Shown here: positions 1-64,000 of the stretch, piece after piece | How positions within the stretch are numbered: position 1 is the stretch's first letter | Layout of the letters: every line of letters starts with the position of its first letter | Assembly (NCBI RefSeq): GCF_001592735.1 | Contig: NZ_LUKE01000001.1 | Span: forward strand, 1,054,001-1,118,000 | Direction of reading: 5' to 3' | Source of the DNA: Bdellovibrio bacteriovorus | Lineage (GTDB): Bacteria; Bdellovibrionota; Bdellovibrionia; Bdellovibrionales; Bdellovibrionaceae | Length of the DNA: 64,000 nucleotides | The notes under the pieces: generated by a model | What the model saw: the letters and a program-made list of their open reading frames with translations, nothing else | Databases searched by the model: none | What the model was told of the DNA's origin: nothing | Position numbers and translations under genes: made by a program

Positions 1-716
1 CCAGTGTCGCCAGCAAAATAGATCTGCCTTTGATCAGCAGCTTTCACCACGAAACCTCCCCACAGGGCCTTGTTCGTATCAAACATGGTTCGTCGCGACC
101 AATGCTGAGCGGGCACTAACGTTACCGAATTTTTTTCCGGCAACTCCGCTGTCTGCCACCAGTCCATTTCGATAACTTTTTTTGCGCCCATTTCCTTAAT
201 CAAACGTTCATTTCCCAACGGAACGACAAAAGTCGGATCAAACTTTTTAGCAAGTTCACGAATGCTTTCTTCATCCATATGGTCATAGTGATTATGACTG
301 ATTAGAACCACATCAATTTTTGGCAAATCCTTTAACTCAATTCCCGGGCGACGTACGCGCTTGGGACCAATCCATGTAAAGGGACTGACTCTTTCTGAAA
401 AAACAGGATCCGTGATAATATTGACCCCTTTTAACTGAATCAAGTGAGTGGCGTGATTAATAAAAGTAGTAGAAATTTCGCCCTCTTTTAATTGATTGGC
501 CACTTCGGGTTTCGAGGTATTTTCTAATGTCGCCGGCCAAGGCGTCACCGTGCTTGTCATTTTCCATTTTAAAACTTGCAACATACTTTTGTTGCCAGAC
601 ATGCCCGGATTATGAAACTTTTCCCCATCGAAATGATCTGATTTTTGATAAGCCATCGAAGAACACCCACTTAATAAAGACACCAAGGTTAATCCAGAGA
701 CAATCCGCAAAATCAT
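1..716 (-). CDS. MBL-fold metallo-hydrolase lipoprotein (partial, C-terminus outside window)
   Basis: Translating the minus strand from ATG 714-716 gives an open frame to the window edge. The N-terminus is a lipoprotein signal with lipobox LLSGC (Cys18), so the protein is probably membrane-anchored outside the cytoplasm. The zinc-binding signature HNHYDHMDE and the later AGDT segment identify a metallo-beta-lactamase fold of the UlaG/RomA/NAPE-PLD-like type. GAAGGAAG precedes the start. It is divergent from the pirin gene at 861. The substrate is unknown; the C-terminal metal ligands lie beyond position 1. Confidence 0.85.
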   Translation of the reverse strand, partial: MILRIVSGLTLVSLLSGCSSMAYQKSDHFDGEKFHNPGMSGNKSMLQVLKWKMTSTVTPWPATLENTSKPEVANQLKEGEISTTFINHATHLIQLKGVNIITDPVFSERVSPFTWIGPKRVRRPGIELKDLPKIDVVLISHNHYDHMDEESIRELAKKFDPTFVVPLGNERLIKEMGAKKVIEMDWWQTAELPEKNSVTLVPAQHWSRRTMFDTNKALWGGFVVKAADQRQIYFAGDT

Positions 717-766
717 ATATCTTCCTTCAAATAGTCCCCTCTACGATACCTCCATTTAAGGCCGCA

Positions 767-775
767 AACTATATA
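767..775. promoter_or_regulatory. AACTATATA motif shared by both pirin upstream regions
   Basis: AACTATATA followed by GATTTA lies in the AT-rich region 85 bp before the first pirin start. The same nonamer occurs twice, in inverted orientation, before the second pirin gene (5989-6047). A shared operator is an inference; the A+T-rich context makes chance occurrence possible. Confidence 0.3.
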
Positions 776-860
776 GATTTAATATATAAAGATCATGAAT
801 TAATAATAATTTTATTTAACCCCGAAGTCCCCGATACTTAAGCTATCAAGGAGGCCCTTA

Positions 861-1673
861 ATGACGGCCAAACTACAGATACCTCGCAGATCTTTTATTA
901 TCGGAGCGGCCACAACGACCGCCGGACTGCTAGGAGCGGGAGCTGCTTCCGCACTGTTAGGAAAGGAGAAAACTATGTTCACGATCAGAAAATCTAACGA
1001 AAGAGGCTTAGCCGAACATGGCTGGTTGAAATCAAAACATACGTTTTCATTTGCAGAGTATTACGATCCCGCTCACATGGGTTTTGGTCCCTTGCGCGTG
1101 ATCAATGAAGACCGTATCGCGGGAGGCACAGGTTTTGGAACTCACCCACATAACGATATGGAGATCATTTCTTATGTAATTTCGGGAGGTCTTAAACACA
1201 AAGACTCTATGGGTAATGAAACCATTATTAAACCCGGAGAGGTCCAAAGAATGAGTGCCGGCACCGGCATTCGTCACTCGGAATACAATGAAAAGGAAAA
1301 TGAAGAGACTCACTTTTTCCAAATTTGGATTATGCCCGAGCGTCGCGGAATCACTCCCAGCTATGGACAAAAATCTTTTGAGAAAGAGTTAAACTCGCAA
1401 AAACTGGTGCACGTAATTTCTAAAGATGGACGAAATGGATCTATCTCGATGAACCAAGATGCCAACGTTTATATTTCGCGCTTAAATGCCGGCGAAAGCT
1501 TTAGCTTCGAATTGCCTGAATACCGACGCCTTTGGGTGCAATTAATCAAAGGTTCTGTGGAAGTAAACGGGCAAAAACTTGAAGCGGGAGATGCCGCTTC
1601 CGCGGTGGACATCACGGCGGCTGATTTTAAATCAAGTGCCGACAGCGAAATGATTCTTTTTGATTTGCCATAA
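861..1673 (+). CDS. Pirin family protein with Tat-type signal peptide
   Basis: Pirin bicupin of 270 residues. The core starts near residue 39 (MFTIRKSNERGLAEHGW) and contains the cupin metal motif THPHNDMEIISYV and HSEYN. Ahead of it is a 35-40 residue extension with PRRSFIIG (Arg9-Arg10), a hydrophobic Ala/Gly stretch and ASA: a twin-arginine export signal. The strong SD AAGGAGG supports the upstream start, not the internal ATG at 975. Pirins are usually cytoplasmic or nuclear iron proteins or quercetinases, so export is unusual. A paralogue without the signal is at 6099. Activity is unknown. Confidence 0.88.
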   Translation: MTAKLQIPRRSFIIGAATTTAGLLGAGAASALLGKEKTMFTIRKSNERGLAEHGWLKSKHTFSFAEYYDPAHMGFGPLRVINEDRIAGGTGFGTHPHNDMEIISYVISGGLKHKDSMGNETIIKPGEVQRMSAGTGIRHSEYNEKENEETHFFQIWIMPERRGITPSYGQKSFEKELNSQKLVHVISKDGRNGSISMNQDANVYISRLNAGESFSFELPEYRRLWVQLIKGSVEVNGQKLEAGDAASAVDITAADFKSSADSEMILFDLP

Positions 1674-1683
1674 CCCTTCCCCA

Positions 1684-1717
1684 AAAAATCCCGGTCGGAA
1701 CTCTGACCGGGATTTTT
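1684..1717. terminator. Bidirectional Rho-independent terminator
   Basis: Perfect 8-bp stem TCCCGGTC/GACCGGGA with an 8-nt loop, an A-run before and TTTTT after. It lies between the convergent pirin (ends 1673) and SDR (ends 1722) genes and can serve both. Confidence 0.85.
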
Positions 1718-1721
1718 ATAT

Positions 1722-2474
1722 TTAAAGCGCTTGGCCATTAGAAGCGTGAGCCCCACCATCCACCGGCAAATTAACACCGGTAATGAAATGGGCATCCTCA
1801 CTTGCCAACAAATAAACGGCACTAGCAATATCCTCAGGCATTCCGTAACGCCCCATCGGAATACGGTCCACCATATCTTTAACCAGCTCTTTATCCTTAA
1901 ACATATCCGCCGTTAAATCAGTCTTCGTAAACGTGGGGCAAATTGCATTCACGCGAACACCCTCTTTACCGTGATCAATGGCCATCGCCCGGGTTAAATT
2001 GGTGATCGCTCCTTTGGCGGCGTTATAAGCAGCCGCTTCAGGATCACCGCCTAAGCCTGACAAAGAAGAAATATTAATGATGTTTCCTTTTGATTTCTTC
2101 AAATACGGCAGACACGCGCGAGACATGTAAAAGACTCCGTCCACATCTGTATCCATGACTTTACGCCACTGCTCGGTCGGAGTTTCAGAAATTGTTCCTT
2201 CATAATAAATGCCTGCGTTATTAACCAAGACATCAATGTGATCAAATTTTTGCATGACTTGTTTTACAAAACTTTCCACCAGACCTTCACGCGATACATC
2301 CGTTTCTGCAAGCAAGATGCTATCGGGTGGATAATCAGCAAATGCTTTTTTAAGCTTACCAAAGTCTTTATCACATACCGCGACTTTGGCGCCTTCTTTT
2401 AAAAATCTTTTAGCGGTGGCTTCGCCTATCCCTGAACCCGCTCCCGTAACAATAACGACTCTTCCTTTTGCCAT
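1722..2474 (-). CDS. SDR family oxidoreductase
   Basis: Classical short-chain dehydrogenase of 250 residues. The NAD(P)-binding motif TGAGSGIG is at the N-terminus, with NNAG near residue 87, a catalytic Ser in NISSLSG and the YNAAK catalytic pair. Asp at the end of beta-2 (AVCDKD) favours NAD over NADP. An AAGGAGTA SD precedes ATG 2474. It is convergent with pirin and divergent from the flavin monooxygenase at 2648. Substrate unknown. Confidence 0.9.
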   Translation of the reverse strand: MAKGRVVIVTGAGSGIGEATAKRFLKEGAKVAVCDKDFGKLKKAFADYPPDSILLAETDVSREGLVESFVKQVMQKFDHIDVLVNNAGIYYEGTISETPTEQWRKVMDTDVDGVFYMSRACLPYLKKSKGNIINISSLSGLGGDPEAAAYNAAKGAITNLTRAMAIDHGKEGVRVNAICPTFTKTDLTADMFKDKELVKDMVDRIPMGRYGMPEDIASAVYLLASEDAHFITGVNLPVDGGAHASNGQAL

Positions 2475-2647
2475 GATATACTCCTTTGCTTCGATACTTA
2501 TTCTCCGGGGGTTTTATCGAACCACAAAGGATGACGGAAAATTTCTCAGTGCTTTTTGCAGGAATACATCGGCCCCCTATGTTGTGTCGCAAGAAGGTCA
2601 ATAGACACTTAAGACAAATAGCAGTAAGATGAAATTTCGGAGCAGCC

Positions 2648-3655
2648 ATGAAAAGTCTTAGCGATACTTCAATTTCCGTTCTTGATCTGGTTCCTTATCC
2701 GCAAGGAAAAACAATTTCCGATGCATTTAGAAACACCTTAGAACTTTCGCAGAAAGCAGAAGCGTTGGGATATAAAAGATATTGGATGGCGGAACACCAT
2801 AATCTTGAAGGCATTGCCAGTGCGGCGACATCCATTTTGATCGGCTATGTGGCGGCTCACACGAAAACCATTCGCGTGGGTTCCGGTGGTATCATGCTTC
2901 CTAATCACGCGCCTTTAGTGATTGCTGAACAATTCGGAACCTTAGAAACACTCTATCCGGGCCGCATTGATTTAGGTTTGGGGCGTGCTCCTGGGAGTGA
3001 TGCTTCGACCATGCGAGCTTTGCGCCGCGACCACGGGGCTCGAGGTGTAGATTTTGGTGAGTTGATTGAAGAGCTTGTGGGATATTTTGCTCCCGCGCGG
3101 CCCGATCAAAAAGTAAAAGCCATCCCCGGAAATGGTTTAGAAATTCCTATTTGGATTTTAGGTTCAAGTCTTTTCAGTGCTCAACTTGCGGCGCGCCTAG
3201 GAAGGCCCTATGCATTTGCTGGGCACTTTGCTCCGGGCGCGATGGAAGAAGCTTTTGAGCTTTATCGACATCAGTTTTTGCCGTCGCATTATTTGAACAA
3301 ACCTTACACGATGGCCGGCATTTCAATTGTCGCCGCCGACACCAATGAACACGCGGAATACCTCTCTACAAGTTTGAAACAACGATTTGTAAGTCTGATC
3401 CGCGGAAACCTTCGACAAACACCACCACCGGTTAAAGACATGCGACCTTTTTGGACGGTTCAAGAAGAAGCCACAGTGCAGTCAATGTCTAGAACAATGA
3501 TCGTCGGTGACAAAGAAACCGTTCGTCGCAAGATGCAGGACTTTATTGATAGCACGCAAGTAGATGAACTTATGATTACGTCGGACGTTTATGAGCACAG
3601 CGAACGCCTGCACTCATTTGAAATTATCGCCGACGCTAAGAAATCTGCGCTTTAA
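2648..3655 (+). CDS. LLM class flavin-dependent oxidoreductase
   Basis: Bacterial-luciferase-like TIM-barrel flavoprotein of 335 residues. Family motifs are [28 protein letters not shown] and [13 protein letters not shown], typical of the MsnO8/YhbW-type subgroup that uses FMNH2. GGAGCAGCC precedes the ATG. The stop at 3653-3655 abuts the stop of the convergent TetR gene with no spacer and no terminator. Substrate unknown. Confidence 0.9.
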
Positions 3656-4270
3656 CTATTTACCTAGGCGATAGGGTTCTAGGTGTTCTTTTAAAGCCGC
3701 ATGCAGGGATTGTAAAAGCTTGCGATCTCTAAAGACCTTTCCCATTCCATAAGCTCCTTCTTGCGCCATTACAATATATTGAGCCATTTGCTGGCTATTT
3801 AGGTTTTTTTTGAGATAGCCCTCTGATTTCCCGCGTTCCAAATGCTCGCGAGTGCCTTCGATCCAGGCACCTAACACCGAGCTAAGAATTTCGCGGAATT
3901 TCGGATCCACCGTCGACATTTCTTGGCAAAGATTATTTAAGGGGCATCCACAGGCCATAAACTCATCCGGGATTTCGACAATGTTCTTTTTAAAACAATG
4001 TAAAATCCCTTGGACTGGATCCTTATAAACCCGTAAAGGCTTAATCCAACGCTCTTCCATCATATCGCGCAAGTATTCATTAGCTAAGACATAGCCCAAT
4101 TCTTTTTTCGAAGGGAAGTGGTGAAAAAACGCGCCTTTGGTCATTTTGGTCTTTGCCACAATTTGATCCACACTGACGGCCTGAAAACTGTTCATATAGA
4201 TCTCAATAAAAGCCACGTCCAAAATTTGGGCGCGAGTCTTTTCCGAGTCACGTTTTACTAATCTTTCCAT
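3656..4270 (-). CDS. TetR/AcrR family transcriptional regulator
   Basis: 204 residues. The N-terminal HTH spans about residues 8-55 and ends in the typical KGAFFHHFPSKKELGYVL. The C-terminal ligand domain has several Cys/Met residues and a TetR_C-like shape. It is divergent from the SRPBCC/VOC operon at 4410, whose promoter carries a palindrome, so it probably represses that operon and itself. Ligand unknown. Confidence 0.88.
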   Translation of the reverse strand: MERLVKRDSEKTRAQILDVAFIEIYMNSFQAVSVDQIVAKTKMTKGAFFHHFPSKKELGYVLANEYLRDMMEERWIKPLRVYKDPVQGILHCFKKNIVEIPDEFMACGCPLNNLCQEMSTVDPKFREILSSVLGAWIEGTREHLERGKSEGYLKKNLNSQQMAQYIVMAQEGAYGMGKVFRDRKLLQSLHAALKEHLEPYRLGK

Positions 4271-4287
4271 GAACTTAGATCCTTTTC

Positions 4288-4301
4288 ATACCAATTGGTA
4301 T
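4288..4301. promoter_or_regulatory. 14-bp palindrome upstream of tetR (candidate operator)
   Basis: ATACCAATTGGTAT is a perfect 14-bp palindrome 17 bp before the TetR start, placed as an autoregulatory operator would be. It shares ATACC with the second palindrome at 4362-4379. Confidence 0.55.
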
Positions 4302-4345
4302 TTAACAGATGCCTTCATATTATCACAGTACCGCCTAAAAACATA

Positions 4346-4379
4346 TTGAGTTTTAAAAATAACATACCGTATAGTATGT
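4346..4379 (+). promoter_or_regulatory. Sigma-70-like promoter overlapped by TetR-type palindrome
   Basis: TTGAGT (4346-4351), an 18-bp spacer and TATAGT (4370-4375) form a reasonable promoter for the gene at 4410. The inverted repeat ACATAC-CGTATA-GTATGT (4362-4379) covers the -10 element, so a bound repressor would block RNA polymerase. Confidence 0.55.
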
Positions 4380-4409
4380 AAAGAACCCTCACTTCAGAAA
4401 GAGTCAAAT

Positions 4410-4901
4410 ATGGAAAAAACTAAAGACATTGCAGTGAATCCAGAGTTGGACCTAGTGTTAGAACGTATTTTACCTGTAACTCGACAACAGGTTTTTAAAG
4501 CTTGGACTACGCCTTCTAGCTTCAAAAATTGGTTCTGCCCTCGCCCGTGGACTGTCTCAGAAGCAATTCAAGAACTTCATCCCGGTGGAGCCTTCATCAC
4601 GACCATGCAATCTCCTGAAGGGCAATCTTTCCCGAACGATGGGTGTGTTCTGGAAGTGATCGAAAATGAAAAACTTGTATTTACCTCCACCATGACTCGT
4701 GGCTTTCGCCCCATCCAATCTCACCTCCCGTTTACGGCTGTTATAAAACTTGAAGACCATCCCCAAGGAACCAAGTACACGGCCATTGCCATTCACCAAG
4801 ATGCTGCCGGCAGAAAGACTCACTCCGAAATGGGTTTTGAACAAGGCTGGGGTATGGTCATCGATCAAATGGTTGAAGAAATTAAAAAAGGTACCATATA
4901 A
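4410..4901 (+). CDS. SRPBCC (AHSA1/Aha1-like) domain protein
   Basis: 163 residues. It shows the START/Bet v1-like pattern of the AHSA1 group: RILPVTRQQVFKAWTTP near the N-terminus, WFCPRPWTV, then HPGGAF and a C-terminal GWGMVIDQMVEE helix. These proteins bind hydrophobic ligands; enzymatic role unknown. It is first in an operon with the VOC protein 13 bp downstream, and is probably controlled by the divergent TetR regulator. A second SRPBCC protein is at 5433. Confidence 0.85.
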   Translation: MEKTKDIAVNPELDLVLERILPVTRQQVFKAWTTPSSFKNWFCPRPWTVSEAIQELHPGGAFITTMQSPEGQSFPNDGCVLEVIENEKLVFTSTMTRGFRPIQSHLPFTAVIKLEDHPQGTKYTAIAIHQDAAGRKTHSEMGFEQGWGMVIDQMVEEIKKGTI

Positions 4902-4914
4902 AAAGGAGCCCTTT

Positions 4915-5400
4915 ATGAATAAGCTAACAATCTGTCTTGGCTACGACACCCAAGCTGAACAGGCCGTTAATTTTTACTGTTCCGTTTTTAAAGATGCGAA
5001 GATTCAAACAAAAACCATCGTTGGCGAAAATGAATTCGGCGGCCCTCCCGGCTCGGTGCGCACGATTTCTTTTTCAGCCATGGGACAAGATTTTATCGCG
5101 GTGAACGGGGGATCCTATTTTGCCAATCTTTTTAATGACGGCATGTCGTTTATGATTAATTGCGAAACTCAAGAGGAGATCGACTATTACTGGGATAAAC
5201 TGACCGCCGACGGTGGAAAAGAAGTTCAGTGCGGATGGCTTAAAGACAAATTCGGCATGTCATGGCAAGTAGTTCCTGCCATGATGGCTCATCTAATGGC
5301 AGATCCTGATCAAAAGAAATCACAGCGGGTGATGCAAGAGGTTTTAAAAATGAAAAAACTTGATATCGCAACCTTAAAGAAAGCTTACCAAGGAAATTAG
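4915..5400 (+). CDS. VOC family protein (PhnB / 3-demethylubiquinone methyltransferase-like)
   Basis: 161 residues starting at ATG 4915 after AAAAGGAG. The pattern ICLGYDTQAEQAVNFYCSVF, followed by VRTISFSAMGQDFIAVNGG and CGWLKDKFGMSWQVVP, is that of the PhnB-like vicinal-oxygen-chelate group. It follows the SRPBCC gene by 13 bp, a pairing often seen in TetR- or ArsR-controlled detoxification operons. Substrate unknown. Confidence 0.85.
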   Translation: MNKLTICLGYDTQAEQAVNFYCSVFKDAKIQTKTIVGENEFGGPPGSVRTISFSAMGQDFIAVNGGSYFANLFNDGMSFMINCETQEEIDYYWDKLTADGGKEVQCGWLKDKFGMSWQVVPAMMAHLMADPDQKKSQRVMQEVLKMKKLDIATLKKAYQGN

Positions 5401-5410
5401 AACTCCGCTT

Positions 5411-5434
5411 AGCGGCCGTTTTAGGGCGGCCGCT
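5411..5434. terminator. GC-rich hairpin between convergent genes
   Basis: AGCGGCCG (5411-5418) pairs perfectly with CGGCCGCT (5427-5434). It lies between the ends of the VOC gene and the convergent SRPBCC gene and overlaps the latter's stop. The trailing T-run is weak (AGTTTAACTT), so termination efficiency is uncertain. Confidence 0.5.
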
Positions 5435-5915
5435 AGTTTAACTTGGAATATTTCTTTTCCAGATCTTCGGCCAATTTATCTAAAACAAAACCCCAAGCAT
5501 ATTGATGAATGTCCTTAGATTTTTCATCTCTAAAGCCAGCATGGGTCACGCGCAATAAAACTTCATTTTCGACGTCATGCATTTCTATGCGCACCACGGT
5601 CTCAGCCCCTTCAGTTCCGCCCGCCCCGGTCACCCAAGTTAGTTCGATGAGCTGATTTTCGACTAATTTAAGAAATCGCCCGTAATGGGGATGACGAGAT
5701 TCTTTATCCGCCCCTTCGGGCTTAAATGCGGTTTCAAAAAAGAAGGGTGCGTTTACTTCTACGTTCATTAGTACAGAACCTTTGGCCGCAAACCAAGTAT
5801 CTAAACCACTAGTCCAAGCATGATACAAGATGGAGCGATTGAATTTAAACACCTTTTCACGGAAACACGCTAAAGGCCGATCACTTAAATCGGGCATGCA
5901 TACTGTCTGCGCCAT
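5433..5915 (-). CDS. SRPBCC domain-containing protein
   Basis: 160 residues of the AHSA1/polyketide-cyclase-like superfamily. A central beta-sheet segment is followed by the characteristic C-terminal helix HQYAWGFVLDKLAEDLEKKY. It is only distantly similar to the SRPBCC protein at 4410. It is divergent from the second pirin gene, with 183 bp of AT-rich DNA between. Function unknown. Confidence 0.75.
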   Translation of the reverse strand: MAQTVCMPDLSDRPLACFREKVFKFNRSILYHAWTSGLDTWFAAKGSVLMNVEVNAPFFFETAFKPEGADKESRHPHYGRFLKLVENQLIELTWVTGAGGTEGAETVVRIEMHDVENEVLLRVTHAGFRDEKSKDIHQYAWGFVLDKLAEDLEKKYSKLN

Positions 5916-5988
5916 TCATCCTCCACCTATACAGGGTAGCGCATTTCCTTTCTAAAAACCAACCCCTCCGCCAATAAAGTCCAGGCAC

Positions 5989-6047
5989 AACTATATAATC
6001 TAAAGCTATCGTTTATATAAAATAACGGTATTAGCATTTATATAGTT
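5989..6047. promoter_or_regulatory. Inverted pair of AACTATATAA elements upstream of second pirin
   Basis: AACTATATAA (5989-5998) and its exact reverse complement TTATATAGTT (6038-6047) are 39 bp apart in the divergent SRPBCC-pirin region. The nonamer also precedes the Tat-pirin gene. Regulator not identified. Confidence 0.4.
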
Positions 6048-6098
6048 TAAATCCTATATTAAATCCATCACCAAGATTCATGAAAAAGGAGAAACACC

Positions 6099-6800
6099 AT
6101 GATTCAAGTACGCAGAGCAAACGACAGAGGAAACGCCCAACACGGCTGGCTGAATTCTAAGCACACTTTTTCATTCGGCGAATACTATGATCGCGACTTC
6201 ATGGGCTTTAGCGTATTGCGGGTGATTAACGAAGATCGCATTCAAGGCGGAACTGGTTTTGATACTCACGGCCATCGCGATATGGAAATCATCTCTTACG
6301 TGATTGAGGGAGCCCTTGAACACAAAGACTCTATGGGCAGCGATGTGGTCATTAAGCCTGGCGAAGTGCAACGCATGAGTGCCGGCACTGGCGTACGACA
6401 TTCCGAGTACAATCACTTGCAAGATCAAGCGACACATTTTTTACAAATTTGGATCTTACCGGAAGTACTTGGGGTAAAACCAAGTTATGATCAAAAGGCC
6501 TTTTTTCAAAACGACTTTTCTTGCAGTGACATGGTTTTAGTAGGCTCGCGTAATGGTCGCAACGGATCTGTTTCCATCAACCAAGATGTCGACATGTATG
6601 CCGTAAAAGCCACCGACGACGGGGAAAAACTTTTAAAAACCTACCTTCACCGTCACATCTGGATCCAAGTGGTCAAGGGTGATGTGAAAGTAGAAAACGA
6701 GACATTGAATTCAGGCGATGGCGCTGGAATTACCGGAGTTGAAAGCCTTCGCATCACATGGACCAAAGGTTCCGAATTCTTAGTCTTTGATTTACCTTAG
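6099..6800 (+). CDS. Pirin family protein (cytoplasmic form)
   Basis: 233 residues starting directly at the pirin core (MIQVRRANDRGNAQHGW), with the cupin metal residues in THGHRDMEIISYV and RHSEYN. It is clearly paralogous to the protein at 861 but lacks the Tat extension. Strong SD AAAAGGAG. It is followed at 8 bp by a small unknown gene and then osmC, which suggests a redox or electrophile-stress operon. Confidence 0.92.
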   Translation: MIQVRRANDRGNAQHGWLNSKHTFSFGEYYDRDFMGFSVLRVINEDRIQGGTGFDTHGHRDMEIISYVIEGALEHKDSMGSDVVIKPGEVQRMSAGTGVRHSEYNHLQDQATHFLQIWILPEVLGVKPSYDQKAFFQNDFSCSDMVLVGSRNGRNGSVSINQDVDMYAVKATDDGEKLLKTYLHRHIWIQVVKGDVKVENETLNSGDGAGITGVESLRITWTKGSEFLVFDLP

Positions 6801-6808
6801 GAGACGTT

Positions 6809-7204
6809 ATGAAAGAAAATATTCGCGAACTCAGCTTACGACTAAGAAACGTCCACCAACGTTTCTTAGAGCTAGAGCGCCGACAGGCGGAACAAGATCT
6901 TGAACGCCGCCTGACTTCGTTTGATTTCTTATTGTATCTGACTCAAGATTATCGCTATGCATGGCTTCAACCTCTTTCGGCTTTGATTGCCGAAATGGAC
7001 GCCTTCGTGGACGAAACAGAAGTCGTCTCGGCGGAAGACTTTGAACGTCTGCATCTGCAAATTCGCAACCTTTTAGGAAAAAAAGGCACACGTCTAGCGG
7101 GTCGATTTACAGAACACTTAGAAAAAGATCCAGAGCTGGTTTTAGCTTATGGATCGTTAAACGAATTTATTAATGCCAACAGAAAGCCAGAGGCGGAGTT
7201 ATAA
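6809..7204 (+). CDS. Uncharacterized helical protein in pirin-OsmC operon
   Basis: 131 residues, charged and probably all helical: the start RELSLRLRNVHQRFLELERR looks coiled-coil-like, and no signal or membrane segment is visible. SD TTAGGAGA precedes the ATG. It lies 8 bp after pirin and ends 1 bp before osmC, so the three are almost certainly co-transcribed. I do not recognise the family. Confidence 0.8.
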   Translation: MKENIRELSLRLRNVHQRFLELERRQAEQDLERRLTSFDFLLYLTQDYRYAWLQPLSALIAEMDAFVDETEVVSAEDFERLHLQIRNLLGKKGTRLAGRFTEHLEKDPELVLAYGSLNEFINANRKPEAEL

Positions 7205-7205
7205 A

Positions 7206-7586
7206 ATGGTTACCGGAGTTAGAAAAGAAGGACTTACAGCAGAAATAGCCGTGCGCGATCATCGCCTTATTTCCGGCGTGGTGGAAAAACTGGGCGGCCA
7301 CGATGAGGGCTTAAATCCCCATGAGCTTTTAGAAGCGGCGTTGGTGGGATGCACGATCATCACGGCCCAAATGTACGCCAATCGCAAAGGCATGAAATTA
7401 GAATCCACAGACGTCACCGTAAAGGTGGTTTCTGAAAGTAAAGAGTCTTCGGTCATTAGCCGTGAGGTTTCGTTTCGCGGTGATCTTACCGATGAAGATC
7501 GGGCTCGTTTAGCGGAGATTGTGAATAAATGCCCTATTCACAACCTGCTAGAAAGCCAAATTAAAATCGACACAGTTGTAAAGTAA
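7206..7586 (+). CDS. OsmC/Ohr family peroxiredoxin-like protein
   Basis: 126 residues. Two conserved cysteines sit in the family contexts: ALVGCTIITAQMYA (peroxidatic position) and NKCPIHNLL (resolving position). The family reduces organic hydroperoxides or acts as a thiol reductase in the cytoplasm. The start at ATG 7206 follows the upstream stop by 1 bp. It is the third gene of the pirin operon. Confidence 0.88.
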   Translation: MVTGVRKEGLTAEIAVRDHRLISGVVEKLGGHDEGLNPHELLEAALVGCTIITAQMYANRKGMKLESTDVTVKVVSESKESSVISREVSFRGDLTDEDRARLAEIVNKCPIHNLLESQIKIDTVVK

Positions 7587-7623
7587 TAGACAGCTTCTAA
7601 AAGACGCGACTATAGTAAAATCT

Positions 7624-8922
7624 ATGGCGATCTTTCCTAAAGAAGTAATTCAAAAAAGACAAAAGAACGTCGCTGAGGCTCTTAGCGACGTTCTTAAAAA
7701 TGACGAATGCCTTTTAGTCCTTTCTGGACTTCCAATCGGGAAACCCGGCGGGCTTGATCAAACTTACGATTTCCTTCCTCATCCTACCTATTACTGGCTG
7801 ACGGGCTTTCGCTCTGCTCGCGGAGTGGCTTTCTTTTCTAAAAGTACGGGCTGGATTGATTTTGTTAAATTTGCGACTCGCGAAGATAAGTTTTGGGAAG
7901 GAGCGGATGAAGAACTTCATGGCCGTGATATTTCTGAACTAGAATCTTTTTTAAGCGGCCAAAAATTTTCGCAAATTTATAAAATTGGCCAACTTGCTTA
8001 TAATGATTCTGCACTTACCAGCGAAGCAGGCAAAGCCACGCTAGAAAAGATCCACTTAAAAGTAAATGCCCTTCGTCGCGTGAAAGACGCTCACGAAGTG
8101 CAGATGATCTTAAACATCGCCGATATTGCCAATAAAGGTTACAAAAAACTTCAATCTTTTATTCGTCCCGGGGTCACTGAAAAAGAAATTCAAATAGAAT
8201 TTGAATCTGAAATCCAACGCCACGGCGCCCACGGCATGCCTTATGGGACCATTGTCGGCAGTGGAAGCAACGCCGCGATCTTGCACGCCATCCCTACAAT
8301 GAAAAAGGTCGAACAAAGTGATTTGGTTCTTATTGATGCCGGGGCTGATGTTTACGATTACTGTGTGGATATCACGCGCGTGTACCCGGCGAGTGGTCAG
8401 TTTTCAACCATGCAAAAAGAAATTTATGATCTTGTGAAACAGGCACAAACCAAAGCCATCGAAAAATGCCACATCGGCACCCAATGGCATGATGTGCATC
8501 GCACTTCTGCTAGAGTGATCGCCGAAGGGTTAAAAGCATTAAATATTATGAAAGGCGACACGGAAGCCATTCTTGATACGGGTGCTATTGCCGTCTTTTA
8601 TCCTCATGGTGTCGGTCACCTTGTGGGACTGAGAGTGCGCGATGTTGGTTGTCCAGAAAATCTAAATCCAAAAAAATACTGTGGTGCCAACTTGCGCGTG
8701 GATTTAGAACTTAAGGAAAACTTCCTGATCACTGTTGAGCCGGGATGCTATTTTATTAAGGGCTTGATTGACGACGCAGAAAATCGCACTAAGTTTAAAG
8801 ATTTTATCAACTGGCAAGAAGTCGAAAAATGGAAAGGCCTTGGTGGCGTTCGCATCGAAGACGATATGCTAATCACTCAAGGCCCGGCAAGAAACTTAAC
8901 AGCGGTTGTGGATAAGATTTAG
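7624..8922 (+). CDS. M24 family aminopeptidase P (Xaa-Pro aminopeptidase-like)
   Basis: 432 residues. The N-terminal aminopeptidase-P domain (about 1-160) has the typical PHPTYYWLTGF. The C-terminal pita-bread domain carries the five metal ligands: Asp in LIDAGADVYDYCVDITRVYP (two), His in FYPHGVGHLVGL, Glu in TVEPGCYF and Glu in GVRIEDDML. It should release N-terminal residues before proline. It stands alone, 38 bp after osmC, and its stop abuts the convergent gene at 8923. Confidence 0.93.
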   Translation: MAIFPKEVIQKRQKNVAEALSDVLKNDECLLVLSGLPIGKPGGLDQTYDFLPHPTYYWLTGFRSARGVAFFSKSTGWIDFVKFATREDKFWEGADEELHGRDISELESFLSGQKFSQIYKIGQLAYNDSALTSEAGKATLEKIHLKVNALRRVKDAHEVQMILNIADIANKGYKKLQSFIRPGVTEKEIQIEFESEIQRHGAHGMPYGTIVGSGSNAAILHAIPTMKKVEQSDLVLIDAGADVYDYCVDITRVYPASGQFSTMQKEIYDLVKQAQTKAIEKCHIGTQWHDVHRTSARVIAEGLKALNIMKGDTEAILDTGAIAVFYPHGVGHLVGLRVRDVGCPENLNPKKYCGANLRVDLELKENFLITVEPGCYFIKGLIDDAENRTKFKDFINWQEVEKWKGLGGVRIEDDMLITQGPARNLTAVVDKI

Positions 8923-9342
8923 TTATCTGACTTTTGATACGACCACTTCTAATTTAAGATTTTTACCAGAATCCTCAGCAATCTCGATGCTGCCTGGATG
9001 TCCTTCTTTTAATATCATTTGAGGCGTCGAATGGATTTCTTCTCCATCGCGTTTGCTATAAACATCCATATTTAAAAGAACACCTTGAGCCTTGGGGTCG
9101 TTAGGAATATCCGACTTCGTTGCAATAACTTTTAAAGAAGTGGTGTGTGTTTTCTTTGAGTCGGTCTCTGTGATAGTGCCCACTTGACCCTCTGAAACAG
9201 TGATACGGGGCTTAGAAACTAATTTTCCGTTCATAAAGATGGACGTACTAATCATATAGACTGATTTAGCATCAACTTCGTTGGCCGCATTCACCGCAAA
9301 CGATACAAATAATAAAACAAAAGAAATGAAAACCGATTTCAT
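8923..9342 (-). CDS. Uncharacterized exported protein with beta-rich GQ/GHPG segments
   Basis: About 139 residues starting at ATG 9340-9342 after AAAGGAGAA. A Sec signal is visible (hydrophobic stretch ending VNAANE). The remainder is beta-strand-rich, with two similar pieces, KPRITVSEGQVGTI and PQMILKEGHPGSI, that resemble the segments seen in secretin-like or periplasmic beta domains. No enzyme motif seen. Monocistronic; function unknown. Confidence 0.7.
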   Translation of the reverse strand: MKSVFISFVLLFVSFAVNAANEVDAKSVYMISTSIFMNGKLVSKPRITVSEGQVGTITETDSKKTHTTSLKVIATKSDIPNDPKAQGVLLNMDVYSKRDGEEIHSTPQMILKEGHPGSIEIAEDSGKNLKLEVVVSKVR

Positions 9343-9498
9343 ATGTATTCTCCTTTCAACTTTTTTAGCCACCCCATCTTATCAAGTCTTTCGCATCGGA
9401 ATACCGGTATCTCCTGGGGTCCAGTGTCACGGGCGAAACTGCTTACAGTCAGCTTGCAAATAATAGCAAAATCGCAAGAATAGGTTTTGAGGTGATCC

Positions 9499-9909
9499 AT
9501 GAACGTGAAAGATTCAGAATTCAAAGCACTTTTAGAGAAATACAAAAAATTCGCCGTTTACGGATTAAGCCCAGATGCCACCAAGGCCAGCCATTATGTT
9601 CCACTGTACATGCGTGATCATGGATGGGAGATGGTGGGTACTTACCCGAAGGATCATAACGCCGGTGGATTTAAAATTTATAAGACATTAAAAGAAATTC
9701 CGGCCGAATACAGAAAATTCGTGGACGTCTTTAGAAGTTCTGACCGCATTGATGAAGTCGTGGATGAGGCCATAGAGGCCGGTGGCGTAGAAGTTCTTTG
9801 GCTTCAATTAGGGATATCAAATCCTGAAGCGGAAGTCCGCGCCGAAAAAGCTGGTATCAAAGTCGTTTCCAACCGCTGTTTGATCATTGAACACAAGAAA
9901 TATTTTTGA
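9499..9909 (+). CDS. CoA-binding (YccU-like) protein
   Basis: 136 residues with a Rossmann-type CoA-binding domain: KFAVYGLSPDATKASHYVP near the N-terminus, KTLKEIP, FRSSDRIDEVVDEAIEAG and the C-terminal VSNRCLIIEHKK. Proteins of this size are small stand-alone CoA-binding proteins of unknown role. SD GAGGTGATCC. Its 3' end overlaps the convergent gene at 9884 by 26 bp. Confidence 0.88.
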   Translation: MNVKDSEFKALLEKYKKFAVYGLSPDATKASHYVPLYMRDHGWEMVGTYPKDHNAGGFKIYKTLKEIPAEYRKFVDVFRSSDRIDEVVDEAIEAGGVEVLWLQLGISNPEAEVRAEKAGIKVVSNRCLIIEHKKYF

Positions 9910-10813
9910 TCTCATTCCACGCTTTGGTGAGCGGTTCACTAATAGCTCCATCAAAGCTGACCGCTTTAAACAGATTAAACTCGGACACTTCGCCCATCTT
10001 CCAAGTTCCGTCGGCCTGTGGATTATAGCTTCGTTTATCAATTAAGTTATAGCGGCGAAGTTGAATTCCTTTATCTGTCATCTGCGCGGAAACAAGCTTT
10101 TCTACTTCTTCGACCAAATCAACAGGAATCAAAAAACCAGAGGCCTCTTTCCATTTTGCCAGAAAGTAATAACCCCTTAAGAAGTCATAGTCATAAAAAC
10201 GTGGAAATCTAATTTCAATCCAGTCGTTATCAATAACGTCACCATTTGAAATCCTGCGGAAAAGTTTTTGGCGCACTAGATATTCCGCGCCTTTATTCAA
10301 AAAATTCACTTCTTCAGCCGTTAAATCTTGATGACGACAGAATAAAACCGCTTCAAGACAGCAGATTGTCGAAACGATGGAACTTTTGGGTGTTGTCTTC
10401 GTATAAACGCTCTCATCACAGTTAAGGCCGCCGTCAGGCAATTGATACTTTACAAACCATGGGCGCATCCATGGCAAGTCCCTGTCGACGTCAACCCCTG
10501 CTGCAAAAAGAATCTGATACATATTTCCCACTGAGCAAATGCACGGAATCTGACGATAAGAATCGGTGCCCGGGGGAACTTCTTCCGAGCGAATGGGGAA
10601 AAACTGAAGATAGTGGTTCTGTAAGGCGTGCACCATCGCATCCAAGGTGATTTTAGGGATCTGACGAGCTAAGCCCAGCTCTTTTAAAACAGCCATGTGC
10701 CACCACGGCGTATCCCACTTAGGCCAATACGGATCTCGTTTGATGCTTTCAACAGCTTCAAATGATGAAAGATAAGAAATACTTTCTTCTAACGCGCTTT
10801 TAAAATCCGTCAT
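9884..10813 (-). CDS. Prenyltransferase/squalene-cyclase-fold (alpha/alpha toroid) protein
   Basis: About 309 residues; ATG 10811-10813 overlaps the upstream stop by 4 bp (ATGA), so translation is coupled. Repeats such as YQLPDGGLNCDES and DGTWKMG resemble the QW-type helical repeats of terpene cyclases and prenyltransferases, but the catalytic DxDD motif was not found. It is probably a cyclase-like structural homologue, not a proven enzyme. It is last in a three-gene operon with two acetyltransferase proteins. Confidence 0.6.
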   Translation of the reverse strand: MTDFKSALEESISYLSSFEAVESIKRDPYWPKWDTPWWHMAVLKELGLARQIPKITLDAMVHALQNHYLQFFPIRSEEVPPGTDSYRQIPCICSVGNMYQILFAAGVDVDRDLPWMRPWFVKYQLPDGGLNCDESVYTKTTPKSSIVSTICCLEAVLFCRHQDLTAEEVNFLNKGAEYLVRQKLFRRISNGDVIDNDWIEIRFPRFYDYDFLRGYYFLAKWKEASGFLIPVDLVEEVEKLVSAQMTDKGIQLRRYNLIDKRSYNPQADGTWKMGEVSEFNLFKAVSFDGAISEPLTKAWNEIKNISCVQ

Positions 10814-11856
10814 CCGATTTCCATTCGCATAGGCTGACAAGGAACATCAACGCCTGACATCTTAATGAAAGCTTGTGGTCCGTTTTCTTTAAAACCCACG
10901 GACTTATAAAAATCTTTTGCAGAGATCGTCGACTCCAGGCGAACTTCTTTTACCTCTCTAGATTTCATACACTCAAGCATGATTTGCATCGCCGTCTTAC
11001 CCACGGACCTACCCAAAACTTGCGGAGTAATATACAAGCCAAATACGTGAGCAATTCTCCATCCATTTTTAAAATGATGCTTCATATGAGCATAACCTTC
11101 AATTTTTCCCTGACACTCGATAACCCACACATCCGAATCTTTGATAGCGCTATGCCGGGCCTCTTCAGAATAAGGACGATATCCCCAAGCTTGAATTGCA
11201 TCCTCGGAATAATCCTTGGCACATATCTCTTGAATTGACCTCATGTGTGCCTGATGGATCCCTTCAGCATCAGTAAGAACCGCCTTTCGAATCACAAGTC
11301 CTTTGGCAGGGCTTTTATTCCATCTTTTCAAGGCTTCGCTAATAGCGATAGCACTGCTTTCTAGCAACTCAGCCTCAGCACCATTTCGCTGGCGCAAAAA
11401 GTAGGATGTGGAAAAATCTCCGTAAGCCAGTCCATAGAATTTTTGGTCAAAAAACAGTTTACCTAAATGCTGATGATAAGATGCTCTGAGCGAATCTGAA
11501 ATCTCGGAAGCATTCATTATTTCTTTTGCTTGATCGAAAAGGCCTGCGGCCTTTTTAAATTCCCGTTGCCACTGGTAGACATGGGCCAAACGGATAAGGT
11601 TTTGTAGAATTCGAGACTGAGCGACACCTTTATAAGACAATGCAAGAGACTTCATTAAATAAAACTCTGCCTTATCTAATTTCATCAAAATTCGAGAAGA
11701 AATCCCCGCCATTTCATATAAAGAAAGCCTTTCCTCATCATTAACGGCAGATTTCATCTTTTCTTGCTGATCTAATAGATAACTTTCCCACTCCGCAAGA
11801 TTATTGGGTACATCCCGCAGATCGCTATCAAAATGAAATCCAGGAATTGATGTCAT
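10810..11856 (-). CDS. TPR-like repeat protein fused to GNAT acetyltransferase
   Basis: 348 residues. Residues about 40-180 are tandem helical hairpins of TPR character (KLDKAEFYLMKSLALSYKG, QREFKKAAGLFDQAKEIM). Residues about 195-340 form a GNAT domain with motif A PQVLGRSVGKTAMQIMLE and the C-terminal FYKSVGFKENG. The fusion suggests an acetyltransferase with a protein-docking module. It is second in an operon, starting 2 bp after the upstream GNAT gene; substrate unknown. Confidence 0.8.
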   Translation of the reverse strand: MTSIPGFHFDSDLRDVPNNLAEWESYLLDQQEKMKSAVNDEERLSLYEMAGISSRILMKLDKAEFYLMKSLALSYKGVAQSRILQNLIRLAHVYQWQREFKKAAGLFDQAKEIMNASEISDSLRASYHQHLGKLFFDQKFYGLAYGDFSTSYFLRQRNGAEAELLESSAIAISEALKRWNKSPAKGLVIRKAVLTDAEGIHQAHMRSIQEICAKDYSEDAIQAWGYRPYSEEARHSAIKDSDVWVIECQGKIEGYAHMKHHFKNGWRIAHVFGLYITPQVLGRSVGKTAMQIMLECMKSREVKEVRLESTISAKDFYKSVGFKENGPQAFIKMSGVDVPCQPMRMEIG

Positions 11857-11858
11857 AT

Positions 11859-12290
11859 TTATCCGATCTTCTTAGCATAGGCGTAAGCCCGCTTAGTCCA
11901 ATTGTTTTTTTCATAAAACTTAACACCGCGTTCGTTTTCAACACCTGTGCACAGGCGAAGCACTTTGCATTTATTTTGCTTCGCGATTTCTTCAGCGTAA
12001 ATCAAAAGCTTCGCGCCCAGACCCTGAGATCTAGCACTTTCGGTTGAAACCAAATCATCAATATACAAATGTCTTCCGCGAACAAAATCAGATAAAAAAC
12101 GATAACCAATTAAGGCTAAGATTTGATCACCACTTTCAACGGCCACGATTTCATAGCCATCGGTTTTTTGCGCTTCTTGATAAATTAAAAGATATTCTTC
12201 GTAACTAAGATGAGGACGAAGTTCCCGCATAACGGGAAAGCATCTTTTTAAATCTTCCAATTTTTTGACCGTAAAAAAATGCAAAGACAT
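11859..12290 (-). CDS. GNAT family N-acetyltransferase
   Basis: 143 residues with GNAT motif A (ESARSQGLGAKLLIYAEE) and a C-terminal GVKFYEKNNWTKRAYAYAKK. I take ATG 12288-12290, which has GAGG at a 5-nt spacing; the upstream GTG 12296 overlaps that SD. It is first gene of the operon with the TPR-GNAT and toroid proteins. Substrate unknown. Confidence 0.88.
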   Translation of the reverse strand: MSLHFFTVKKLEDLKRCFPVMRELRPHLSYEEYLLIYQEAQKTDGYEIVAVESGDQILALIGYRFLSDFVRGRHLYIDDLVSTESARSQGLGAKLLIYAEEIAKQNKCKVLRLCTGVENERGVKFYEKNNWTKRAYAYAKKIG

Positions 12291-12483
12291 CTTCACCTCG
12301 AAAATATAATGAACTCGCTAATCTTAACCTTCTAAGAACAAAATCCTAACAATCATTTTTGCTAAATTCTGCTATTTACTCATCAGATTAAAACAATTGT
12401 TTCAGGGATCTTATGCTTAGAGCCATTTTATTCTTAGCTTTTTATATGCTTCACTTTTCAGCCGACGCTGCTTACTTATTTTT

Positions 12484-12840
12484 CTATTTCTGAAAAACAG
12501 CCATCCCAAAATCGCCAATCACATAATCTTTTTGATTCGCAATTCCCCAACGAATCATCGCATACAGAACAGGCTTTAAGGATTCACCTTTCGGGGTTAG
12601 CGAGTATTCCACACCGGCTAAGCGATCTTTAGATATCGCAAAGCGCTGCACGATGCCTGATTTTTCTAATTCCTTAAGTTCTTTGGTTAAGGTCGTTGGC
12701 GTAATGCCCGGCGAAAGCCGCTTTAATTCGCCAAATCTTTTGGATCCTTTGCGCATATTGTAAAGCAAAATAGCTTTCCATTTTCCACCAATAAGACTGA
12801 TCGTCATCTCCGCGGGACAATTAAATTTACGCTTTTCCAT
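12484..12840 (-). CDS. HxlR family transcriptional regulator
   Basis: 118 residues with the family pattern FNCPAEMTISLIGGKWKAILLYNM, the recognition region LSPGITPTTLTKELKELE and YSLTPKGESL in the wing. A single N-terminal Cys (CPAE) is at the redox-sensing position of many HxlR/DUF24 proteins. It is divergent from the GNAT gene at 12928, with an inverted repeat between that is probably its operator. Confidence 0.9.
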   Translation of the reverse strand: MEKRKFNCPAEMTISLIGGKWKAILLYNMRKGSKRFGELKRLSPGITPTTLTKELKELEKSGIVQRFAISKDRLAGVEYSLTPKGESLKPVLYAMIRWGIANQKDYVIGDFGMAVFQK

Positions 12841-12849
12841 AAGGCCTCA

Positions 12850-12869
12850 TAGTATCTAAAAGCATACTA
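12850..12869. promoter_or_regulatory. Inverted repeat TAGTAT-N8-ATACTA, candidate HxlR operator
   Basis: Six-bp perfect arms separated by 8 bp, centred about 20 bp before the HxlR start and 68 bp before the GNAT start. Known DUF24/HxlR operators have the same kind of short arms with a 7-8 bp spacer. Confidence 0.55.
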
Positions 12870-12927
12870 GTTATCATTCTCGAACTTATTTTCAAGACCA
12901 TGAACTTGTGCTAACTTAAGCGAACTT

Positions 12928-13389
12928 ATGGATCAAGTTAAAGTTATCACCTTTAATCCCAAATACGTTAATAGCTATATAGAGCTTAATCGCCAGTGGA
13001 TTGAAAAGTATTTTAAAATTGAACCAATGGACATTGCCCAGCTTGAAAATCCTTATGAAAACGTCCTAAAACATGGCGAAATCTTTTTTCTTTTAGAAAA
13101 TGAAGTCGCCAAAGGAACCTGCGCGATGATCGAGCACGGCGTCGGCTGTTATGAACTTGCAAAAATGGCCGTCGACCCAATATCGCGCGGAAAAGGTTAC
13201 GGAGATATCTTAATGGAAGAAGCCATCAAATGGGCCCGAACAAAAGGGGCTAACAAAGTGATGCTGCTTTCAAATACCATTTTAGAGCCCGCCATCACGC
13301 TTTACAAAAAGCATGGATTTAAAACCACACATTTAGGTCCGCACCCCGATTATGAACGCTGCAATATTGAGATGGAACTAGCCCTTTAA
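12928..13389 (+). CDS. GNAT family N-acetyltransferase
   Basis: 153 residues. Motif A is VDPISRGKGYGDILMEEAIKW, with LYKKHGFKTTHLGPHPDYERCNIEMEL at the end. This is the common small acetyltransferase type that often follows MarR or HxlR regulators. It is divergent from the HxlR gene and may be its target. The SD is weak. Substrate unknown. Confidence 0.9.
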   Translation: MDQVKVITFNPKYVNSYIELNRQWIEKYFKIEPMDIAQLENPYENVLKHGEIFFLLENEVAKGTCAMIEHGVGCYELAKMAVDPISRGKGYGDILMEEAIKWARTKGANKVMLLSNTILEPAITLYKKHGFKTTHLGPHPDYERCNIEMELAL

Positions 13390-13500
13390 GAACAAATCTT
13401 ACTTACAGGCAAACATCCAACTTTCAATCCACAAAAAGACCGCTATTCCCTCGGCATAAACTTTTTCTTATTGTTAAATCAAAACTCTAGGAGAAAGCTT

Positions 13501-14571
13501 ATGAATCTCAAATCCATCCTTGTTCTTACGATCAGCACCGTTGTTGCCTTGCCCGCATATCCCTGCACCCGAGTTTTATGGGAAAATAAAAAAAGTGACG
13601 TCATTGTGGGGCGCAATATGGACTGGGCTGAAGACACGATGTCAAACATGTGGCTTTTACCTCGAGGAATTTCGCGCGAGGGCCTCACTCACGAAAACCC
13701 CCTGAAATGGACTTCTAAATATGGCAGTGTGATTATCACCGCCTATGATATCGGAACCGCCGATGGACTTAACGAAAAAGGTCTGACAGCGAATCTGCTT
13801 TATCTAACTGAAAGCAAGTTCCCAACTCGCGACCCTAAGATTCCGGGGCTCGCTGTGAGTTTATGGAGTCAATATTATCTAGATAATTTTGCTACCGTGG
13901 CAGAGGCGGTTTCCTATACCGAAAAGAATCCCTTCCAAGTTCAAACTGCCGGCATTCAAACCGCGGCGGGACGAAGAGAAGGTACCGTCCATATTTCGCT
14001 TTCCGATAAAACCGGAGATTCCGCGATTTTGGAATACATCGACGGCAAGGTTAAGATTTATCACGATAAAAATTTTAAAGTGATGACGAACTCCCCACCG
14101 TTTGATCAACAGATCGCTGCCTTAAGCAAATACAAAGGTTTCGGAGGGACTCAGAAATTACCCGGCACCACCGACGCGGCCGATCGCTTTATCCGCGCTG
14201 CTTACTATAGCAATGCTTTGCCTGAGCCCAAAGATTACCGCGAAGCCGTGGCCGGAGTCTTAAGCGTTTTAAGAAACGTTTCTCAACCCTTTGGTACGCC
14301 AGACCCTGTTCGTCCGTATATTTCTACTACACGCTGGAGAACTGTCGCAGATTTAACTAAGGGAATTTATTTTTACGAAAATGTTTTGAGCCCTAATATT
14401 GTATGGGTGGATTTTGCAAAACTTAATTTCGCTCAAGGACAACCCGTACAAAAGATCGGTCTAATCAAAAACTATGAGCTGATCGGCGATGTTTCAAATA
14501 AGTTTGCACCCGCAAAACCGTTTCAGTTCTTAAAACCTGAGGCAGAGCCCGCACGCAATGCTCAGCTCTAA
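13501..14571 (+). CDS. Linear amide C-N hydrolase (choloylglycine hydrolase family), exported
   Basis: About 356 residues from ATG 13501 after CTAGGAGAA. A Sec signal (residues 1-20, ending ALPAYP) precedes the probable catalytic Cys of the Ntn fold (CTRVLW). Family motifs follow: IVGRNMDWAED, DGLNEKGLTANLLYL and later WRTVADLTKGIYFYE. Members hydrolyse bile-salt, penicillin V or N-acyl-homoserine-lactone amides. The signal suggests a periplasmic enzyme acting on amide-linked host or signal molecules (inference). It ends 4 bp into the convergent gene. Confidence 0.9.
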   Translation: MNLKSILVLTISTVVALPAYPCTRVLWENKKSDVIVGRNMDWAEDTMSNMWLLPRGISREGLTHENPLKWTSKYGSVIITAYDIGTADGLNEKGLTANLLYLTESKFPTRDPKIPGLAVSLWSQYYLDNFATVAEAVSYTEKNPFQVQTAGIQTAAGRREGTVHISLSDKTGDSAILEYIDGKVKIYHDKNFKVMTNSPPFDQQIAALSKYKGFGGTQKLPGTTDAADRFIRAAYYSNALPEPKDYREAVAGVLSVLRNVSQPFGTPDPVRPYISTTRWRTVADLTKGIYFYENVLSPNIVWVDFAKLNFAQGQPVQKIGLIKNYELIGDVSNKFAPAKPFQFLKPEAEPARNAQL

Positions 14572-15263
14572 ACTCTGCCTAACTTTAAATTCGCCGGAAC
14601 CGCGACGTCCAATTTTTTTGGCGGAGGTAATTTTAAATCCGCCATAATCTGAACGAAGTCTTCCAGTTTACGCTGTTGATTCAGTCGAACATTGTGCTTT
14701 TTCTCATCCCCAATAGTCGATGAGGTAAAGCCTTTATAATCATGTGCTGGATACACCAAAGTTTCGTCAGGCAGAACAAAAAGCTTAGTGCGCACGTTTT
14801 CATAAAGGCTCTTTGCCGATCCCTCTTGAAAGTCAGTACGGCCATTAGCGCGAATCATTAAAGTGTCACCAGTAAAGACTCGGTCACTCATTAAAAAGCA
14901 CAGACAGCTATTGGTGTGACCCGGAGTTGTTAATACCTTAATTTCATACTGGCCAAAACGAATCACATCCCCCTCTTTAAGTGCTTTAAAAGAGCCTTCG
15001 ATATTAGCTTCAGAGCTTAAAGCAATCTGCGCGCCCGTAGCATCCGCGATTTTTCCCGCACCGGTGATATGATCGGCATGGACGTGAGTTTCAAGGATAT
15101 AAAGTAATTTAAGATCTAATTCCTTAATCAGCTGAAGGTCTCTGTCGACTTTTTCTAAAACCGGATCAATCATCACGGCTTCGCGCGTAACACGATCGGC
15201 AAGGATATAGGTGAAAGTGGAACTTTCGCTTTCAAAAAGCTGCTGGAAAATCAGATTTTTCAT
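14568..15263 (-). CDS. MBL-fold hydrolase of the persulfide dioxygenase (ETHE1) type
   Basis: 231 residues. The N-terminus FQQLFESESSTFTYILAD and the metal motif THVHADHITGAG, then TPGHTNSC and FTGDTL, match ETHE1/glyoxalase II-like persulfide dioxygenases. The C-terminal YPAHDYKGFTSSTIGDEK with NVRLNQ is also characteristic. It probably oxidises glutathione persulfide to sulfite in the cytoplasm. It lies 18 bp after the coiled-coil gene on the same strand, so the two may be co-transcribed. Confidence 0.87.
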   Translation of the reverse strand: MKNLIFQQLFESESSTFTYILADRVTREAVMIDPVLEKVDRDLQLIKELDLKLLYILETHVHADHITGAGKIADATGAQIALSSEANIEGSFKALKEGDVIRFGQYEIKVLTTPGHTNSCLCFLMSDRVFTGDTLMIRANGRTDFQEGSAKSLYENVRTKLFVLPDETLVYPAHDYKGFTSSTIGDEKKHNVRLNQQRKLEDFVQIMADLKLPPPKKLDVAVPANLKLGRV

Positions 15264-15281
15264 AGGCTTTTATGATGCACT

Positions 15282-15887
15282 CTAGTGCGCGGAAGTACCA
15301 GAGGTATTTAAAAGCTCTAAACGACGACCAATCGCTGATAAGCTTTGAACCAAAGAATCCGCACCTTGCTCAAGCGTTTTAAGGCGAGAAGTATGAGCTT
15401 CATTTTTCAGTTTCAAAGCTTCCGCAATCAAAGGCTGAAGTTGAAGTTGGAATTCTGACAAACGCATTGAAAGATGAGCCCTGTCGTCATCGGTAAGCTC
15501 TTCCCCGTCGGGGCGTTTTAGATCATTCAGGGAAAGAGTCAAATCACGAACCTTGTCACCCAAAGCGCGGAAGTCAGCCATTTTTTGATGGTGATCATTT
15601 TGGCGAGCTTGGATTTGTTCGGCGCGAGCGGCTACGATTTGGGCTGCGGCTTCCGCCTTAGCGCGGGCTTCGTTTAAAGTCGCAGAAAGTTGAACAACCT
15701 CTTCAGCGACACCTTGACCACATTGAGTAAAGTGGTTCATTAGTTTTTGAGCTTGCTCATAGTCGAAGTCTGTTTTTAGATCCATGCTTTCAATCTTTTC
15801 GCCCAATCGGACGATTTCAGAAAGATAGTTATCAAGTTTAAGAACAGTTTCAACAAGTGGGGACGGGTTTTTGATTTGATTAGACAT
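15282..15887 (-). CDS. Uncharacterized coiled-coil protein
   Basis: 201 residues, nearly all helical with heptad-like spacing, especially about residues 55-120 (Ala/Glu/Gln-rich). No signal peptide, membrane segment or enzyme motif. Start ATG 15885-15887. It lies upstream of the persulfide-dioxygenase-like gene on the same strand. Function unknown. Confidence 0.75.
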   Translation of the reverse strand: MSNQIKNPSPLVETVLKLDNYLSEIVRLGEKIESMDLKTDFDYEQAQKLMNHFTQCGQGVAEEVVQLSATLNEARAKAEAAAQIVAARAEQIQARQNDHHQKMADFRALGDKVRDLTLSLNDLKRPDGEELTDDDRAHLSMRLSEFQLQLQPLIAEALKLKNEAHTSRLKTLEQGADSLVQSLSAIGRRLELLNTSGTSAH

Positions 15888-15961
15888 GAATTTCTTATGT
15901 CACAGCCGCAAAACAAAGCCAATTTTTTTGCGGCTGGCACACTGCCCGATACCGTTACAAA

Positions 15962-16411
15962 TTATTCATAATCAGGGTCAGGATGAAGTTCAGACGGAAG
16001 CTCATCAAGAGTGAATTCACCGTAATTAGGATCGATCTCTAAACGCAGGCCCTTAGCATTGATAAACGCAAGTCCCAGATAAAATCCTGGGTCTTCAGTA
16101 TATGTCATTAGGTTCGCCTCGATATAGCCGACAACCACCCCATTATCAGTCACTTCGTAAAAAGCACCCGCGCGGTAATTGTAATAGCCATCACCCATTT
16201 CAAATGGAAGATCGACTTGATCAAACGCTTTTACAACTTTTGAAGGCAATGACGAAACGTTATTGATGTAGCGCGCGTTCGCATCCCCCGGCATCGTTGA
16301 TAACAAGACTTGATCCGCAGACTTAAAAGGCAACTCAAGCTGCTGAGCTTGGGCGTGATTTACAAAAACCACTGACGTTAACATCGCAAACACAAACATT
16401 AAGTTCTTCAT
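15962..16411 (-). CDS. Uncharacterized exported protein
   Basis: About 149 residues from ATG 16409-16411, which has GGGGA at a good distance; an ATG two codons upstream overlaps that SD. A clear Sec signal ends at NHAQAQQ. The mature part has several Tyr-rich segments (GDGYYNYRAGAFYEVTDNG, DPGFYLGLAF) and an acidic C-terminus. Monocistronic. Not recognised. Confidence 0.78.
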   Translation of the reverse strand: MKNLMFVFAMLTSVVFVNHAQAQQLELPFKSADQVLLSTMPGDANARYINNVSSLPSKVVKAFDQVDLPFEMGDGYYNYRAGAFYEVTDNGVVVGYIEANLMTYTEDPGFYLGLAFINAKGLRLEIDPNYGEFTLDELPSELHPDPDYE

Positions 16412-16683
16412 GGACATTCCCCTTTTTCAATGGCCGGGGATATAGCACTGCCTTTATCGTAACCAAAAGGTATTCTTGGCACATTGTTATGCCTTAGATG
16501 AATACCTCTTCAGCTGTCTCTAAACGACTGTTTGCAAAATGAAAACAAACCCTTCGAATTCCAATATCTTTCACTTGAGATTTTTTACATTACAACTGCG
16601 CCTCAATATGATCCGGAATCTTTAGTCATACTTATATTCGACCGAATAGATGGGTCCAAACATCACACTAAGGGGATTCGGGA

Positions 16684-18564
16684 ATGGTGAAGTTTTTGGC
16701 GGCCAGCCTGTTCTTGGCAAACATCGCTTATGCACAAATCAATGTTTCCGTAAATTCAAACACCACGATCACCGAGATAAATGCCAACCCCGTCGGCATG
16801 GTTTTAAACCAAATGAATGACGGAACACTTTCGCAAAGCTCGTTAACTACCGCGGTTCAATCAACCGGCTCAAAGCGCCTGCGCTTTCCTGAAGGTGAAA
16901 CGGCCGATAACTATTACTTTACCGACCCTGCTTATATTTCTGCGCCACGCCCGTCCACTCACCGTGTGGCCAATACCAGCTGGTATCCGGCAAATAGCTC
17001 GCTTGCAAATTCGGCAGGCGTTTACTCTAAGGGTTTAAACTTTGACCAATTCATGGCGGTCGCTAATGCGGCAAAAGCCATTCCTAACGTCGTTCTTTGT
17101 TATCCATGTACCGATAAAGCAAAAGCTTTAGAGATGGCCAAAGCTTGGGTGAAGTACGCTAAAGACAAAGGCTATAAAGTAGGCCAATGGGAAATCGGTA
17201 ACGAAACCTATATTTTTAATTCCAATTACACCGACGTTTATCAAATGAGCGTCAGCGAATACGCTAAAGACGTCATCGAATGGTCGCAAGCTTTAAAAGC
17301 CATTGATCCAAGTATTAAACTAGGTGCTAATGGCGAAACGACGGAATGGTTCTATTCACTTTTGACTTATAAACATCCGACTTTAAATATTTATGCGGCC
17401 CAAGCTCTTGATTTCTTGGTGGTGCATTCTTATCAACAATACGGTTCTAACTTTGCAAACTATCAAGCTAATAAAAATTCTTGGGGCACACTTGATTATG
17501 GCGCCAGCATTAAAAGTGTTGAAAACGCCCTGAGCCGCGCACAATCGGTGGTGAACACTTCACATCTTCGTCTTTCGATGACCGAAACAAGCAGCATGAA
17601 TTTCTCTTCCAACGATCCTAATAATTTAGGCTCGGCACTGATGACGGTGGAGATTCTTTTAGAAGCTTTAAAATACTCTCGCCTTGATTATGTGGAACTT
17701 TGGGCCAGCCGTTGGATTAATAATTTCTCTGCTAAAACCCCGCAAGCTTCAGATACTTTTTCTTCAACTAATAAATTAAACGCTTCCGGCACGGCCCTAG
17801 CGTTAGTTTCAAAATTCGTCGGGAACCGCGCGGTCTATAACTCTGGTTCTACAACGACTTTAAGAGTTTTCAGCCAATTAGATTCGGCGACGAACATGGT
17901 AAATGTGATCCTGGTAAACAGAGCAAGCTCTGCCCAAACTGTGGCCCTAAATATCCAAGGTAAAACATCGGCCTTTTCAGGAACACTTTATAAACTCACT
18001 GGTAAATCGACGGACACCGCACCCGCACTCAGTTCTTCATCGAATGTGTCTTCATCATCGGCCACACTTTCAATCAGCGTTCCGGCGACTTCAGTTTACG
18101 TGATTCAAACAAGTGCACCGGCCGCCTCTCAACCAGCGCCTAATTTAGTTTTAAATCCAAGCTTTGAATCTTCGCTGACTTCTTGGGGTGAAGATTGGGG
18201 CAATTCAAGTGTCGTTGCTAATGCCTCTGCCGGCTCTTATGGTTTAAGAATCGGAACGGCGGCGGGTGGTCGCGCGCAAGTATTGAGCGGCCTGGTTGCT
18301 GGCAAAACATATAAGCTTTCGGTGTACGGAAAATTAAGTGCCGCTTCCAGTGAATACGCCTGGGCCGGAGTGAAGTTTAGAGATGCTTCTGGCAAAGATA
18401 TCGCCGGGGCTTCCTACACTGTTCTTGTCACCGGAACGACTTATCAAAAATACGAAGTCATCTTTACCGCGCCTAGTTCATTTAGCTCTGCTGTTGTGTG
18501 GGGTTATAAGAATGCGGGTTCAGCTTACTTGCACTTAGATGATTTCTCTTTAACCGCGCAATAG
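16684..18564 (+). CDS. Secreted glycoside hydrolase (GH39/GH51-like) with C-terminal CBM-like domain
   Basis: 626 residues. The signal peptide ends near IAYAQ. The catalytic region has KVGQWEIGNETY (Asn-Glu pair, acid/base) and LRLSMTETSSMN (candidate nucleophile Glu), as in clan GH-A arabinofuranosidases and xylosidases. A beta domain follows. The C-terminus (about 490-626) starts NLVLNPSFES and reads as a jelly-roll carbohydrate-binding module. Monocistronic, followed by a terminator. The exact substrate cannot be assigned. Confidence 0.82.
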   Translation: MVKFLAASLFLANIAYAQINVSVNSNTTITEINANPVGMVLNQMNDGTLSQSSLTTAVQSTGSKRLRFPEGETADNYYFTDPAYISAPRPSTHRVANTSWYPANSSLANSAGVYSKGLNFDQFMAVANAAKAIPNVVLCYPCTDKAKALEMAKAWVKYAKDKGYKVGQWEIGNETYIFNSNYTDVYQMSVSEYAKDVIEWSQALKAIDPSIKLGANGETTEWFYSLLTYKHPTLNIYAAQALDFLVVHSYQQYGSNFANYQANKNSWGTLDYGASIKSVENALSRAQSVVNTSHLRLSMTETSSMNFSSNDPNNLGSALMTVEILLEALKYSRLDYVELWASRWINNFSAKTPQASDTFSSTNKLNASGTALALVSKFVGNRAVYNSGSTTTLRVFSQLDSATNMVNVILVNRASSAQTVALNIQGKTSAFSGTLYKLTGKSTDTAPALSSSSNVSSSSATLSISVPATSVYVIQTSAPAASQPAPNLVLNPSFESSLTSWGEDWGNSSVVANASAGSYGLRIGTAAGGRAQVLSGLVAGKTYKLSVYGKLSAASSEYAWAGVKFRDASGKDIAGASYTVLVTGTTYQKYEVIFTAPSSFSSAVVWGYKNAGSAYLHLDDFSLTAQ

Positions 18565-18589
18565 TTTTTGGGACTTTTACAAATGCGAG

Positions 18590-18626
18590 GATGTCGGAGC
18601 TTTTTTTGAGTTTCGACATCTTTTTT
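18590..18626 (+). terminator. Rho-independent terminator after the glycoside hydrolase
   Basis: GATGTCG (18590-18596) pairs with CGACATC (18614-18620) and is followed by six T. Standard intrinsic terminator in the + direction. Confidence 0.8.
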
Positions 18627-18757
18627 GCGTTCAACTCACCCCTTCATTCACCCCCTTTTGCTAATCAATTAAGCAAAATTCTAAGCCGAAAATATTTCGG
18701 GTAAATTTAAGAATCTTAAATTTTGGTGACATTTTTGCCCCGATTTTTCCGACCCGA

Positions 18758-18798
18758 TGTGGATAAGTCTGTGGAATACACACATAAATGGTGGATAT
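18758..18798 (+). promoter_or_regulatory. Cluster of DnaA-box-like nonamers
   Basis: TGTGGATAA (18758-18766) is an exact match to the consensus DnaA box TTATCCACA in reverse orientation. TGTGGAATA (18770-18778) and GGTGGATAT (18790-18798) are near matches in the same orientation. An AT-rich stretch (18660-18735) lies just upstream. No dnaA or dnaN is nearby, so this may be a DnaA-titration or regulatory site and not an origin. Confidence 0.35.
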
Positions 18799-18857
18799 CT
18801 GGACCATTTGGCGCAAATTGTCCCTTGCTTAAGTCAGGATCTCGTTAAGGCTAAGTA

Positions 18858-18953
18858 ATGCAAGCAAGACCAAAGTACTGCGTCATGGAAAATTTAATCA
18901 TTGAATGTGAGGACTTCAAAAGGAAGGATAAACGATTTTCATTTTGCCGCTGA
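18858..18953 (+). CDS. Possible 31-residue small protein upstream of ssrA
   Basis: ATG 18858 opens a 32-codon frame ending TGA 18951-18953, preceded by TTAAGG at 8 nt. The predicted peptide has Cys8, Cys17 and Cys30 and a basic C-terminus (FKRKDKRFSFCR). Length alone is not evidence; it is listed because the frame, the SD and the otherwise empty 18627-18993 region coincide. Confidence 0.2.
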   Translation: MQARPKYCVMENLIIECEDFKRKDKRFSFCR

Positions 18954-18993
18954 AAAGTGTGGTAAGGTGAAAAGAATGTTTTTTGTTCTACAT

Positions 18994-19339
18994 GGGGGCG
19001 TACTGGCTTCGACGTGGGTGCTGAAACATAAGGAGCATACAGGGGCGCATGAGGACCTCTTTAAAAACGTGCATTTTGTAATTGGCAACGATTACGCACT
19101 TGCAGCTTAATTAGCCGCACGATCAACTTTGAGGTGGTTGCGCTCTTAGATTGATTGTCATTTAGTGACCTCGGTGAGCTGGGTTTTCTCCAGCAGGCTC
19201 GCTTAAATCCACTGGGGGAATGTTTGATGGGAACTTTGTCGATAGAGGTCCCATCATCATATTAAAATATCGACTAAGTATGTAGCGCCTTATCGCGGAT
19301 CACTTGCGGACGGGGGTTCAATTCCCCCCGCCTCCACCA
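18994..19339 (+). ncRNA. ssrA: tmRNA (transfer-messenger RNA)
   Basis: The 5' end GGGGGCG pairs with CGCCTCC before ACCA at 19336-19339 (7-bp acceptor stem with one G-U). TACTGGCTTCGAC follows the 5' stem, as in all one-piece tmRNAs. The tag frame ends GNDYALAA then TAA at about 19108-19110, and the conserved ACTAAGTATGTAGCG helix is at 19273-19287. The T-arm GGGGGTTCAATTCCCCC is at about 19312-19328. It rescues stalled ribosomes with SmpB. CCA is encoded. A defence island is inserted at its 3' end. Confidence 0.97.
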
Positions 19340-19342
19340 TTT
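19331..19342 (+). repeat. Left attachment-site repeat (in tmRNA 3' end)
   Basis: CCTCCACCATTT: the last nine bases belong to the tmRNA acceptor/CCA end plus three bases beyond. Direct repeat of 31179-31190. The island junction leaves a functional tmRNA on the left. Confidence 0.65.
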
Positions 19343-19362
19343 GTCGGTAAAGATAAAATCGA

Positions 19363-19402
19363 ACTGAGTGAGTTTTAACCAAGATTCACTCGGTTTACTT
19401 TT
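19363..19402 (+). terminator. tmRNA terminator
   Basis: ACTGAGTGA (19363-19371) pairs with TCACTCGGT (19386-19394; one G-U) and is followed by the T-rich TTACTTTTCT. It lies 24 bp after the tmRNA 3' end. Confidence 0.7.
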
Positions 19403-19532
19403 CTCTCATTTTCAGAGGAGAAATCAGTAAGTTGTGGGCAATCTATTTACTTTCTGATACTCGGTTTTCACTCAAATAAATAATCCAAAGCTGGACACAG
19501 TTCTGGCTCATGTCTGGACATACTAAGTGCTT

Positions 19533-19547
19533 ACTAAGCATGTAGCG
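19533..19547 (+). repeat. tmRNA-derived fragment inside island left end
   Basis: ACTAAGCATGTAGCG matches the tmRNA 3' helix sequence at 19273-19287 in 14 of 15 positions. It may be a remnant of an earlier insertion or part of the island's own att region. No matching acceptor end was seen after it. It sits 21 bp before the Xre gene. Confidence 0.4.
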
Positions 19548-19567
19548 TTTTGAGTGGAGGTTTTTGA

Positions 19568-19876
19568 ATGGGGCGAACAGATCGAGTCGTAATGAGCGTA
19601 GAGGCTCGCGTAATGAAGCGATTGCGAGAGCGCAATGGCCTTTCAATGAGGAAAGCAGGACAGCTTCTAGGATACTCAGATAGCTATATTAGCCAAATTG
19701 AGAACGGCAGGGAAAATGTCCCTACGGGTGAACGCCTGCTTAGATTTCTGAATATCTACGGGAATATAACCGAAAAGTATTTTAAGCAACTGTGTAAGGA
19801 TTTTGAAGAAGATCAGACAGACCAAATGGTAATTCAGGATTTACTCCCAAAACTAGGAGTCCCAGGATATGGTTAG
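19568..19876 (+). CDS. Xre-type helix-turn-helix regulator
   Basis: 102 residues with a complete Cro/CI HTH: RLRERNGLSMRKAGQLLGYS, DSYISQIENGRENVPTGERL. A short helical tail follows. SD GGAGG at 19557-19561, 6 nt before the ATG. It is first gene of the island after ssrA and points toward the DUF2779 nuclease 72 bp downstream, which it may control. Confidence 0.88.
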   Translation: MGRTDRVVMSVEARVMKRLRERNGLSMRKAGQLLGYSDSYISQIENGRENVPTGERLLRFLNIYGNITEKYFKQLCKDFEEDQTDQMVIQDLLPKLGVPGYG

Positions 19877-19948
19877 CAGAGACACTCTCGCGCACAATTT
19901 GCCATAAATACCATCAAGCCCAAAGTCGATTGAGCCGATATATATTCG

Positions 19949-21466
19949 ATGTCAAAAGTATTTAGGCTTTCCAAATCCCAATATTGCAAAGCACGAAAGT
20001 GCATGAAAGCAATTTGGCTATATCGCCATCAAAAAGAAGTGGCTGATCTGCCTTCTGATTTTCAGAAAAACTTGTTCGACCAAGGAAAAGAAGTCGGTGC
20101 CTTGGCTATCAAGATGTTTCCAAATGGCATTATGATTGACGCTGATCACACGCAAGGTGAACTAGCGATTCAGACAACTCAGCAAGCTATGAAGTCACAT
20201 CCAGAAGCGATCTTCGAGGGTGGATTTCAGTTTGAGAATGTTTTAGTCAGGGTGGACATCTTGAAGAACAACTTTGATGGTACCTGGGATTTAATTGAAG
20301 TTAAATCGACAAATGATGTCGAGCCAAAAGCGCACTATGACGACGTTGCCATACAAAAGTGGGTTCTAACGAATTGCGGAATTAAACTACGAAGTTGTAA
20401 TTTGATGCACCTGAATCGTGAATATTCCTTTGAAAATTCCCTTGATATGAATTCGCTATTCGTAATCAAGCCTCTTGATGGACTTATCGCTGCCAATTTA
20501 GCAGAAATCGAAGGTTTTTTGCCGGCAATTCAAGCAACCCTAAACTTGTCGTCAACACCATTAGAAGACATAGGCTCTAGATGCAATAATCCATATCCAT
20601 GCGAGTTTACCACCTATTGTTGGAGTCACGTGGGGCCAGATAGCATCCATACGCTCGGCAGAATCAGCGACTCAAAACGAGGAGAGCTTTTAGAAAAGAG
20701 TATTGAGCGAATCTCCGAAATTCCCACTGAGTTCAAACTTACAGCCAACCAGGCTGTTGAAGCAAAAGCTCACCGTGAAAATGACGTTCAGATTGCTCTT
20801 AGAGAAATCCAAGGACATTTGGAAAAGCTCAAGTATCCTCTCTATTTTCTAGATTATGAATCAGTTGCTTATGCCGTACCCAGATACAATGGAAACTGGC
20901 CGCACAAACAACTTACAACGCAGTATTCTTTGCATATTTTAGACAAACCAGATGGTGATCTTATTCATAAGGAATTCATCCATGACGAAGCATCGAACCC
21001 ATCTAGAAAATTTGCCGAGCACCTAGTCAGAGATATCAAAGACGATGGCGGATCAATTATCGTATATCATCTGACATATGAGCGTGAAAGAACGAAAGAA
21101 TTGGCAGAAGAAATTCCCGAACTTTCACACAGCTTGGATATTCTGATTGATCGAATGTGGGATCTTGAAATTCCATTTGCTAAACGCTGGTATTGGGATC
21201 ACAGATTTGAAGGTTCGAGTTCGATTAAGAATGTCCTTCCAGTTTTCAAACCAGAATTCTCTTACGACAAGCTTGCGATAAAAAAAGGCGATCAAGCTGT
21301 ACTGGAATATTCAAAAATGGTCGCACTAGCCCCAGGTAGCACTGAGCGCGAAGCAATCAAACGAGCCTTGCTTGAATATTGCAAAATGGACTCGCTAGCA
21401 ATGTTCCACATTCTAATGGAATTACAGTCCCAAATCGGATTTCCAAAGCGTCAACAGGTCGGTTAA
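19949..21466 (+). CDS. DUF2779 protein: Cas4-like Fe-S nuclease plus DEDD/RNase H-like domain
   Basis: 505 residues. The N-terminal half has the RecB/Cas4 pattern: Cys13 (and Cys18) near the start, Asp103, Glu117-Val-Lys119 (PD-(D/E)XK core), then Cys212, Cys218 and Cys225 as likely 4Fe-4S ligands. The C-terminal DUF2779 region starts YFLDYES (Asp302, Glu304), the first motif of a DEDD exonuclease-like fold, with later Asp residues in LDILIDRMWDL and YCKMDSLAM. It probably processes DNA or RNA. Its end overlaps the convergent Res gene by 3 bp. Confidence 0.82.
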   Translation: MSKVFRLSKSQYCKARKCMKAIWLYRHQKEVADLPSDFQKNLFDQGKEVGALAIKMFPNGIMIDADHTQGELAIQTTQQAMKSHPEAIFEGGFQFENVLVRVDILKNNFDGTWDLIEVKSTNDVEPKAHYDDVAIQKWVLTNCGIKLRSCNLMHLNREYSFENSLDMNSLFVIKPLDGLIAANLAEIEGFLPAIQATLNLSSTPLEDIGSRCNNPYPCEFTTYCWSHVGPDSIHTLGRISDSKRGELLEKSIERISEIPTEFKLTANQAVEAKAHRENDVQIALREIQGHLEKLKYPLYFLDYESVAYAVPRYNGNWPHKQLTTQYSLHILDKPDGDLIHKEFIHDEASNPSRKFAEHLVRDIKDDGGSIIVYHLTYERERTKELAEEIPELSHSLDILIDRMWDLEIPFAKRWYWDHRFEGSSSIKNVLPVFKPEFSYDKLAIKKGDQAVLEYSKMVALAPGSTEREAIKRALLEYCKMDSLAMFHILMELQSQIGFPKRQQVG

Positions 21467-24204
21467 TTGTCTTTTGATTTGTACTCAAAACTTTGGAAGA
21501 ACTTGATATCTTTATTTGTCTCCACCTGATCGTGCGGGATCAGCAAATACTTCCAAGTACGCCCGCCATTAGCTTTGAGGTATTCATTCACCGAATTGCA
21601 GTATTGGGTTGCGGATCGTGCTTTATCTTGTACTTCATCTGATTGAAGTTCCGCACTATCTTTGATTTCCACCATATAGATGACTTTTTCAGTTTGAACT
21701 ACGAAATCGGGTTCATACATTTTGGATTGATTGCTATAGAAAATCTTGAACTGGTTGTGCGCCGGCCTTAGCCATTTCTCGACATTTTTATCGTCTTCTA
21801 GAATAACGGCAAAGTCTCTCTCTGGTTTGACATCAAACTTATAGTAGCTATGGCAGGATTTCTTAAAACCCTTCAGAATTTTCAAACGCATTTCGCCTGT
21901 TGATTTGAACGTCGTCCTGAAATCAACCAAGTTGTCCGAGCGAATTTTTGAGAAGTTGTGTTTTTCAATTCGTTGGAATGGTTGGACATCAGAGGCTTCG
22001 TAGCCTGCGTCTTTCACAAAGAATTTTCCTGACATCTGTAACCAGATTTGGCTCGCGATGTCCTTCGCGTAAAACTGAACTACGTTTGAAACTTTGTTCG
22101 GATCTTTGTGACTCTTTTCTATGTGTTCAATCGCCGTTTCCGCTAAAGAATAAAGCAGGTCCTTGTGTTCATCATAATCAACTTCATCATTATTGATGAG
22201 TTGTCGGACTATTGTATTTACATTTGTATCCCTAGAATTCGCATTATTTTTGATAATTCCAATACTACTGGTTTCTCCAGATTGAAGGGCCTTAATCAGA
22301 ATTTCCTCATCGACAGGTTGCCAGTTCGGAAATGGCTTAGTGTCGAGCTTAAACGTATGAAACCCTGTCTTAGTTTCACCACTCGGCTGAATAACAATCC
22401 TTGGTATTTCAATAGTTCCAGAAATTATCTCTTGCAGAGTTTCTTCCAGCAAACCGTCTTTTAGGAGTTCTGCAACAATCTTATCTCGATCGTCGGTTAA
22501 CATTTCCATGAGAGGCAATGTTTCGGTAACTGATTTTTGAAGCTCTTTTTTGACTTTGGCTTCGGTTAACTCTTTGAGTGATTTCACGTCTGTGATGGCC
22601 GTCCCATCTGCAACGGCATCAATAATAGCTTTTTTAAGGTTGTACTTTACCTCGGCCATTTTTTTAGCTTCGGGAGTTTTGGCCTTTTCAATTTCTTCCT
22701 GGACTTTTTGCAACCCTGCTTCAGCGAGTGATGGAACCGTGACTATTTCCTGTCCATGCTTAAACTCTGGATCGTCAGGGTCAATTATGTACTCTTTCAT
22801 TATTATCGAGTTAGGATCTGTGGCCGCCTCAATTAGTTCTTTGAATAACTCGTGCGCTACTACGGTCAGGCGATCAACATTAGGATCTCCTGTACGCTGT
22901 CCATAGGGGAGCCTAAGTCCTCGCCCTAAAGTTTGCTCTCTTAGAATTACGGCGGCGGCAGATCGAAGTGGAACAATGGTAAAGAGGTTTGTAACGTCCC
23001 ATCCTTCTTTGAGGATATTGACGTGGATAACAATTTCCACTGGATTCTCTGGTTTCTCAACAGACAATAAGCCTTGAACAACTTCGTCCTTTTCACTTCC
23101 TTTTTGGCCGGAGTGAATGGTCACTACCTTTTCAGAATATTGCCCATCAAAGAACTTCGGAGATTTAACTAGGTCTAATAATTTTTCGGCATGCTTCGTA
23201 TCTTCAGCGACCACAAGGATAAATGGCTTAACCCTTGGGAGGCCATTATTTTTTGAGTAAATATCCAGACTAGTTTTTGTCTTCTCATGGATCACGACAG
23301 CATCCTGAAGCTTCATTTGATCAAGCTCGTCTTTATCCATTTTTTTAAGCGACTTCAGATCAAAGTTCTTTCTGGTCGCTGCGTAGGGTTCCTTTACAAA
23401 CCCATCACGAATTGCCTTCGCCAAAGAGTATTCGTAAGCAATGTTTTTGAAAGGGATGTCTTTTCCACCTTTTGAAACCACAGGTGTTGCTGTTAGCTCA
23501 AGACCTAGGATCGGATTCAAATCATTTATGACTTGCATACCTCTTTCGGCACGATAACGATGTGATTCGTCCATGATAACAACGAGATTTTCGAGGTTCT
23601 TCAGATAATCGAAATACGCTTCGCCAAGATACTCATTGATGGATTTAATTTTTGAGACATCTTTATCTAGCTTAGAGATGTTAAAAATATTTATGGCCAA
23701 GTCTTCTGTAAAGAGAGCCTGTTGCTGGCCAGGCTTAAACATCTGCTTTCTAGGAGTGTTTACGCTTTCGTAGTCGTCACCCGTAATAATCCTGGGTTCA
23801 TGGTGAACAAAATCACCAATGCCACGAAAGACGTATTTAGGGCTGGATGTGTTTCTGAAATCATCAATCAATTTATTATAAATGGTTAAATTGGGCGCGA
23901 GGATTAGAAAGTCACGAATCTTGTGCTCGATAAACAAGTAGGAGATGAACGCACCCATAAGCCGCGTTTTTCCAACCCCAGTAGCAATCGCAAATGAAAG
24001 CGATGGGAAATCTCGATCAAATTCCTTGAGATTTCCGAATCCACCATTTGTTAAAAGAGCATCGAGTTTTTTCTCTTTAGAGTCTTTGGATTTGAAATCA
24101 ACGACCTGAAATGCTCTTTCAAGTATCTCAAGACTTTCTTTCTGTGGTTTTCGTAGGCTCATTCGTTGAGCCAAAGTTCGTGTTGTGTTTCCCATGTTGC
24201 GCAT
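21463..24204 (-). CDS. Type III restriction enzyme Res-like helicase-nuclease
   Basis: 913 residues. SF2 helicase core: Walker A ATGVGKTR near residue 75, DESHRYRA (motif II), LTATP (motif III), and motif VI-like REQTLGRGLRLPYG. The C-terminus has a PD-(D/E)XK nuclease: YEPDFVVQ with MVEIKDS about 12 residues later. This matches ATP-dependent restriction subunits. It is the fourth gene of an RHH-SNF2-Mod-Res operon, starting 21 bp after Mod. The start could instead be ATG 24193-24195, which has better SD spacing. Confidence 0.9.
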   Translation of the reverse strand: MRNMGNTTRTLAQRMSLRKPQKESLEILERAFQVVDFKSKDSKEKKLDALLTNGGFGNLKEFDRDFPSLSFAIATGVGKTRLMGAFISYLFIEHKIRDFLILAPNLTIYNKLIDDFRNTSSPKYVFRGIGDFVHHEPRIITGDDYESVNTPRKQMFKPGQQQALFTEDLAINIFNISKLDKDVSKIKSINEYLGEAYFDYLKNLENLVVIMDESHRYRAERGMQVINDLNPILGLELTATPVVSKGGKDIPFKNIAYEYSLAKAIRDGFVKEPYAATRKNFDLKSLKKMDKDELDQMKLQDAVVIHEKTKTSLDIYSKNNGLPRVKPFILVVAEDTKHAEKLLDLVKSPKFFDGQYSEKVVTIHSGQKGSEKDEVVQGLLSVEKPENPVEIVIHVNILKEGWDVTNLFTIVPLRSAAAVILREQTLGRGLRLPYGQRTGDPNVDRLTVVAHELFKELIEAATDPNSIIMKEYIIDPDDPEFKHGQEIVTVPSLAEAGLQKVQEEIEKAKTPEAKKMAEVKYNLKKAIIDAVADGTAITDVKSLKELTEAKVKKELQKSVTETLPLMEMLTDDRDKIVAELLKDGLLEETLQEIISGTIEIPRIVIQPSGETKTGFHTFKLDTKPFPNWQPVDEEILIKALQSGETSSIGIIKNNANSRDTNVNTIVRQLINNDEVDYDEHKDLLYSLAETAIEHIEKSHKDPNKVSNVVQFYAKDIASQIWLQMSGKFFVKDAGYEASDVQPFQRIEKHNFSKIRSDNLVDFRTTFKSTGEMRLKILKGFKKSCHSYYKFDVKPERDFAVILEDDKNVEKWLRPAHNQFKIFYSNQSKMYEPDFVVQTEKVIYMVEIKDSAELQSDEVQDKARSATQYCNSVNEYLKANGGRTWKYLLIPHDQVETNKDIKFFQSFEYKSKDN

Positions 24205-24225
24205 CCTTGCAGCAGTTAAACTTAG

Positions 24226-25905
24226 TTACATTTCGGCATCCATATCCATTTCTTCTTGGATTGGTTCCTTGATATTTAGGCTATAGTTATCTCTTCCAAA
24301 CTCAACTCCGCGAGTGAGTAAGGACTGCGGAATCTTTTTAAGTGTAATTCGATCAAACTTATTCGCGGGAACCTTAAATGCTTTAGCACTGATGAGTAAT
24401 GTTTCGTCAGGCTTTAGTTGATCATGAATTCTTTGAAGGTGTTCTGCCGTGAGGAACTGAGTGGTGACGAATATGAAGTCCTTTTCTGTAGAATAACCTT
24501 GTTTCCAATACACCTTCTGATCTGGGTGGAACTTAAACCCCTCATGCTTACAAACTGCCGCCGCAAGCATTGTTGCGTCGTATTTCTTTGAAATAACCCA
24601 GTTACCTCGGTCGTCTTTTTCTAGGAGAGAAGGGGCTAGAGTCATAAACTTGAATCCGCCGCCGCCTTTCCAGTTGCAGGCAGATGTGACACCAGAATCA
24701 TCCTTTCCACTTATGACCGAACTCAAGCGAGGGACAATTAGCTCTTCGCATTGCTGACCCAACTCGATCATAATCCACTTTCTATCCATTTTATGAGCTA
24801 CCGCACCAGTAGTGCCACTCCCCCCAAAACTATCTAGAACATAGTCGCCCTTGTCGGTGGACATCTCGATAACGCGCTTAATGAGAGCTTCTGGCTTTTT
24901 TCCTTTAGGTAGTTTTACTCCTCCTTCATTGTGGAGATTGTTTGATAATAGATCGTCCCAGATTGTCGTAAGGGGCTCGCCAGCCACAAGTTGGCCATCC
25001 ACTTCCTTGAGTTTTTGCGAATAAAACAGCAACCTCTTGCCCTTGAGAAAATACATATCTGAATGCTGTTCTCGCTGAAGATGGTAAAACTTGGTAGGGT
25101 TTGCAGCCGATAAATCAATCATTTTTCTAACTTGTTCCCCTACGCTTTTGTAATCGGGGCGAGCAAGCTGCACAACAGAGTCTGGATTATTTAATACAAA
25201 TGTTGAAATCTGACTCTCAAAGTCCTCTTTAGAAATTCCCTTTGCTTCTTTTGCAGAAATTCCCAGTGACTCCAAGAACGCTTGTCGAAGCGGAATCATT
25301 TTCCACTTACCTATTGGTTGATCACGATTGAGGATGAACTGGTCATATCGAGAGTCACGATCTCTGGCCGTAAAAATCTTCTTGTTTTTCCACTCTGATT
25401 TGTTTTTTGCGTATATCAGAATGAAATTTGAAGTGTTTACGACACCTTTGTTGATTGCTTTGTGTCCAGTCGCGGCGCCTTGCTTGAATGTAATTATTGA
25501 TATTCGATTGTTTCTCCCGAAAACTTCGTCAGCGAGCGCAATCAGATAGCCAAGTTCGTTGTCATCAATATGAATAAAGAGACTGCCTGAGGCACAAATG
25601 AGTTTGTGAATTATTTCAAGGCGCGCTTTCATCATTGATAGCCAGAGCGAGTGTTCTAAGCCATCATCGTAATGCTCGAAAGCCTGCTGAGTGTTAAACG
25701 GGGGATCAATATATACGCATTGAATTTTGCCACTGAAATCATTTTCCAAAGCCTTAAGACCCAAAAGGTTATCACCATGTATTAAGAGATTTTGAGTGGT
25801 TTTGGCGCCTACCGAAAGTGTTTCCTTTTCAATCAAGATTCTAGGTTCAAGTATGAATTTTTCATCTTTTCCTACCCAGTCTAATTCTAATCTTTGTTTC
25901 GTCAT
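24226..25905 (-). CDS. Type III-like DNA methyltransferase (Mod, beta class)
   Basis: 559 residues. Catalytic motif IV is DPPF (Asp67), well before the SAM motif I SFGGSGTTGA near residue 360; that order defines beta-class N6-adenine (or N4-cytosine) methyltransferases such as Mod. LWDDL-like TIWDDLLSNN lies between. The middle region (about 100-300) should include target recognition. It lies 9 bp after the SNF2 gene and 21 bp before Res, which implies an obligate complex. Specificity unknown. Confidence 0.92.
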   Translation of the reverse strand: MTKQRLELDWVGKDEKFILEPRILIEKETLSVGAKTTQNLLIHGDNLLGLKALENDFSGKIQCVYIDPPFNTQQAFEHYDDGLEHSLWLSMMKARLEIIHKLICASGSLFIHIDDNELGYLIALADEVFGRNNRISIITFKQGAATGHKAINKGVVNTSNFILIYAKNKSEWKNKKIFTARDRDSRYDQFILNRDQPIGKWKMIPLRQAFLESLGISAKEAKGISKEDFESQISTFVLNNPDSVVQLARPDYKSVGEQVRKMIDLSAANPTKFYHLQREQHSDMYFLKGKRLLFYSQKLKEVDGQLVAGEPLTTIWDDLLSNNLHNEGGVKLPKGKKPEALIKRVIEMSTDKGDYVLDSFGGSGTTGAVAHKMDRKWIMIELGQQCEELIVPRLSSVISGKDDSGVTSACNWKGGGGFKFMTLAPSLLEKDDRGNWVISKKYDATMLAAAVCKHEGFKFHPDQKVYWKQGYSTEKDFIFVTTQFLTAEHLQRIHDQLKPDETLLISAKAFKVPANKFDRITLKKIPQSLLTRGVEFGRDNYSLNIKEPIQEEMDMDAEM

Positions 25906-25914
25906 TCCTTCTCC

Positions 25915-28860
25915 CTAAACGACTTTCCATCCGATGGTGAAAATCTCAGTTAGTTCTGTTTTAATATTCATGTTTTGTTCAATACGGTTTAGAACTGACT
26001 CCTTCTCCTGATCAATACGATCTTGAGAAGAGAAAAGTTCCTTTCGCTTTTCATTGCGCTTGGCTTCGAGATTTTTGATGTGTCTTTTGGCCTGAACCGT
26101 TTCCTCTAAGTTACTCATTTTTTTTGAGGCAGTCTTCAAGGTCTTAATCTCCTGGTCCAACTGCTTAATCTCAATTTCTAGACTTAATTTGATGTCCTCA
26201 GCCCAGGCATCTAGCCTGTCGATTTCTTCGTGGAATACGACTTTGTTTTTTTCAGCCAATTTCAAATTTAACGCCTCAAGTTCGGACTTAATGTTGGCCT
26301 CAACCTTTTTCAAATTCACTTCAGAAAGCTGTCCGGTAGTCGGACGGGCGTTTAGCCTAAAAAGCTTTGAAATGACCTCTGCTGAAATGGATTTGCCTTC
26401 TTGGGTGGCCCCTGCAAGAAGAATGCAGTCCTCGTCTCGAAATGCAGAGAGCTTGGCGTGATATGCTGCAAGTATGCCGGATTCGCCGGACAGTGATTCT
26501 AGTAAGGAAATGGTGTTTTCATAATTGGAAAGATCAAACTCTAGAATTTGTGGCGGAGTAGACGAAGACTTTGCCTTTGCTAAGAAAAGCTCTCCCAAGG
26601 AATTGTTCGTTAGAATCGGAGTAGCTTCCGAGGATAAATCTGTGGAATAGCGCCCTTCTGTGATCTGGCCATTTGGGGACGTGACTTCAAAGACTCCGTC
26701 CTTGGCTTCTATTCCAAGGCCATCAAAACCAAATTCCACGATTGTATTAAACTTTCTGCTAAACTCATCAACGGTCTTTTTGGTCTGCTCTTCTCTGAAT
26801 TTTAGCTTCGCCTGAACCTCTTCATCGAAGTTTTCCAAGAGCAACTTTTTTGCGTCAGTCATTGATTTATCAATCTTAGACTTTAGTTTTTCAGATAGAT
26901 CATTAAATGCGCTCTTGATCTCTTCAGGTGTTCTACAAGCCAAATAGATTTTCAGAATTTCCTTTTCAAAATCATGACCAGATTCAATTTGTCCTAGTAC
27001 TTCGTCACTAGCACCAAAGGCACCTTTGAATAAGTTGAATTTCTCTTGAAGAAGCTCAAGCACTCGGACATCTGCACCGTTCTTCTTGTTAACAAAGTTT
27101 ACGACTATTACATCGAGCGGCTGACCATATCTGTGGCAGCGTCCAATCCTTTGCTCTATGCGCTGTGGGTTCCAAGGAAGGTCATAGTTGATGATTAGAT
27201 TGCAAAATTGGAGATTTAATCCCTCTGATCCTGCTTCGGTTGTAAGAAAGATTTTTTTATTCTGTTTGAATTCAGACACCAGAGACTTTCTCTCTTCTGT
27301 ATCTCCAGAATCGCCATTAAAAATGACGACATCTGATTTTAAGTTCAGACCCATTCTCTCAAGAGCCTTTAGCACATAATTTTGAGTAGTTCTGAACTCA
27401 GTGAAAATTACGGCCTTTTCGGGCCAACCTTCGCTTTTCGCTTTTGCAAATTGTTGATTGAGAGCCTCGATAAGAGAATCTGCTTTTTTGTTTTCTGAGA
27501 TTTCTCTAGATGTCGTGATGAATGACAAAATCAGTTTTGCTTCTTCTTCAATTTCATCAGTAGGATGGAGAACTTCTTCTTGCGTGTCCTGATCGTCATC
27601 TTCGGAATCGGTTTCCTCGTAGGTTGCTGATATTTCGGACTCTTCGTCTGTTAGCTCGAACTCTGCAAGGGCAGCTTCGGCGCGCTCTCTAAGTGCATCG
27701 AATGTTTTGGAGATCACGCCCTTAAACAGTCTCTTTTCAAACCTCTCCAACTCGTCCGCTCGCGTGCCATCGCTGTTTGTTAGTTTGATTTTAATGTCTG
27801 AGTAAAGCTTTTCGTATAACTCTCGATTATTGAGATTTACACTTAGCCACATTAAGCGGCAGTACAGATTGAGCAGGCTATTCTTGAGAGCAAAAGTAGA
27901 ACTAGCCAGCAATTTAAGATAGATCAGCTTTAGCAAAGGCAACGCTGAAGTAGGAATAGAGTGAATAATCGGTCTTCTTAGAAAGTCTTCAAATCCAATT
28001 CTAAGCTTTTCTTCATCTACCGACGGCTCATAAGTGAATGTCATTGGGTTTCGATTTGTGTATGGAACGTAGTCCTTCACATTCTGGCGAAGTTCACGAT
28101 TAAAGAAGCGACTCATTCGATGACGAAGCTCGATTAGCCGCTCTTCGCGCTGCTCTTCTGGAACATTGCAAAAGGTGGCGGCGAAGCTTTCTGGAGTTCC
28201 AAGAATGTAATCGTCAATGAAGCTAACTAAGCCGTATAGCTCCATGAGGTTGTTTTGCATTGGAGTAGCAGTCAAAAGGGCTTTATTGAATCCACGAACT
28301 GCATCCCGAACACTCTTTGCACGCTTTGCCTGCGTGCGAGATTTTTTCCATACATTTCTAAGCTTGTGAGCCTCGTCGATAATAACTAGGTCCCACTTGT
28401 AGAGTTTTATCTGAGTTGAGTAGGCATCAACGAAGTGTTCGTTTGTTATGATGATCTTTTCATTGCGATCAAATGGATCGTTTTCTCCAGATTTCTTTAT
28501 CTTTCGGTAAATGGCACTATTGAGAACATCGGATTTAAGAAAGAACAGGCGATCAAGCTCATCCTTCCATTGGTGCCTTAAGGACTTCGGAGCGATAATT
28601 AGAATGGATCTCTTTCCTTCGGCCCAATACTGTGAAATTAGTAATCCAGCCTCAATGGTTTTTCCTAGTCCAACTTCATCAGCAAGAATTACCCCTTGAG
28701 ATAGCGGATTCTTTAGAGCGAAGAGAGCGGCGTTTACTTGGTGGGGGTTGAGGTCCACTTTAGCGTCATGCAAAGCGCGCGCGATTCTGTCAGGAACATC
28801 TGCGCCAGGTTTTGAAGTTAACTCGTATGCAAAAAGTTTTGCGTGGTAAGGGGTGATCAT
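25915..28860 (-). CDS. SNF2-family helicase associated with the Mod-Res system
   Basis: 981 residues. Swi2/Snf2 motifs: ADEVGLGKT (61-68), IIDEAHKLRN, LLTATPMQNN, then the C-terminal lobe with GSEGLNLQFCNLIINYDLPW and QRIGRCHRYGQ. An acidic insertion (EESEISATYEETDSEDDDQD) sits between the lobes, and the C-terminal ~130 residues are coiled-coil (Lys/Glu-rich). No nuclease motif seen. SNF2 proteins translocate on duplex DNA. Its start overlaps the RHH stop by 1 bp, so translation is coupled. Confidence 0.92.
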   Translation of the reverse strand: MITPYHAKLFAYELTSKPGADVPDRIARALHDAKVDLNPHQVNAALFALKNPLSQGVILADEVGLGKTIEAGLLISQYWAEGKRSILIIAPKSLRHQWKDELDRLFFLKSDVLNSAIYRKIKKSGENDPFDRNEKIIITNEHFVDAYSTQIKLYKWDLVIIDEAHKLRNVWKKSRTQAKRAKSVRDAVRGFNKALLTATPMQNNLMELYGLVSFIDDYILGTPESFAATFCNVPEEQREERLIELRHRMSRFFNRELRQNVKDYVPYTNRNPMTFTYEPSVDEEKLRIGFEDFLRRPIIHSIPTSALPLLKLIYLKLLASSTFALKNSLLNLYCRLMWLSVNLNNRELYEKLYSDIKIKLTNSDGTRADELERFEKRLFKGVISKTFDALRERAEAALAEFELTDEESEISATYEETDSEDDDQDTQEEVLHPTDEIEEEAKLILSFITTSREISENKKADSLIEALNQQFAKAKSEGWPEKAVIFTEFRTTQNYVLKALERMGLNLKSDVVIFNGDSGDTEERKSLVSEFKQNKKIFLTTEAGSEGLNLQFCNLIINYDLPWNPQRIEQRIGRCHRYGQPLDVIVVNFVNKKNGADVRVLELLQEKFNLFKGAFGASDEVLGQIESGHDFEKEILKIYLACRTPEEIKSAFNDLSEKLKSKIDKSMTDAKKLLLENFDEEVQAKLKFREEQTKKTVDEFSRKFNTIVEFGFDGLGIEAKDGVFEVTSPNGQITEGRYSTDLSSEATPILTNNSLGELFLAKAKSSSTPPQILEFDLSNYENTISLLESLSGESGILAAYHAKLSAFRDEDCILLAGATQEGKSISAEVISKLFRLNARPTTGQLSEVNLKKVEANIKSELEALNLKLAEKNKVVFHEEIDRLDAWAEDIKLSLEIEIKQLDQEIKTLKTASKKMSNLEETVQAKRHIKNLEAKRNEKRKELFSSQDRIDQEKESVLNRIEQNMNIKTELTEIFTIGWKVV

Positions 28861-29045
28861 TATTCGTCCACCCTCAATACAAATTTGGGATCATCAAGAA
28901 CTTGCTTCAGTATCGCAGAAATAAGGGATTGCCTGGAGAGGCCATTTTTCTCTGCAGTTTTGTCCATCTCGGCCATGATCTTCTCTTCAATGCGAAGTGT
29001 GACCGTGCGGTAGTGTTTAGTGTCTTCTTTTTTAATTATCTTCAT
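28860..29045 (-). CDS. Ribbon-helix-helix (Arc/MetJ-like) regulator
   Basis: 61 residues: beta-strand YRTVTLRIEEKI, then helix 1 MAEMDKTAEKNG and helix 2 SRQSLISAILKQVLDD, the RHH arrangement. It is first gene of the SNF2-Mod-Res operon and probably autoregulates it; repeated TTGCTTGAT/CAATGCAT elements lie just upstream (29064-29123). The SD is weak. Confidence 0.78.
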   Translation of the reverse strand: MKIIKKEDTKHYRTVTLRIEEKIMAEMDKTAEKNGLSRQSLISAILKQVLDDPKFVLRVDE

Positions 29046-29063
29046 GATGTGTCTTCAGTGTAG

Positions 29064-29123
29064 TTGCTTGATAGATTCAATGCATCTATTGCTTGATCTT
29101 AATAATGCAATGAAGCAATGCAT
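29064..29123. promoter_or_regulatory. Repeat array upstream of the RHH-SNF2-Mod-Res operon
   Basis: TTGCTTGAT occurs at 29064-29072 and 29089-29097 (25-bp period), and CAATGCAT at 29078-29085 and 29116-29123. The array begins 19 bp before the RHH start. Tandem short direct repeats are typical RHH operators. The rest of the 29046-29346 gap shows only a tandem ACTGG repeat near 29126 and no convincing gene. Confidence 0.5.
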
Positions 29124-29346
29124 ATACTGGACTGGACTGGACTTCGGTTTGCGGCCTAACATGAGTGAAGTATTACGGGGTATGTCTCAAAAGGATGCGT
29201 TGAAAGTGAGCGACGATGAAAATGGCAATATACTTACGTAATTTCAATAGGATAGACGTTTATTAAAGATTCCTTTTATAATGCCGAAGAGGTCAATAGT
29301 TGACAAAAGTGAATAAAAGTGTACAAAGGCAACCAGTTAAGGTAAT

Positions 29347-30480
29347 ATGGATATGTTGGAAAAAAAGCTAAATACCAAGGCAGTGTCAGAGAGGATGATC
29401 CATAAAGGGTTATCTCAAACTGACTTAGCCGATAAACTTCAAGTTTCTAAAGCGACAATTTCCTCTTGGCTCAAGCCAGAGAAGTTTCCTCGTCCGCGCC
29501 ACTTATTACAGTTGGGCGAATTGCTCAGCTTGAAATATGAAGAATTGATATTGGAGTCACAGGCTCAATCTCCCGTAGTCGCATTTAGAAAGAGCGGGAA
29601 TTATAAAATTACTCCTGAGCATATGGAGAAGTTTTATTACGTTGGTAGATTACTGAATAAGCTCGTCCAATTCTTACCGTTCGATACATTAAGTAGCCCA
29701 ACTACGCTTAAAGATCCCAAGCTTGACTATGAATATATCCAGAAGGCGGCAAGTTCTGTCCGTCAGATTATCAACCCTAAGACCCACGTCATAGATTTTC
29801 CTGATTTGATTAGGTTCTTCAATGAACTTCATGCAGTTCTTATTCCAGTTCTATGGGGGACAAAGCATTATAAAAATGCAACTCATCTCTATTTACCTGA
29901 ATCATCTACGACATGGATATTTATAAATTTAGATACAAAAGTATTCGATTTCAAATTTTGGTTAGCACATGAGCTAGGACATGCGAAGGCTCCTCAGTTA
30001 CTTGGTGAGGAAGGTGAAGAGTTTGCTGATAACTTTGCAGGTGCCCTTCTGTTTCCGAGAGAAAGTGCCGAAGCTGCCTATAAAGAACTTTCCAAAGTAG
30101 GGAATGCTGACCGCTTAAAGATAATTGGTAAGTTCGCAACTGAATATCTAGTGTCACCAATTACGATTTATCTTCAGATCGAAGAATTCGCGAAGGCAAA
30201 TGACCTTCCATCTTTGGAGCTAGAAAAGCAGATTTATGGATTCACTACAAATTTCAATAAATCATACAAACTCATTAGCGAAATATTGCTGAATGTGGAA
30301 AAGCCCTCGGTCGAGCAATATTGTAAAGTTGCTAGTGAGGCATTCAAGACACCATTTTTTAGCTGTCTGAGCGAGTATCTAAAAGCGTCAGAGGATTCAC
30401 CTAAGTTTGTGGCAAATCTTTTGGATATTTCCATTGAAGATGCTCAGGAATTGTTTCGGTGTCTTGTTAAAAATGGCTGA
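29347..30480 (+). CDS. Xre-ImmA/IrrE protein (HTH plus HExxH metallopeptidase)
   Basis: 377 residues. The HTH (about 17-70) includes LSQTDLADKLQVSKATISSW. The ImmA/IrrE zinc peptidase domain has LAHELGHAKAPQ (His208, Glu209, His212) and the third acidic ligand region GEEFADNFAGALLFPRE. In ICEBs1 and Deinococcus such proteases inactivate repressors. The downstream PIN-like gene starts inside its last codons (ATG 30473), so the pair is translationally coupled, as in toxin-antitoxin-like modules. Confidence 0.88.
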   Translation: MDMLEKKLNTKAVSERMIHKGLSQTDLADKLQVSKATISSWLKPEKFPRPRHLLQLGELLSLKYEELILESQAQSPVVAFRKSGNYKITPEHMEKFYYVGRLLNKLVQFLPFDTLSSPTTLKDPKLDYEYIQKAASSVRQIINPKTHVIDFPDLIRFFNELHAVLIPVLWGTKHYKNATHLYLPESSTTWIFINLDTKVFDFKFWLAHELGHAKAPQLLGEEGEEFADNFAGALLFPRESAEAAYKELSKVGNADRLKIIGKFATEYLVSPITIYLQIEEFAKANDLPSLELEKQIYGFTTNFNKSYKLISEILLNVEKPSVEQYCKVASEAFKTPFFSCLSEYLKASEDSPKFVANLLDISIEDAQELFRCLVKNG

Positions 30481-31042
30481 AAAAAGAGTTCTTGTTGATA
30501 CAAACAGCTACGTTCGTTTGGCGAGAGATATTCATCCCCTATTAGGGCAATCTTTTACTGTTGATGAATGGACACTTTATATTATCGAAGAGTTCGAGTC
30601 TGAATACTCAAAGCAACCAAGGCTTCAAAATAAGCACTCTTGGGTCACGCAAAATGATTTTAAGGTTAACCGCGCATTTAAGTTGAAGCCAAACTCATTT
30701 GAAAAAGGGGCAATAGAGAATGCTCGAATCTTTATTGGGGAAACAGCAAAGGAATTGGAATTAACGGCTTCTCCAGTTGATGTCCGTGCACTCGCTACAG
30801 CGCATGTTCTCAAGATACCCGTCATCACTGATGATGATGATATGATCCAGTTGGCAGACGAATATGAGATAGAAGTTTGGAAGAGTTTGAAGTTTTTGAG
30901 CGTGCTCTTAGCTGGAGGAGTAATCGCACTCCCTAAAATACGATCCATGTATCAATATTGGTGTTACTTGCCAGATAAGCCTAAAAACTGCGCTGCTGAT
31001 TACAAAGCCCTATTCAATGAAGACCCACCTCCTCCAGTTTAA
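30473..31042 (+). CDS. DUF4411 PIN-like protein (candidate toxin)
   Basis: 189 residues from ATG 30473, which overlaps the end of the upstream gene by 8 bp. The PIN-type first motif is VLVDTNSYVRLARD (Asp9). The later acidic patch ITDDDDMIQLADEYEIEV is in the position of the third and fourth PIN acidic residues. DUF4411 proteins are commonly paired with Xre/ImmA proteins. An RNase toxin role is inferred from fold and pairing. Confidence 0.8.
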   Translation: MAEKRVLVDTNSYVRLARDIHPLLGQSFTVDEWTLYIIEEFESEYSKQPRLQNKHSWVTQNDFKVNRAFKLKPNSFEKGAIENARIFIGETAKELELTASPVDVRALATAHVLKIPVITDDDDMIQLADEYEIEVWKSLKFLSVLLAGGVIALPKIRSMYQYWCYLPDKPKNCAADYKALFNEDPPPPV

Positions 31043-31137
31043 TTTCTTGCGAGTGTCTTCTTTTGATTTACCGCATCTTAATCGCAGTTACCCATTCACA
31101 GAGGGCAAACTCTGGACTCCATTCTGGATATGATTTA

Positions 31138-31190
31138 ACTATGTATGTAGTTTCATGGAGTTAGCGGATCGACCGTGTCCTCCACCATTT
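31138..31190 (+). repeat. Right attachment site: decayed tmRNA 3' end
   Basis: ACTATGTATGTAG (31138-31150; 12 of 13 with tmRNA 19273-19285), GCGGATC (31164-31170; exact with 19295-19301) and CCTCCACCATTT (31179-31190; exact with 19331-19342) occur in tmRNA order. About 20 bases corresponding to the T-arm are missing. This marks the distal end of the island. Confidence 0.65.
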
Positions 31191-31278
31191 TGTTTCCGCA
31201 AGGAAGTAAAACGAGTCCGAAAAACATAAGTTCTGAATTGGGGTTCAGCACGTGAAGTTGAATATTAAAAAGTAGGTT

Positions 31279-31506
31279 TTGACCCCTCATGCAGTTGAAA
31301 GAGTCGTGAATCGCAAGATTTCGATGGAGGAGCTAGAGCTTCTGATTCTTTCTCCTGAGGAGGTCATCGCTCAAGGTCCCAAGTTCCTTTTAGTTAAAAA
31401 GCTAAAAGGACGTAAGGACAACAACGTCGCCGCTGTCATTATCGAGAAAAAGGGACAGGATCTATGGGTCGTAATACCGGTCATGGTAAAATTTCAAAAA
31501 AAGTAG
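31279..31506 (+). CDS. DUF4258 domain protein (possibly N-terminally interrupted)
   Basis: 75 residues from TTG 31279: LTPHAVERVVNRKISMEELELL, then a beta-rich end, matching DUF4258. An in-frame GTG at 31252 would add a family-like N-terminus (VKLNIKK) but is separated by TAG 31273-31275. So either TTG is the start or the gene carries a nonsense mutation. The downstream DUF2283 gene overlaps it by 43 bp; the two families are usually partners in TA-like pairs. It lies just outside the island end. Confidence 0.7.
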   Translation: MTPHAVERVVNRKISMEELELLILSPEEVIAQGPKFLLVKKLKGRKDNNVAAVIIEKKGQDLWVVIPVMVKFQKK

Positions 31507-31694
31507 AATCGTTTCCTAAAATCTTTATTGATAAAGAAAACGACTTTGCCGCTATCAAAATCGCCAAGGGCATTGAACACAAATCCTATAAAAAGGATGG
31601 CTTTATTTTTTGTGAGGATAAAGCTGGGCGAGTTATTGAGATTCAGGTTTTGAATCTCAGCAAACTTCCGGAGCTTCTTAAAAAAGCTTCCTAG
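31464..31694 (+). CDS. DUF2283 domain protein
   Basis: 76 residues. The core ESFPKIFIDKENDFAAIKI and EDKAGRVIEIQVLNLSKLP has the DUF2283 pattern (beta-strands with conserved D and GRVIEIEVL). It overlaps the DUF4258 gene by 43 bp and is in a different frame, so translation is coupled. Probable antitoxin-like partner; activity unproven. Confidence 0.78.
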   Translation: MGRNTGHGKISKKVESFPKIFIDKENDFAAIKIAKGIEHKSYKKDGFIFCEDKAGRVIEIQVLNLSKLPELLKKAS

Positions 31695-31845
31695 TGTGTT
31701 CTTTATACTGACCTCTCAAATCCCACCTCCAATAAGATTTATCAGAATATTGGATACCGGGAAGTCTCTGATTCAAAACATTTTTTATTTTAGGTAAAAA
31801 TAAAAATACTGTGGTCAATAATACATAAGCATAGAGAATCATAAA

Positions 31846-32271
31846 ATGAGCTGCGTTTTTTGCAAAGTTATCAATGGTGAACTACCTAGTAGCAAAGTTT
31901 ACGAGGATGACGTTTGCCTAGCGTTTCTTGATATTCATCCAATCACAGAAGGCCATGTTTTAGTTATTCCTAAAAGCCATAAAGAACGATTCACTCAATT
32001 GGATGCCCAAACTGCGGGTCATCTTTTTCAGATCGGCCACAAAATACTTAAAGCTATTGAAAAATCGGACCTTCGCTGCGAAGGTGCAAATCTATTTCTT
32101 TCCGACGGCGTGGTTGCTGGACAAGACGTTATGCACTCCCACCTCCATATAGCGCCCAGATTTAAAGGCGACGGCCAAAGAACGGGTTTTTCGCACTCAG
32201 ATCCAGATGAGTACCCAAGAAAACGGCTAGATGAGATAGCCAACAAAGTTAAAAAATTCATTAAGGAATAA
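31846..32271 (+). CDS. HIT family hydrolase
   Basis: 141 residues. Near-start CVFCKVINGELPSSKVYED and the histidine triad MHSHLHIAPRF identify a HINT/FHIT-branch nucleotide hydrolase or transferase. CxxC (Cys3, Cys6) is the optional zinc site. Monocistronic, 151 bp after DUF2283 (the gap shows no gene). Substrate probably AMP-linked compounds. Confidence 0.92.
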   Translation: MSCVFCKVINGELPSSKVYEDDVCLAFLDIHPITEGHVLVIPKSHKERFTQLDAQTAGHLFQIGHKILKAIEKSDLRCEGANLFLSDGVVAGQDVMHSHLHIAPRFKGDGQRTGFSHSDPDEYPRKRLDEIANKVKKFIKE

Positions 32272-32315
32272 GTTATGAATCCAAGTCATAGAGCTGAATG
32301 TCGGTCTTTAACAAA

Positions 32316-32561
32316 ACCGATATGAAACGCAGCCCAGAGTTCGCGATCCTGAGTTTCAAAATAAGGGCCTTGGTCGTCAGATAATGCAGGGCTCTTATTA
32401 AAAGTGCTCCCAATACCTGCATTCAGTTAACATCCACGTTTGGCAATGAACCTTTCTATCACAAGCTGGGCTTCCGATTTCATAAGTCGGCAATGGCGCT
32501 TTATCCTGAAAGATTTGGCAGATCACCCTATTTAGATGGGGATAGAAATCCGATAACATAG
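32316..32561 (+). pseudogene. GNAT acetyltransferase remnant
   Basis: One frame reads VRDPEFQNKGLGRQIMQGSY then stop near 32400, the GNAT motif A. The rest continues in another frame as FGNEPFYHKLGFRFHKSAMA and runs to TAG 32559-32561. The 5' half is missing. A frameshift near 32398 joins the two. This explains most of the 32272-32673 gap. Confidence 0.75.
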
Positions 32562-32575
32562 TCATAAGGTGCTCT

Positions 32576-32608
32576 GGAGGAAGTTTCGATAACTCGCGAT
32601 CGAAACTT
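32576..32608 (+). repeat. Hairpin/direct repeat copy 1 upstream of HExxH protein
   Basis: AAGTTTCGAT (32581-32590) pairs perfectly with ATCGAAACTT (32599-32608). The segment from GGAGG 32576 to 32599 is 22/24 identical to 33629-33652 on the other side of the next gene. The loop is AACTCGCG. Confidence 0.7.
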
Positions 32609-32673
32609 TAATTCTTGCCATTATACCGGGCTCGTAGATAAAAACCACCGTAAGAATAAGCAAAGGATAGATC

Positions 32674-33624
32674 GTGGGAACACCCGACAAAGATTACTAC
32701 TCCCACTGTTTGCAGGCGGACCTAAAGTCTGCAATCAAGGCCATTTCTAAAGAGAGCAGATCTGATTCAAAAAAAGTAATCTCACTTCGAAAAAAAGTGA
32801 TGTCGAGGTTCGTTGAGCAAAATGAACAGCTAAGGATTAAATGTAAAGATCCATTCGTGAGCACGGTGATAGCCACCTATCGCGATTACTATAGAAAAGT
32901 GCTGCTTCAACCTGGACGAAGCGAACAGCTTAGTACATCCCTCTATAGCAGTTTACGCATAATTCTAGCTGATAGTGATCAAAAGCAGACCGCTAAATAT
33001 TCTTCAGACAAAATAGAAAAGAAATTATCAGAAGAAATCAGAAAACGTGGTTATTATTCTTTATTTGGCTCAGTTACGCCGTTTCGTTCGCTGCTTGTTT
33101 GGAAAAAACAGTATTCGAAAATATATACCGTTTCCCTCCCTGAGAAAAAACAAAAGATCGAAGTCGTTTTTATGGATGATTTTGTCGAGCTTAGTTGGAT
33201 GCACTATGCGACCCTAGGAAGATATTATGTCGGTGGATGGGCAAAGAAAAATGCTTTATACTGCATAAAGCAAGCCTATAAAGTCGGATCACCTGAGTTT
33301 CAGGCACACTACCTAGCGCATGAAGCGCAACATTTCGCAGATTACAAATCTTTTCCAAAACTTCAACAGACAGATCTTGAGTACAGAGCAAAATTAACTG
33401 AATTGGCTGTTACGAAGACGCCAAAAAAATTCATTCAGAAGTTAAAGTCTGAGTCTAAGAATGATCGCCAGTTGCCGCATTGTTTTGCAGCTTTTAAAAT
33501 TATATCGGAACTAAAACCGGGACAGCCCCCGGCATCCTTAAATAAATTTGGGCATGAGTTGTTGTCCATACACACCAAAGCTCTAAAAAAGGCCGGAGCT
33601 AAAACAGTGAGATCCGTTATTTAA
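32674..33624 (+). CDS. Uncharacterized protein with HExxH motif
   Basis: 316 residues, GTG start after AAAGGAT. The motif LAHEAQHFADYKSFP (His216, Glu217, His220), followed by LEYRAKLTEL, looks like a zincin metallopeptidase site with a downstream Glu ligand. The N-terminal 200 residues are Lys-rich without a signal peptide, and the C-terminal ~80 residues are helical. No family recognised. Both flanks carry a related 24-bp repeat with hairpin, suggesting a cassette that moved as a unit. Confidence 0.72.
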   Translation: MGTPDKDYYSHCLQADLKSAIKAISKESRSDSKKVISLRKKVMSRFVEQNEQLRIKCKDPFVSTVIATYRDYYRKVLLQPGRSEQLSTSLYSSLRIILADSDQKQTAKYSSDKIEKKLSEEIRKRGYYSLFGSVTPFRSLLVWKKQYSKIYTVSLPEKKQKIEVVFMDDFVELSWMHYATLGRYYVGGWAKKNALYCIKQAYKVGSPEFQAHYLAHEAQHFADYKSFPKLQQTDLEYRAKLTELAVTKTPKKFIQKLKSESKNDRQLPHCFAAFKIISELKPGQPPASLNKFGHELLSIHTKALKKAGAKTVRSVI

Positions 33625-33628
33625 AGAT

Positions 33629-33661
33629 GGAGGGAGTCTCGATAACTCGCGACTCGCCTCC
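33629..33661 (+). repeat. Hairpin/direct repeat copy 2 downstream of HExxH protein
   Basis: GGAGG-N-AGTC (33629-33638) pairs with GACT-N2-CCTCC (33651-33661) around CG-ATAACT-CG. It shares 22 of 24 bases with 32576-32599 but forms its stem with different partner bases. It may also terminate transcription of the gene ending at 33624. Confidence 0.65.
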
Positions 33662-33675
33662 ACCCGAAACAATCA

Positions 33676-34425
33676 CTACTTCATCCCCACTTTTTCAGCC
33701 CACATCACCGCGTCAGCTCCCGCGGGGATTTTCATCGGGCTTGTGGGTTCAGTGACCGCCACAAAAATCGCCTCTGCCACGTCCCGTGCGTGTGTCACTG
33801 GGCCTGGATTTTGAAAACCAGCAAGCACATTATCGAACGTCGGTTTGTAAGCATCTGGGACAGGCGCCATTTTTGCGAATGCGTTTTCACTGAACTTCGT
33901 CGTGGGTGCAAGCCCCGGAAGAACAATGCGCATACGCACCCCGAACGGCTCAAGCTCTAACGCCACCGATTCAGTGAATGCATTCACCGCTGATTTACTT
34001 GCGGTATAGACTGCTAGCAAAGGAAGCGGAACAAGGGTCACCGTCGAAGTGACGTTGACAACCACGCCGGATTTTTTTGCGCGGAACTGCGGCAATACGG
34101 CTTGGGTCATGGCGATAGTGCCGATGGTGTTGGTCTCGAAAACTTCGCGAATGGCCGCGACACTCACGCCCTCTAAGGCATTTAAAAGTCCGATGCCGGC
34201 GTTATTTACTAACGCATCAATCGGCCCGGCTTCAGCGATCGCCTGGCGGATGCTGTCTTCATTTGTTACATCAAGGGCTATGACGCGAAGGTTTTCGTGT
34301 TTTGGTAAAATGCCTTCTTTAGGACTTCGCATGGTCGCGATGACTTTCCAGCCCTTTTCAAGAAAGAATTTTGCGGTTTCGTGTCCAAAGCCAGATGAGC
34401 ATCCAGTGATTAAAACGGTTTTCAT
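33676..34425 (-). CDS. SDR family oxidoreductase
   Basis: 249 residues: TGCSSGFG nucleotide motif, NNAGIG, Ser in VNVTSTVTLVP and YTASK catalytic pair. Closely related in style to the SDR at 39068. It is divergent from the TetR gene at 34521, with a 16-bp palindrome between, so it is probably repressed by it. Substrate unknown. Confidence 0.9.
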   Translation of the reverse strand: MKTVLITGCSSGFGHETAKFFLEKGWKVIATMRSPKEGILPKHENLRVIALDVTNEDSIRQAIAEAGPIDALVNNAGIGLLNALEGVSVAAIREVFETNTIGTIAMTQAVLPQFRAKKSGVVVNVTSTVTLVPLPLLAVYTASKSAVNAFTESVALELEPFGVRMRIVLPGLAPTTKFSENAFAKMAPVPDAYKPTFDNVLAGFQNPGPVTHARDVAEAIFVAVTEPTSPMKIPAGADAVMWAEKVGMK

Positions 34426-34473
34426 GTGATAACTCCTTTAAAGTTTGTCCGTGATATGAGATTATTAAACTAC

Positions 34474-34503
34474 ATAGTTTCGAAACTATCAAGTTCCGAA
34501 ACT
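34474..34503. promoter_or_regulatory. TetR-type operator pair between SDR and tetR
   Basis: ATAGTTTCGAAACTAT (34474-34489) is a perfect 16-bp palindrome. AGTTCCGAAACT (34492-34503) repeats its core with one mismatch. They lie in the 95-bp divergent region. Confidence 0.65.
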
Positions 34504-34520
34504 AATGAGTTCCCAAATGG

Positions 34521-35186
34521 ATGGCAGATATGAGCAAAATCAATAAGTTAGCTACCAAAAAAAATGAGACGACAGGTCCGACCAAGGCCGTTGTAGGCCG
34601 AAAAAGAGATGATTCTTTGGACGCCGTCATAATGGATGCCGCCCTCTCTGCCCTGGCGGAGGTCGGCTATGACCGCATGACCATGGACCTTGTGGCGGAA
34701 AAAGCAAAAACCGGCAAGGCCACGATGTACCGCAGATGGTCTTCAAAAACCGAACTTGTGCGCGATGCCTTAGTCTCAATGAATTCTCAATCCGTGAATT
34801 TGACATCTTTGCCTGATACCGGATCATTGCGGGAAGACCTACTGACTGTGGTTAAGCCGAAATCAGCGCAACAAAGCGAGCGTAAGTTGAAAGTCTTGTC
34901 GGGACTTGGATCTTTCTTCGCCGAATATCGAAAAATATCTGAAGATATTTCTGCGCAAATTTTTGGAGGTTGGGAAAAAGCGAATGCCCAGCTTTTCAAA
35001 AGAGCTCAAGAGCGCGGAGAGATTTCGAAAACCGCAAATATCAATGAAGCCTGCCGCGTGATTTCGGCCATGACCGCTTACATGACAACACTGCAGCTAA
35101 GGCACTTCAACAAAGAAGCTTACGAAGAACTTTTGGACGGAATCGTGTTGCCGGCTCTGGGAGCTAAGGTTAAGTCAAAAAAATAG
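34521..35186 (+). CDS. TetR/AcrR family regulator
   Basis: 221 residues. After a basic, Thr-rich leader of ~28 residues comes the HTH: ALSALAEVGYDRMTMDLVAEKAKTGKATMYRRWSSK, split across helices 1-4. The C-terminal domain is of the TetR_C_16/AcrR type. Start ATG 34521 has no clear SD; ATG 34530 is possible. It probably controls the divergent SDR. Confidence 0.88.
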   Translation: MADMSKINKLATKKNETTGPTKAVVGRKRDDSLDAVIMDAALSALAEVGYDRMTMDLVAEKAKTGKATMYRRWSSKTELVRDALVSMNSQSVNLTSLPDTGSLREDLLTVVKPKSAQQSERKLKVLSGLGSFFAEYRKISEDISAQIFGGWEKANAQLFKRAQERGEISKTANINEACRVISAMTAYMTTLQLRHFNKEAYEELLDGIVLPALGAKVKSKK

Positions 35187-35290
35187 CCATAAGACTTTAG
35201 ATTTTAATTTGGCCATCAGCACTTATAAGCGGACGGCCTTTTATTTTTCTAAAAATTCAAAAGCCAACGGCCGAAAGACGAAACCCAAAA

Positions 35291-35992
35291 TCAAACAGCT
35301 ATACCAAACAAACTGCCGACGATCGCGGTAAGAGCCATAGCGAGAGCCCCCCAGAAACCCACTCTCCAGGCTCCTCTCCAGATATTAGCACCACCAGCAT
35401 GAGCAGCCACAGCACCCAGCGTGACCAAGAAAACTAAAGAAGCTAACGAAACGGTAAAAATAAGATTTTCTGGGGGAGAAATAATAACCATTATTAACGG
35501 AAGAACAGCGCCCACTGAAAAGGCACTTGCGGAAGACAACGCTGCCAGGACGGGGCGAGCGCTTAAGACTTCATTTATTCCCAGCTCGTCCCTTGCATGT
35601 GCTCCGAGCGCATCATGCGCCATTAACTGCTCAGCAACTTGAGAAGCAAGTCTGGGCTCAAGGCCCCGCCCAACATAAATTTGCGCAAGTTCGTCACGCT
35701 CAAAATCAACGTTTGATTCGAGCTCTGATTTTTCTCGTTCTAAGTCCGCATTTTCGGTATCTGCCTGAGAACTAACTGATACATATTCTCCTGCCGCCAT
35801 AGACATTGCTCCTGCGACAAGACCGGCTACACCTGTAAGAAGAATGCTCTTAGTTGAAGAGTTAGCAGCAGCAACTCCCACAATAAGACTAGCGGTTGAC
35901 ACAATTCCGTCGTTAGCCCCAAGCACAGCCGCACGAAGCCATCCAATGCGTTCTGAGCGGTGGGATTCTGGCGGCATCTGATTTGATTTCAT
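35291..35992 (-). CDS. VIT1/CCC1-family Fe2+/Mn2+ transporter
   Basis: About 233 residues from ATG 35990-35992. The start RSERIGWLRAAVLGANDGIVSTASLIVGV is characteristic, followed by MSMAAGEYVSVSSQADTE and a cytoplasmic metal-binding helical segment (about 85-135), then three more membrane segments. It should move Fe2+ or Mn2+ across the inner membrane. It follows the PepSY gene by 3 bp (same operon). Confidence 0.9.
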   Translation of the reverse strand: MKSNQMPPESHRSERIGWLRAAVLGANDGIVSTASLIVGVAAANSSTKSILLTGVAGLVAGAMSMAAGEYVSVSSQADTENADLEREKSELESNVDFERDELAQIYVGRGLEPRLASQVAEQLMAHDALGAHARDELGINEVLSARPVLAALSSASAFSVGAVLPLIMVIISPPENLIFTVSLASLVFLVTLGAVAAHAGGANIWRGAWRVGFWGALAMALTAIVGSLFGIAV

Positions 35993-35995
35993 CAA

Positions 35996-36253
35996 TTACT
36001 TTTGCTTCACAATGGAGCCATCAACTGGATTAAAATAGATTTCAACCTTTTTACCATCTTTGTCGGTTCCATAGATTTCGTAGCACGAACCCGGCTGTTT
36101 AAATTTCGATATTTTGTAACCTTCAGCCTCAACCTTTTTTTTAAAATACGCCTCTTGCATCCACTTTTCCTTTGGTGCGTCGGTACAATTTTTTTTTGCA
36201 AAAGCTGAAATGGAAACCCCAGAAAATAAAGCCATCAAAATAATCGCTTTCAT
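35996..36253 (-). CDS. PepSY-like small exported protein
   Basis: 85 residues. Sec signal (about 1-19, ending AFA). The mature part WMQEAYFKKKVEAEGYKISKFK followed by CYEIYGTDKDGKKVEIYFNPVDGSIVKQ has the PepSY domain pattern. SD AAAGGAG. First gene of an operon with the VIT transporter and divergent from a cytochrome b561, a combination consistent with a metal/redox module. Confidence 0.82.
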   Translation of the reverse strand: MKAIILMALFSGVSISAFAKKNCTDAPKEKWMQEAYFKKKVEAEGYKISKFKQPGSCYEIYGTDKDGKKVEIYFNPVDGSIVKQK

Positions 36254-36343
36254 GAAGAAACTCCTTTTTATAACTATGACCCAATTGTAAATTAAACGAA
36301 CAGCAGATCTCTCGTATTATTGCTTACAACAGGAGCTCCGGCA

Positions 36344-37039
36344 ATGAGAACAAAAATGGTATATGACCTCCCCACCAGAATTTTTCACTGGAGCTTTGTC
36401 TTTTTATTTTTATCTTCATTCATAATTGCAAAAAATGTGGACGATGAGTCCATAGTCTTTGCATTCCATATGCTGTCTGGTCTTTTGCTTGGATTTCTGG
36501 TTATTTGGCGAATTTTTTGGGGATTTTTTGGATCAGAGCACGCACGCTTTATTGATTTTAGTCTTAATCCGAAAGATTTAGTTCAATACACCCTGGGGGT
36601 ATTTACTAATTCAAAAAAGCGATGGCCGGGCCATAACCCTGCTTCCAGTTGGTCCACGATTGTTATGCTAATTTTAGCATTTGGCTTAGCTTTGACAGGC
36701 TATCTTATGGGATCCGGCCTTAAGGAAGAGATTGAGGACATACATGAGCTCATGGCAAATTCTTTTCTTATCGTTGTCGTTATGCATGTCATCGGCGTTG
36801 CAATTCACTCATTTCAGCATAGAGACTCAATAGCTCTTAGCATGCTGGATGGTAAAAAAGATTTAAGCTCTGAAGTGAGCTCCATACCCAACAGCAGAGG
36901 AATCGCAGCCACCTTTCTTGTGGTTTTCATGATTGTCGTGGCTAGTTACTTGATCTCGAATTTTGATTCAAATAAAGGAACTCTTGATTTTTTTGGAAGG
37001 ACCTTAACTTTAGGTGAGGGGAGTGGCGCACCTGAATAG
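36344..37039 (+). CDS. Cytochrome b561 family membrane protein
   Basis: About 231 residues from ATG 36344 (AGGAG at 8 nt). Four or five membrane helices. Haem-ligand candidates are His in TRIFHWSF, FAFHMLSG and HVIGVAIHSFQHRD. It matches the cytochrome b/b6 domain proteins of Ni/Fe-hydrogenase type that accept electrons from soluble cytochromes. Divergent from the PepSY gene; the C-terminus ends in a periplasmic tail after a last TM helix. Confidence 0.88.
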   Translation: MRTKMVYDLPTRIFHWSFVFLFLSSFIIAKNVDDESIVFAFHMLSGLLLGFLVIWRIFWGFFGSEHARFIDFSLNPKDLVQYTLGVFTNSKKRWPGHNPASSWSTIVMLILAFGLALTGYLMGSGLKEEIEDIHELMANSFLIVVVMHVIGVAIHSFQHRDSIALSMLDGKKDLSSEVSSIPNSRGIAATFLVVFMIVVASYLISNFDSNKGTLDFFGRTLTLGEGSGAPE

Positions 37040-37058
37040 ACTTGGCGCTTCAGGTGCG
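37027..37058. terminator. Perfect 10-bp inverted repeat at the end of the cytochrome gene
   Basis: CGCACCTGAA (37027-37036) and TTCAGGTGCG (37049-37058) form a strong stem that overlaps the stop codon. No T-run follows on the + strand (ATAAAAATC), so it may stabilise the mRNA end and not terminate alone. Confidence 0.45.
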
Positions 37059-37078
37059 ATAAAAATCGTCGTCTGCGT

Positions 37079-37456
37079 TTACGTTTCTTCCTTCGCGTAA
37101 CACACGGCTTCGATATTATGCCCATCAAGGTCATAGATAAAGGCAGCATAGTAACTGTCCCCATGCTCAGGTCTTAACCCAGGCTCACCGTTGGACTTAG
37201 CCCCCAGGCTTAAAGCTGTTTCATAAAATTTACGAACCTGGGATCTAGAAGCTGCGGATAAAGCCACATGAACCCGGGTGCTGATGTTCCCACCCTCCGC
37301 TTGCTTCAACCAAAAAGGAACATGGCCCGCACGTCCAAACCCTGCATAGGGACCTCCCTCGTGAATAAGGGAATGCCCTAAAGCTGTAAGTAATTTTTCA
37401 TAAAAAGACTGGCTCGTTTTTTTGTCTTTAACCATCAACATTAAATGATCGATCAT
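37079..37456 (-). CDS. VOC family (glyoxalase-like) protein
   Basis: 125 residues: MIDHLMLMVKDKKTSQSFYEKLL at the start and FIYDLDGHNIEAVCY at the end, the pattern of single-domain glyoxalase/bleomycin-resistance-like proteins (YcgJ type). SD CGGAGG. It is 51 bp upstream of the SDR gene's end on the same strand. Substrate unknown. Confidence 0.88.
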   Translation of the reverse strand: MIDHLMLMVKDKKTSQSFYEKLLTALGHSLIHEGGPYAGFGRAGHVPFWLKQAEGGNISTRVHVALSAASRSQVRKFYETALSLGAKSNGEPGLRPEHGDSYYAAFIYDLDGHNIEAVCYAKEET

Positions 37457-37507
37457 GGAAACCTCCGTATAGAATATCGTTTGATATTAAAAATATTTAT
37501 TTTGCGT

Positions 37508-38305
37508 TTAAACCACGGGTACTGTGCCGCCATCTATGACGTATTCAGCTCCGTTGATAGATGCCGCTTTATCCGACGAAAGAAACGCGATCAGTTCCGC
37601 CACTTCTTCAGGTTTTGCCGGTCGTCCAATGGGAATTCCGCCTAAGGCGTCCATCACACTTTGCCGAGCTTGTTCCACCGTGATGTTGTTCTTTCTTGAA
37701 ATTTCGCCAAGAAATTCAATCGAGGCATCCGTTTCAACCCAACCCGGAGAAACGCTATTCACGCGCACCCCTTTAGGACTAATTTCTTTAGATAAGCTTT
37801 TACTGTAATTTGCGAGCGCTGCTTTGGCGGCCGCATAAGGAATAGTGGATTCGTATAAGGGAAGACTTCTTTGAATACTGACAACGTGAACAATCGAGCC
37901 GCGGCCTTGCTTTAACATTTCCGGTACAAGCAATCGATTTAAACGAACTGCCGGAAACAAATTTAGATTCAAAGATTTTTGCCAGTCTTCATCAGACAAC
38001 GCACTAAACCCACCGGCCGGGGAACTTGAGCCCCCCACGACATGAGCGATGATATCAATGCCGCCTAATTGTGAAAGCACCTGTTCCGCAATAAGTTTGG
38101 TTCCTTCCACCGTGGCAAGATCTGATTTTACGAAAATGACCCCTTCAGGCAGCTGATCTGTTGTTTCTCGCGCAGTGGTTAAAACCTTGGCTCCGGCTAA
38201 GGCGAAACGTTTGACGGTGGCAAGGCCGACACCCGAGGTGCCTCCTGTCACTAAAACTCTTTTGCCTTTAAACTCGGACGGGCTCACTTCGTATGGGTAG
38301 CTCAT
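37508..38305 (-). CDS. SDR family oxidoreductase
   Basis: 265 residues from ATG 38303-38305 with SD TAGGAGG. Motifs: [15 protein letters not shown] in place of NNAG, Ser in VVSIQRS and YAAAK. Divergent from the TetR gene at 38448, with a palindromic AATACAA-type site between. Substrate unknown. Confidence 0.9.
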
Positions 38306-38338
38306 TATTCCTCCTAGTGGATGTTCTTTAATATTTTT

Positions 38339-38354
38339 AATACAATGTTGTATT
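38339..38354. promoter_or_regulatory. Operator-like palindrome AATACAA-TG-TTGTATT
   Basis: Perfect 7-bp arms with 2-bp centre, 34 bp before the SDR start. Half-sites TTGTATTA recur near 38430, just before the TetR start. This is the expected layout for TetR autoregulation. Confidence 0.6.
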
Positions 38355-38447
38355 AAAAGCAATGTGTTAATTTTATATCTCATAAGTATTTGAAATTGCT
38401 TGTATAATACGTCTTGTTTTAATGCTATTTTGTATTATAATAAATTT

Positions 38448-39056
38448 ATGAAGACCAAAAAGGGCGAAAAGGAAAAGCTAAGACGTGTGATTTTGGAAAA
38501 TGCGATTTCGTATTTTAAAAAGAATGGTCGTAGCGGATCTGCTTCTGAAGATCTTATGAAAAATATGGGACTTACGCGGGGTGCGCTTTACAGTCACTTC
38601 AAATCAAAAGATGATTTGTTCGCCCACGCTGTCAGCCATGATTTGACTCGCTTAGAAGAAATCACTGAACTGATAATCAACCGCGATGGGCCCAAAGCCT
38701 TACGCACAATGATTGAAGCACATCTTTCTGAAAATAGTCTGACCGATATTGAAAACAGCTGCGCATTCACGTCCCTAAGCAGTGATATGAACAGAAGTAA
38801 GGCGGCTCACCGGGCGATTTATGAAGATCATATGGATCGCATTTACGCGCTCTTTGCGAAGGCCCTTCATCAGCAGTTTCCGGAAGATACTCCCGAACAA
38901 AGCTATTTTAAGGCGCAGAATCTTTATTCGGGATTGGTCGGCACGCTGTCAATGGCGCGAACGATGAAAGATCGCGCCAAGGCTTTACAGATATTAGAGT
39001 CAGGCCGGCAATTTCTGATCTCTCAGTTCACAAGATCAGAAACGCCACGGGCCTGA
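38448..39056 (+). CDS. TetR/AcrR family regulator (NemR/AcuR-like)
   Basis: 202 residues from ATG 38448. The HTH includes NAISYFKKNGRSGSASEDLMKNMGLTRGALYSHFKSKDDLF (helices 1-4, given continuously only in part). Cys near the C-terminal domain start (NSCAFTSLSSDM) is at a position used in electrophile-sensing TetR proteins. Controls the divergent SDR (inference). Confidence 0.88.
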   Translation: MKTKKGEKEKLRRVILENAISYFKKNGRSGSASEDLMKNMGLTRGALYSHFKSKDDLFAHAVSHDLTRLEEITELIINRDGPKALRTMIEAHLSENSLTDIENSCAFTSLSSDMNRSKAAHRAIYEDHMDRIYALFAKALHQQFPEDTPEQSYFKAQNLYSGLVGTLSMARTMKDRAKALQILESGRQFLISQFTRSETPRA

Positions 39057-39067
39057 ACCACCGGCTT

Positions 39068-39895
39068 CTATCTGCCAATTTTAAAACTGTCCTGCATCAA
39101 CGATATATAACTCTCTTCGTTTGACTCGCGTCTGGCTGTCACCCAAGGTAAAATATCTTTCGTTGGCAAATAGCGCAGTCGGTAACTTGAATCATTGGCC
39201 GCTTCAAAAATAGACTCTGCGACTTGCTCTTCTGTTCCTCGCCGTTCAAGGCGCATATTCGCAAATAACTGAGCGGTCTTTTCTTCATAACTTTTATAAG
39301 ATTCAATTCCAACAGCCAATGCCTCTTTGGCAACTCTGGCACCAAACTGAGTCGATACAACGCCTCCGGGCTCTACCAATTTGACCTTAATTCCTTGAGA
39401 AGCCAGCTCATACGAAAGAGACTCTGAAAAGCCTTCCACCGCAAATTTACTTGCACAGTATAACGAAGACGACGGCAGCCCAAATATGCCAGCACCAGAA
39501 GTGATATTGATGATGGTGCCACTTCCCTGCTTACGCATGTACGGCAAAACGGCTCGTGTTACGTCCATAAGACCAAATACATTTACCGAAAATTGCTCTT
39601 TGATTTTTTCAGGCGGAGTACTTTCAAACACTCCAAAAAGTCCAAACCCCGCATTATTCACCAAGACATCAATGCTGCCAAACATGGCGACACCTTGCTC
39701 TAGGGCTGTCGTTATGGACTGTCGATCTTCGACATCAAGTCGTAAAATCTGGATCCCCGAAATGTCTTTCAAAAATGTGTCCTTTTCCGGGTTTCGCATG
39801 GTTGCGATGACGTTCCATCCTTTATTGGCGAAATAGATCGCGGTCGTTCGACCAAAGCCAGAAGAGCAACCGGTAATAAGCACTGTCTTTTTCAT
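39068..39895 (-). CDS. SDR family oxidoreductase
   Basis: 275 residues: TGCSSGFG, NNAGFG, NITSGAG and YCASK. The extended C-terminus (about 190-275) matches the group of SDRs that includes retinol-dehydrogenase-like proteins. Divergent from the LysR gene at 39998 (102 bp), which probably activates it. Substrate unknown. Confidence 0.9.
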   Translation of the reverse strand: MKKTVLITGCSSGFGRTTAIYFANKGWNVIATMRNPEKDTFLKDISGIQILRLDVEDRQSITTALEQGVAMFGSIDVLVNNAGFGLFGVFESTPPEKIKEQFSVNVFGLMDVTRAVLPYMRKQGSGTIINITSGAGIFGLPSSSLYCASKFAVEGFSESLSYELASQGIKVKLVEPGGVVSTQFGARVAKEALAVGIESYKSYEEKTAQLFANMRLERRGTEEQVAESIFEAANDSSYRLRYLPTKDILPWVTARRESNEESYISLMQDSFKIGR

Positions 39896-39997
39896 TTTGA
39901 ACCTCCATTACAAGTTCAATATTACGCCTCCTTGATGTATTATATAAGCGAATAGTATTGCACAGATTATGCAATAAATTCGAACAATGGAGATCCC

Positions 39998-40906
39998 ATG
40001 TATTCTATCCCCGAGTTATTAGGCTTACGCATGGTTGCTAAACGTCGCAACTTTAGGAAGGCCGCCGCAGAGCTAAATATTTCAGCCTCAACCCTTTCGC
40101 ATCAGATAAATCAGCTTGAGAAACAACTGGGAGTGCGTTTATTAAATCGCACAACTCGAAGTGTCGCCCTGACTGAAGCCGGAACTTCTTTCTTACAACG
40201 AATCGAGCCCGCACTTGATGAGATTGCAAAAGCCTTTGAGTCTGCCAACGATTTCAAAGAAACACCCAGCGGGCAACTTCGCTTTAATATTTCTGCAGCT
40301 GCGGCAACTTATGTGCTGATGCCATATATTAAAAAATTTATTAAACTTTACCCGCAAGTCACCATTGATATTACTTCGGACTCACGCCTAGTTGACATCG
40401 TGAAGGATGGATATGATTTCGGTGTGAGGGGTTCCGATCTGGTCGCCAAAGACATGGTCGCATTGCCTATCGGCCCCAACACTCTTAGTTTTGCCGTGGT
40501 AGGAAGTCCGCAATACATGAAACTTCACGGCACACCAAAGCACCCTAAAGATCTGCTTAATCACCAGTGCTTAAGATATCGACTTGGATCTGGCGCGATT
40601 TACCAATGGGAGTTTGAGTCGCGGGGGAAAGATATTAAAATTGATGTCCCCGGTTCAGTTATTATTGACGATGACATGATCTCATTAAGTGCGGCATTAT
40701 CAGGTATTGGCCTAAGTTACCAAAGCGAGTGGTCCGTCGCTAAATTCATCAAGCAGGGACTTCTTGTTCGTTGTCTGGAAAACTGGACTCCGGCGTATCC
40801 TGCCTTAAGCCTTTATTATCCTAGCTCCAGAAATAAATCCGCCGCGGCAAAAGCATTTGTGAAAATGGTGAGAGAATTCCCGGGCCTTGAGCCCGCAACT
40901 ATATAA
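39998..40906 (+). CDS. LysR family regulator
   Basis: 302 residues. The N-terminal wHTH has RRNFRKAAAELNISASTLSHQI and VRLLNRTTRSVALTEAG. The C-terminal co-inducer domain has GVRGSDLVAKDMVALPIG, typical of CrgA/YafC-like LysR proteins next to oxidoreductases. Divergent from the SDR at 39068. Confidence 0.92.
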   Translation: MYSIPELLGLRMVAKRRNFRKAAAELNISASTLSHQINQLEKQLGVRLLNRTTRSVALTEAGTSFLQRIEPALDEIAKAFESANDFKETPSGQLRFNISAAAATYVLMPYIKKFIKLYPQVTIDITSDSRLVDIVKDGYDFGVRGSDLVAKDMVALPIGPNTLSFAVVGSPQYMKLHGTPKHPKDLLNHQCLRYRLGSGAIYQWEFESRGKDIKIDVPGSVIIDDDMISLSAALSGIGLSYQSEWSVAKFIKQGLLVRCLENWTPAYPALSLYYPSSRNKSAAAKAFVKMVREFPGLEPATI

Positions 40907-40936
40907 CCCAAATCATTAAAGCCCGCTTTCCGTTCT

Positions 40937-42082
40937 TTAGATTGTTTTGTCCGTTGGAAGTCTTCGCCCAGCTCCCAGTTTTAAAATTCTGTCCGGTTGC
41001 TCACTCATCAGCGCGGCAATCCAATGCAGCCATGGGTAACCGGACTCTTCAAAAATAATTTTGATGGTGGCAGTTATGGGAATACCTAAAAGGATGCCAA
41101 CGGGACCCCAGAGTTCTCCCCACACGATGATGGCAATGGTGGACACCACGGCATTCAGATCTACTTTTGAACCTAACACTCGCGGGGTAATAAAGTTTGC
41201 GATGATAAAATGAATCAAAATACACAAACCAAACAACAAGAGCGTCATGGCAAGACTTCCATTTTGGGAAATCAAATCCAGCGTCGGTAAAAAACCCGCA
41301 AGTACCGCTCCTAAAAAAGGCACAAGATTAAACACACTTGATAGAGCTGCCATGGTCAGCGGGGATTTTAAAGAAAAGGCAAAGAACAGGACCGTGAACA
41401 ATGGAAAGCTGACTGCCGCCAGAACTAGATTTCCTAAAAAGAAGGCTCGATTGGCAGCAATAATTTTTAGCCACATATTCTGGGCACGTTGAGGTTCGGC
41501 AAAAGCAAGGGGTACAATAAGTGCAAAAGTTTGTCTGGAGAGCATTAAGAACAAGGTCAAAATGGGCACTAATATTGTGTATGTTAATACCGTCACCGCA
41601 CTGCCTAAGCCATGCATCAGGGTGGTACCCATTTCACCGCCTAAAATGGAACCTTCAATCACTTCCACCTTTTGAATTTTAGGTCCCACGGTCGGTTGCG
41701 TCGGTGAAACGTCTTTCGTAATACTGCTAAACGTTTCGATATAATGCTTAATATTATCATTTAAAGAATTATAGTACTGAATCAGGGCGCGTTTTGACTC
41801 CTGTAATTCATATAAAATTCCGGCTGAAAAATATCCTAAGATTGTGATCAGTAACACAAATGCGAGTACTGAGACCACAATCAGCGCTGACGCCGCTATG
41901 GGCCCGGGGACTTTATGGCTTTTCAAATAATCAAACCACGGATCTAGCAGCGCAAATAAAAGCAGGGAACAAATAACCCACAAAAACACCCCGGGGGCGG
42001 CGTGAATCAATGTCCCTACCGATAAAAATGCTAAGATCCAAAGAGGCAGTATAAGATATTTTGCAGGCGAATTTTCAGTCAT
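40937..42082 (-). CDS. AI-2E family (PerM/YdiK-like) membrane transporter
   Basis: 381 residues, about eight TM helices: two near the N-terminus, two around 35-80, then four after residue 155. A soluble segment (about 85-150) sits between. The conserved FNLVPFLGAVLAG and WGPVGILLGIPI patches identify the family. Members export peptides, ions or small signals. Monocistronic, 43 bp after katG on the same strand. Confidence 0.88.
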   Translation of the reverse strand: MTENSPAKYLILPLWILAFLSVGTLIHAAPGVFLWVICSLLLFALLDPWFDYLKSHKVPGPIAASALIVVSVLAFVLLITILGYFSAGILYELQESKRALIQYYNSLNDNIKHYIETFSSITKDVSPTQPTVGPKIQKVEVIEGSILGGEMGTTLMHGLGSAVTVLTYTILVPILTLFLMLSRQTFALIVPLAFAEPQRAQNMWLKIIAANRAFFLGNLVLAAVSFPLFTVLFFAFSLKSPLTMAALSSVFNLVPFLGAVLAGFLPTLDLISQNGSLAMTLLLFGLCILIHFIIANFITPRVLGSKVDLNAVVSTIAIIVWGELWGPVGILLGIPITATIKIIFEESGYPWLHWIAALMSEQPDRILKLGAGRRLPTDKTI

Positions 42083-42125
42083 GACCGATTCTTCGCCTTA
42101 TCTTAAAAACTCTCAAGACATTTAA

Positions 42126-44339
<2,214 letters not shown>

Positions 44340-44409
44340 TTAAAAACTAAGGGAGATTTCTGTTCTTCGCCAAAGAAATGTGGAGTCTGCTGGCGAGCGC
44401 AATATTACA

Positions 44410-45330
44410 TTATCGCAAGCTAGAGAGCTCCGCACATACCTGCTTAATCAATCCGCGAAACCAGACTTGCGCTTCGTCTTTATGATTGCGGGCATGCCAT
44501 GCCTGCACAATAGAGATTTTCTCTAACTGAAATGGCAGTTCTTTGATTTCAATTGGCAAATACACCTGAAAACTTTCTGCCAGTTTTCGCGGACAAGTTA
44601 ATAACAAATCTGTTCTGGTAAGAATCCAACCCGGGGCATTGAAACTTGAAACCCCCGCAGCGAACTGCTGATCAAGTCCTTGTTTTTTTAATAGTGCTTG
44701 AGCGCGAGACTTCATATCCCCGTCCATGGATATCAAGACATGCTTGGCGCTTGCGTATTTCTTCAAACTTAAAGGTCCTTTAAAAAGCGTATGTCCCCGT
44801 CTTGCAGCACAGACAAAGTTGTCATCGATAATATTCTGCTTATAAAAGTTGTCAGGCATGTCCCGATAAAATCCCGCAATAGCGATGTCAATACGGCCCT
44901 CTTCCATTTCAGCCTTAGGAAGTGATCCGTAAGTGGGGCGCGTGATCACCGTGCAACCAGGAGCTTCATCTTCCAATCTCGCTAAAAGACCCGGCAGAAT
45001 TAATTGCTCCATGTAGTCCGTCGTAGCAATTCTAAATGTCAGTTTAGACTCTTTCGGATTAAACGCCTTGGGTTTATCAAAAAGGTGTTCGGCATTTTTA
45101 ATCAGCTCAACAATCTGCGGTTCCAGTTCCAGCGCACGTCTTGTCGGAACTAATCCGCGTGATGCACGAACCATCAATGGGTCCCCAAAGACTTCGCGCA
45201 GTCTTTTTAAGGCGTGGCTGACGGCCGGTTGACTTAAACCCAGCTTTTCCCCGACTCGCACGGTGTTCTTTTCTAATAAAAGCTCTCTTAAGACTAATAA
45301 CAGATTGAGGTCGATGTTTCTGATATTCAT
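44410..45330 (-). CDS. LysR family regulator (NodD/LeuO-like)
   Basis: 306 residues: IDLNLLLVLRELLLEKNTVR, LGLSQPAVSHALKRLREVFG and GDPLMVRASRGLVPT, the pattern of the PA2877/NodD branch, not of OxyR. Divergent from the DJ-1-like gene (84 bp), so its target is more likely the DJ-1/SDR operon than katG, though katG is downstream. Confidence 0.9.
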   Translation of the reverse strand: MNIRNIDLNLLLVLRELLLEKNTVRVGEKLGLSQPAVSHALKRLREVFGDPLMVRASRGLVPTRRALELEPQIVELIKNAEHLFDKPKAFNPKESKLTFRIATTDYMEQLILPGLLARLEDEAPGCTVITRPTYGSLPKAEMEEGRIDIAIAGFYRDMPDNFYKQNIIDDNFVCAARRGHTLFKGPLSLKKYASAKHVLISMDGDMKSRAQALLKKQGLDQQFAAGVSSFNAPGWILTRTDLLLTCPRKLAESFQVYLPIEIKELPFQLEKISIVQAWHARNHKDEAQVWFRGLIKQVCAELSSLR

Positions 45331-45413
45331 ATCATGAATAGGTTATATTATTAGAAGCGATTTAACAAATATCTCTTAACGACGTACATTAAGTCCATAA
45401 GGAGAAACCATTT

Positions 45414-46106
45414 ATGATCGCCACTACAGCCCTAAAAGTTCTTATCGTCGTTACAAGCCACTCTCAATTAGGACATACCGGGAAACCAACCGGCTATTAT
45501 CTTTCTGAAGTTACACATCCGGCCCATGTCTTAGAACAAGCCGGATACACGGTTGATATTTCTAGTCCTCAAGGCGGAAAAGCGCCTATGGATCCCAGCA
45601 GCCTAGATCTTAAAGACCCGGTGAATAAAGCCATGCTGGAAAATCCCGAATTTAAAAGAAAGCTAGATAACACTCTAAAACTCGCCAACGTGGATTCTGC
45701 AAAATATGCCGCCATCTTATTTTCAGGTGGTCATGGAACCATGTGGGATTTTAAAGATGAACCCGCAATTTCTAAAGTGGCCGCAGCTATTTACGAAAGC
45801 AAAGGGGTGGTCGCGGCAGTTTGTCATGGACCAGCGGCTTTAATTAACCTTAAGCTTTCTAACGGAAAATATTTGATCGCTGGCAAAAATGTCGCCGGAT
45901 TTAGCAACGACGAAGAAAAAGCGGTAGAGTTAACCAAAATTGTTCCGTTTTCATTAGAAGATGAACTTGTTAAACGCGGTGGTAAGTATTCCAAAACCAA
46001 GCTTTGGGGTAATCACGTCGTTGTTGATGAAAGATTAGTGACCGGGCAAAATCCCGCATCAGCGACATCCGTTGGCGAAGCTATCGTGAAACTATTAAAA
46101 AAATAA
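45414..46106 (+). CDS. DJ-1/PfpI family protein (type 1 glutamine amidotransferase-like, Hsp31 type)
   Basis: 230 residues. The nucleophile elbow is VAAVCHGPAAL, and ILFSGGHGTMWDF with GYYLSEVTHP matches class I DJ-1 proteins of the Hsp31/HchA group (glyoxalase III or chaperone). Strong SD AAGGAG. It forms an operon with the SDR 9 bp downstream and is divergent from the LysR gene. Confidence 0.92.
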   Translation: MIATTALKVLIVVTSHSQLGHTGKPTGYYLSEVTHPAHVLEQAGYTVDISSPQGGKAPMDPSSLDLKDPVNKAMLENPEFKRKLDNTLKLANVDSAKYAAILFSGGHGTMWDFKDEPAISKVAAAIYESKGVVAAVCHGPAALINLKLSNGKYLIAGKNVAGFSNDEEKAVELTKIVPFSLEDELVKRGGKYSKTKLWGNHVVVDERLVTGQNPASATSVGEAIVKLLKK

Positions 46107-46115
46107 AGAGGACTT

Positions 46116-46910
46116 ATGAATATCTCACTTAAAGGAAAATCAGCATTAGTCACAGGATCAACACTAGGTATTGGCTTTGCCATCGCTAAGGGTTTGGCCG
46201 CCTCGGGTGCAAAAACTTATGTCAATGGCCGAACCGCTGACCGGGTCGCAGAGGCCGTGAAACTTATTAAACAAGAAATCCCAGATGCTGACGTAAAAGG
46301 CATTGTTGCCGATCTTCAAGATAAAAAAGGGGCTGATAAGTTATTTGCTGAACTTAAGGAGGTGGATATCCTTGTGAATAACTTAGGTATCTTCGAAGCC
46401 AAGCCCTTTTTTGAAATCACCGATGAAGACTGGCAAAAGTTTTATGACGTGAACGTCATGAGCGCTATTCGTATGTCGCGCTTTTATACACCTAAGATGG
46501 TGGATAAAAAATGGGGACGCGTTCTTTTTATCGCCAGCGAATCGGCCATCCAAATTCCCACAGAGATGGTTCATTACGGAATGACAAAAACGGCGATGTT
46601 GGCTATCTCTCGCGGACTGGCCCAAACCGTTGCTGGCAGCGGTGTAACCGTAAACACTGTTCTGCCAGGTCCCACTAAGACTGAAGGTGTGGAAGTTTTT
46701 GTAAAAAGCCTTTCGTCGACCCCGGAAGCTCCTTTTGCTGTTCAAGAACAAGAGTTCTTCAAGGTGGCGCGTCCAGGATCTTTGATAAAACGATTTATTA
46801 AAACCGAAGAGGTGGCCAGTATGGTGACATATCTTTCTTCAGATCTTGCTTCGGCGACAACGGGCGCCGGTCTAAGAGTCGATGGCGGGGTTGCTCCTTT
46901 TATTCTTTAG
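46116..46910 (+). CDS. SDR family oxidoreductase
   Basis: 264 residues: TGSTLGIG, NNLGIF, Ser in IASESA and YGMTK. The C-terminus resembles SDRs acting on keto groups with KRFIKTEEVASMVTYLSSD. SD AGAGG. It is second gene of the DJ-1 operon; a carbonyl-detoxification unit is plausible. Confidence 0.92.
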   Translation: MNISLKGKSALVTGSTLGIGFAIAKGLAASGAKTYVNGRTADRVAEAVKLIKQEIPDADVKGIVADLQDKKGADKLFAELKEVDILVNNLGIFEAKPFFEITDEDWQKFYDVNVMSAIRMSRFYTPKMVDKKWGRVLFIASESAIQIPTEMVHYGMTKTAMLAISRGLAQTVAGSGVTVNTVLPGPTKTEGVEVFVKSLSSTPEAPFAVQEQEFFKVARPGSLIKRFIKTEEVASMVTYLSSDLASATTGAGLRVDGGVAPFIL

Positions 46911-46993
46911 TCTTTTGAAATCCGGATCGACCATGAGATCCCTTGAATCGGTCCGGGTTTTCGATATGATCCAATGATAGAAAGAGGCTTTCA

Positions 46994-47974
46994 TTGGGGC
47001 AAAACGCGAAAAAAAAGACGCTAGAATATTTCAGCTTTTGGCGGCTTCAAAACAAAATGACATTGTATTGTCTGTTTGGAATTTTATTTCTTTCCACTCT
47101 CTATGCCGGAGCAAGCATCATGTTGCCCGCACTAACCACCACACACACCATTCTTTATATCATCTTAGCACCCTCTTTAGCTTGTTTCGGCATCGCGACA
47201 AGTCATGCCTCCAACTTAGAATCGGAAAAAGCGAAAAATGAATACGAAAGAATCCAAGCAAGGCTAAGCGAAGTTGAAAGCTCGCAGATAACCTTGGATC
47301 GTTTTTTTTCTATCTCAAGTGATCTCATGGCGGTCGCCGGCAGCGATGGCTTCTTAAAAAAAGTAAGCGCATCACTTATTAAAGCCCTAGGCCACAGTGA
47401 AGAAACTCTTCTAACCACGCCTTTTTTTGACTTTATCCATCCCGATGATCAGGAATCTACTCGTAAGTGCATTGAAGCGCTGAATCTAGGACTACGCCAA
47501 GTAGGTTTTGAAAACCGCTACCGCACTAAAGATGGCAGTTATAGAACACTAAGTTGGAGTGCAGCTGCGGATCGGGAACTAGGGGTCCGATTTGCTTCGG
47601 CTCGTGATATCACTTTTGAAAGAGACTTTCGCACGTTAGTCGAACAAATCATAGATGCCACTCCTTTTTATTTATTGGTGCAGGATCAAGATGGAAAAAT
47701 CTCTAAGTGCAATAACAAATTTGCGCACACTTTCGGTGTCTCTAAAGAATCACTTATCGGAAAAAATGCCGAGGATTATCTTCCTAAAGATTTAGTGGTC
47801 CTTGTGAAGGAAAAAATGAAAGAATTCGAGATAACGACATCGCCGCAACCATTTGAAAGCAAAGACCACACCTTTAAAATTTTTCCTATCTTTGACAATG
47901 CCGACAATCTTATCTCGGTAGGAATATTTTCTTCTACTATTGATATGAAAGCTAACAAATCTTTAGAAGGTTGA
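46994..47974 (+). CDS. Membrane protein with two PAS domains
   Basis: 326 residues, TTG start with AAAGAGG. TM helices at about 23-41 and 48-66, a short coiled coil (70-95), then PAS-A (about 98-215, with a PAC-like RYRTKDGSYRTLSW) and PAS-B (about 218-312). No kinase, GGDEF or methyl-accepting output domain follows. It may be a sensor subunit acting through a partner. Its 3' end overlaps a possible small gene on the other strand. Confidence 0.8.
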   Translation: MGQNAKKKTLEYFSFWRLQNKMTLYCLFGILFLSTLYAGASIMLPALTTTHTILYIILAPSLACFGIATSHASNLESEKAKNEYERIQARLSEVESSQITLDRFFSISSDLMAVAGSDGFLKKVSASLIKALGHSEETLLTTPFFDFIHPDDQESTRKCIEALNLGLRQVGFENRYRTKDGSYRTLSWSAAADRELGVRFASARDITFERDFRTLVEQIIDATPFYLLVQDQDGKISKCNNKFAHTFGVSKESLIGKNAEDYLPKDLVVLVKEKMKEFEITTSPQPFESKDHTFKIFPIFDNADNLISVGIFSSTIDMKANKSLEG

Positions 47975-48083
47975 TTTTTTTAAACCAGGACATCACTTGT
48001 AAAAAACCGCGCCGGAAAAGGTCCAAGCCTGAAAATGCGGCTAATAAAAGCACCACCATATTTTCACTGACAAAATGCTCCAC
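47952..48083 (-). CDS. Possible 43-residue small membrane protein
   Basis: GTG 48081-48083 is preceded by AAAGGAGAGG at 8 nt, a much better SD than chance. The frame ends TAG 47952-47954. The peptide begins MEHFVSENMVVLLLAAFSG, with a short hydrophobic stretch, then a basic amphipathic end (FRRG, WFKKINLLK). It follows the SDR (ends 48118) by 34 bp on the same strand and overlaps the convergent PAS gene by 23 bp. Confidence 0.45.
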   Translation of the reverse strand: MEHFVSENMVVLLLAAFSGLDLFRRGFLQVMSWFKKINLLKIC

Positions 48084-48117
48084 TTGGACCTCTCCTTTCT
48101 AAAAATTTTTTGAAGTA

Positions 48118-48867
48118 TTAACGAAGACCGCCAGAGCCTTGAATGCGTTCACCGGTCACCCAAGCGGAATCATCAGAGGCCAAGAAAGTTGCGATTTTTG
48201 CGATATCTTGAGGCTGTCCGATACGACCCAACGGAGTTTGGGCGACGATTTGTTTTTCCATATCGCTGCCGATCATCCCTAAGGTTTTTGCACCTTCGGT
48301 ATCGACTCCACCCGGAGCAATGTTGTTGACGCGAATTTTACGACCCGCAAGTTCGCGAGAAAGTCCGATGGTCAAGGTATCAACGGCACCTTTGGTGGCA
48401 GCATAAATCGCGGTCCCCGGCATCGGGCTTGTGCTGACTACCGAGCTTACATTGATGATACTTCCGCCTTCAGCAGAAAAGTGTTTAACCGCTTCACGAG
48501 TTGAAAGTAAAATGCCTAATACGTTGGTGTTAAACTGACGATGGAATTCTTCTTCGGTGACTTCTTCGATAGTGCCAAACTTATAAATGCCCGCGTTATT
48601 AACTAGAACATCAAGCTTTCCGAAAGCTTTTTTGGTTTCTGCAAAAATGCGTTTTACATCTTCTTCTTTGGCTACACTGCCTTGAACGGCAATGGCCTTG
48701 CCATCAGCGGCGATAATTTCTTTTACTACTTTGTCGGCGTCTTCTTTACTGGATGAGTAATTGACCACAACGGCCGCCCCTTGAGAGGCGTATTCTTTTG
48801 CAATCGCGGCCCCAATACCTTTAGAGGCCCCAGTCACCACTGCGACTTTTCCGTTTAACTTCTTCAT
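48118..48867 (-). CDS. SDR family oxidoreductase (FabG-like)
   Basis: 249 residues from ATG 48865-48867 after TAAGGAG. TGASKGIG, NNAGIY, Ser in NVSSVV and YAATK. The end DDSAWVTGERIQGSGG is typical of FabG-like SDRs. It has its own promoter with an ArsR-type palindrome and lies downstream of the ArsR gene on the same strand. Confidence 0.92.
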   Translation of the reverse strand: MKKLNGKVAVVTGASKGIGAAIAKEYASQGAAVVVNYSSSKEDADKVVKEIIAADGKAIAVQGSVAKEEDVKRIFAETKKAFGKLDVLVNNAGIYKFGTIEEVTEEEFHRQFNTNVLGILLSTREAVKHFSAEGGSIINVSSVVSTSPMPGTAIYAATKGAVDTLTIGLSRELAGRKIRVNNIAPGGVDTEGAKTLGMIGSDMEKQIVAQTPLGRIGQPQDIAKIATFLASDDSAWVTGERIQGSGGLR

Positions 48868-48922
48868 CTTAAGCTCCTTAGTTTGCTTGATGTCTGCAAG
48901 CGTTATGTTTGACACTTAGACA

Positions 48923-48975
48923 AATATCGAAATGAAAATAAAGATGTCAATGTGACACTTAGATAATTATCTAAG
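48923..48975 (-). promoter_or_regulatory. Promoter and ArsR-type operator of the SDR gene
   Basis: On the minus strand TTGACA (48945-48950), a 16-bp spacer and GATATT (48923-48928). Upstream is the perfect 18-bp palindrome CTTAGATAATTATCTAAG (48958-48975); a partial copy, ACTTAGACAAATATC, overlaps the -10. Two sites around the promoter fit repression by the adjacent ArsR protein. Confidence 0.6.
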
Positions 48976-49062
48976 TATCTAAATATAAGGTTTTAAAGCC
49001 AATAGGTTCGCTATAAACGCCGATTCGGCAGCTAAGCATGAGATTTTGGGGACTATGGAAAT

Positions 49063-49362
49063 TTAGATTTTTGAAAGTTTATCTAGGTACGCGTGCAAGA
49101 CCTCGCGTTGAACAGATAAACGCATAGACTTGCCCTCACGAGTGATTTCCACTAAACCCGCGTGTTCAAGTTCCTTAATATGATGAGACATAGTGGCGGC
49201 ACTGATGTTGTGCTCTTCCTGAAGGGCGCTGCAGGGCATAGGAGAGTCCCCTTTGCACGCCCCGATTTGTTTTAAAATCATATAACGACGAGGCTCGGCC
49301 AAAGCCTTTCCAATGAGTTCAAATTGTTTATCCGTCAAGCGGACTGTTTTTGACGTCGCCAT
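49063..49362 (-). CDS. ArsR/SmtB family regulator
   Basis: 99 residues. wHTH with [42 protein letters not shown] and [15 protein letters not shown]. One Cys in each of two loops (CKGDSPMPC). Upstream of the SDR on the same strand but separated by an operator region, so both are probably repressed together. Confidence 0.9.
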
Positions 49363-49523
49363 GAACCCACTTTACACCTTATTACGTGAGCTGTCTAGAA
49401 TTCGACGTCCCCAGCACTCCGGATGAACAAAAGTTATTCAGTCCATGGTAGAGAAAAACCTTTTTAAGTTTTCAATTTTCCTGCCGCGGGACAAAATATC
49501 CTCGGAGCTACATTGGGGGTACA

Positions 49524-50477
49524 ATGGATCGTTATGGTACTTTTTTAATTTCCTTATTTTTTTCTATCATAGTTTATGCCACTCCAAACCGATTTGGATT
49601 CATGCCATTACCAGAAGCTACAGCGACCGGAGACGTTGTTGTCGTTCTAACATCTGGCACATCGACATGGACAGTTCCGGCAAACTTTTCCTCCACAAAT
49701 AAAGTTGAAGTGATCGGTGGCGGTGGTGGATCTCTTCAGACCTCGACCGGTTCTGCCACTTCGTATGCGGGCGGAGGTGGTGCCTATGCAAGCTCAACAG
49801 GATTTGTTCTTACTCCAGGATCTTCCGTCAATTACAGCGTTGGCGCAGCGGGAACTAGTGGCGCGAGTGCGACCGCCGGCGGAGATACTTGGTTTGTCAG
49901 TTCCACAACTTTAATGGCTAAAGGCGGTAATGGAGCCACATCCTCTGCAAGAGGAACGGGAGGGGCTTCGGGAAGTTCCTATGGAACAACAAAATATTCC
50001 GGCGGCAATGGCGGTAATGCTGGCACCGGATCCGGGGGCGGCGGAGGTGGCGCCGCTGGTCCGAACGGTGCGGGTGCTGCCGGAGGAAATGGCGCCTCGG
50101 GTGCCGGCGGTGGTGGTGGAGCTGCGAACTCAGGAAGCGCAGGATCAGCAGCGTCGTCTGGAGTCGGCGGAGCCGGTGGTGCAAATCGTTTAGGAACGGG
50201 CGGAGGATCTGGCGGTACCGGAGCAAGCTGCACTGCCGGAACAGGTGGCGGCGGTGGTGGTGGCTGTAACGGTGCTGGGAGCGCGGGAAGCCAAGAAACT
50301 GTCTGGACCGTATCAGGTGTAAATTATGGACCTGGAAGTGGTGGCGGAGGTGGTGGCAGCAGCTCCAGTGCAGGAGGCAACGCAGGTGGATATGGTGCTG
50401 CATGTGGCGCGGGTCGTACTGCCGGCGGAAACTCCTCAGGGGGCCTCATCGTAATTACCTACACTCCCGCATTCTAA
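49524..50477 (+). CDS. Glycine-rich exported protein
   Basis: 317 residues. N-terminal signal (about 1-21, ending YATP), then a short beta domain TSGTSTWTVPANFSSTNKVE. From residue 70 it is dominated by Gly/Ala/Ser repeats such as GGGGG and GAGGAGG, interrupted by two Cys (SCTAG, GCNGAG) and a third CGAGR near the end. It matches the glycine-rich domain proteins with an N-terminal TWTVP motif. Probably a surface or matrix protein. Confidence 0.82.
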   Translation: MDRYGTFLISLFFSIIVYATPNRFGFMPLPEATATGDVVVVLTSGTSTWTVPANFSSTNKVEVIGGGGGSLQTSTGSATSYAGGGGAYASSTGFVLTPGSSVNYSVGAAGTSGASATAGGDTWFVSSTTLMAKGGNGATSSARGTGGASGSSYGTTKYSGGNGGNAGTGSGGGGGGAAGPNGAGAAGGNGASGAGGGGGAANSGSAGSAASSGVGGAGGANRLGTGGGSGGTGASCTAGTGGGGGGGCNGAGSAGSQETVWTVSGVNYGPGSGGGGGGSSSSAGGNAGGYGAACGAGRTAGGNSSGGLIVITYTPAF

Positions 50478-50491
50478 CAAAGACTAAACTC

Positions 50492-50536
50492 TTGAGTCTC
50501 TTCCACCCAAAGAGGAGACTCAATAGATATATCTAT
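50492..50536 (+). terminator. Hairpin and adjacent palindrome between Gly-rich and acyl-CoA dehydrogenase genes
   Basis: TTGAGTCTC (50492-50500) pairs with GAGACTCAA (50515-50523). ATAGATATATCTAT (50523-50536), a perfect 14-bp palindrome, follows directly and lies 17 bp before the next start. The first is probably a terminator (no clear T-run), the second a possible operator. Confidence 0.5.
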
Positions 50537-50552
50537 TTCATAAGAGGTCTAA

Positions 50553-51923
50553 ATGGAAAATTTTTGGGAATCACTTTCAGAAAAAATGAAAGACGCCTTT
50601 GAACAGGCAGAGAAAAAAAGAAAATCTGATTTATTTAAACTAGGAAGCCTGCCCCACGTCTTATCATTCATTCGCGACATGGGTCCTGAAGATATTTTAC
50701 TTCTTTTAGATCAAGCCCGAAAAATTAAAAAAAGAAAAAACCCCAAGCGTCCGCCTATCAATGCTGACTTTTACGACGTCAAAGATCTTCTGACACCCGA
50801 CGAACAAAAAACCTTGGATGAAGTTCGCGCATTTATGACTTCAAAAGTAGAGCCCCTGACGACGGAATACTGGATGAACGGGGAATTTCCGTTTGAGATC
50901 ATCGAAGGATTTAAAAAATTAAATATCTGCGGCATGACCTTAGATAAAAAATTTGGCGGCCAAGAAAGATCCAATATTTTAGAGGGCATGGTCGGTGCTG
51001 AAATTGCGCGCGTGGATGTTTCGACTTGTACTTTCTTTGGTGTGCATAGCGGACTGGCGATGAACTCTATTGACATCTGCGGCTCTGACGAACAACGTAA
51101 AGAATTTCTTCCGCCCATGGCAAGATTAGAAAAAATCGGCGCTTTTGCTCTGACAGAACCTGATGTGGGCTCCGCCGCATCCTCAAGTCTTAAAACGACT
51201 TGCAAACGCCAGGGCGATACTTGGGTTATCAATGGTGAAAAGAAGTGGATCGGAAATGCCACGTTTGCTGATTACATTATTGTTTGGGCCCGCGACGAAG
51301 AAGACAATCAAGTGAAAGGATTTATCGTTGATCGTTTAACACCCGGGCTGACGACCGAGAAAATCGAAGATAAAATGGCCTTACGAATTGTGCAAAATGC
51401 TTTGATCACGTTAAAAGATGTCAAAGTCAAAGAAGAGCGTCGCTTGCAAAAAGCAGATTCATTCCGTAACACCGCCGAAGTTTTAAAGAAAACTCGCGCC
51501 GGCGTGGCGTGGCAAGCCGTGGGTTGCGCGCGCGGAGCCTATGAAAGCACTTTGGATTATACTTTAAAGCGGGAGCAATTTGGACGCCCGATCGCGGGCT
51601 TTCAAATGACTCAAGATATGCTAGCGCAGATGCTTTCACAAATAACGGCGATGCAGTGTATGGTGTCGCGTTTAAGTCAGTTGCAAGATCAAGGTCAGCT
51701 TTCTGATGAGCGCGCTTCATTAGCTAAGGTTTTCTGTACCGTGAGCTGTCGGCAAGTGACCAGCATGTCGCGAGAACTGATGGGTGCAAATGGCATCTTG
51801 ATTTCTAATAAAGTCGCGCGATTCCTGGGGGATGCTGAGGCTTTGTACTCTTACGAAGGCACAAAGCAAATTAACAGTCTTGTTGTTGGACGCGCGATCA
51901 CCGGGATGAGCGCGTTTACATAA
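50553..51923 (+). CDS. Acyl-CoA dehydrogenase (glutaryl-CoA dehydrogenase-like)
   Basis: 456 residues. After an ~80-residue basic N-terminal extension comes the ACAD fold: FALTEPDVGSAASSLKTT-like FAD loop (ALTEPDVGS), INGEKKWIGNATFAD and the C-terminal LYSYEGTKQINSLVVGRAITG with the catalytic Glu typical of glutaryl-CoA dehydrogenases. SD AGAGGTC. Its end is 2 bp from the convergent gene. The N-terminal extension is unusual and of unknown role. Confidence 0.9.
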   Translation: MENFWESLSEKMKDAFEQAEKKRKSDLFKLGSLPHVLSFIRDMGPEDILLLLDQARKIKKRKNPKRPPINADFYDVKDLLTPDEQKTLDEVRAFMTSKVEPLTTEYWMNGEFPFEIIEGFKKLNICGMTLDKKFGGQERSNILEGMVGAEIARVDVSTCTFFGVHSGLAMNSIDICGSDEQRKEFLPPMARLEKIGAFALTEPDVGSAASSSLKTTCKRQGDTWVINGEKKWIGNATFADYIIVWARDEEDNQVKGFIVDRLTPGLTTEKIEDKMALRIVQNALITLKDVKVKEERRLQKADSFRNTAEVLKKTRAGVAWQAVGCARGAYESTLDYTLKREQFGRPIAGFQMTQDMLAQMLSQITAMQCMVSRLSQLQDQGQLSDERASLAKVFCTVSCRQVTSMSRELMGANGILISNKVARFLGDAEALYSYEGTKQINSLVVGRAITGMSAFT

Positions 51924-51925
51924 TT

Positions 51926-53005
51926 TTAAATTAAATTTAAGGTCCGTCGCGAAAGATCGACGGATCTTTGCAGAAGTTCATAAGATTGGTTATGCAAGTA
52001 TTCACTCTTTTGCACGATATCCATGTTCGCTTCCATGTCTTCTGACGACCATCCCAAAGAATGCGCCACAAATGGAAATGGGGGAGAGATAAATCCTAAC
52101 TCTCCAAAGAACATCAACATATGACCGGCCACGGCCTGAATATTATCTTGCCCACCGGTGATAATAAACCCCGCCACTTTATCTTTTATAAGCACTCGAT
52201 CGCGTAAAGTGATTTGGTTTTGAACGGCATTTAGGCGCTCTGCCATTTTATAGTACAGCGAACTTGCGGATCCCCAACGAATGGGGCTTGCAAGCAAAAC
52301 TACATCGGCCCAATGAACAAGGCCTTCATAGATTTTTACCATTTCATCTTTCGGATCCATCTTCGTGATCGAACAGGGCCACGTGCAGGCTTTTTCTGAT
52401 TTTGAATAAAACCCTTCACAATGCCTGAAGTTAAGCTCCGACAAAGCTAAGAATTGAGTTTCCAACCCTAATTCTGTCTCGGCTTTCTTTAGCGTGCTTT
52501 TTAATAGCTCTTCAGAAGTTGAATAGCGTGGATGTTCTTTATCCATCGCCGTTGTTGAAATTCCCAAAACGCGAATCGGCCCCGGCGCGCGTTTCGGCTC
52601 GCGAGCCACATCTTGCATCGGATTATAATGCGGTTTGATTCTTTCAGTTTCCCCGGCCACATTGATGTACAAAATTCCTGATTCAATTTTCAACGGATAA
52701 GTGGAAAGTTTTCCACCGTGGGAAGCAAGAGGCTCGTGAGCACGATTCATTGCCTCACCGGATTGATGATGAAATTCCCAATAATGCCATGGGCACTCCA
52801 TGCAGCCTTTTTTCAGTTTGCCTTTTGCTAAAGGCCCACCCATATGATTGCAACGCGCGTGGACAGCTCCGAATTGACCTTCATGGTAAGAAATAACGAT
52901 TCTTTTTTCCTGCAAGGTCACTTCTTTAAGAAAACCCGTGGTCTCAAGCTCTTTTACCAATTCTTCAGTATTTCCAAGGGAAATCCAGTCCGCAGAACCA
53001 AACAT
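51926..53005 (-). CDS. Rieske [2Fe-2S] domain fused to NADPH-dependent FMN reductase-like domain
   Basis: About 359 residues from ATG 53003-53005 (AAAGGA at 6 nt). Residues ~1-110 are a Rieske ferredoxin: CNHMGG and CPWHYW ligands. Residues ~150-345 are a flavodoxin-like fold: IRVLGISTT, ASPIRWGSASSLYYKMAE and GFIITGGQDNIQ. The pairing would feed electrons between an iron-sulfur centre and FMN in one protein. Divergent from the histone-fold protein gene. Confidence 0.85.
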   Translation of the reverse strand: MFGSADWISLGNTEELVKELETTGFLKEVTLQEKRIVISYHEGQFGAVHARCNHMGGPLAKGKLKKGCMECPWHYWEFHHQSGEAMNRAHEPLASHGGKLSTYPLKIESGILYINVAGETERIKPHYNPMQDVAREPKRAPGPIRVLGISTTAMDKEHPRYSTSEELLKSTLKKAETELGLETQFLALSELNFRHCEGFYSKSEKACTWPCSITKMDPKDEMVKIYEGLVHWADVVLLASPIRWGSASSLYYKMAERLNAVQNQITLRDRVLIKDKVAGFIITGGQDNIQAVAGHMLMFFGELGFISPPFPFVAHSLGWSSEDMEANMDIVQKSEYLHNQSYELLQRSVDLSRRTLNLI

Positions 53006-53105
53006 GCTCATTCCTTTTTTAAGAGCCTTAAACCTACACCAAAAAAGCGCTTGAATGAAGTGTGTATTATGATGAAATAACCGAACATCAGAAGTGAGGA
53101 CTAAA

Positions 53106-53600
53106 ATGAATATGACTGACGCAAACTTTTGGAAGAAGTGCAGCACCTGCAAAAAACCCATCGGCTTTGGCGCTAGATATTATGTTTGCAGCGTTTCTAC
53201 CTGCAATGGTGAACGCACCGGTTACGTATTCTGCAGCATTTCGTGCTTTGATGCCCACTTACCTGGCGCCCGACATCGTCAAGCGGGTGCTATTGAAAAA
53301 ATGGCTCCAAAATCAGCCACCGAAACATCTTCACGCACTTTGATTAAGCCTGCGCCCGTTGCAGGAGCTTCGACATCGACTTTTTCTGGGGCAAAGCCCG
53401 TTCCTAAAGATGTTTTGATTATTGCTTCAAGATTAAAAGAGTATGTGACGGCAAGATCTGATTTTAATACCTCTGCCTCGGTGATGGATGTCTTATCTGA
53501 ATACGTTCGCGTGGTCACAGATCGCGCGATTGACAATGCTCGAGCGGATGGTCGCAAAACCGTTTTAGATCGAGACTTTGATTTTCTTCACAAAACCTAA
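53106..53600 (+). CDS. Zinc-ribbon protein with C-terminal histone-fold domain
   Basis: About 164 residues from ATG 53106 (GAGGA at 6 nt). The N-terminus has CxxC (12,15), Cys28, Cys33, Cys43, Cys47 and His51/His57, a HIT/MYND-like treble-clef pattern. A disordered Thr/Ser/Pro linker (58-98) follows. Residues ~102-160 read as a histone fold: helix 1 ASRLKEYVTARSDF, long helix 2 ending DNARADG, then RKTVLDRDFDFL, matching archaeal-type RKT(I/V)..EDI. Probably DNA-binding. Confidence 0.75.
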   Translation: MNMTDANFWKKCSTCKKPIGFGARYYVCSVSTCNGERTGYVFCSISCFDAHLPGARHRQAGAIEKMAPKSATETSSRTLIKPAPVAGASTSTFSGAKPVPKDVLIIASRLKEYVTARSDFNTSASVMDVLSEYVRVVTDRAIDNARADGRKTVLDRDFDFLHKT

Positions 53601-54187
53601 TCGTTCATTCCTAAACCTTTAAGGATCTTCGGAATATACTTTTCAATTCTTGAAACTCGAGTCGTTGCTTGTTTTGCTGATGCAAAATGCATCAAATACA
53701 AACGCTGACGGCCCGGTGTTAGTCCCTCAAAAGCCGCTTTTAATTTCTTATTGTTTGCAAGCTTCGTTTTAAACTCGACCGGGATATCTTGTTTCCTTGG
53801 CGCTTTTTTTTCGGTCTTTGCCGCAGGCGACGATTCAGCCTTCACCGCTTCTTTGATATAGGCTTTAATTGTGGTCTTTAGTTTTGAAATTTCCGCAGCA
53901 CTTGTGAATTCAAATCTTCGAGCCGTTTGTGAGTTTTCACCCGGAGCCTTTAATAGGCCCTTAGAATCTTTTAAAAGATGTCCTTTAAAAAACATCAGCG
54001 CACAAAAGTTTTTAAAGTTCTGGATGATCGCGATGTTTTGCCCATCATGCGAGTAACAAGGCAGACTCCATTTAAAGTCTTCTTGCAGTCCACTATCTAA
54101 AGCAATTTGTCTTAGTGATTTGATTTCGGCAGTCCATGCCTTTTGGCTCTTAATAAACGCGTCTACTTTAGGATTTGTGTCGCTCAT
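53597..54187 (-). CDS. YdeI/OmpD-associated family protein (DUF1801-like)
   Basis: 196 residues. The N-terminal DUF1801 domain has RQIALDSGLQEDFKWSLPCYS and NIAIIQNFKNFCALMFFKG. The Ala/Lys-rich linker is followed by the YdeI C-terminal region LTPGRQRLYLMHFASAKQATTRVSRIEKY. The family is linked to antimicrobial-peptide resistance in Bacillus (YdeI), but function is not certain. Its stop overlaps the convergent histone-fold gene by 4 bp. Confidence 0.88.
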   Translation of the reverse strand: MSDTNPKVDAFIKSQKAWTAEIKSLRQIALDSGLQEDFKWSLPCYSHDGQNIAIIQNFKNFCALMFFKGHLLKDSKGLLKAPGENSQTARRFEFTSAAEISKLKTTIKAYIKEAVKAESSPAAKTEKKAPRKQDIPVEFKTKLANNKKLKAAFEGLTPGRQRLYLMHFASAKQATTRVSRIEKYIPKILKGLGMND

Positions 54188-54381
54188 ACCTGTCGCTCCT
54201 TAAGGTCTAACGATAAACGAAGCTTTAGGATGAAGTCAGCCCCCGTGTCCGATTTCCGAGAAACCGGATCAGAATTTAGCCCCAAACCCCATTTAATTCG
54301 TTTATAGGTCAGAATTTTCTGGTCCTGGATTTGAACTATGTGTCCGCGAGCCCAAATTTCTGGGTCCACAAAGGAGTAACC

Positions 54382-54510
54382 ATGAACATTCAGAAAATCG
54401 TTCGTTCAGTAACGAAAAAGCAAATCAAGTCGACTCAAAAGAAAGCCCAAGGCCATTTTGAATTGGGTGGAGTTGGCAATACTCAAATGAACATGATCGC
54501 ATTTGATTAG
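54382..54510 (+). CDS. RiPP-like precursor peptide (42 residues)
   Basis: ATG 54382 follows a strong SD AAAGGAGTAACC; stop TAG 54508-54510. The N-terminal half is basic and polar (MNIQKIVRSVTKKQ, KSTQKKAQ). The C-terminal half is different: GHFELGGVGNTQMNMIAFD, with a possible double-Gly site at GG (residues 29-30). No Cys. It stands 55 bp before a putative peptide hydroxylase, a cupin and an ABC transporter in one direction. The leader/core split is inferred. Confidence 0.65.
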   Translation: MNIQKIVRSVTKKQIKSTQKKAQGHFELGGVGNTQMNMIAFD

Positions 54511-54520
54511 TTTTTTCTTC

Positions 54521-54546
54521 GGGGGCGCCAGCCTCCCCGGGGGCGC
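54521..54546 (+). promoter_or_regulatory. GC-rich stem region between precursor and enzyme genes
   Basis: GGGGGCGC is repeated (54521-54528, 54539-54546), and GCGCC (54525-54529) can pair with GGCGC (54542-54546). No T-run follows. It may reduce read-through or protect the short precursor mRNA, giving more precursor than enzymes (inference). Confidence 0.35.
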
Positions 54547-54565
54547 ACCCTTTAAAGGAGTTTTT

Positions 54566-55438
54566 ATGTACGGAATGTTTGGAATCGAAACAAGTATTGA
54601 AAATATCTATAAACTTGCAGCTCCGTTTGTTGGTGATACCGACATCGAAAAGATGCAAGATCTAAAGCCCTCTTACGTAAACTATTTAAAATCTGTTCAT
54701 TCTGAATTCCCGATTTTAAATGACCCCGAAATCGTGGTTCGCGATTTAACTCGTTCTAACCAATTTGCCTCTGCTTTTTCCGCAAGCATTATCGATGACC
54801 TTAATCAAGAGCGTATGGTTGGAGACAATTACTCGAAAGATCTGCTTTTGGCTAACGCGGAACTAGTTCAGCGCAGTTTAGCACAACTTAAAATCATCCG
54901 CCCAGATCTAGCTGAACTTTTTGACTTAGCTGTTCATGCCGTTGTCCTTTGTAATTCAAATCGCAACTCTGAAGGATTTAGCGCCCACGGAGGTACAACC
55001 AATCGTTGCATTGGTCTGATCTGGCTTAACCTACGTCCCGAAATTTCAGAACAAAATGTTTTAGAAATGTTGATTCATGAACTCACCCACACTCTAGTGT
55101 TTTTAGATGAACTTAATAACGAACATTTTAACTATTACAATATCACTAAACAAGAATTTTGGGCCCAATCTTCCATCTTAAAACGTCAACGCCCTATGGA
55201 TAAAGTCATTCACAGCATTATCGTTTCCATGGAGCTGTTATACACGCGAAAAGAGTTCTTACCCACTGAACCGGGGCAAAAACTTTTACATCCAAGTTCT
55301 CAAGAACTGGTGAAAAATATCTCAGCCTCTATTCAGTCTGTCTTAGAACACCCTCGCCTTCATGAGGTCTGCAAACCTCGGGCAATCGAGCTGGTTCAGT
55401 TAGCAAAAGAGCAATTAAAGATTTATGAGGCTATGTAA
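54566..55438 (+). CDS. HExxH protein resembling alpha-KG-HExxH peptide beta-hydroxylases
   Basis: 290 residues from ATG 54566 (AAAGGAG at 5 nt). The metal motif HELTH (His171, Glu172, His175) is followed by ITKQEFWAQSS and the RQRPMDKVIHS segment (His216 a possible third ligand). This layout (HExxH, then a W and an R-x-RP..k.lHs motif) is that of the family NCBI names alpha-KG-HExxH-type peptide beta-hydroxylase, which modifies RiPP precursors. No signal peptide. It sits between the precursor and the cupin gene (1 bp). Confidence 0.72.
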   Translation: MYGMFGIETSIENIYKLAAPFVGDTDIEKMQDLKPSYVNYLKSVHSEFPILNDPEIVVRDLTRSNQFASAFSASIIDDLNQERMVGDNYSKDLLLANAELVQRSLAQLKIIRPDLAELFDLAVHAVVLCNSNRNSEGFSAHGGTTNRCIGLIWLNLRPEISEQNVLEMLIHELTHTLVFLDELNNEHFNYYNITKQEFWAQSSILKRQRPMDKVIHSIIVSMELLYTRKEFLPTEPGQKLLHPSSQELVKNISASIQSVLEHPRLHEVCKPRAIELVQLAKEQLKIYEAM

Positions 55439-55439
55439 A

Positions 55440-56528
55440 ATGGAAAAGTTATATAAAGAAATCGAATCGACCATGTCCCGCATTGAAAGCAAATGGCAAA
55501 AGATCAATTATTCCACTGACCATTTTCCCGAAGTTGTTTGGAAAGAAACAAGCTCTTTAGATCTTTCTGCTTTGGGCGAAGTCTCTAACCAGCTTAAGCT
55601 TTTAGATATGCCGGGTGTTCGCTTTCAACAGCAACGCTCTACATTTTCAGATCTGTATGTCCAAATCTTTCATAATGGCCGATTCATGATCGAGATCCTA
55701 AATTGGTGGGGTGGCCACGTGAATGTGCACGACCATGATTTTTCTGCCGTTCAATTTCAGCTTAAGGGTGATGCCTTAAACGTCGTTTATGATTTCAAAG
55801 CAGAACAAGAAACCGGTGCATTGCGATTTGGAAGTCTTAACGTGCGTGAGTCTGAAATCTGGAAAGAAGGCGGACGATCTATCGTGCGTCCCGGCGACGT
55901 AGATCCCCACAGTGTTTTCCACATTGGTGAACCGACGACAAGTCTTCTGATCCGCACGATTGCAACACCACGATACGGAGCTCAATCAAACTATTTCCCA
56001 ACCCTAGCGGCTCATTACTATGTGTCTAACGATATCCAGCGCAAAAAACTAACCGCCTTGGGCCTTTTATCCAGAAAAGCTTCTAAAGAATTTCGCATGA
56101 ACTTAGAAAAGTTCTTAGACACGCAAAGCTTAAGTGAAAATTTCTTTATGCTTATAAAACTTGGCTCTTTGCTTTTACAAGAAGACTATAGCGATATTCT
56201 TCAGAACTACGCAGACAAAGGCTCTTTAGAAAAGAAGCTTGTAGACAGTGTTGTCCTAAACAACGGTATTGATTTCTTTAAGACAAAAGCAAATGAAACC
56301 TCCGACTTAAATTACGATGAAAAGCTCGCCGCCTTTGCAGTTTCTGCAAGCTGCAATCTAGGCAATTTACAAAAAGTGATTTCTCAATTAGGAAATACCG
56401 TAAATCCAGAAAGAATCAGTAGCGGCCTTAAGTCGTTTTTAACAAAACTTGATTCTGGTGACCAAGCAGTGGCGGAAGGTTATCTAGATATTTTTGGAAT
56501 GGCGGAGTTCGCAAATGAAAAGGTTTAA
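55440..56528 (+). CDS. Cupin-fold protein of the RiPP-like operon
   Basis: 362 residues. A single cupin at about 50-185: GHVNVHDHDFSAVQFQLKG (His97, His99; the usual Glu of motif 1 is absent) and RPGDVDPHSVFHI (His157). Three His would bind Fe as in cysteine-dioxygenase-like proteins. Residues 200-362 are helical and not recognised. It starts 1 bp after the HExxH gene, and its last 14 bp overlap the ABC gene, so the operon is translationally coupled. Possibly a second tailoring oxygenase or a partner of the first. Confidence 0.7.
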   Translation: MEKLYKEIESTMSRIESKWQKINYSTDHFPEVVWKETSSLDLSALGEVSNQLKLLDMPGVRFQQQRSTFSDLYVQIFHNGRFMIEILNWWGGHVNVHDHDFSAVQFQLKGDALNVVYDFKAEQETGALRFGSLNVRESEIWKEGGRSIVRPGDVDPHSVFHIGEPTTSLLIRTIATPRYGAQSNYFPTLAAHYYVSNDIQRKKLTALGLLSRKASKEFRMNLEKFLDTQSLSENFFMLIKLGSLLLQEDYSDILQNYADKGSLEKKLVDSVVLNNGIDFFKTKANETSDLNYDEKLAAFAVSASCNLGNLQKVISQLGNTVNPERISSGLKSFLTKLDSGDQAVAEGYLDIFGMAEFANEKV

Positions 56529-57891
56529 TATTTATTCATGCCTTTTAAATCGTGATGCCGTGATTTCGACAGTTTGGTCTGTTTTACAGCAACTGGTCGT
56601 TGCGGCTTCAACATATCTGATTGTTAAATCAATCCAGATGGTGACCGCAGGCGACCTGCAGCAAGGAATTCAGTATATCAGCGCTTTTGTGATCAGCTTG
56701 GTTTTGGTGTATCTGCCAAACACACTGTCCATGGCGTACTTGCAAAGATGGCGCTTAAGTTCGATCGAAAAATTTGTAAATTCATTTATCGATCACAACA
56801 AAGGAAGGACCACCTGGGGTCATGCCAGGAATAAGGTCACTAAGGAATCTTGGCTAACTAATGAAAGTTTTGCGGTATTTGATGGGGCAACGGGTTTACT
56901 TTATCAGCTTATCTCGACACTTTTGAACTCGCTTTTCAATATCATGGTCATTGCCTGGGCTTTGGATTCTCGCATTATGGGATGGTACGCCGCCGCGGGT
57001 GCCATACTGGTGGGAGTCAATTATCTCTCACGCGGATTTATCAGCAAGTCTTCTTTAGCTATGCAGGACAGCCGCAACGCCTTATCAAGTTCGATGTTGT
57101 CAGCGTGGCAGAATATTTTTATCGGAAATAGATTTAATTTTGAAAATTGGCATCAGCTTTTTTCAGAGCGCTTTCGTCAATCACGAAAGGCCGCTGCAAG
57201 TTATGATATCACTCGTTCAGTGATTTCTAGCATCACCGTATGCGTAGCCCTTTTAATTGTGGCCCTAGGAAATGGCATCTTTTTGTGGGAAAACCAGCAA
57301 AACATCCCCGCGATTGCGGCTTTATTTATCACTATGCCTCGCCAGCTTCAGATCATCCAAAGCATCTTTTCCTTTTTTAACTTAACTCTAAGTTGGAATG
57401 GTGTGCGCAATCAGTTGAAAACCCTAGAGGAAACCTTACTTTCAAATAGTGGCACAAAAGATTCCTTAAGCTATGTACAAATTCCAGAGCTTTCCTTAAC
57501 TGAAAGGAAAAACGAAATCCCACTATCTACGGCTGATTTCTTTTTCAAAAATATTCAAGACTCCGCTAAAGGTCGTCGTACTTTGCGTGGACCTAATGGA
57601 GCTGGAAAGTCGACTTTGCTTTCTGTCTTGAAAGAAAAAACAGGAGATAGCTCTTTTATGTTGCCGACAAACTATGAAGACCTTTCGTTCTCCATTGATT
57701 TCTTAGATCATTCTGATGGCAATCGCTTGCTCGCCGTATTTCAAAAGATCGAAAAACTCGATTCCGTGAAATACATCATTTTAGATGAATGGGACGCAAA
57801 CCTTGATGGAAAGAATCTTTCTTTAATCAATGATGCCATCGAGCGTTTAGCCGAAACTAAAGTCATTATCGAATCCCGACATCGCGGGTAA
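56515..57891 (+). CDS. Half-size ABC transporter with shortened ATPase domain
   Basis: 458 residues. The N-terminal ~310 residues carry about six TM helices (for example VLQQLVVAASTYLIVKS and YISAFVISLVLVYLP). The C-terminus has Walker A GPNGAGKST (Lys365), Walker B YIILDEWD (Asp424, Glu425) and an H-loop-like ESRH. Only 59 residues separate the Walker motifs, against roughly 110-120 usually, and no LSGGQ is seen (nearest is SDGNR). No C39 peptidase domain. Probably exports the modified peptide. Confidence 0.82.
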   Translation: MKRFNIYSCLLNRDAVISTVWSVLQQLVVAASTYLIVKSIQMVTAGDLQQGIQYISAFVISLVLVYLPNTLSMAYLQRWRLSSIEKFVNSFIDHNKGRTTWGHARNKVTKESWLTNESFAVFDGATGLLYQLISTLLNSLFNIMVIAWALDSRIMGWYAAAGAILVGVNYLSRGFISKSSLAMQDSRNALSSSMLSAWQNIFIGNRFNFENWHQLFSERFRQSRKAAASYDITRSVISSITVCVALLIVALGNGIFLWENQQNIPAIAALFITMPRQLQIIQSIFSFFNLTLSWNGVRNQLKTLEETLLSNSGTKDSLSYVQIPELSLTERKNEIPLSTADFFFKNIQDSAKGRRTLRGPNGAGKSTLLSVLKEKTGDSSFMLPTNYEDLSFSIDFLDHSDGNRLLAVFQKIEKLDSVKYIILDEWDANLDGKNLSLINDAIERLAETKVIIESRHRG

Positions 57892-57892
57892 T

Positions 57893-57923
57893 AAAAAAGG
57901 GAGGTTTTGCACCTCCCCTTTTT
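57893..57923 (+). terminator. Terminator of the RiPP-like operon (bidirectional)
   Basis: GGGAGG (57899-57904) pairs with CCTCCC (57912-57917), with A6 before and CTTTTT after. It lies between the ABC gene and the convergent CMD-family gene. Confidence 0.85.
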
Positions 57924-57925
57924 AT

Positions 57926-58465
57926 TTATTTTCTTAACGGCACCGCCGGGAAATCCACCGGCACATCAAACGCCACATTGGTGTAGTTTGTGAATGTGTT
58001 TAATGCCACGTGCGCCAAGATCTCTGCGATTTCTTCTTCTGAAAAACCGGCTGCTTTTACGTCAGCGATGTCAGATTTAGAAACCTGACCGCGAGCTTTC
58101 ACAAGACGAGCTGCAAAGTTTAACGCCGCTTGAGTGCGTGGGTCACTCGACTCACCGGCTTGTGCGGCGGTCATTTCGGCTGCGGTATTACCGGCACCCT
58201 GGCCAAGCACGGTGTGCGCAGCTAAGCAGTATTCACAGCGATTGATATCTGCAACAAGCACCGCAATCTTTTCACCCAGCTTCGCTCCCAATTTCCCTTT
58301 GCTCAAAGCCCCGAATGATGCCCACATGCTTTCAAGAGCAGCGGGGGAATTTCCGATCGCTAAGAACATGTTCGGCACTTTACCGAAGCCTTTTTCAATC
58401 TGGTCGAACATTTTTTTGTGCGAGCCCGTTGTTTCTTGCGGTGATTTTAGGTTGATATAAGACAT
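57926..58465 (-). CDS. Carboxymuconolactone decarboxylase (AhpD-like) family protein
   Basis: 179 residues. The redox motif CEYCLAAHTVLG (CxxC then His) and the LNTFTNYTNVAFDVPVD ending match peroxidase-related AhpD-like alkylhydroperoxidases. SD AGGAGG. It lies 10 bp after the redoxin gene, so the two form an operon divergent from HxlR. Confidence 0.92.
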   Translation of the reverse strand: MSYINLKSPQETTGSHKKMFDQIEKGFGKVPNMFLAIGNSPAALESMWASFGALSKGKLGAKLGEKIAVLVADINRCEYCLAAHTVLGQGAGNTAAEMTAAQAGESSDPRTQAALNFAARLVKARGQVSKSDIADVKAAGFSEEEIAEILAHVALNTFTNYTNVAFDVPVDFPAVPLRK

Positions 58466-58475
58466 AATGACCTCC

Positions 58476-58952
58476 TTAGGCCTGTTTGGTTGTTTGAGTC
58501 TGGGTTGCTAAACTACTCACAAACTCGATTAATTTTTCTGTATCTAAAATTCCAAAATGCTGCAGAACGATTTCACCGTTTTGATCAATGATGATCGTCG
58601 TCGGCGTGCCTTGCATGTCGTAAGCTTTCATCGTCAGCGGCATCCACTCGCCTTCGCGGTGTTCATCCACTCCGACCGGAAATGGAATTCGCCATTCTTT
58701 GATAAAAACTTTTAAAGCCTCTGGCCCCATCGCATGATGGTTTTCAAAAACTGTGTGCAGACCCACTACGTCGACAGATAAACCTTTAAGTCGTTCAAAA
58801 ATTTCCATGGTTTGTGGCACCCCGTGATATACACAGCCCGGACACAACATCTGAAAGGCATGAATGACTTTGATTCTTGGCGCCTCAACATCCAGGTGAT
58901 AATCTGGTGAAGTGTTGAGCCACTGGCTTACTTGTAGTTGTTGAGCTTTCAT
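58476..58952 (-). CDS. TlpA/ResA-like thioredoxin-fold protein
   Basis: 158 residues. Active-site CPGC in QMLCPGCVYHGVPQ, followed by MQGTPTTIIIDQNGEIVLQHFG with the cis-Pro before TTII. No signal peptide, so probably cytoplasmic. First gene of the redoxin-CMD operon; a thiol/peroxide reductase pair is likely. Confidence 0.88.
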   Translation of the reverse strand: MKAQQLQVSQWLNTSPDYHLDVEAPRIKVIHAFQMLCPGCVYHGVPQTMEIFERLKGLSVDVVGLHTVFENHHAMGPEALKVFIKEWRIPFPVGVDEHREGEWMPLTMKAYDMQGTPTTIIIDQNGEIVLQHFGILDTEKLIEFVSSLATQTQTTKQA

Positions 58953-59054
58953 TGGCTCCTCCTTTGTTGTGTTTGATTATTTCAAAATAACAAACGATAA
59001 CAAGTGGTTACAAAATGGTGTGGTAGGTACTTAACGGTACATCTTGGAGATCTT

Positions 59055-59369
59055 ATGGACGAAAAAAAATATGACGTGAAGTTTCTAGTCGAGGATATCG
59101 TGGGCTGCAAATGGTCCATGTCGATATTAGATATGATCGATAAAGGTATTAATCGTCCCGGCGCGATGGTGCGAGAACAAGACGGATTAACCACAAAAGT
59201 TTTAAATGAAAGACTTCGCAAACTGCAGAAATATCAAGTCATCGATAAAGTGGAACATCCGGAAGTTCCACCACGAGTGGAATATGTCTATACTGAATTT
59301 GGAAAAAAGTTTTTAGATATCGTTAAGGCCATTCGCAATCTTGAAGACGAAATGGACATCAAAAAATAA
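59055..59369 (+). CDS. HxlR family transcriptional regulator
   Basis: 104 residues from ATG 59055 (TTGGAGA). LVEDIVGCKWSMSILDMI, LTTKVLNERLRKLQKYQV and VEYVYTEFGKKFL are the family pattern. Cys near the N-terminus (VGCKW) is at the redox-sensing position. Divergent from the redoxin-CMD operon, which it probably controls; the 100-bp gap has several GTAC/GGTA half-sites. Confidence 0.9.
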   Translation: MDEKKYDVKFLVEDIVGCKWSMSILDMIDKGINRPGAMVREQDGLTTKVLNERLRKLQKYQVIDKVEHPEVPPRVEYVYTEFGKKFLDIVKAIRNLEDEMDIKK

Positions 59370-59531
59370 TCTGTCACTAGTGATTCTCATTTTTTAACCA
59401 CCGTAAGATCCGCACCCCGAGCCAGTTTCCTGGCTCTATGTCTAAGATTTGGTCCAGAAAATACTGCTTAGGCCCCGCATTGCTTTTGCGTCATCTAGTA
59501 TATGTCGAAAAGCAAATAAACGAGGTGCCTG

Positions 59532-60596
59532 ATGGCTAGAGCCACCCGACTTCTGTCTCTTTTCGTATTTACTCTTTCTGTATCGGTGATCGGTTGCGGA
59601 AAAAACTTTGAAGTCCCTACCGATGAATTAACTCAAATTGAAAACGGCAACGATAATACTGACCAAGGAACAAACAATCCAACCCCGACAGATCCCGACG
59701 CAGAAGATCCGGTGGGCCTAAATCCCGTTGATTATTCTAATCCTGTTTTAGATTCTCAGTTTTCTAAACTACCTAACGGAAAAGATCTTAGTAGCATTTC
59801 CGTCAATGGTACAAAGCTGACTCTCACGCGCGGATCCGGCAATACTTTTACCGCCGCCTTGAAAGCAGACTATCAAGCTTTAAAGACAGCCACTCAAACA
59901 GATCCGAAACACAAAGTGCAATGGACTTTGATGGATTTAAGTTCTCATCAAGTCATTGCTAAAAGTCTTTCGTCTCATAAAAAACTTTTCGGCGCTTCCA
60001 GTTCTAAAATCTATGTGGGATCAGCCCTAGTTGATAAACAAAACGGCAGCATTTCAAGTTCACAGCTGCAATTGATGGCGGATATGTTAGTGGTATCTTC
60101 AAACACCGCATGGACCAATCTGCAGTCGCAGATCGGCGGCGGGGATTCAAACAAAGGACGCGAGTACATCCATAACTTTACTCAGCGTATGGGTTATAAG
60201 CTGACTCGTGGGTACCAAGGTTACTGGGGCAGTACACATGGCAATGAACTTGTGCCTGACGAAGCCGTGGAAACTCTTTACGATCTTTACCGAAATGCCT
60301 TCCCCGGTGCTTCGATCGTGTGGAAGCTGATGCATACATGCCGCACGGGTTCCTCTCGTGGACTTAAGTACATCCCCTCAAGTATTTATGTGGGCGGAAA
60401 AACCGGAACCTATGATGGTCCCACGGAAAATCCCGAAACCGGCGCTTCTTATAACGTCGCGATTCGTAATCACCTGATGGTGTTTTACGCTGGCAGACGC
60501 CAATACGGTCTGGCGATCTTATCAAATTCTGGATCAGACCAATCGGCGGCTTTACTAGCGGGTGGATTGATTCGTGAATATGCGGGCGTTAAATAA
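59532..60596 (+). CDS. Serine hydrolase (D-Ala-D-Ala carboxypeptidase / class A beta-lactamase fold), lipoprotein
   Basis: 354 residues. Lipoprotein signal with VIGC (Cys22). Active-site motifs in order: SSSK (SxxK) in GASSSKIYVGS, SSN (SxN) in VVSSNTAW, and KTG in GGKTGTYDG. An acidic/Pro linker (~30-65) precedes the domain. It may act on peptidoglycan or beta-lactams in the periplasm. Monocistronic; no Glu166-type omega loop was identified. Confidence 0.85.
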   Translation: MARATRLLSLFVFTLSVSVIGCGKNFEVPTDELTQIENGNDNTDQGTNNPTPTDPDAEDPVGLNPVDYSNPVLDSQFSKLPNGKDLSSISVNGTKLTLTRGSGNTFTAALKADYQALKTATQTDPKHKVQWTLMDLSSHQVIAKSLSSHKKLFGASSSKIYVGSALVDKQNGSISSSQLQLMADMLVVSSNTAWTNLQSQIGGGDSNKGREYIHNFTQRMGYKLTRGYQGYWGSTHGNELVPDEAVETLYDLYRNAFPGASIVWKLMHTCRTGSSRGLKYIPSSIYVGGKTGTYDGPTENPETGASYNVAIRNHLMVFYAGRRQYGLAILSNSGSDQSAALLAGGLIREYAGVK

Positions 60597-60649
60597 TCTA
60601 GACTAGTCGGGGATACCCGCCTCGCTCTTGGGATTATATACTTTATTAA

Positions 60650-61618
60650 GTGAAACACCCCAGACGCATGATATTACTTGCCACTCTTGTCGTTTTACTT
60701 CTATTTCTCCTCGACCGAGAAATAGAAGTCTCCGTCGCTACGGGGCACGCGTCAAACAAGGCTGACTGGCCCGCAAACTTACAGACTGCGGTAACATCTC
60801 TGCCAGTAACTCAAAAGAACAGTCCCCCAAAGAGCAACAACGATATTAATAAAGACGACAACGAATCTGAAATTACATCCGATCAAATCGAATTGCTTTG
60901 CAAGTTAAGATCCGCGAAAACATCGGTTCCGATGAGCGGAAAAATCCAAGTGTTTGTTAGTAAGATCAGTCCCTTCTTAGGGATGAATGAAAAAAATGTG
61001 GCTTGGATAAAGTCCCCCTCCTGCCCCGATGGATATTATTCGATTGTTCACTATTCTGATGAGGGTGATGTCACAAAAGAAATCGATTGTCGTCGTGCCA
61101 GCCTAACGGAGCTAGGAACATTTAGTGGCGAGCAAGGAAATATCATCGATGCACCAGCGGACGAAAACACGGCCAACCTTGCGATTTCGGGGGCAGGATA
61201 TTTTGTTTTACAGTGCCCTGATAGTAAGTTGATGCTAACCAGAAATGGAAAGTTTAAAAGATCTGCCCGTGGTATTTTAAGCAACGGCGGCGACTGCACC
61301 TTGCTAGATACTCAAGGACGTCCCTTCATCGACGAAAAAATAAATTTTGAGGGCTGTAATACGCAAGGTGCTTGTGTCGCCACTCTTGATCCGTCCCTTG
61401 ATGAAACTGAAGGCTTGGAATACGTAAATTCATATACTTTTCAGGCAGACGCCGCCATAACTCCAGAGCTATCCGTCACCAAAAAAGGTTCCCAGCTGTT
61501 TAGGCCAAATTTCTTTTTAAATTCGCTTGAAAACATTCATGATTCAGACCGAGGAATGACCAGTGTTTCTTGGATTAATCATCCGTCTGTAGACCTTGAT
61601 AGGCTTGAGTGTCCCTAG
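60650..61618 (+). CDS. Membrane-anchored protein with flagellar rod/hook (FlgE/F/G)-like motif
   Basis: 322 residues, GTG start. TM anchor near residues 8-21. A polar linker (~30-75) follows. Residues ~180-230 read NLAISGAGYFVL, LMLTRNGKFKR, GILSNGGDCTLLD, the diagnostic pattern (NLAISGDGFF, YTRNG-F, G-L-N..G) of FlgE/FlgF/FlgG. The rest is not flagellar-like, and there is no rod N-terminal domain. Cys residues suggest disulfides. Function unknown. Confidence 0.6.
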   Translation: MKHPRRMILLATLVVLLLFLLDREIEVSVATGHASNKADWPANLQTAVTSLPVTQKNSPPKSNNDINKDDNESEITSDQIELLCKLRSAKTSVPMSGKIQVFVSKISPFLGMNEKNVAWIKSPSCPDGYYSIVHYSDEGDVTKEIDCRRASLTELGTFSGEQGNIIDAPADENTANLAISGAGYFVLQCPDSKLMLTRNGKFKRSARGILSNGGDCTLLDTQGRPFIDEKINFEGCNTQGACVATLDPSLDETEGLEYVNSYTFQADAAITPELSVTKKGSQLFRPNFFLNSLENIHDSDRGMTSVSWINHPSVDLDRLECP

Positions 61619-61729
61619 CTTCCAAATTCGTTCCATAATTCAAAAAACTAGAACTAATCACTGCGTCAACATTGCGATTGGTGCGGTTTTCAGATTTACT
61701 TAGTCTCGATGCAAATAAAGGGGAACACG

Positions 61730-63139
61730 ATGAGTAAATCTGTTGTAACGCTTTCTTTTTTAATTTTTGCTTTCCTAATGTCACCGGCATTCGTTTCAGC
61801 GTCGGTAGAAGCATGGGCCATCGCAAAGCCTGAATATGATATCGTTTTTCCTGACGACCAGATCGTTGATTTTAAAATCATCATCCAACCACAAGATTGG
61901 GAGGCGATGCAGGATAATATGCGCAAGCTTTATGGCGAACCAGGGAAACCTCTTCCTCGCCCGAATCCGGGCGATAAGCCCGTCGCCCCTGGGTTCTCAA
62001 AAGAAAAACCAATGTGGGTGAATGCCAAAATTGAATTTAACGGCCAGACATGGAATAACGTTGCCGTTCGTTATAAAGGCAACTCTTCATTGATGTTTCC
62101 TTGGATGCGCGGAAGTCATAAATTGCCTTTTAAAATCGACTTTTCAAAATTTGAAAAGAAAAGAAAGTTTTACGGGTTTACCGAACTTTCCCTTTCAAAT
62201 AACTTTGCTGACAACACCTTGATGCGTGAGCCCTTGGCTTATCGTTTATTAAGCGACATGGGTTTGCCTGCTTCACACACCGCCCTTTACCGTATGACGG
62301 TGGATTATGGCAACGGCGCCAAAGATTACGGCATTTATACTTCTATTGAAGTGACGAACGACACCGTGGTGGGAAATTTCTTTGGCGAAGACAAAGGTAA
62401 CATCTATGAAGGTGACGGCCGAGGTGTCACCTTAGCCAAAGGTGTTACAATCGATCAAATTAAGACCGCTTTTCAAAAAGAAAATAACAAAAAAGAAAAC
62501 GATTTCAGCGATATCATCGGACTTTATAATACACTTCACAGCCCAGATCGTTTAGCGCGGCCGACCGCATGGCGCGCCGATCTTGAGTCGCGCTTTGAAG
62601 TTAAAGAATTTCTAAAATGGCTGGCGATGAGTGCCGTTCTTGAGCACTGGGACACTTATGGCAACATGACTCACAACTTTTATCTTTATAACAAAGACGG
62701 AAAATTACACTGGATTAGCTGGGATCATAATCTGATCTTGGGTGCGGGATTCGGGGCCCCGCCCAACAATCCGCCCAAAGATCCACCGCCGATGCCAAAT
62801 CCTGCTCCCCCTCCGGGTGGTGGTGGCAAACCCCCGGGCAGCTATTTTAAGATCTCCGTCACCTTTGATCGCGCAGAAGTAAAAGATAAATGGCCTTTGA
62901 TCCGATTTATTTTAGATGATGCCGTTTACGGACAGGAATATAAAAATCAGCTGAAGGATATGAAGAGCCGTTATTTCAACGCTGCCAAAATTGAAATGGA
63001 CCTTCGCCACCGAGCTAAGACGATTAAAACTACGGTGGCGCCCGGTGATCAGAACGATTTTGAAAAATCGGTTGATGATTTAGTTAAAAAAATCTTTGAA
63101 CGCGAACAAAAGCTTTCAGAGCACATTCAAAAAATCTAA
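61730..63139 (+). CDS. CotH kinase family exported protein
   Basis: 469 residues from ATG 61730 (AAAGGGGAA). Signal peptide (about 1-24, ending VSASVEA). CotH motifs: VRYKGNSSLMF, KLPFKIDFSKF, LSLSNNFADNTLMREPLAYRLL, NIYEGDGRG, and HNFYLYNKDGKLHWISWDHNL (D near catalytic loop). A Pro/Gly-rich insert lies at about 345-375. CotH proteins are protein kinases in spore coats, but exported bacterial homologues often have unknown roles. Its stop overlaps the convergent UdgX gene by 4 bp. Confidence 0.88.
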   Translation: MSKSVVTLSFLIFAFLMSPAFVSASVEAWAIAKPEYDIVFPDDQIVDFKIIIQPQDWEAMQDNMRKLYGEPGKPLPRPNPGDKPVAPGFSKEKPMWVNAKIEFNGQTWNNVAVRYKGNSSLMFPWMRGSHKLPFKIDFSKFEKKRKFYGFTELSLSNNFADNTLMREPLAYRLLSDMGLPASHTALYRMTVDYGNGAKDYGIYTSIEVTNDTVVGNFFGEDKGNIYEGDGRGVTLAKGVTIDQIKTAFQKENNKKENDFSDIIGLYNTLHSPDRLARPTAWRADLESRFEVKEFLKWLAMSAVLEHWDTYGNMTHNFYLYNKDGKLHWISWDHNLILGAGFGAPPNNPPKDPPPMPNPAPPPGGGGKPPGSYFKISVTFDRAEVKDKWPLIRFILDDAVYGQEYKNQLKDMKSRYFNAAKIEMDLRHRAKTIKTTVAPGDQNDFEKSVDDLVKKIFEREQKLSEHIQKI

Positions 63140-64000
63140 AGAGCACTGAGCTTAAATGCTCTTAGCAAATCACTTCTTAGCTCCGCGATCTTCTGATCGC
63201 GGTCTTCTTGATTAAATGCTCTTAAAATTGATGACGGATGCCAGGACACGATCACGTTTTCAGCTAAAGCGTTGTTCGTGATATTTCGCTCCCTCTCCTC
63301 GCCGATTTTCACCAGACGACCTAAAATAGAAGTTGCCGCCGTCACCCCTAAAGCAATGATCACTTTAGGCCGGATCGCTGCAATTTCTGCTTCTAGCCAG
63401 GGCTTACAGGCATGCATATCACCACCACTTGGTTTTTTATGAATACGTGCCTTGCCGTCATCACTCGGCGTCCACTTAAAATGTTTCACGGCGTTTGTGA
63501 TATAAATTTCCTCGCGCTTAATTCCCAGATCATTCAGGATATCTGCCAACACTTTTCCGGCGGGACCGATAAAGGCATGTCCTGCTAGGTCCTCTTCTGA
63601 TCCGGGTTGTTCACCGACGACCATCAGCCTTGCCTGTGAATCTCCTTCGCCGAATACGGTTTGCGTTGAGCTTTTAGCCCAGGGACATGTCGTGCAATTA
63701 GAGGCCAAAGATTTTAAATCACGTAAACCAAGTTTTGCCGGAACTTCCGCCCGCACCTGCGGGGCGGCCGCCATCTTTTGTAAGCGCTGTGGGGTTTCGC
63801 GCACCAGTTCATGGATTAAAGCCGTCTCAGGCATGCTGGACCAGTATTTCGGCGACATCTCTTGTCGCATCATCTTAAGGTTTAAGCGTGCGGGATTAAA
63901 AATAGATTTATAATAGGTTTTCCAAACTTCGTCGAATTCATCTTGATGAGTGAATTCATGTTCAGCCATGCCGGGACCAAATGTTAATTCTTTTAGATCC
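63136..64000 (-). CDS. DUF4130-UdgX uracil-DNA glycosylase fusion (5' end outside window)
   Basis: The frame stays open through position 64000, so ATG 63969 is internal. The visible N-terminus (FDEVWKTYYKSIFNPARLN, SPKYWSSMPE) is the end of DUF4130. The UdgX domain has VVGEQPGSEEDLAGHAF, FIGPAGK and the RIHK loop whose His forms the covalent uracil link in known UdgX. Two Cys at CTTC and one in ACKPW fit the 4Fe-4S cluster. It removes or traps uracil in DNA. Confidence 0.88.
   Translation of the reverse strand, partial: DLKELTFGPGMAEHEFTHQDEFDEVWKTYYKSIFNPARLNLKMMRQEMSPKYWSSMPETALIHELVRETPQRLQKMAAAPQVRAEVPAKLGLRDLKSLASNCTTCPWAKSSTQTVFGEGDSQARLMVVGEQPGSEEDLAGHAFIGPAGKVLADILNDLGIKREEIYITNAVKHFKWTPSDDGKARIHKKPSGGDMHACKPWLEAEIAAIRPKVIIALGVTAATSILGRLVKIGEERERNITNNALAENVIVSWHPSSILRAFNQEDRDQKIAELRSDLLRAFKLSAL

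Follow-up and report, generated by a model that had tools for sequence, protein, structure and literature searches.

The window analysed here is a 64,000 nt stretch of the genome of the predatory-type bacterium Bdellovibrio bacteriovorus (contig NZ_LUKE01000001.1). It carries four consecutive genes which code for a short peptide, a protein with an HExxH motif, a three-histidine cupin (CUP), and a compact ABC protein. A sequence-only reading of this DNA had described the same four genes, and all of them were found again at the coordinates listed below. The tight spacing reported there was confirmed by the ORF coordinates: the gap between the HExxH and cupin genes is 1 nt, and the cupin and ABC genes overlap by 14 nt.

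54382..54510, + strand: precursor peptide gene, 42 aa (ATG at 54382, stop at 54508-54510, SD AAAGGAG; based on homologues upstream of HExxH genes)
54487..54507, + strand: conserved core MNMIAFD, precursor residues 36-42
54508..54565, + strand: intergenic hairpin region between the precursor and HExxH genes (based on shuffle z values in homologous regions)
54566..55438, + strand: predicted αKG-HExxH-type peptide hydroxylase, 290 aa (based on TIGR04267 and AF2 fold)
55440..56528, + strand: CUP, three-His cupin with a C-terminal helical domain, 362 aa (based on AF2 fold)
56515..57891, + strand: predicted compact half-size ABC exporter, 458 aa (based on NBD motifs)
57899..57917, + strand: terminator-like hairpin and T-run, 8 nt 3' of the last gene (based on position)

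The hairpin and T-run of the terminator proposed earlier are present. The terminator scan yielded 4 sites compared to 5.4 in shuffled sequences, and the call is thus based on position because such sites are not in excess. The intergenic hairpin between the precursor and HExxH genes is significantly stronger than in shuffled sequences (z < -2.7) in 15 of 18 homologous loci, and is weak in the window itself (z -0.97); it is a possible attenuator or mRNA stabiliser. An empty-site comparison within the genus did not reveal an insertion event at this locus, as the flanking genes match scattered places.

The HExxH protein carries HELTH at residues 171-175 and RPMDKVIHS at residues 209-217. It scores 50.4 bits against TIGR04267, the NCBI αKG-HExxH model (cutoff 40), which is also passed in all 11 genomes behind the related loci that were tested. 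Eight residues (H171, E172, H175, R209, H216, S217, R228, and H242) are invariant in 30 HExxH sequences. The AF2 model (pLDDT 94.7) superposes on the crystal structure of the HExxH domain of ChlB (8s5f) over 254 aa (Z 21.1, rmsd 3.9), and the next unrelated entry in this fold search has a Z of 4.8. Only the fold comparison leads to 8s5f; when the HExxH alignment was run as a sequence profile against the PDB, this entry was not reached. A match to PF17927 (inositol kinase N-domain) above its cutoff is spurious, being contradicted by the fold and by TIGR04267. The curated cutoff, the invariant residues and the ChlB fold bear out the earlier assignment to the αKG-HExxH family (TIGR04267/IPR026337). 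As in the β-hydroxylases of this family, the gene adjoins that of a short precursor; the window enzyme differs from them in being stand-alone, with neither a radical SAM fusion nor a cyclophane maturase, and in the tail MIAFD.

The peptide gene codes for MNIQKIVRSVTKKQIKSTQKKAQGHFELGGVGNTQMNMIAFD (42 aa), in which a basic leader (residues ~1-24) is followed by a C-terminal tail. The gene order peptide-HExxH-cupin-ABC is kept in three order-level relatives with enzymes that are 45-59% identical, which answers the search for precursor and gene order proposed earlier. The precursor C-termini are nearly invariant (MNMIAFD, MNMIAFD, MIMIAFD, MIMIAFD). Both findings set the arrangement apart from a chance one. 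Genome contigs gave no matches when the window HExxH protein was used as a single-protein query; an alignment search with the HExxH family retrieved 34 loci from Bdellovibrionota, other Proteobacteria, Actinomycetota, Cyanobacteria, and others. In 28 of these 34 loci, a short ORF at most 400 nt upstream ends in M-[IVLA]-[AS]-[FYWH]-[DEN]; among 6145 ORFs in the rest of this DNA, one has such an ending. The earlier reading would have fallen had the small peptide not been conserved next to the enzymes; it is conserved, in many phyla. In the loci G028 (MLVLE) and L097 (MFTVK), Val or Thr replaces the Ala, and for one HExxH relative (L026) no precursor could be recognised.

All cupin-bearing loci have a precursor with M-x-M-[IVL]-A-F-D. 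The C-terminal position of the core, claimed from the sequence alone, is supported, but conservation is confined to the last 5-7 residues (M-x-M-I-A-F-D) and does not extend over the entire Gly/Asn-rich half. In MNMIAFD, the Asn is not conserved, its position being occupied by N, I, or R. A short precursor with a conserved core that adjoins genes for tailoring enzymes is a hallmark of RiPPs, and the conservation of the upstream peptide supports the central reading of a RiPP precursor with an αKG-HExxH-type tailoring enzyme, a second oxygenase-type cupin, and an exporter. We consider it very likely that the peptide is a RiPP with a tail modified by the HExxH enzyme.

The αKG-HExxH enzymes that have been characterised hydroxylate RiPP precursors at Asp, His, Gln, and Pro (PMC12636437, PMC13060819), and their reactions cannot at present be predicted (PMC13060819). 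In the window, β-hydroxylation of Asp42 or of the neighbouring Phe41 would be the most likely reaction. An Asp/Glu/Asn side chain as the β-hydroxylated residue is a tentative assignment, and β-hydroxylation of any other side chain appears improbable. The enzyme might instead mainly cut, by α-hydroxylating Ala40 and splitting the backbone, which would leave ...MNMI-NH2 and release a fragment made up of AFD plus any tail. PosC and PflC, which belong to the same enzyme family, cleave before the Ala of a conserved C-terminal motif, and residues after that motif are unimportant (PMC12636437). In our loci, the corresponding Ala (rarely Ser) belongs to the best-conserved positions, and what follows the motif varies in length (0-8) and sequence. 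The residues after Ala within the motif are also conserved, which argues against cleavage, yet the flanks of the PosC site are likewise conserved and individually dispensable. Further arguments against cleavage are the difference between MIAFD and ARMD and the Val or Thr at the Ala site in G028 and L097, as PosC hydroxylates without cleavage when Val occupies that position. We thus regard cleavage as the main activity as rather unlikely and retain β-hydroxylation as the preferred reading.

Like the window operon, the Pseudomonas pfl/pos systems have an αKG-HExxH enzyme; its target there, and its predicted target here, is a conserved motif at the C-terminus that includes Ala and Asp. They also lack a protease gene, and none was recognised in the window operon. 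Their own features are an NHLP leader, an MNIO-nitroreductase fusion, a GNAT protein, and poly-Gln plus ARMD (PMC12636437). The window operon has a short basic leader, a cupin of the thiol-dioxygenase fold, and a compact ABC protein. It lacks an MNIO gene, its tail is MIAFD, and the 42 aa precursor has no family match, which places it outside the pfl/pos group. An αKG-HExxH enzyme in a RiPP operon is also common to the window and the nitrilobacillin cluster pes (PesO), which has its own MNIO, Asn-synthetase-like nitrile synthetase, M16 peptidases, and R(V/T)DN core (PMC13060819).

The ABC protein has the motif set of an ABC exporter (Walker A GPNGAGKS, C-loop SDGN, Walker B with Glu and D-loop in ILDEWDANLD, and a switch His). 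Its NBD is very short, as had been noted before: 35 aa separate Walker A from the C-loop, and 31-42 aa do so across the family. It misses the Pfam ABC_tran cutoff (19.7 vs. 25 bits), and the helical subdomain of an NBD was not found. ABC proteins of this type also serve other RiPP-like operons, where they adjoin a ryptide-like radical SAM enzyme and further oxygenases that modify peptides. Neither a protease gene nor a peptidase domain, including one on the transporter, was recognised in the operon. This, the missing link to a known activity, and the short, basic peptide would suit a peptide that is not a secreted RiPP but either a small regulator in the cytoplasm or a substrate through whose hydroxylation oxygen or 2-oxoglutarate is sensed. 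We consider this very unlikely: an exporter (ABC or MFS) is predicted to be co-transcribed in most loci, a Streptomyces relative has a RiPP radical SAM C-methyltransferase (TIGR03975, 635 bits vs. cutoff 282) in the same gene run together with an MFS exporter, and the multi-copy core in Nannocystis fits a product and not a sensor.

CUP has no match in Pfam or NCBIfam. Its AF2 model (pLDDT 92.7) consists of a thiol-dioxygenase fold (residues 1-194) and a C-terminal helical domain (about 198-359), and matches mercaptosuccinate dioxygenase (Z 14.9), B. subtilis CDO (14.6), and 3-mercaptopropionate dioxygenase (14.0). The three histidines recognised earlier (H97, H99, and H157) are invariant in 19 sequences. 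CUP shares the cupin fold and the three His with the thiol dioxygenases (CDO, 3-mercaptopropionate and mercaptosuccinate dioxygenase, ADO/PCO) but has the additional helical domain of about 160 aa. By sequence-motif register, the CDO second-sphere Ser-x-His-x-Tyr is replaced by SLLIRT in CUP and by TLC[VI][KR]T in homologues, which puts Leu/Cys and Arg/Lys at the positions of the catalytic His and Tyr of CDO (His155 and Tyr157). The precursors of cupin-bearing loci are devoid of Cys and thus offer no thiol; the substrate might yet be a small-molecule thiol.

The cupin is restricted to one clade of HExxH loci, where it always directly follows the HExxH gene. M-x-M is found in 9/9 lineages with the cupin and 1/19 without (Fisher p 1e-6, 28 lineages), and a Cys-free precursor in 9/9 and 3/19, respectively (p 3e-5); these values ignore kinship, and because the cupin clade on the tree corresponds to one gain and one loss, the link with M-x-M, Cys absence, and a short tail amounts to about one evolutionary event. 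In the one cupin-less lineage within the clade (L085/L089), Phe replaces the extra Met. Moraxella has an MRM precursor without a cupin.

We consider it likely that the cupin acts on the precursor. Met36, the extra Met of M-x-M, is its candidate target because the partner precursors lack any cysteine, and action on a methionine is a tentative proposal. The same co-occurrence logic first suggested the target residue in pes (PMC13060819). In an alternative that we find doubtful, the peptide is not a substrate of the cupin, which would instead handle metal, sense redox state, or serve the HExxH enzyme as an accessory protein. The substitutions at the CDO catalytic sites are in line with this, as are distant full-length homologues which stand alone in Bdellovibrionota, with no HExxH relative found beside them. 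Against it speak the complete conservation of the three His, the fixed position behind HExxH, and the co-occurrence with M-x-M, with which the cupin was also lost.

A cupin-type hydroxylase (PbsQ, BipG) in a RiPP pathway is known from the biphenomycin clusters, from which BipH is also described; in bip/bpm, an αKG-HExxH enzyme accompanies the hydroxylase (PMC12257519, PMC12707348). PbsQ and BipG are JmjC (2-oxoglutarate) cupins, whereas CUP has three His and the thiol-dioxygenase fold. In Vibrio relatives, a JmjC_2 cupin takes the place of CUP.

As a whole, the operon is best explained as a RiPP pathway, which we consider very likely. The observations behind this are the gene order, the conserved precursor and core, the families and folds of the enzymes, and the joint occurrence of cupin and M-x-M; the reactions, exact residues, export, and biological role are inferred. 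The 42 aa precursor would be held through its basic N-terminal leader while oxidation takes place in the tail MNMIAFD. The HExxH enzyme, using Fe(II) and 2-oxoglutarate, would act on the shared M-φ-A-aromatic-acid part, and the three-His iron cupin would perform a second oxidation, probably involving Met36. The modified peptide would be exported by the compact ABC protein, and the leader removed by a protease from elsewhere. A bolder and rather speculative version is a cross-phylum RiPP family, defined by the M-φ-A-aromatic-acid tail and αKG-HExxH, of which one clade recruited the cupin to oxygenate a peptidyl-methionine, namely the first Met in M-x-M, by S- or C-oxidation. To our knowledge, no enzyme of the thiol-dioxygenase fold catalyses such a reaction.

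The RiPP class itself is known. In the open-access papers searched, we found no description of a RiPP family with MIAFD tail or of the pairing of HExxH with a cupin of the thiol-dioxygenase fold, and no relevant paper for MIAFD and variants, DEWDAN, or thiol dioxygenase plus RiPP. The modified-peptide family marked by the tail motif is probably widespread across several phyla. An orphan operon of one genome is thereby tied to a precursor motif beside αKG-HExxH enzymes, and because the motif adjoins related enzymes in several phyla, an automated search can locate precursors, and simple co-expression is enough to test the reaction. The five-residue tail and its natural variants (D/E/N, F/Y/W/H, with and without cupin) form a compact system for learning the reaction rules of αKG-HExxH enzymes. 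If the cupin does act on its Cys-free peptide partners, this would be new chemistry for its fold. The ABC proteins in which the NBD is so strongly shortened are a recognisable marker (DEWDANLD) for RiPP-like operons.

A fifth gene in two relatives (G118/G084) has no Pfam or NCBIfam match and is absent from the window genome. Cupin searches in the families to which the surroundings of the Streptomyces and Xenorhabdus loci belong gave no further copies, and the system is therefore patchy. It was not found on viral contigs, nor did a plasmid search with the cupin give a match; searching plasmids with a HExxH protein revealed two Acinetobacter plasmids.

All four genes of the operon were found where the sequence-only reading had placed them, standing alone between opposite-strand genes on both sides:

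54382-54510, forward strand: precursor peptide gene (ATG at 54382), with the SD sequence AAAGGAG ahead of the start
54566-55438, forward strand: HExxH gene (ORF)
55440-56528, forward strand: cupin gene, starting 1 nt after the HExxH gene
56515-57891, forward strand: ABC gene, with a 14-nt overlap with the cupin gene
57899, forward strand: hairpin and T-run downstream of the ABC gene

The window peptide and cupin have no match in Pfam or NCBIfam. Among 148 relatives examined, three, all of the same taxonomic order as the window genome, have the HExxH and cupin genes adjacent, followed by the same ABC protein, and each carries upstream a peptide of about 40 aa. The tails of these peptides (MNMIAFD in genome G103, MIMIAFD in G118 and G084) are common with the window peptide, which ends in the core MNMIAFD (residues 36-42), and their leaders follow a common pattern with differing charge. 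Two further relatives without the cupin have the tails VVMIAFNNNK and LVMLVLE. The HExxH enzyme is present in 10 of the 369 genomes searched phylum-wide, with none found in other members of the window's genus; the window genome has a single copy.

Whether the small peptide is kept next to the enzyme was checked at 34 loci from an alignment search, some of them near-identical pairs (Streptomyces, Nocardia, Rhizobium, Xenorhabdus, Photorhabdus, Vibrio, Acinetobacter, Moraxella, cyanobacteria, Verrucomicrobia, Nannocystis, and others). Of these loci, 28 have, ≤400 nt upstream of the HExxH gene, an ORF whose product closes with M-[IVLA]-[AS]-[FYWH]-[DEN], followed by no more than 13 residues. Among the 6145 other ORFs from the same stretches, only one has such an end. 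This argues strongly for the peptide and the HExxH enzyme being partners. Five of the six misses have looser tails: MLVLE (L025), MIAIQ (L085, L089), MFTVK (L097), and LRMASLEE repeats (L102); at L026, no precursor-type ORF was found even with a looser motif version. At L102 (Nannocystis poenicansa, NZ_CP114040.1), a 619-aa ORF (5065-6924) with 29 tandem LRM[AS].. repeats, mostly LRMASLEEVAKAG, sits directly upstream of two HExxH genes and appears to be a giant precursor with many cores of the family type.

The HExxH protein exceeds the curated cutoff of TIGR04267 ('aKG-HExxH-type peptide beta-hydroxylase'), in line with its initial assignment. Its AlphaFold2 model (30 sequences, pLDDT 94.7) best matches, among solved structures, the ChlB HExxH domain (8s5f; Z 21.1, rmsd 3.9, 254 aa); SjiH follows with Z 17.5 and the next unrelated entry with Z 4.8. 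In characterised members, the hydroxylated residue is Asp, His, Gln, or Pro (PMC12636437, PMC13060819). By our proposal, the precursor would be bound through its leader, and Asp/Phe in MIAFD would be hydroxylated. The alternative is oxidative cleavage at Ala40 instead; PosC and PflC, from Pseudomonas RiPP clusters, additionally cleave the backbone before the Ala of ARMD (PMC12636437).

Elsewhere, HExxH and ABC domains are fused in one 754-aa ORF (Bordetella sp., L086:6926-9190). The HExxH gene is in fragments in Candidatus Cardinium (L103:7001-7871) and in Photorhabdus tasmaniensis (L104:6632-6979), where precursor and ABC gene are still there. A methyltransferase-like gene directly follows it in Photorhabdus and two cyanobacteria (L090:7786-8664, L084:7877-8755, L092:7877-8755).

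The cupin was modeled with AlphaFold2 from 19 sequences (pLDDT 92.7). Its residues 1-194, on which the structure search bears (the helical C-terminal part, 198-359, is barely covered), match thiol dioxygenases: those for mercaptosuccinate (Z 14.9), B. subtilis CDO (14.6), and 3-mercaptopropionate (14.0), then mammalian CDO (about 13), plant cysteine oxidase (11.6), and ADO (10.5). H97, H99, and H157 of the predicted three-His site are invariant. Where CDO, in a register set by sequence motif, has its catalytic His and Tyr, the window cupin family has Leu/Cys and Arg/Lys, and we therefore do not class the cupin as a thiol dioxygenase.

Across 28 lineages, a Met two residues before the core Met occurs in 9/9 with the cupin versus 1/19 without, a Cys anywhere in the precursor in 0/9 versus 16/19, and a tail of at most one residue in 9/9 versus 3/19. 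Two changes in cupin content are required on the HExxH tree, taken as a single gain and a single loss; the cupin-less lineage inside the cupin clade (L085/L089) has FNMIAIQN, with the extra Met absent. Because so few independent events lie behind the pattern, it is suggestive, not proof, that the cupin may act on Met. The same co-occurrence logic correctly indicated the target residue in the nitrilobacillins (PMC13060819).

Stand-alone, full-length distant cupin homologues with an HSH.FRGAF motif occur in Bdellovibrionota genomes (L028-L037), with no HExxH relative found adjoining. In Vibrio chagasii, a JmjC_2 cupin (L083:7711-8640) lies between HExxH and ABC in the position of the window cupin; it is a second oxygenase of a different fold family.

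The window ABC protein scores below the Pfam ABC_tran cutoff. Family members in which both motifs were found share a Walker A, a C-loop of the form S-[DTS]-G, and DEWDANL, and end in a switch-His segment. Their Walker A and C-loop lie just 31-42 aa apart, so that the helical subdomain is essentially missing; the description as a minimal transporter holds. Related ABC proteins in sister genomes that lack HExxH adjoin a 2OG-Fe(II) oxygenase together with a peptide of 44-48 aa, or a ryptide-like radical SAM maturase. Actinobacterial relatives have an MFS exporter in place of the ABC protein, and a Streptomyces locus has a RiPP radical SAM C-methyltransferase in addition. These ABC and MFS contexts beside peptide-modifying enzymes support the view that the modified peptide would be exported.

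A fifth operon gene of about 343 aa (L023:9128-10159 and L024:3535-4620, 41% identical to each other) has no Pfam or NCBIfam match, and the window genome lacks it. Sister genomes from the genus of the window that are without HExxH carry, at L059:648-2787 and L065-L069, an ORF of 44-73 aa, typically 47 aa (e.g., MNKFEIFENIIAERNKSGTGVRAVLEKSSIPAEVQEIMNSRKAKKKN), together with the same compact ABC protein and a 2OG-Fe(II) oxygenase; this seems to be a separate peptide operon that parallels the window's but is unrelated to it. The compact ABC protein also adjoins radical SAM proteins (L063:36-2829; L061:1372-3421), the former ryptide-maturase-like (230 bits, below cutoff).
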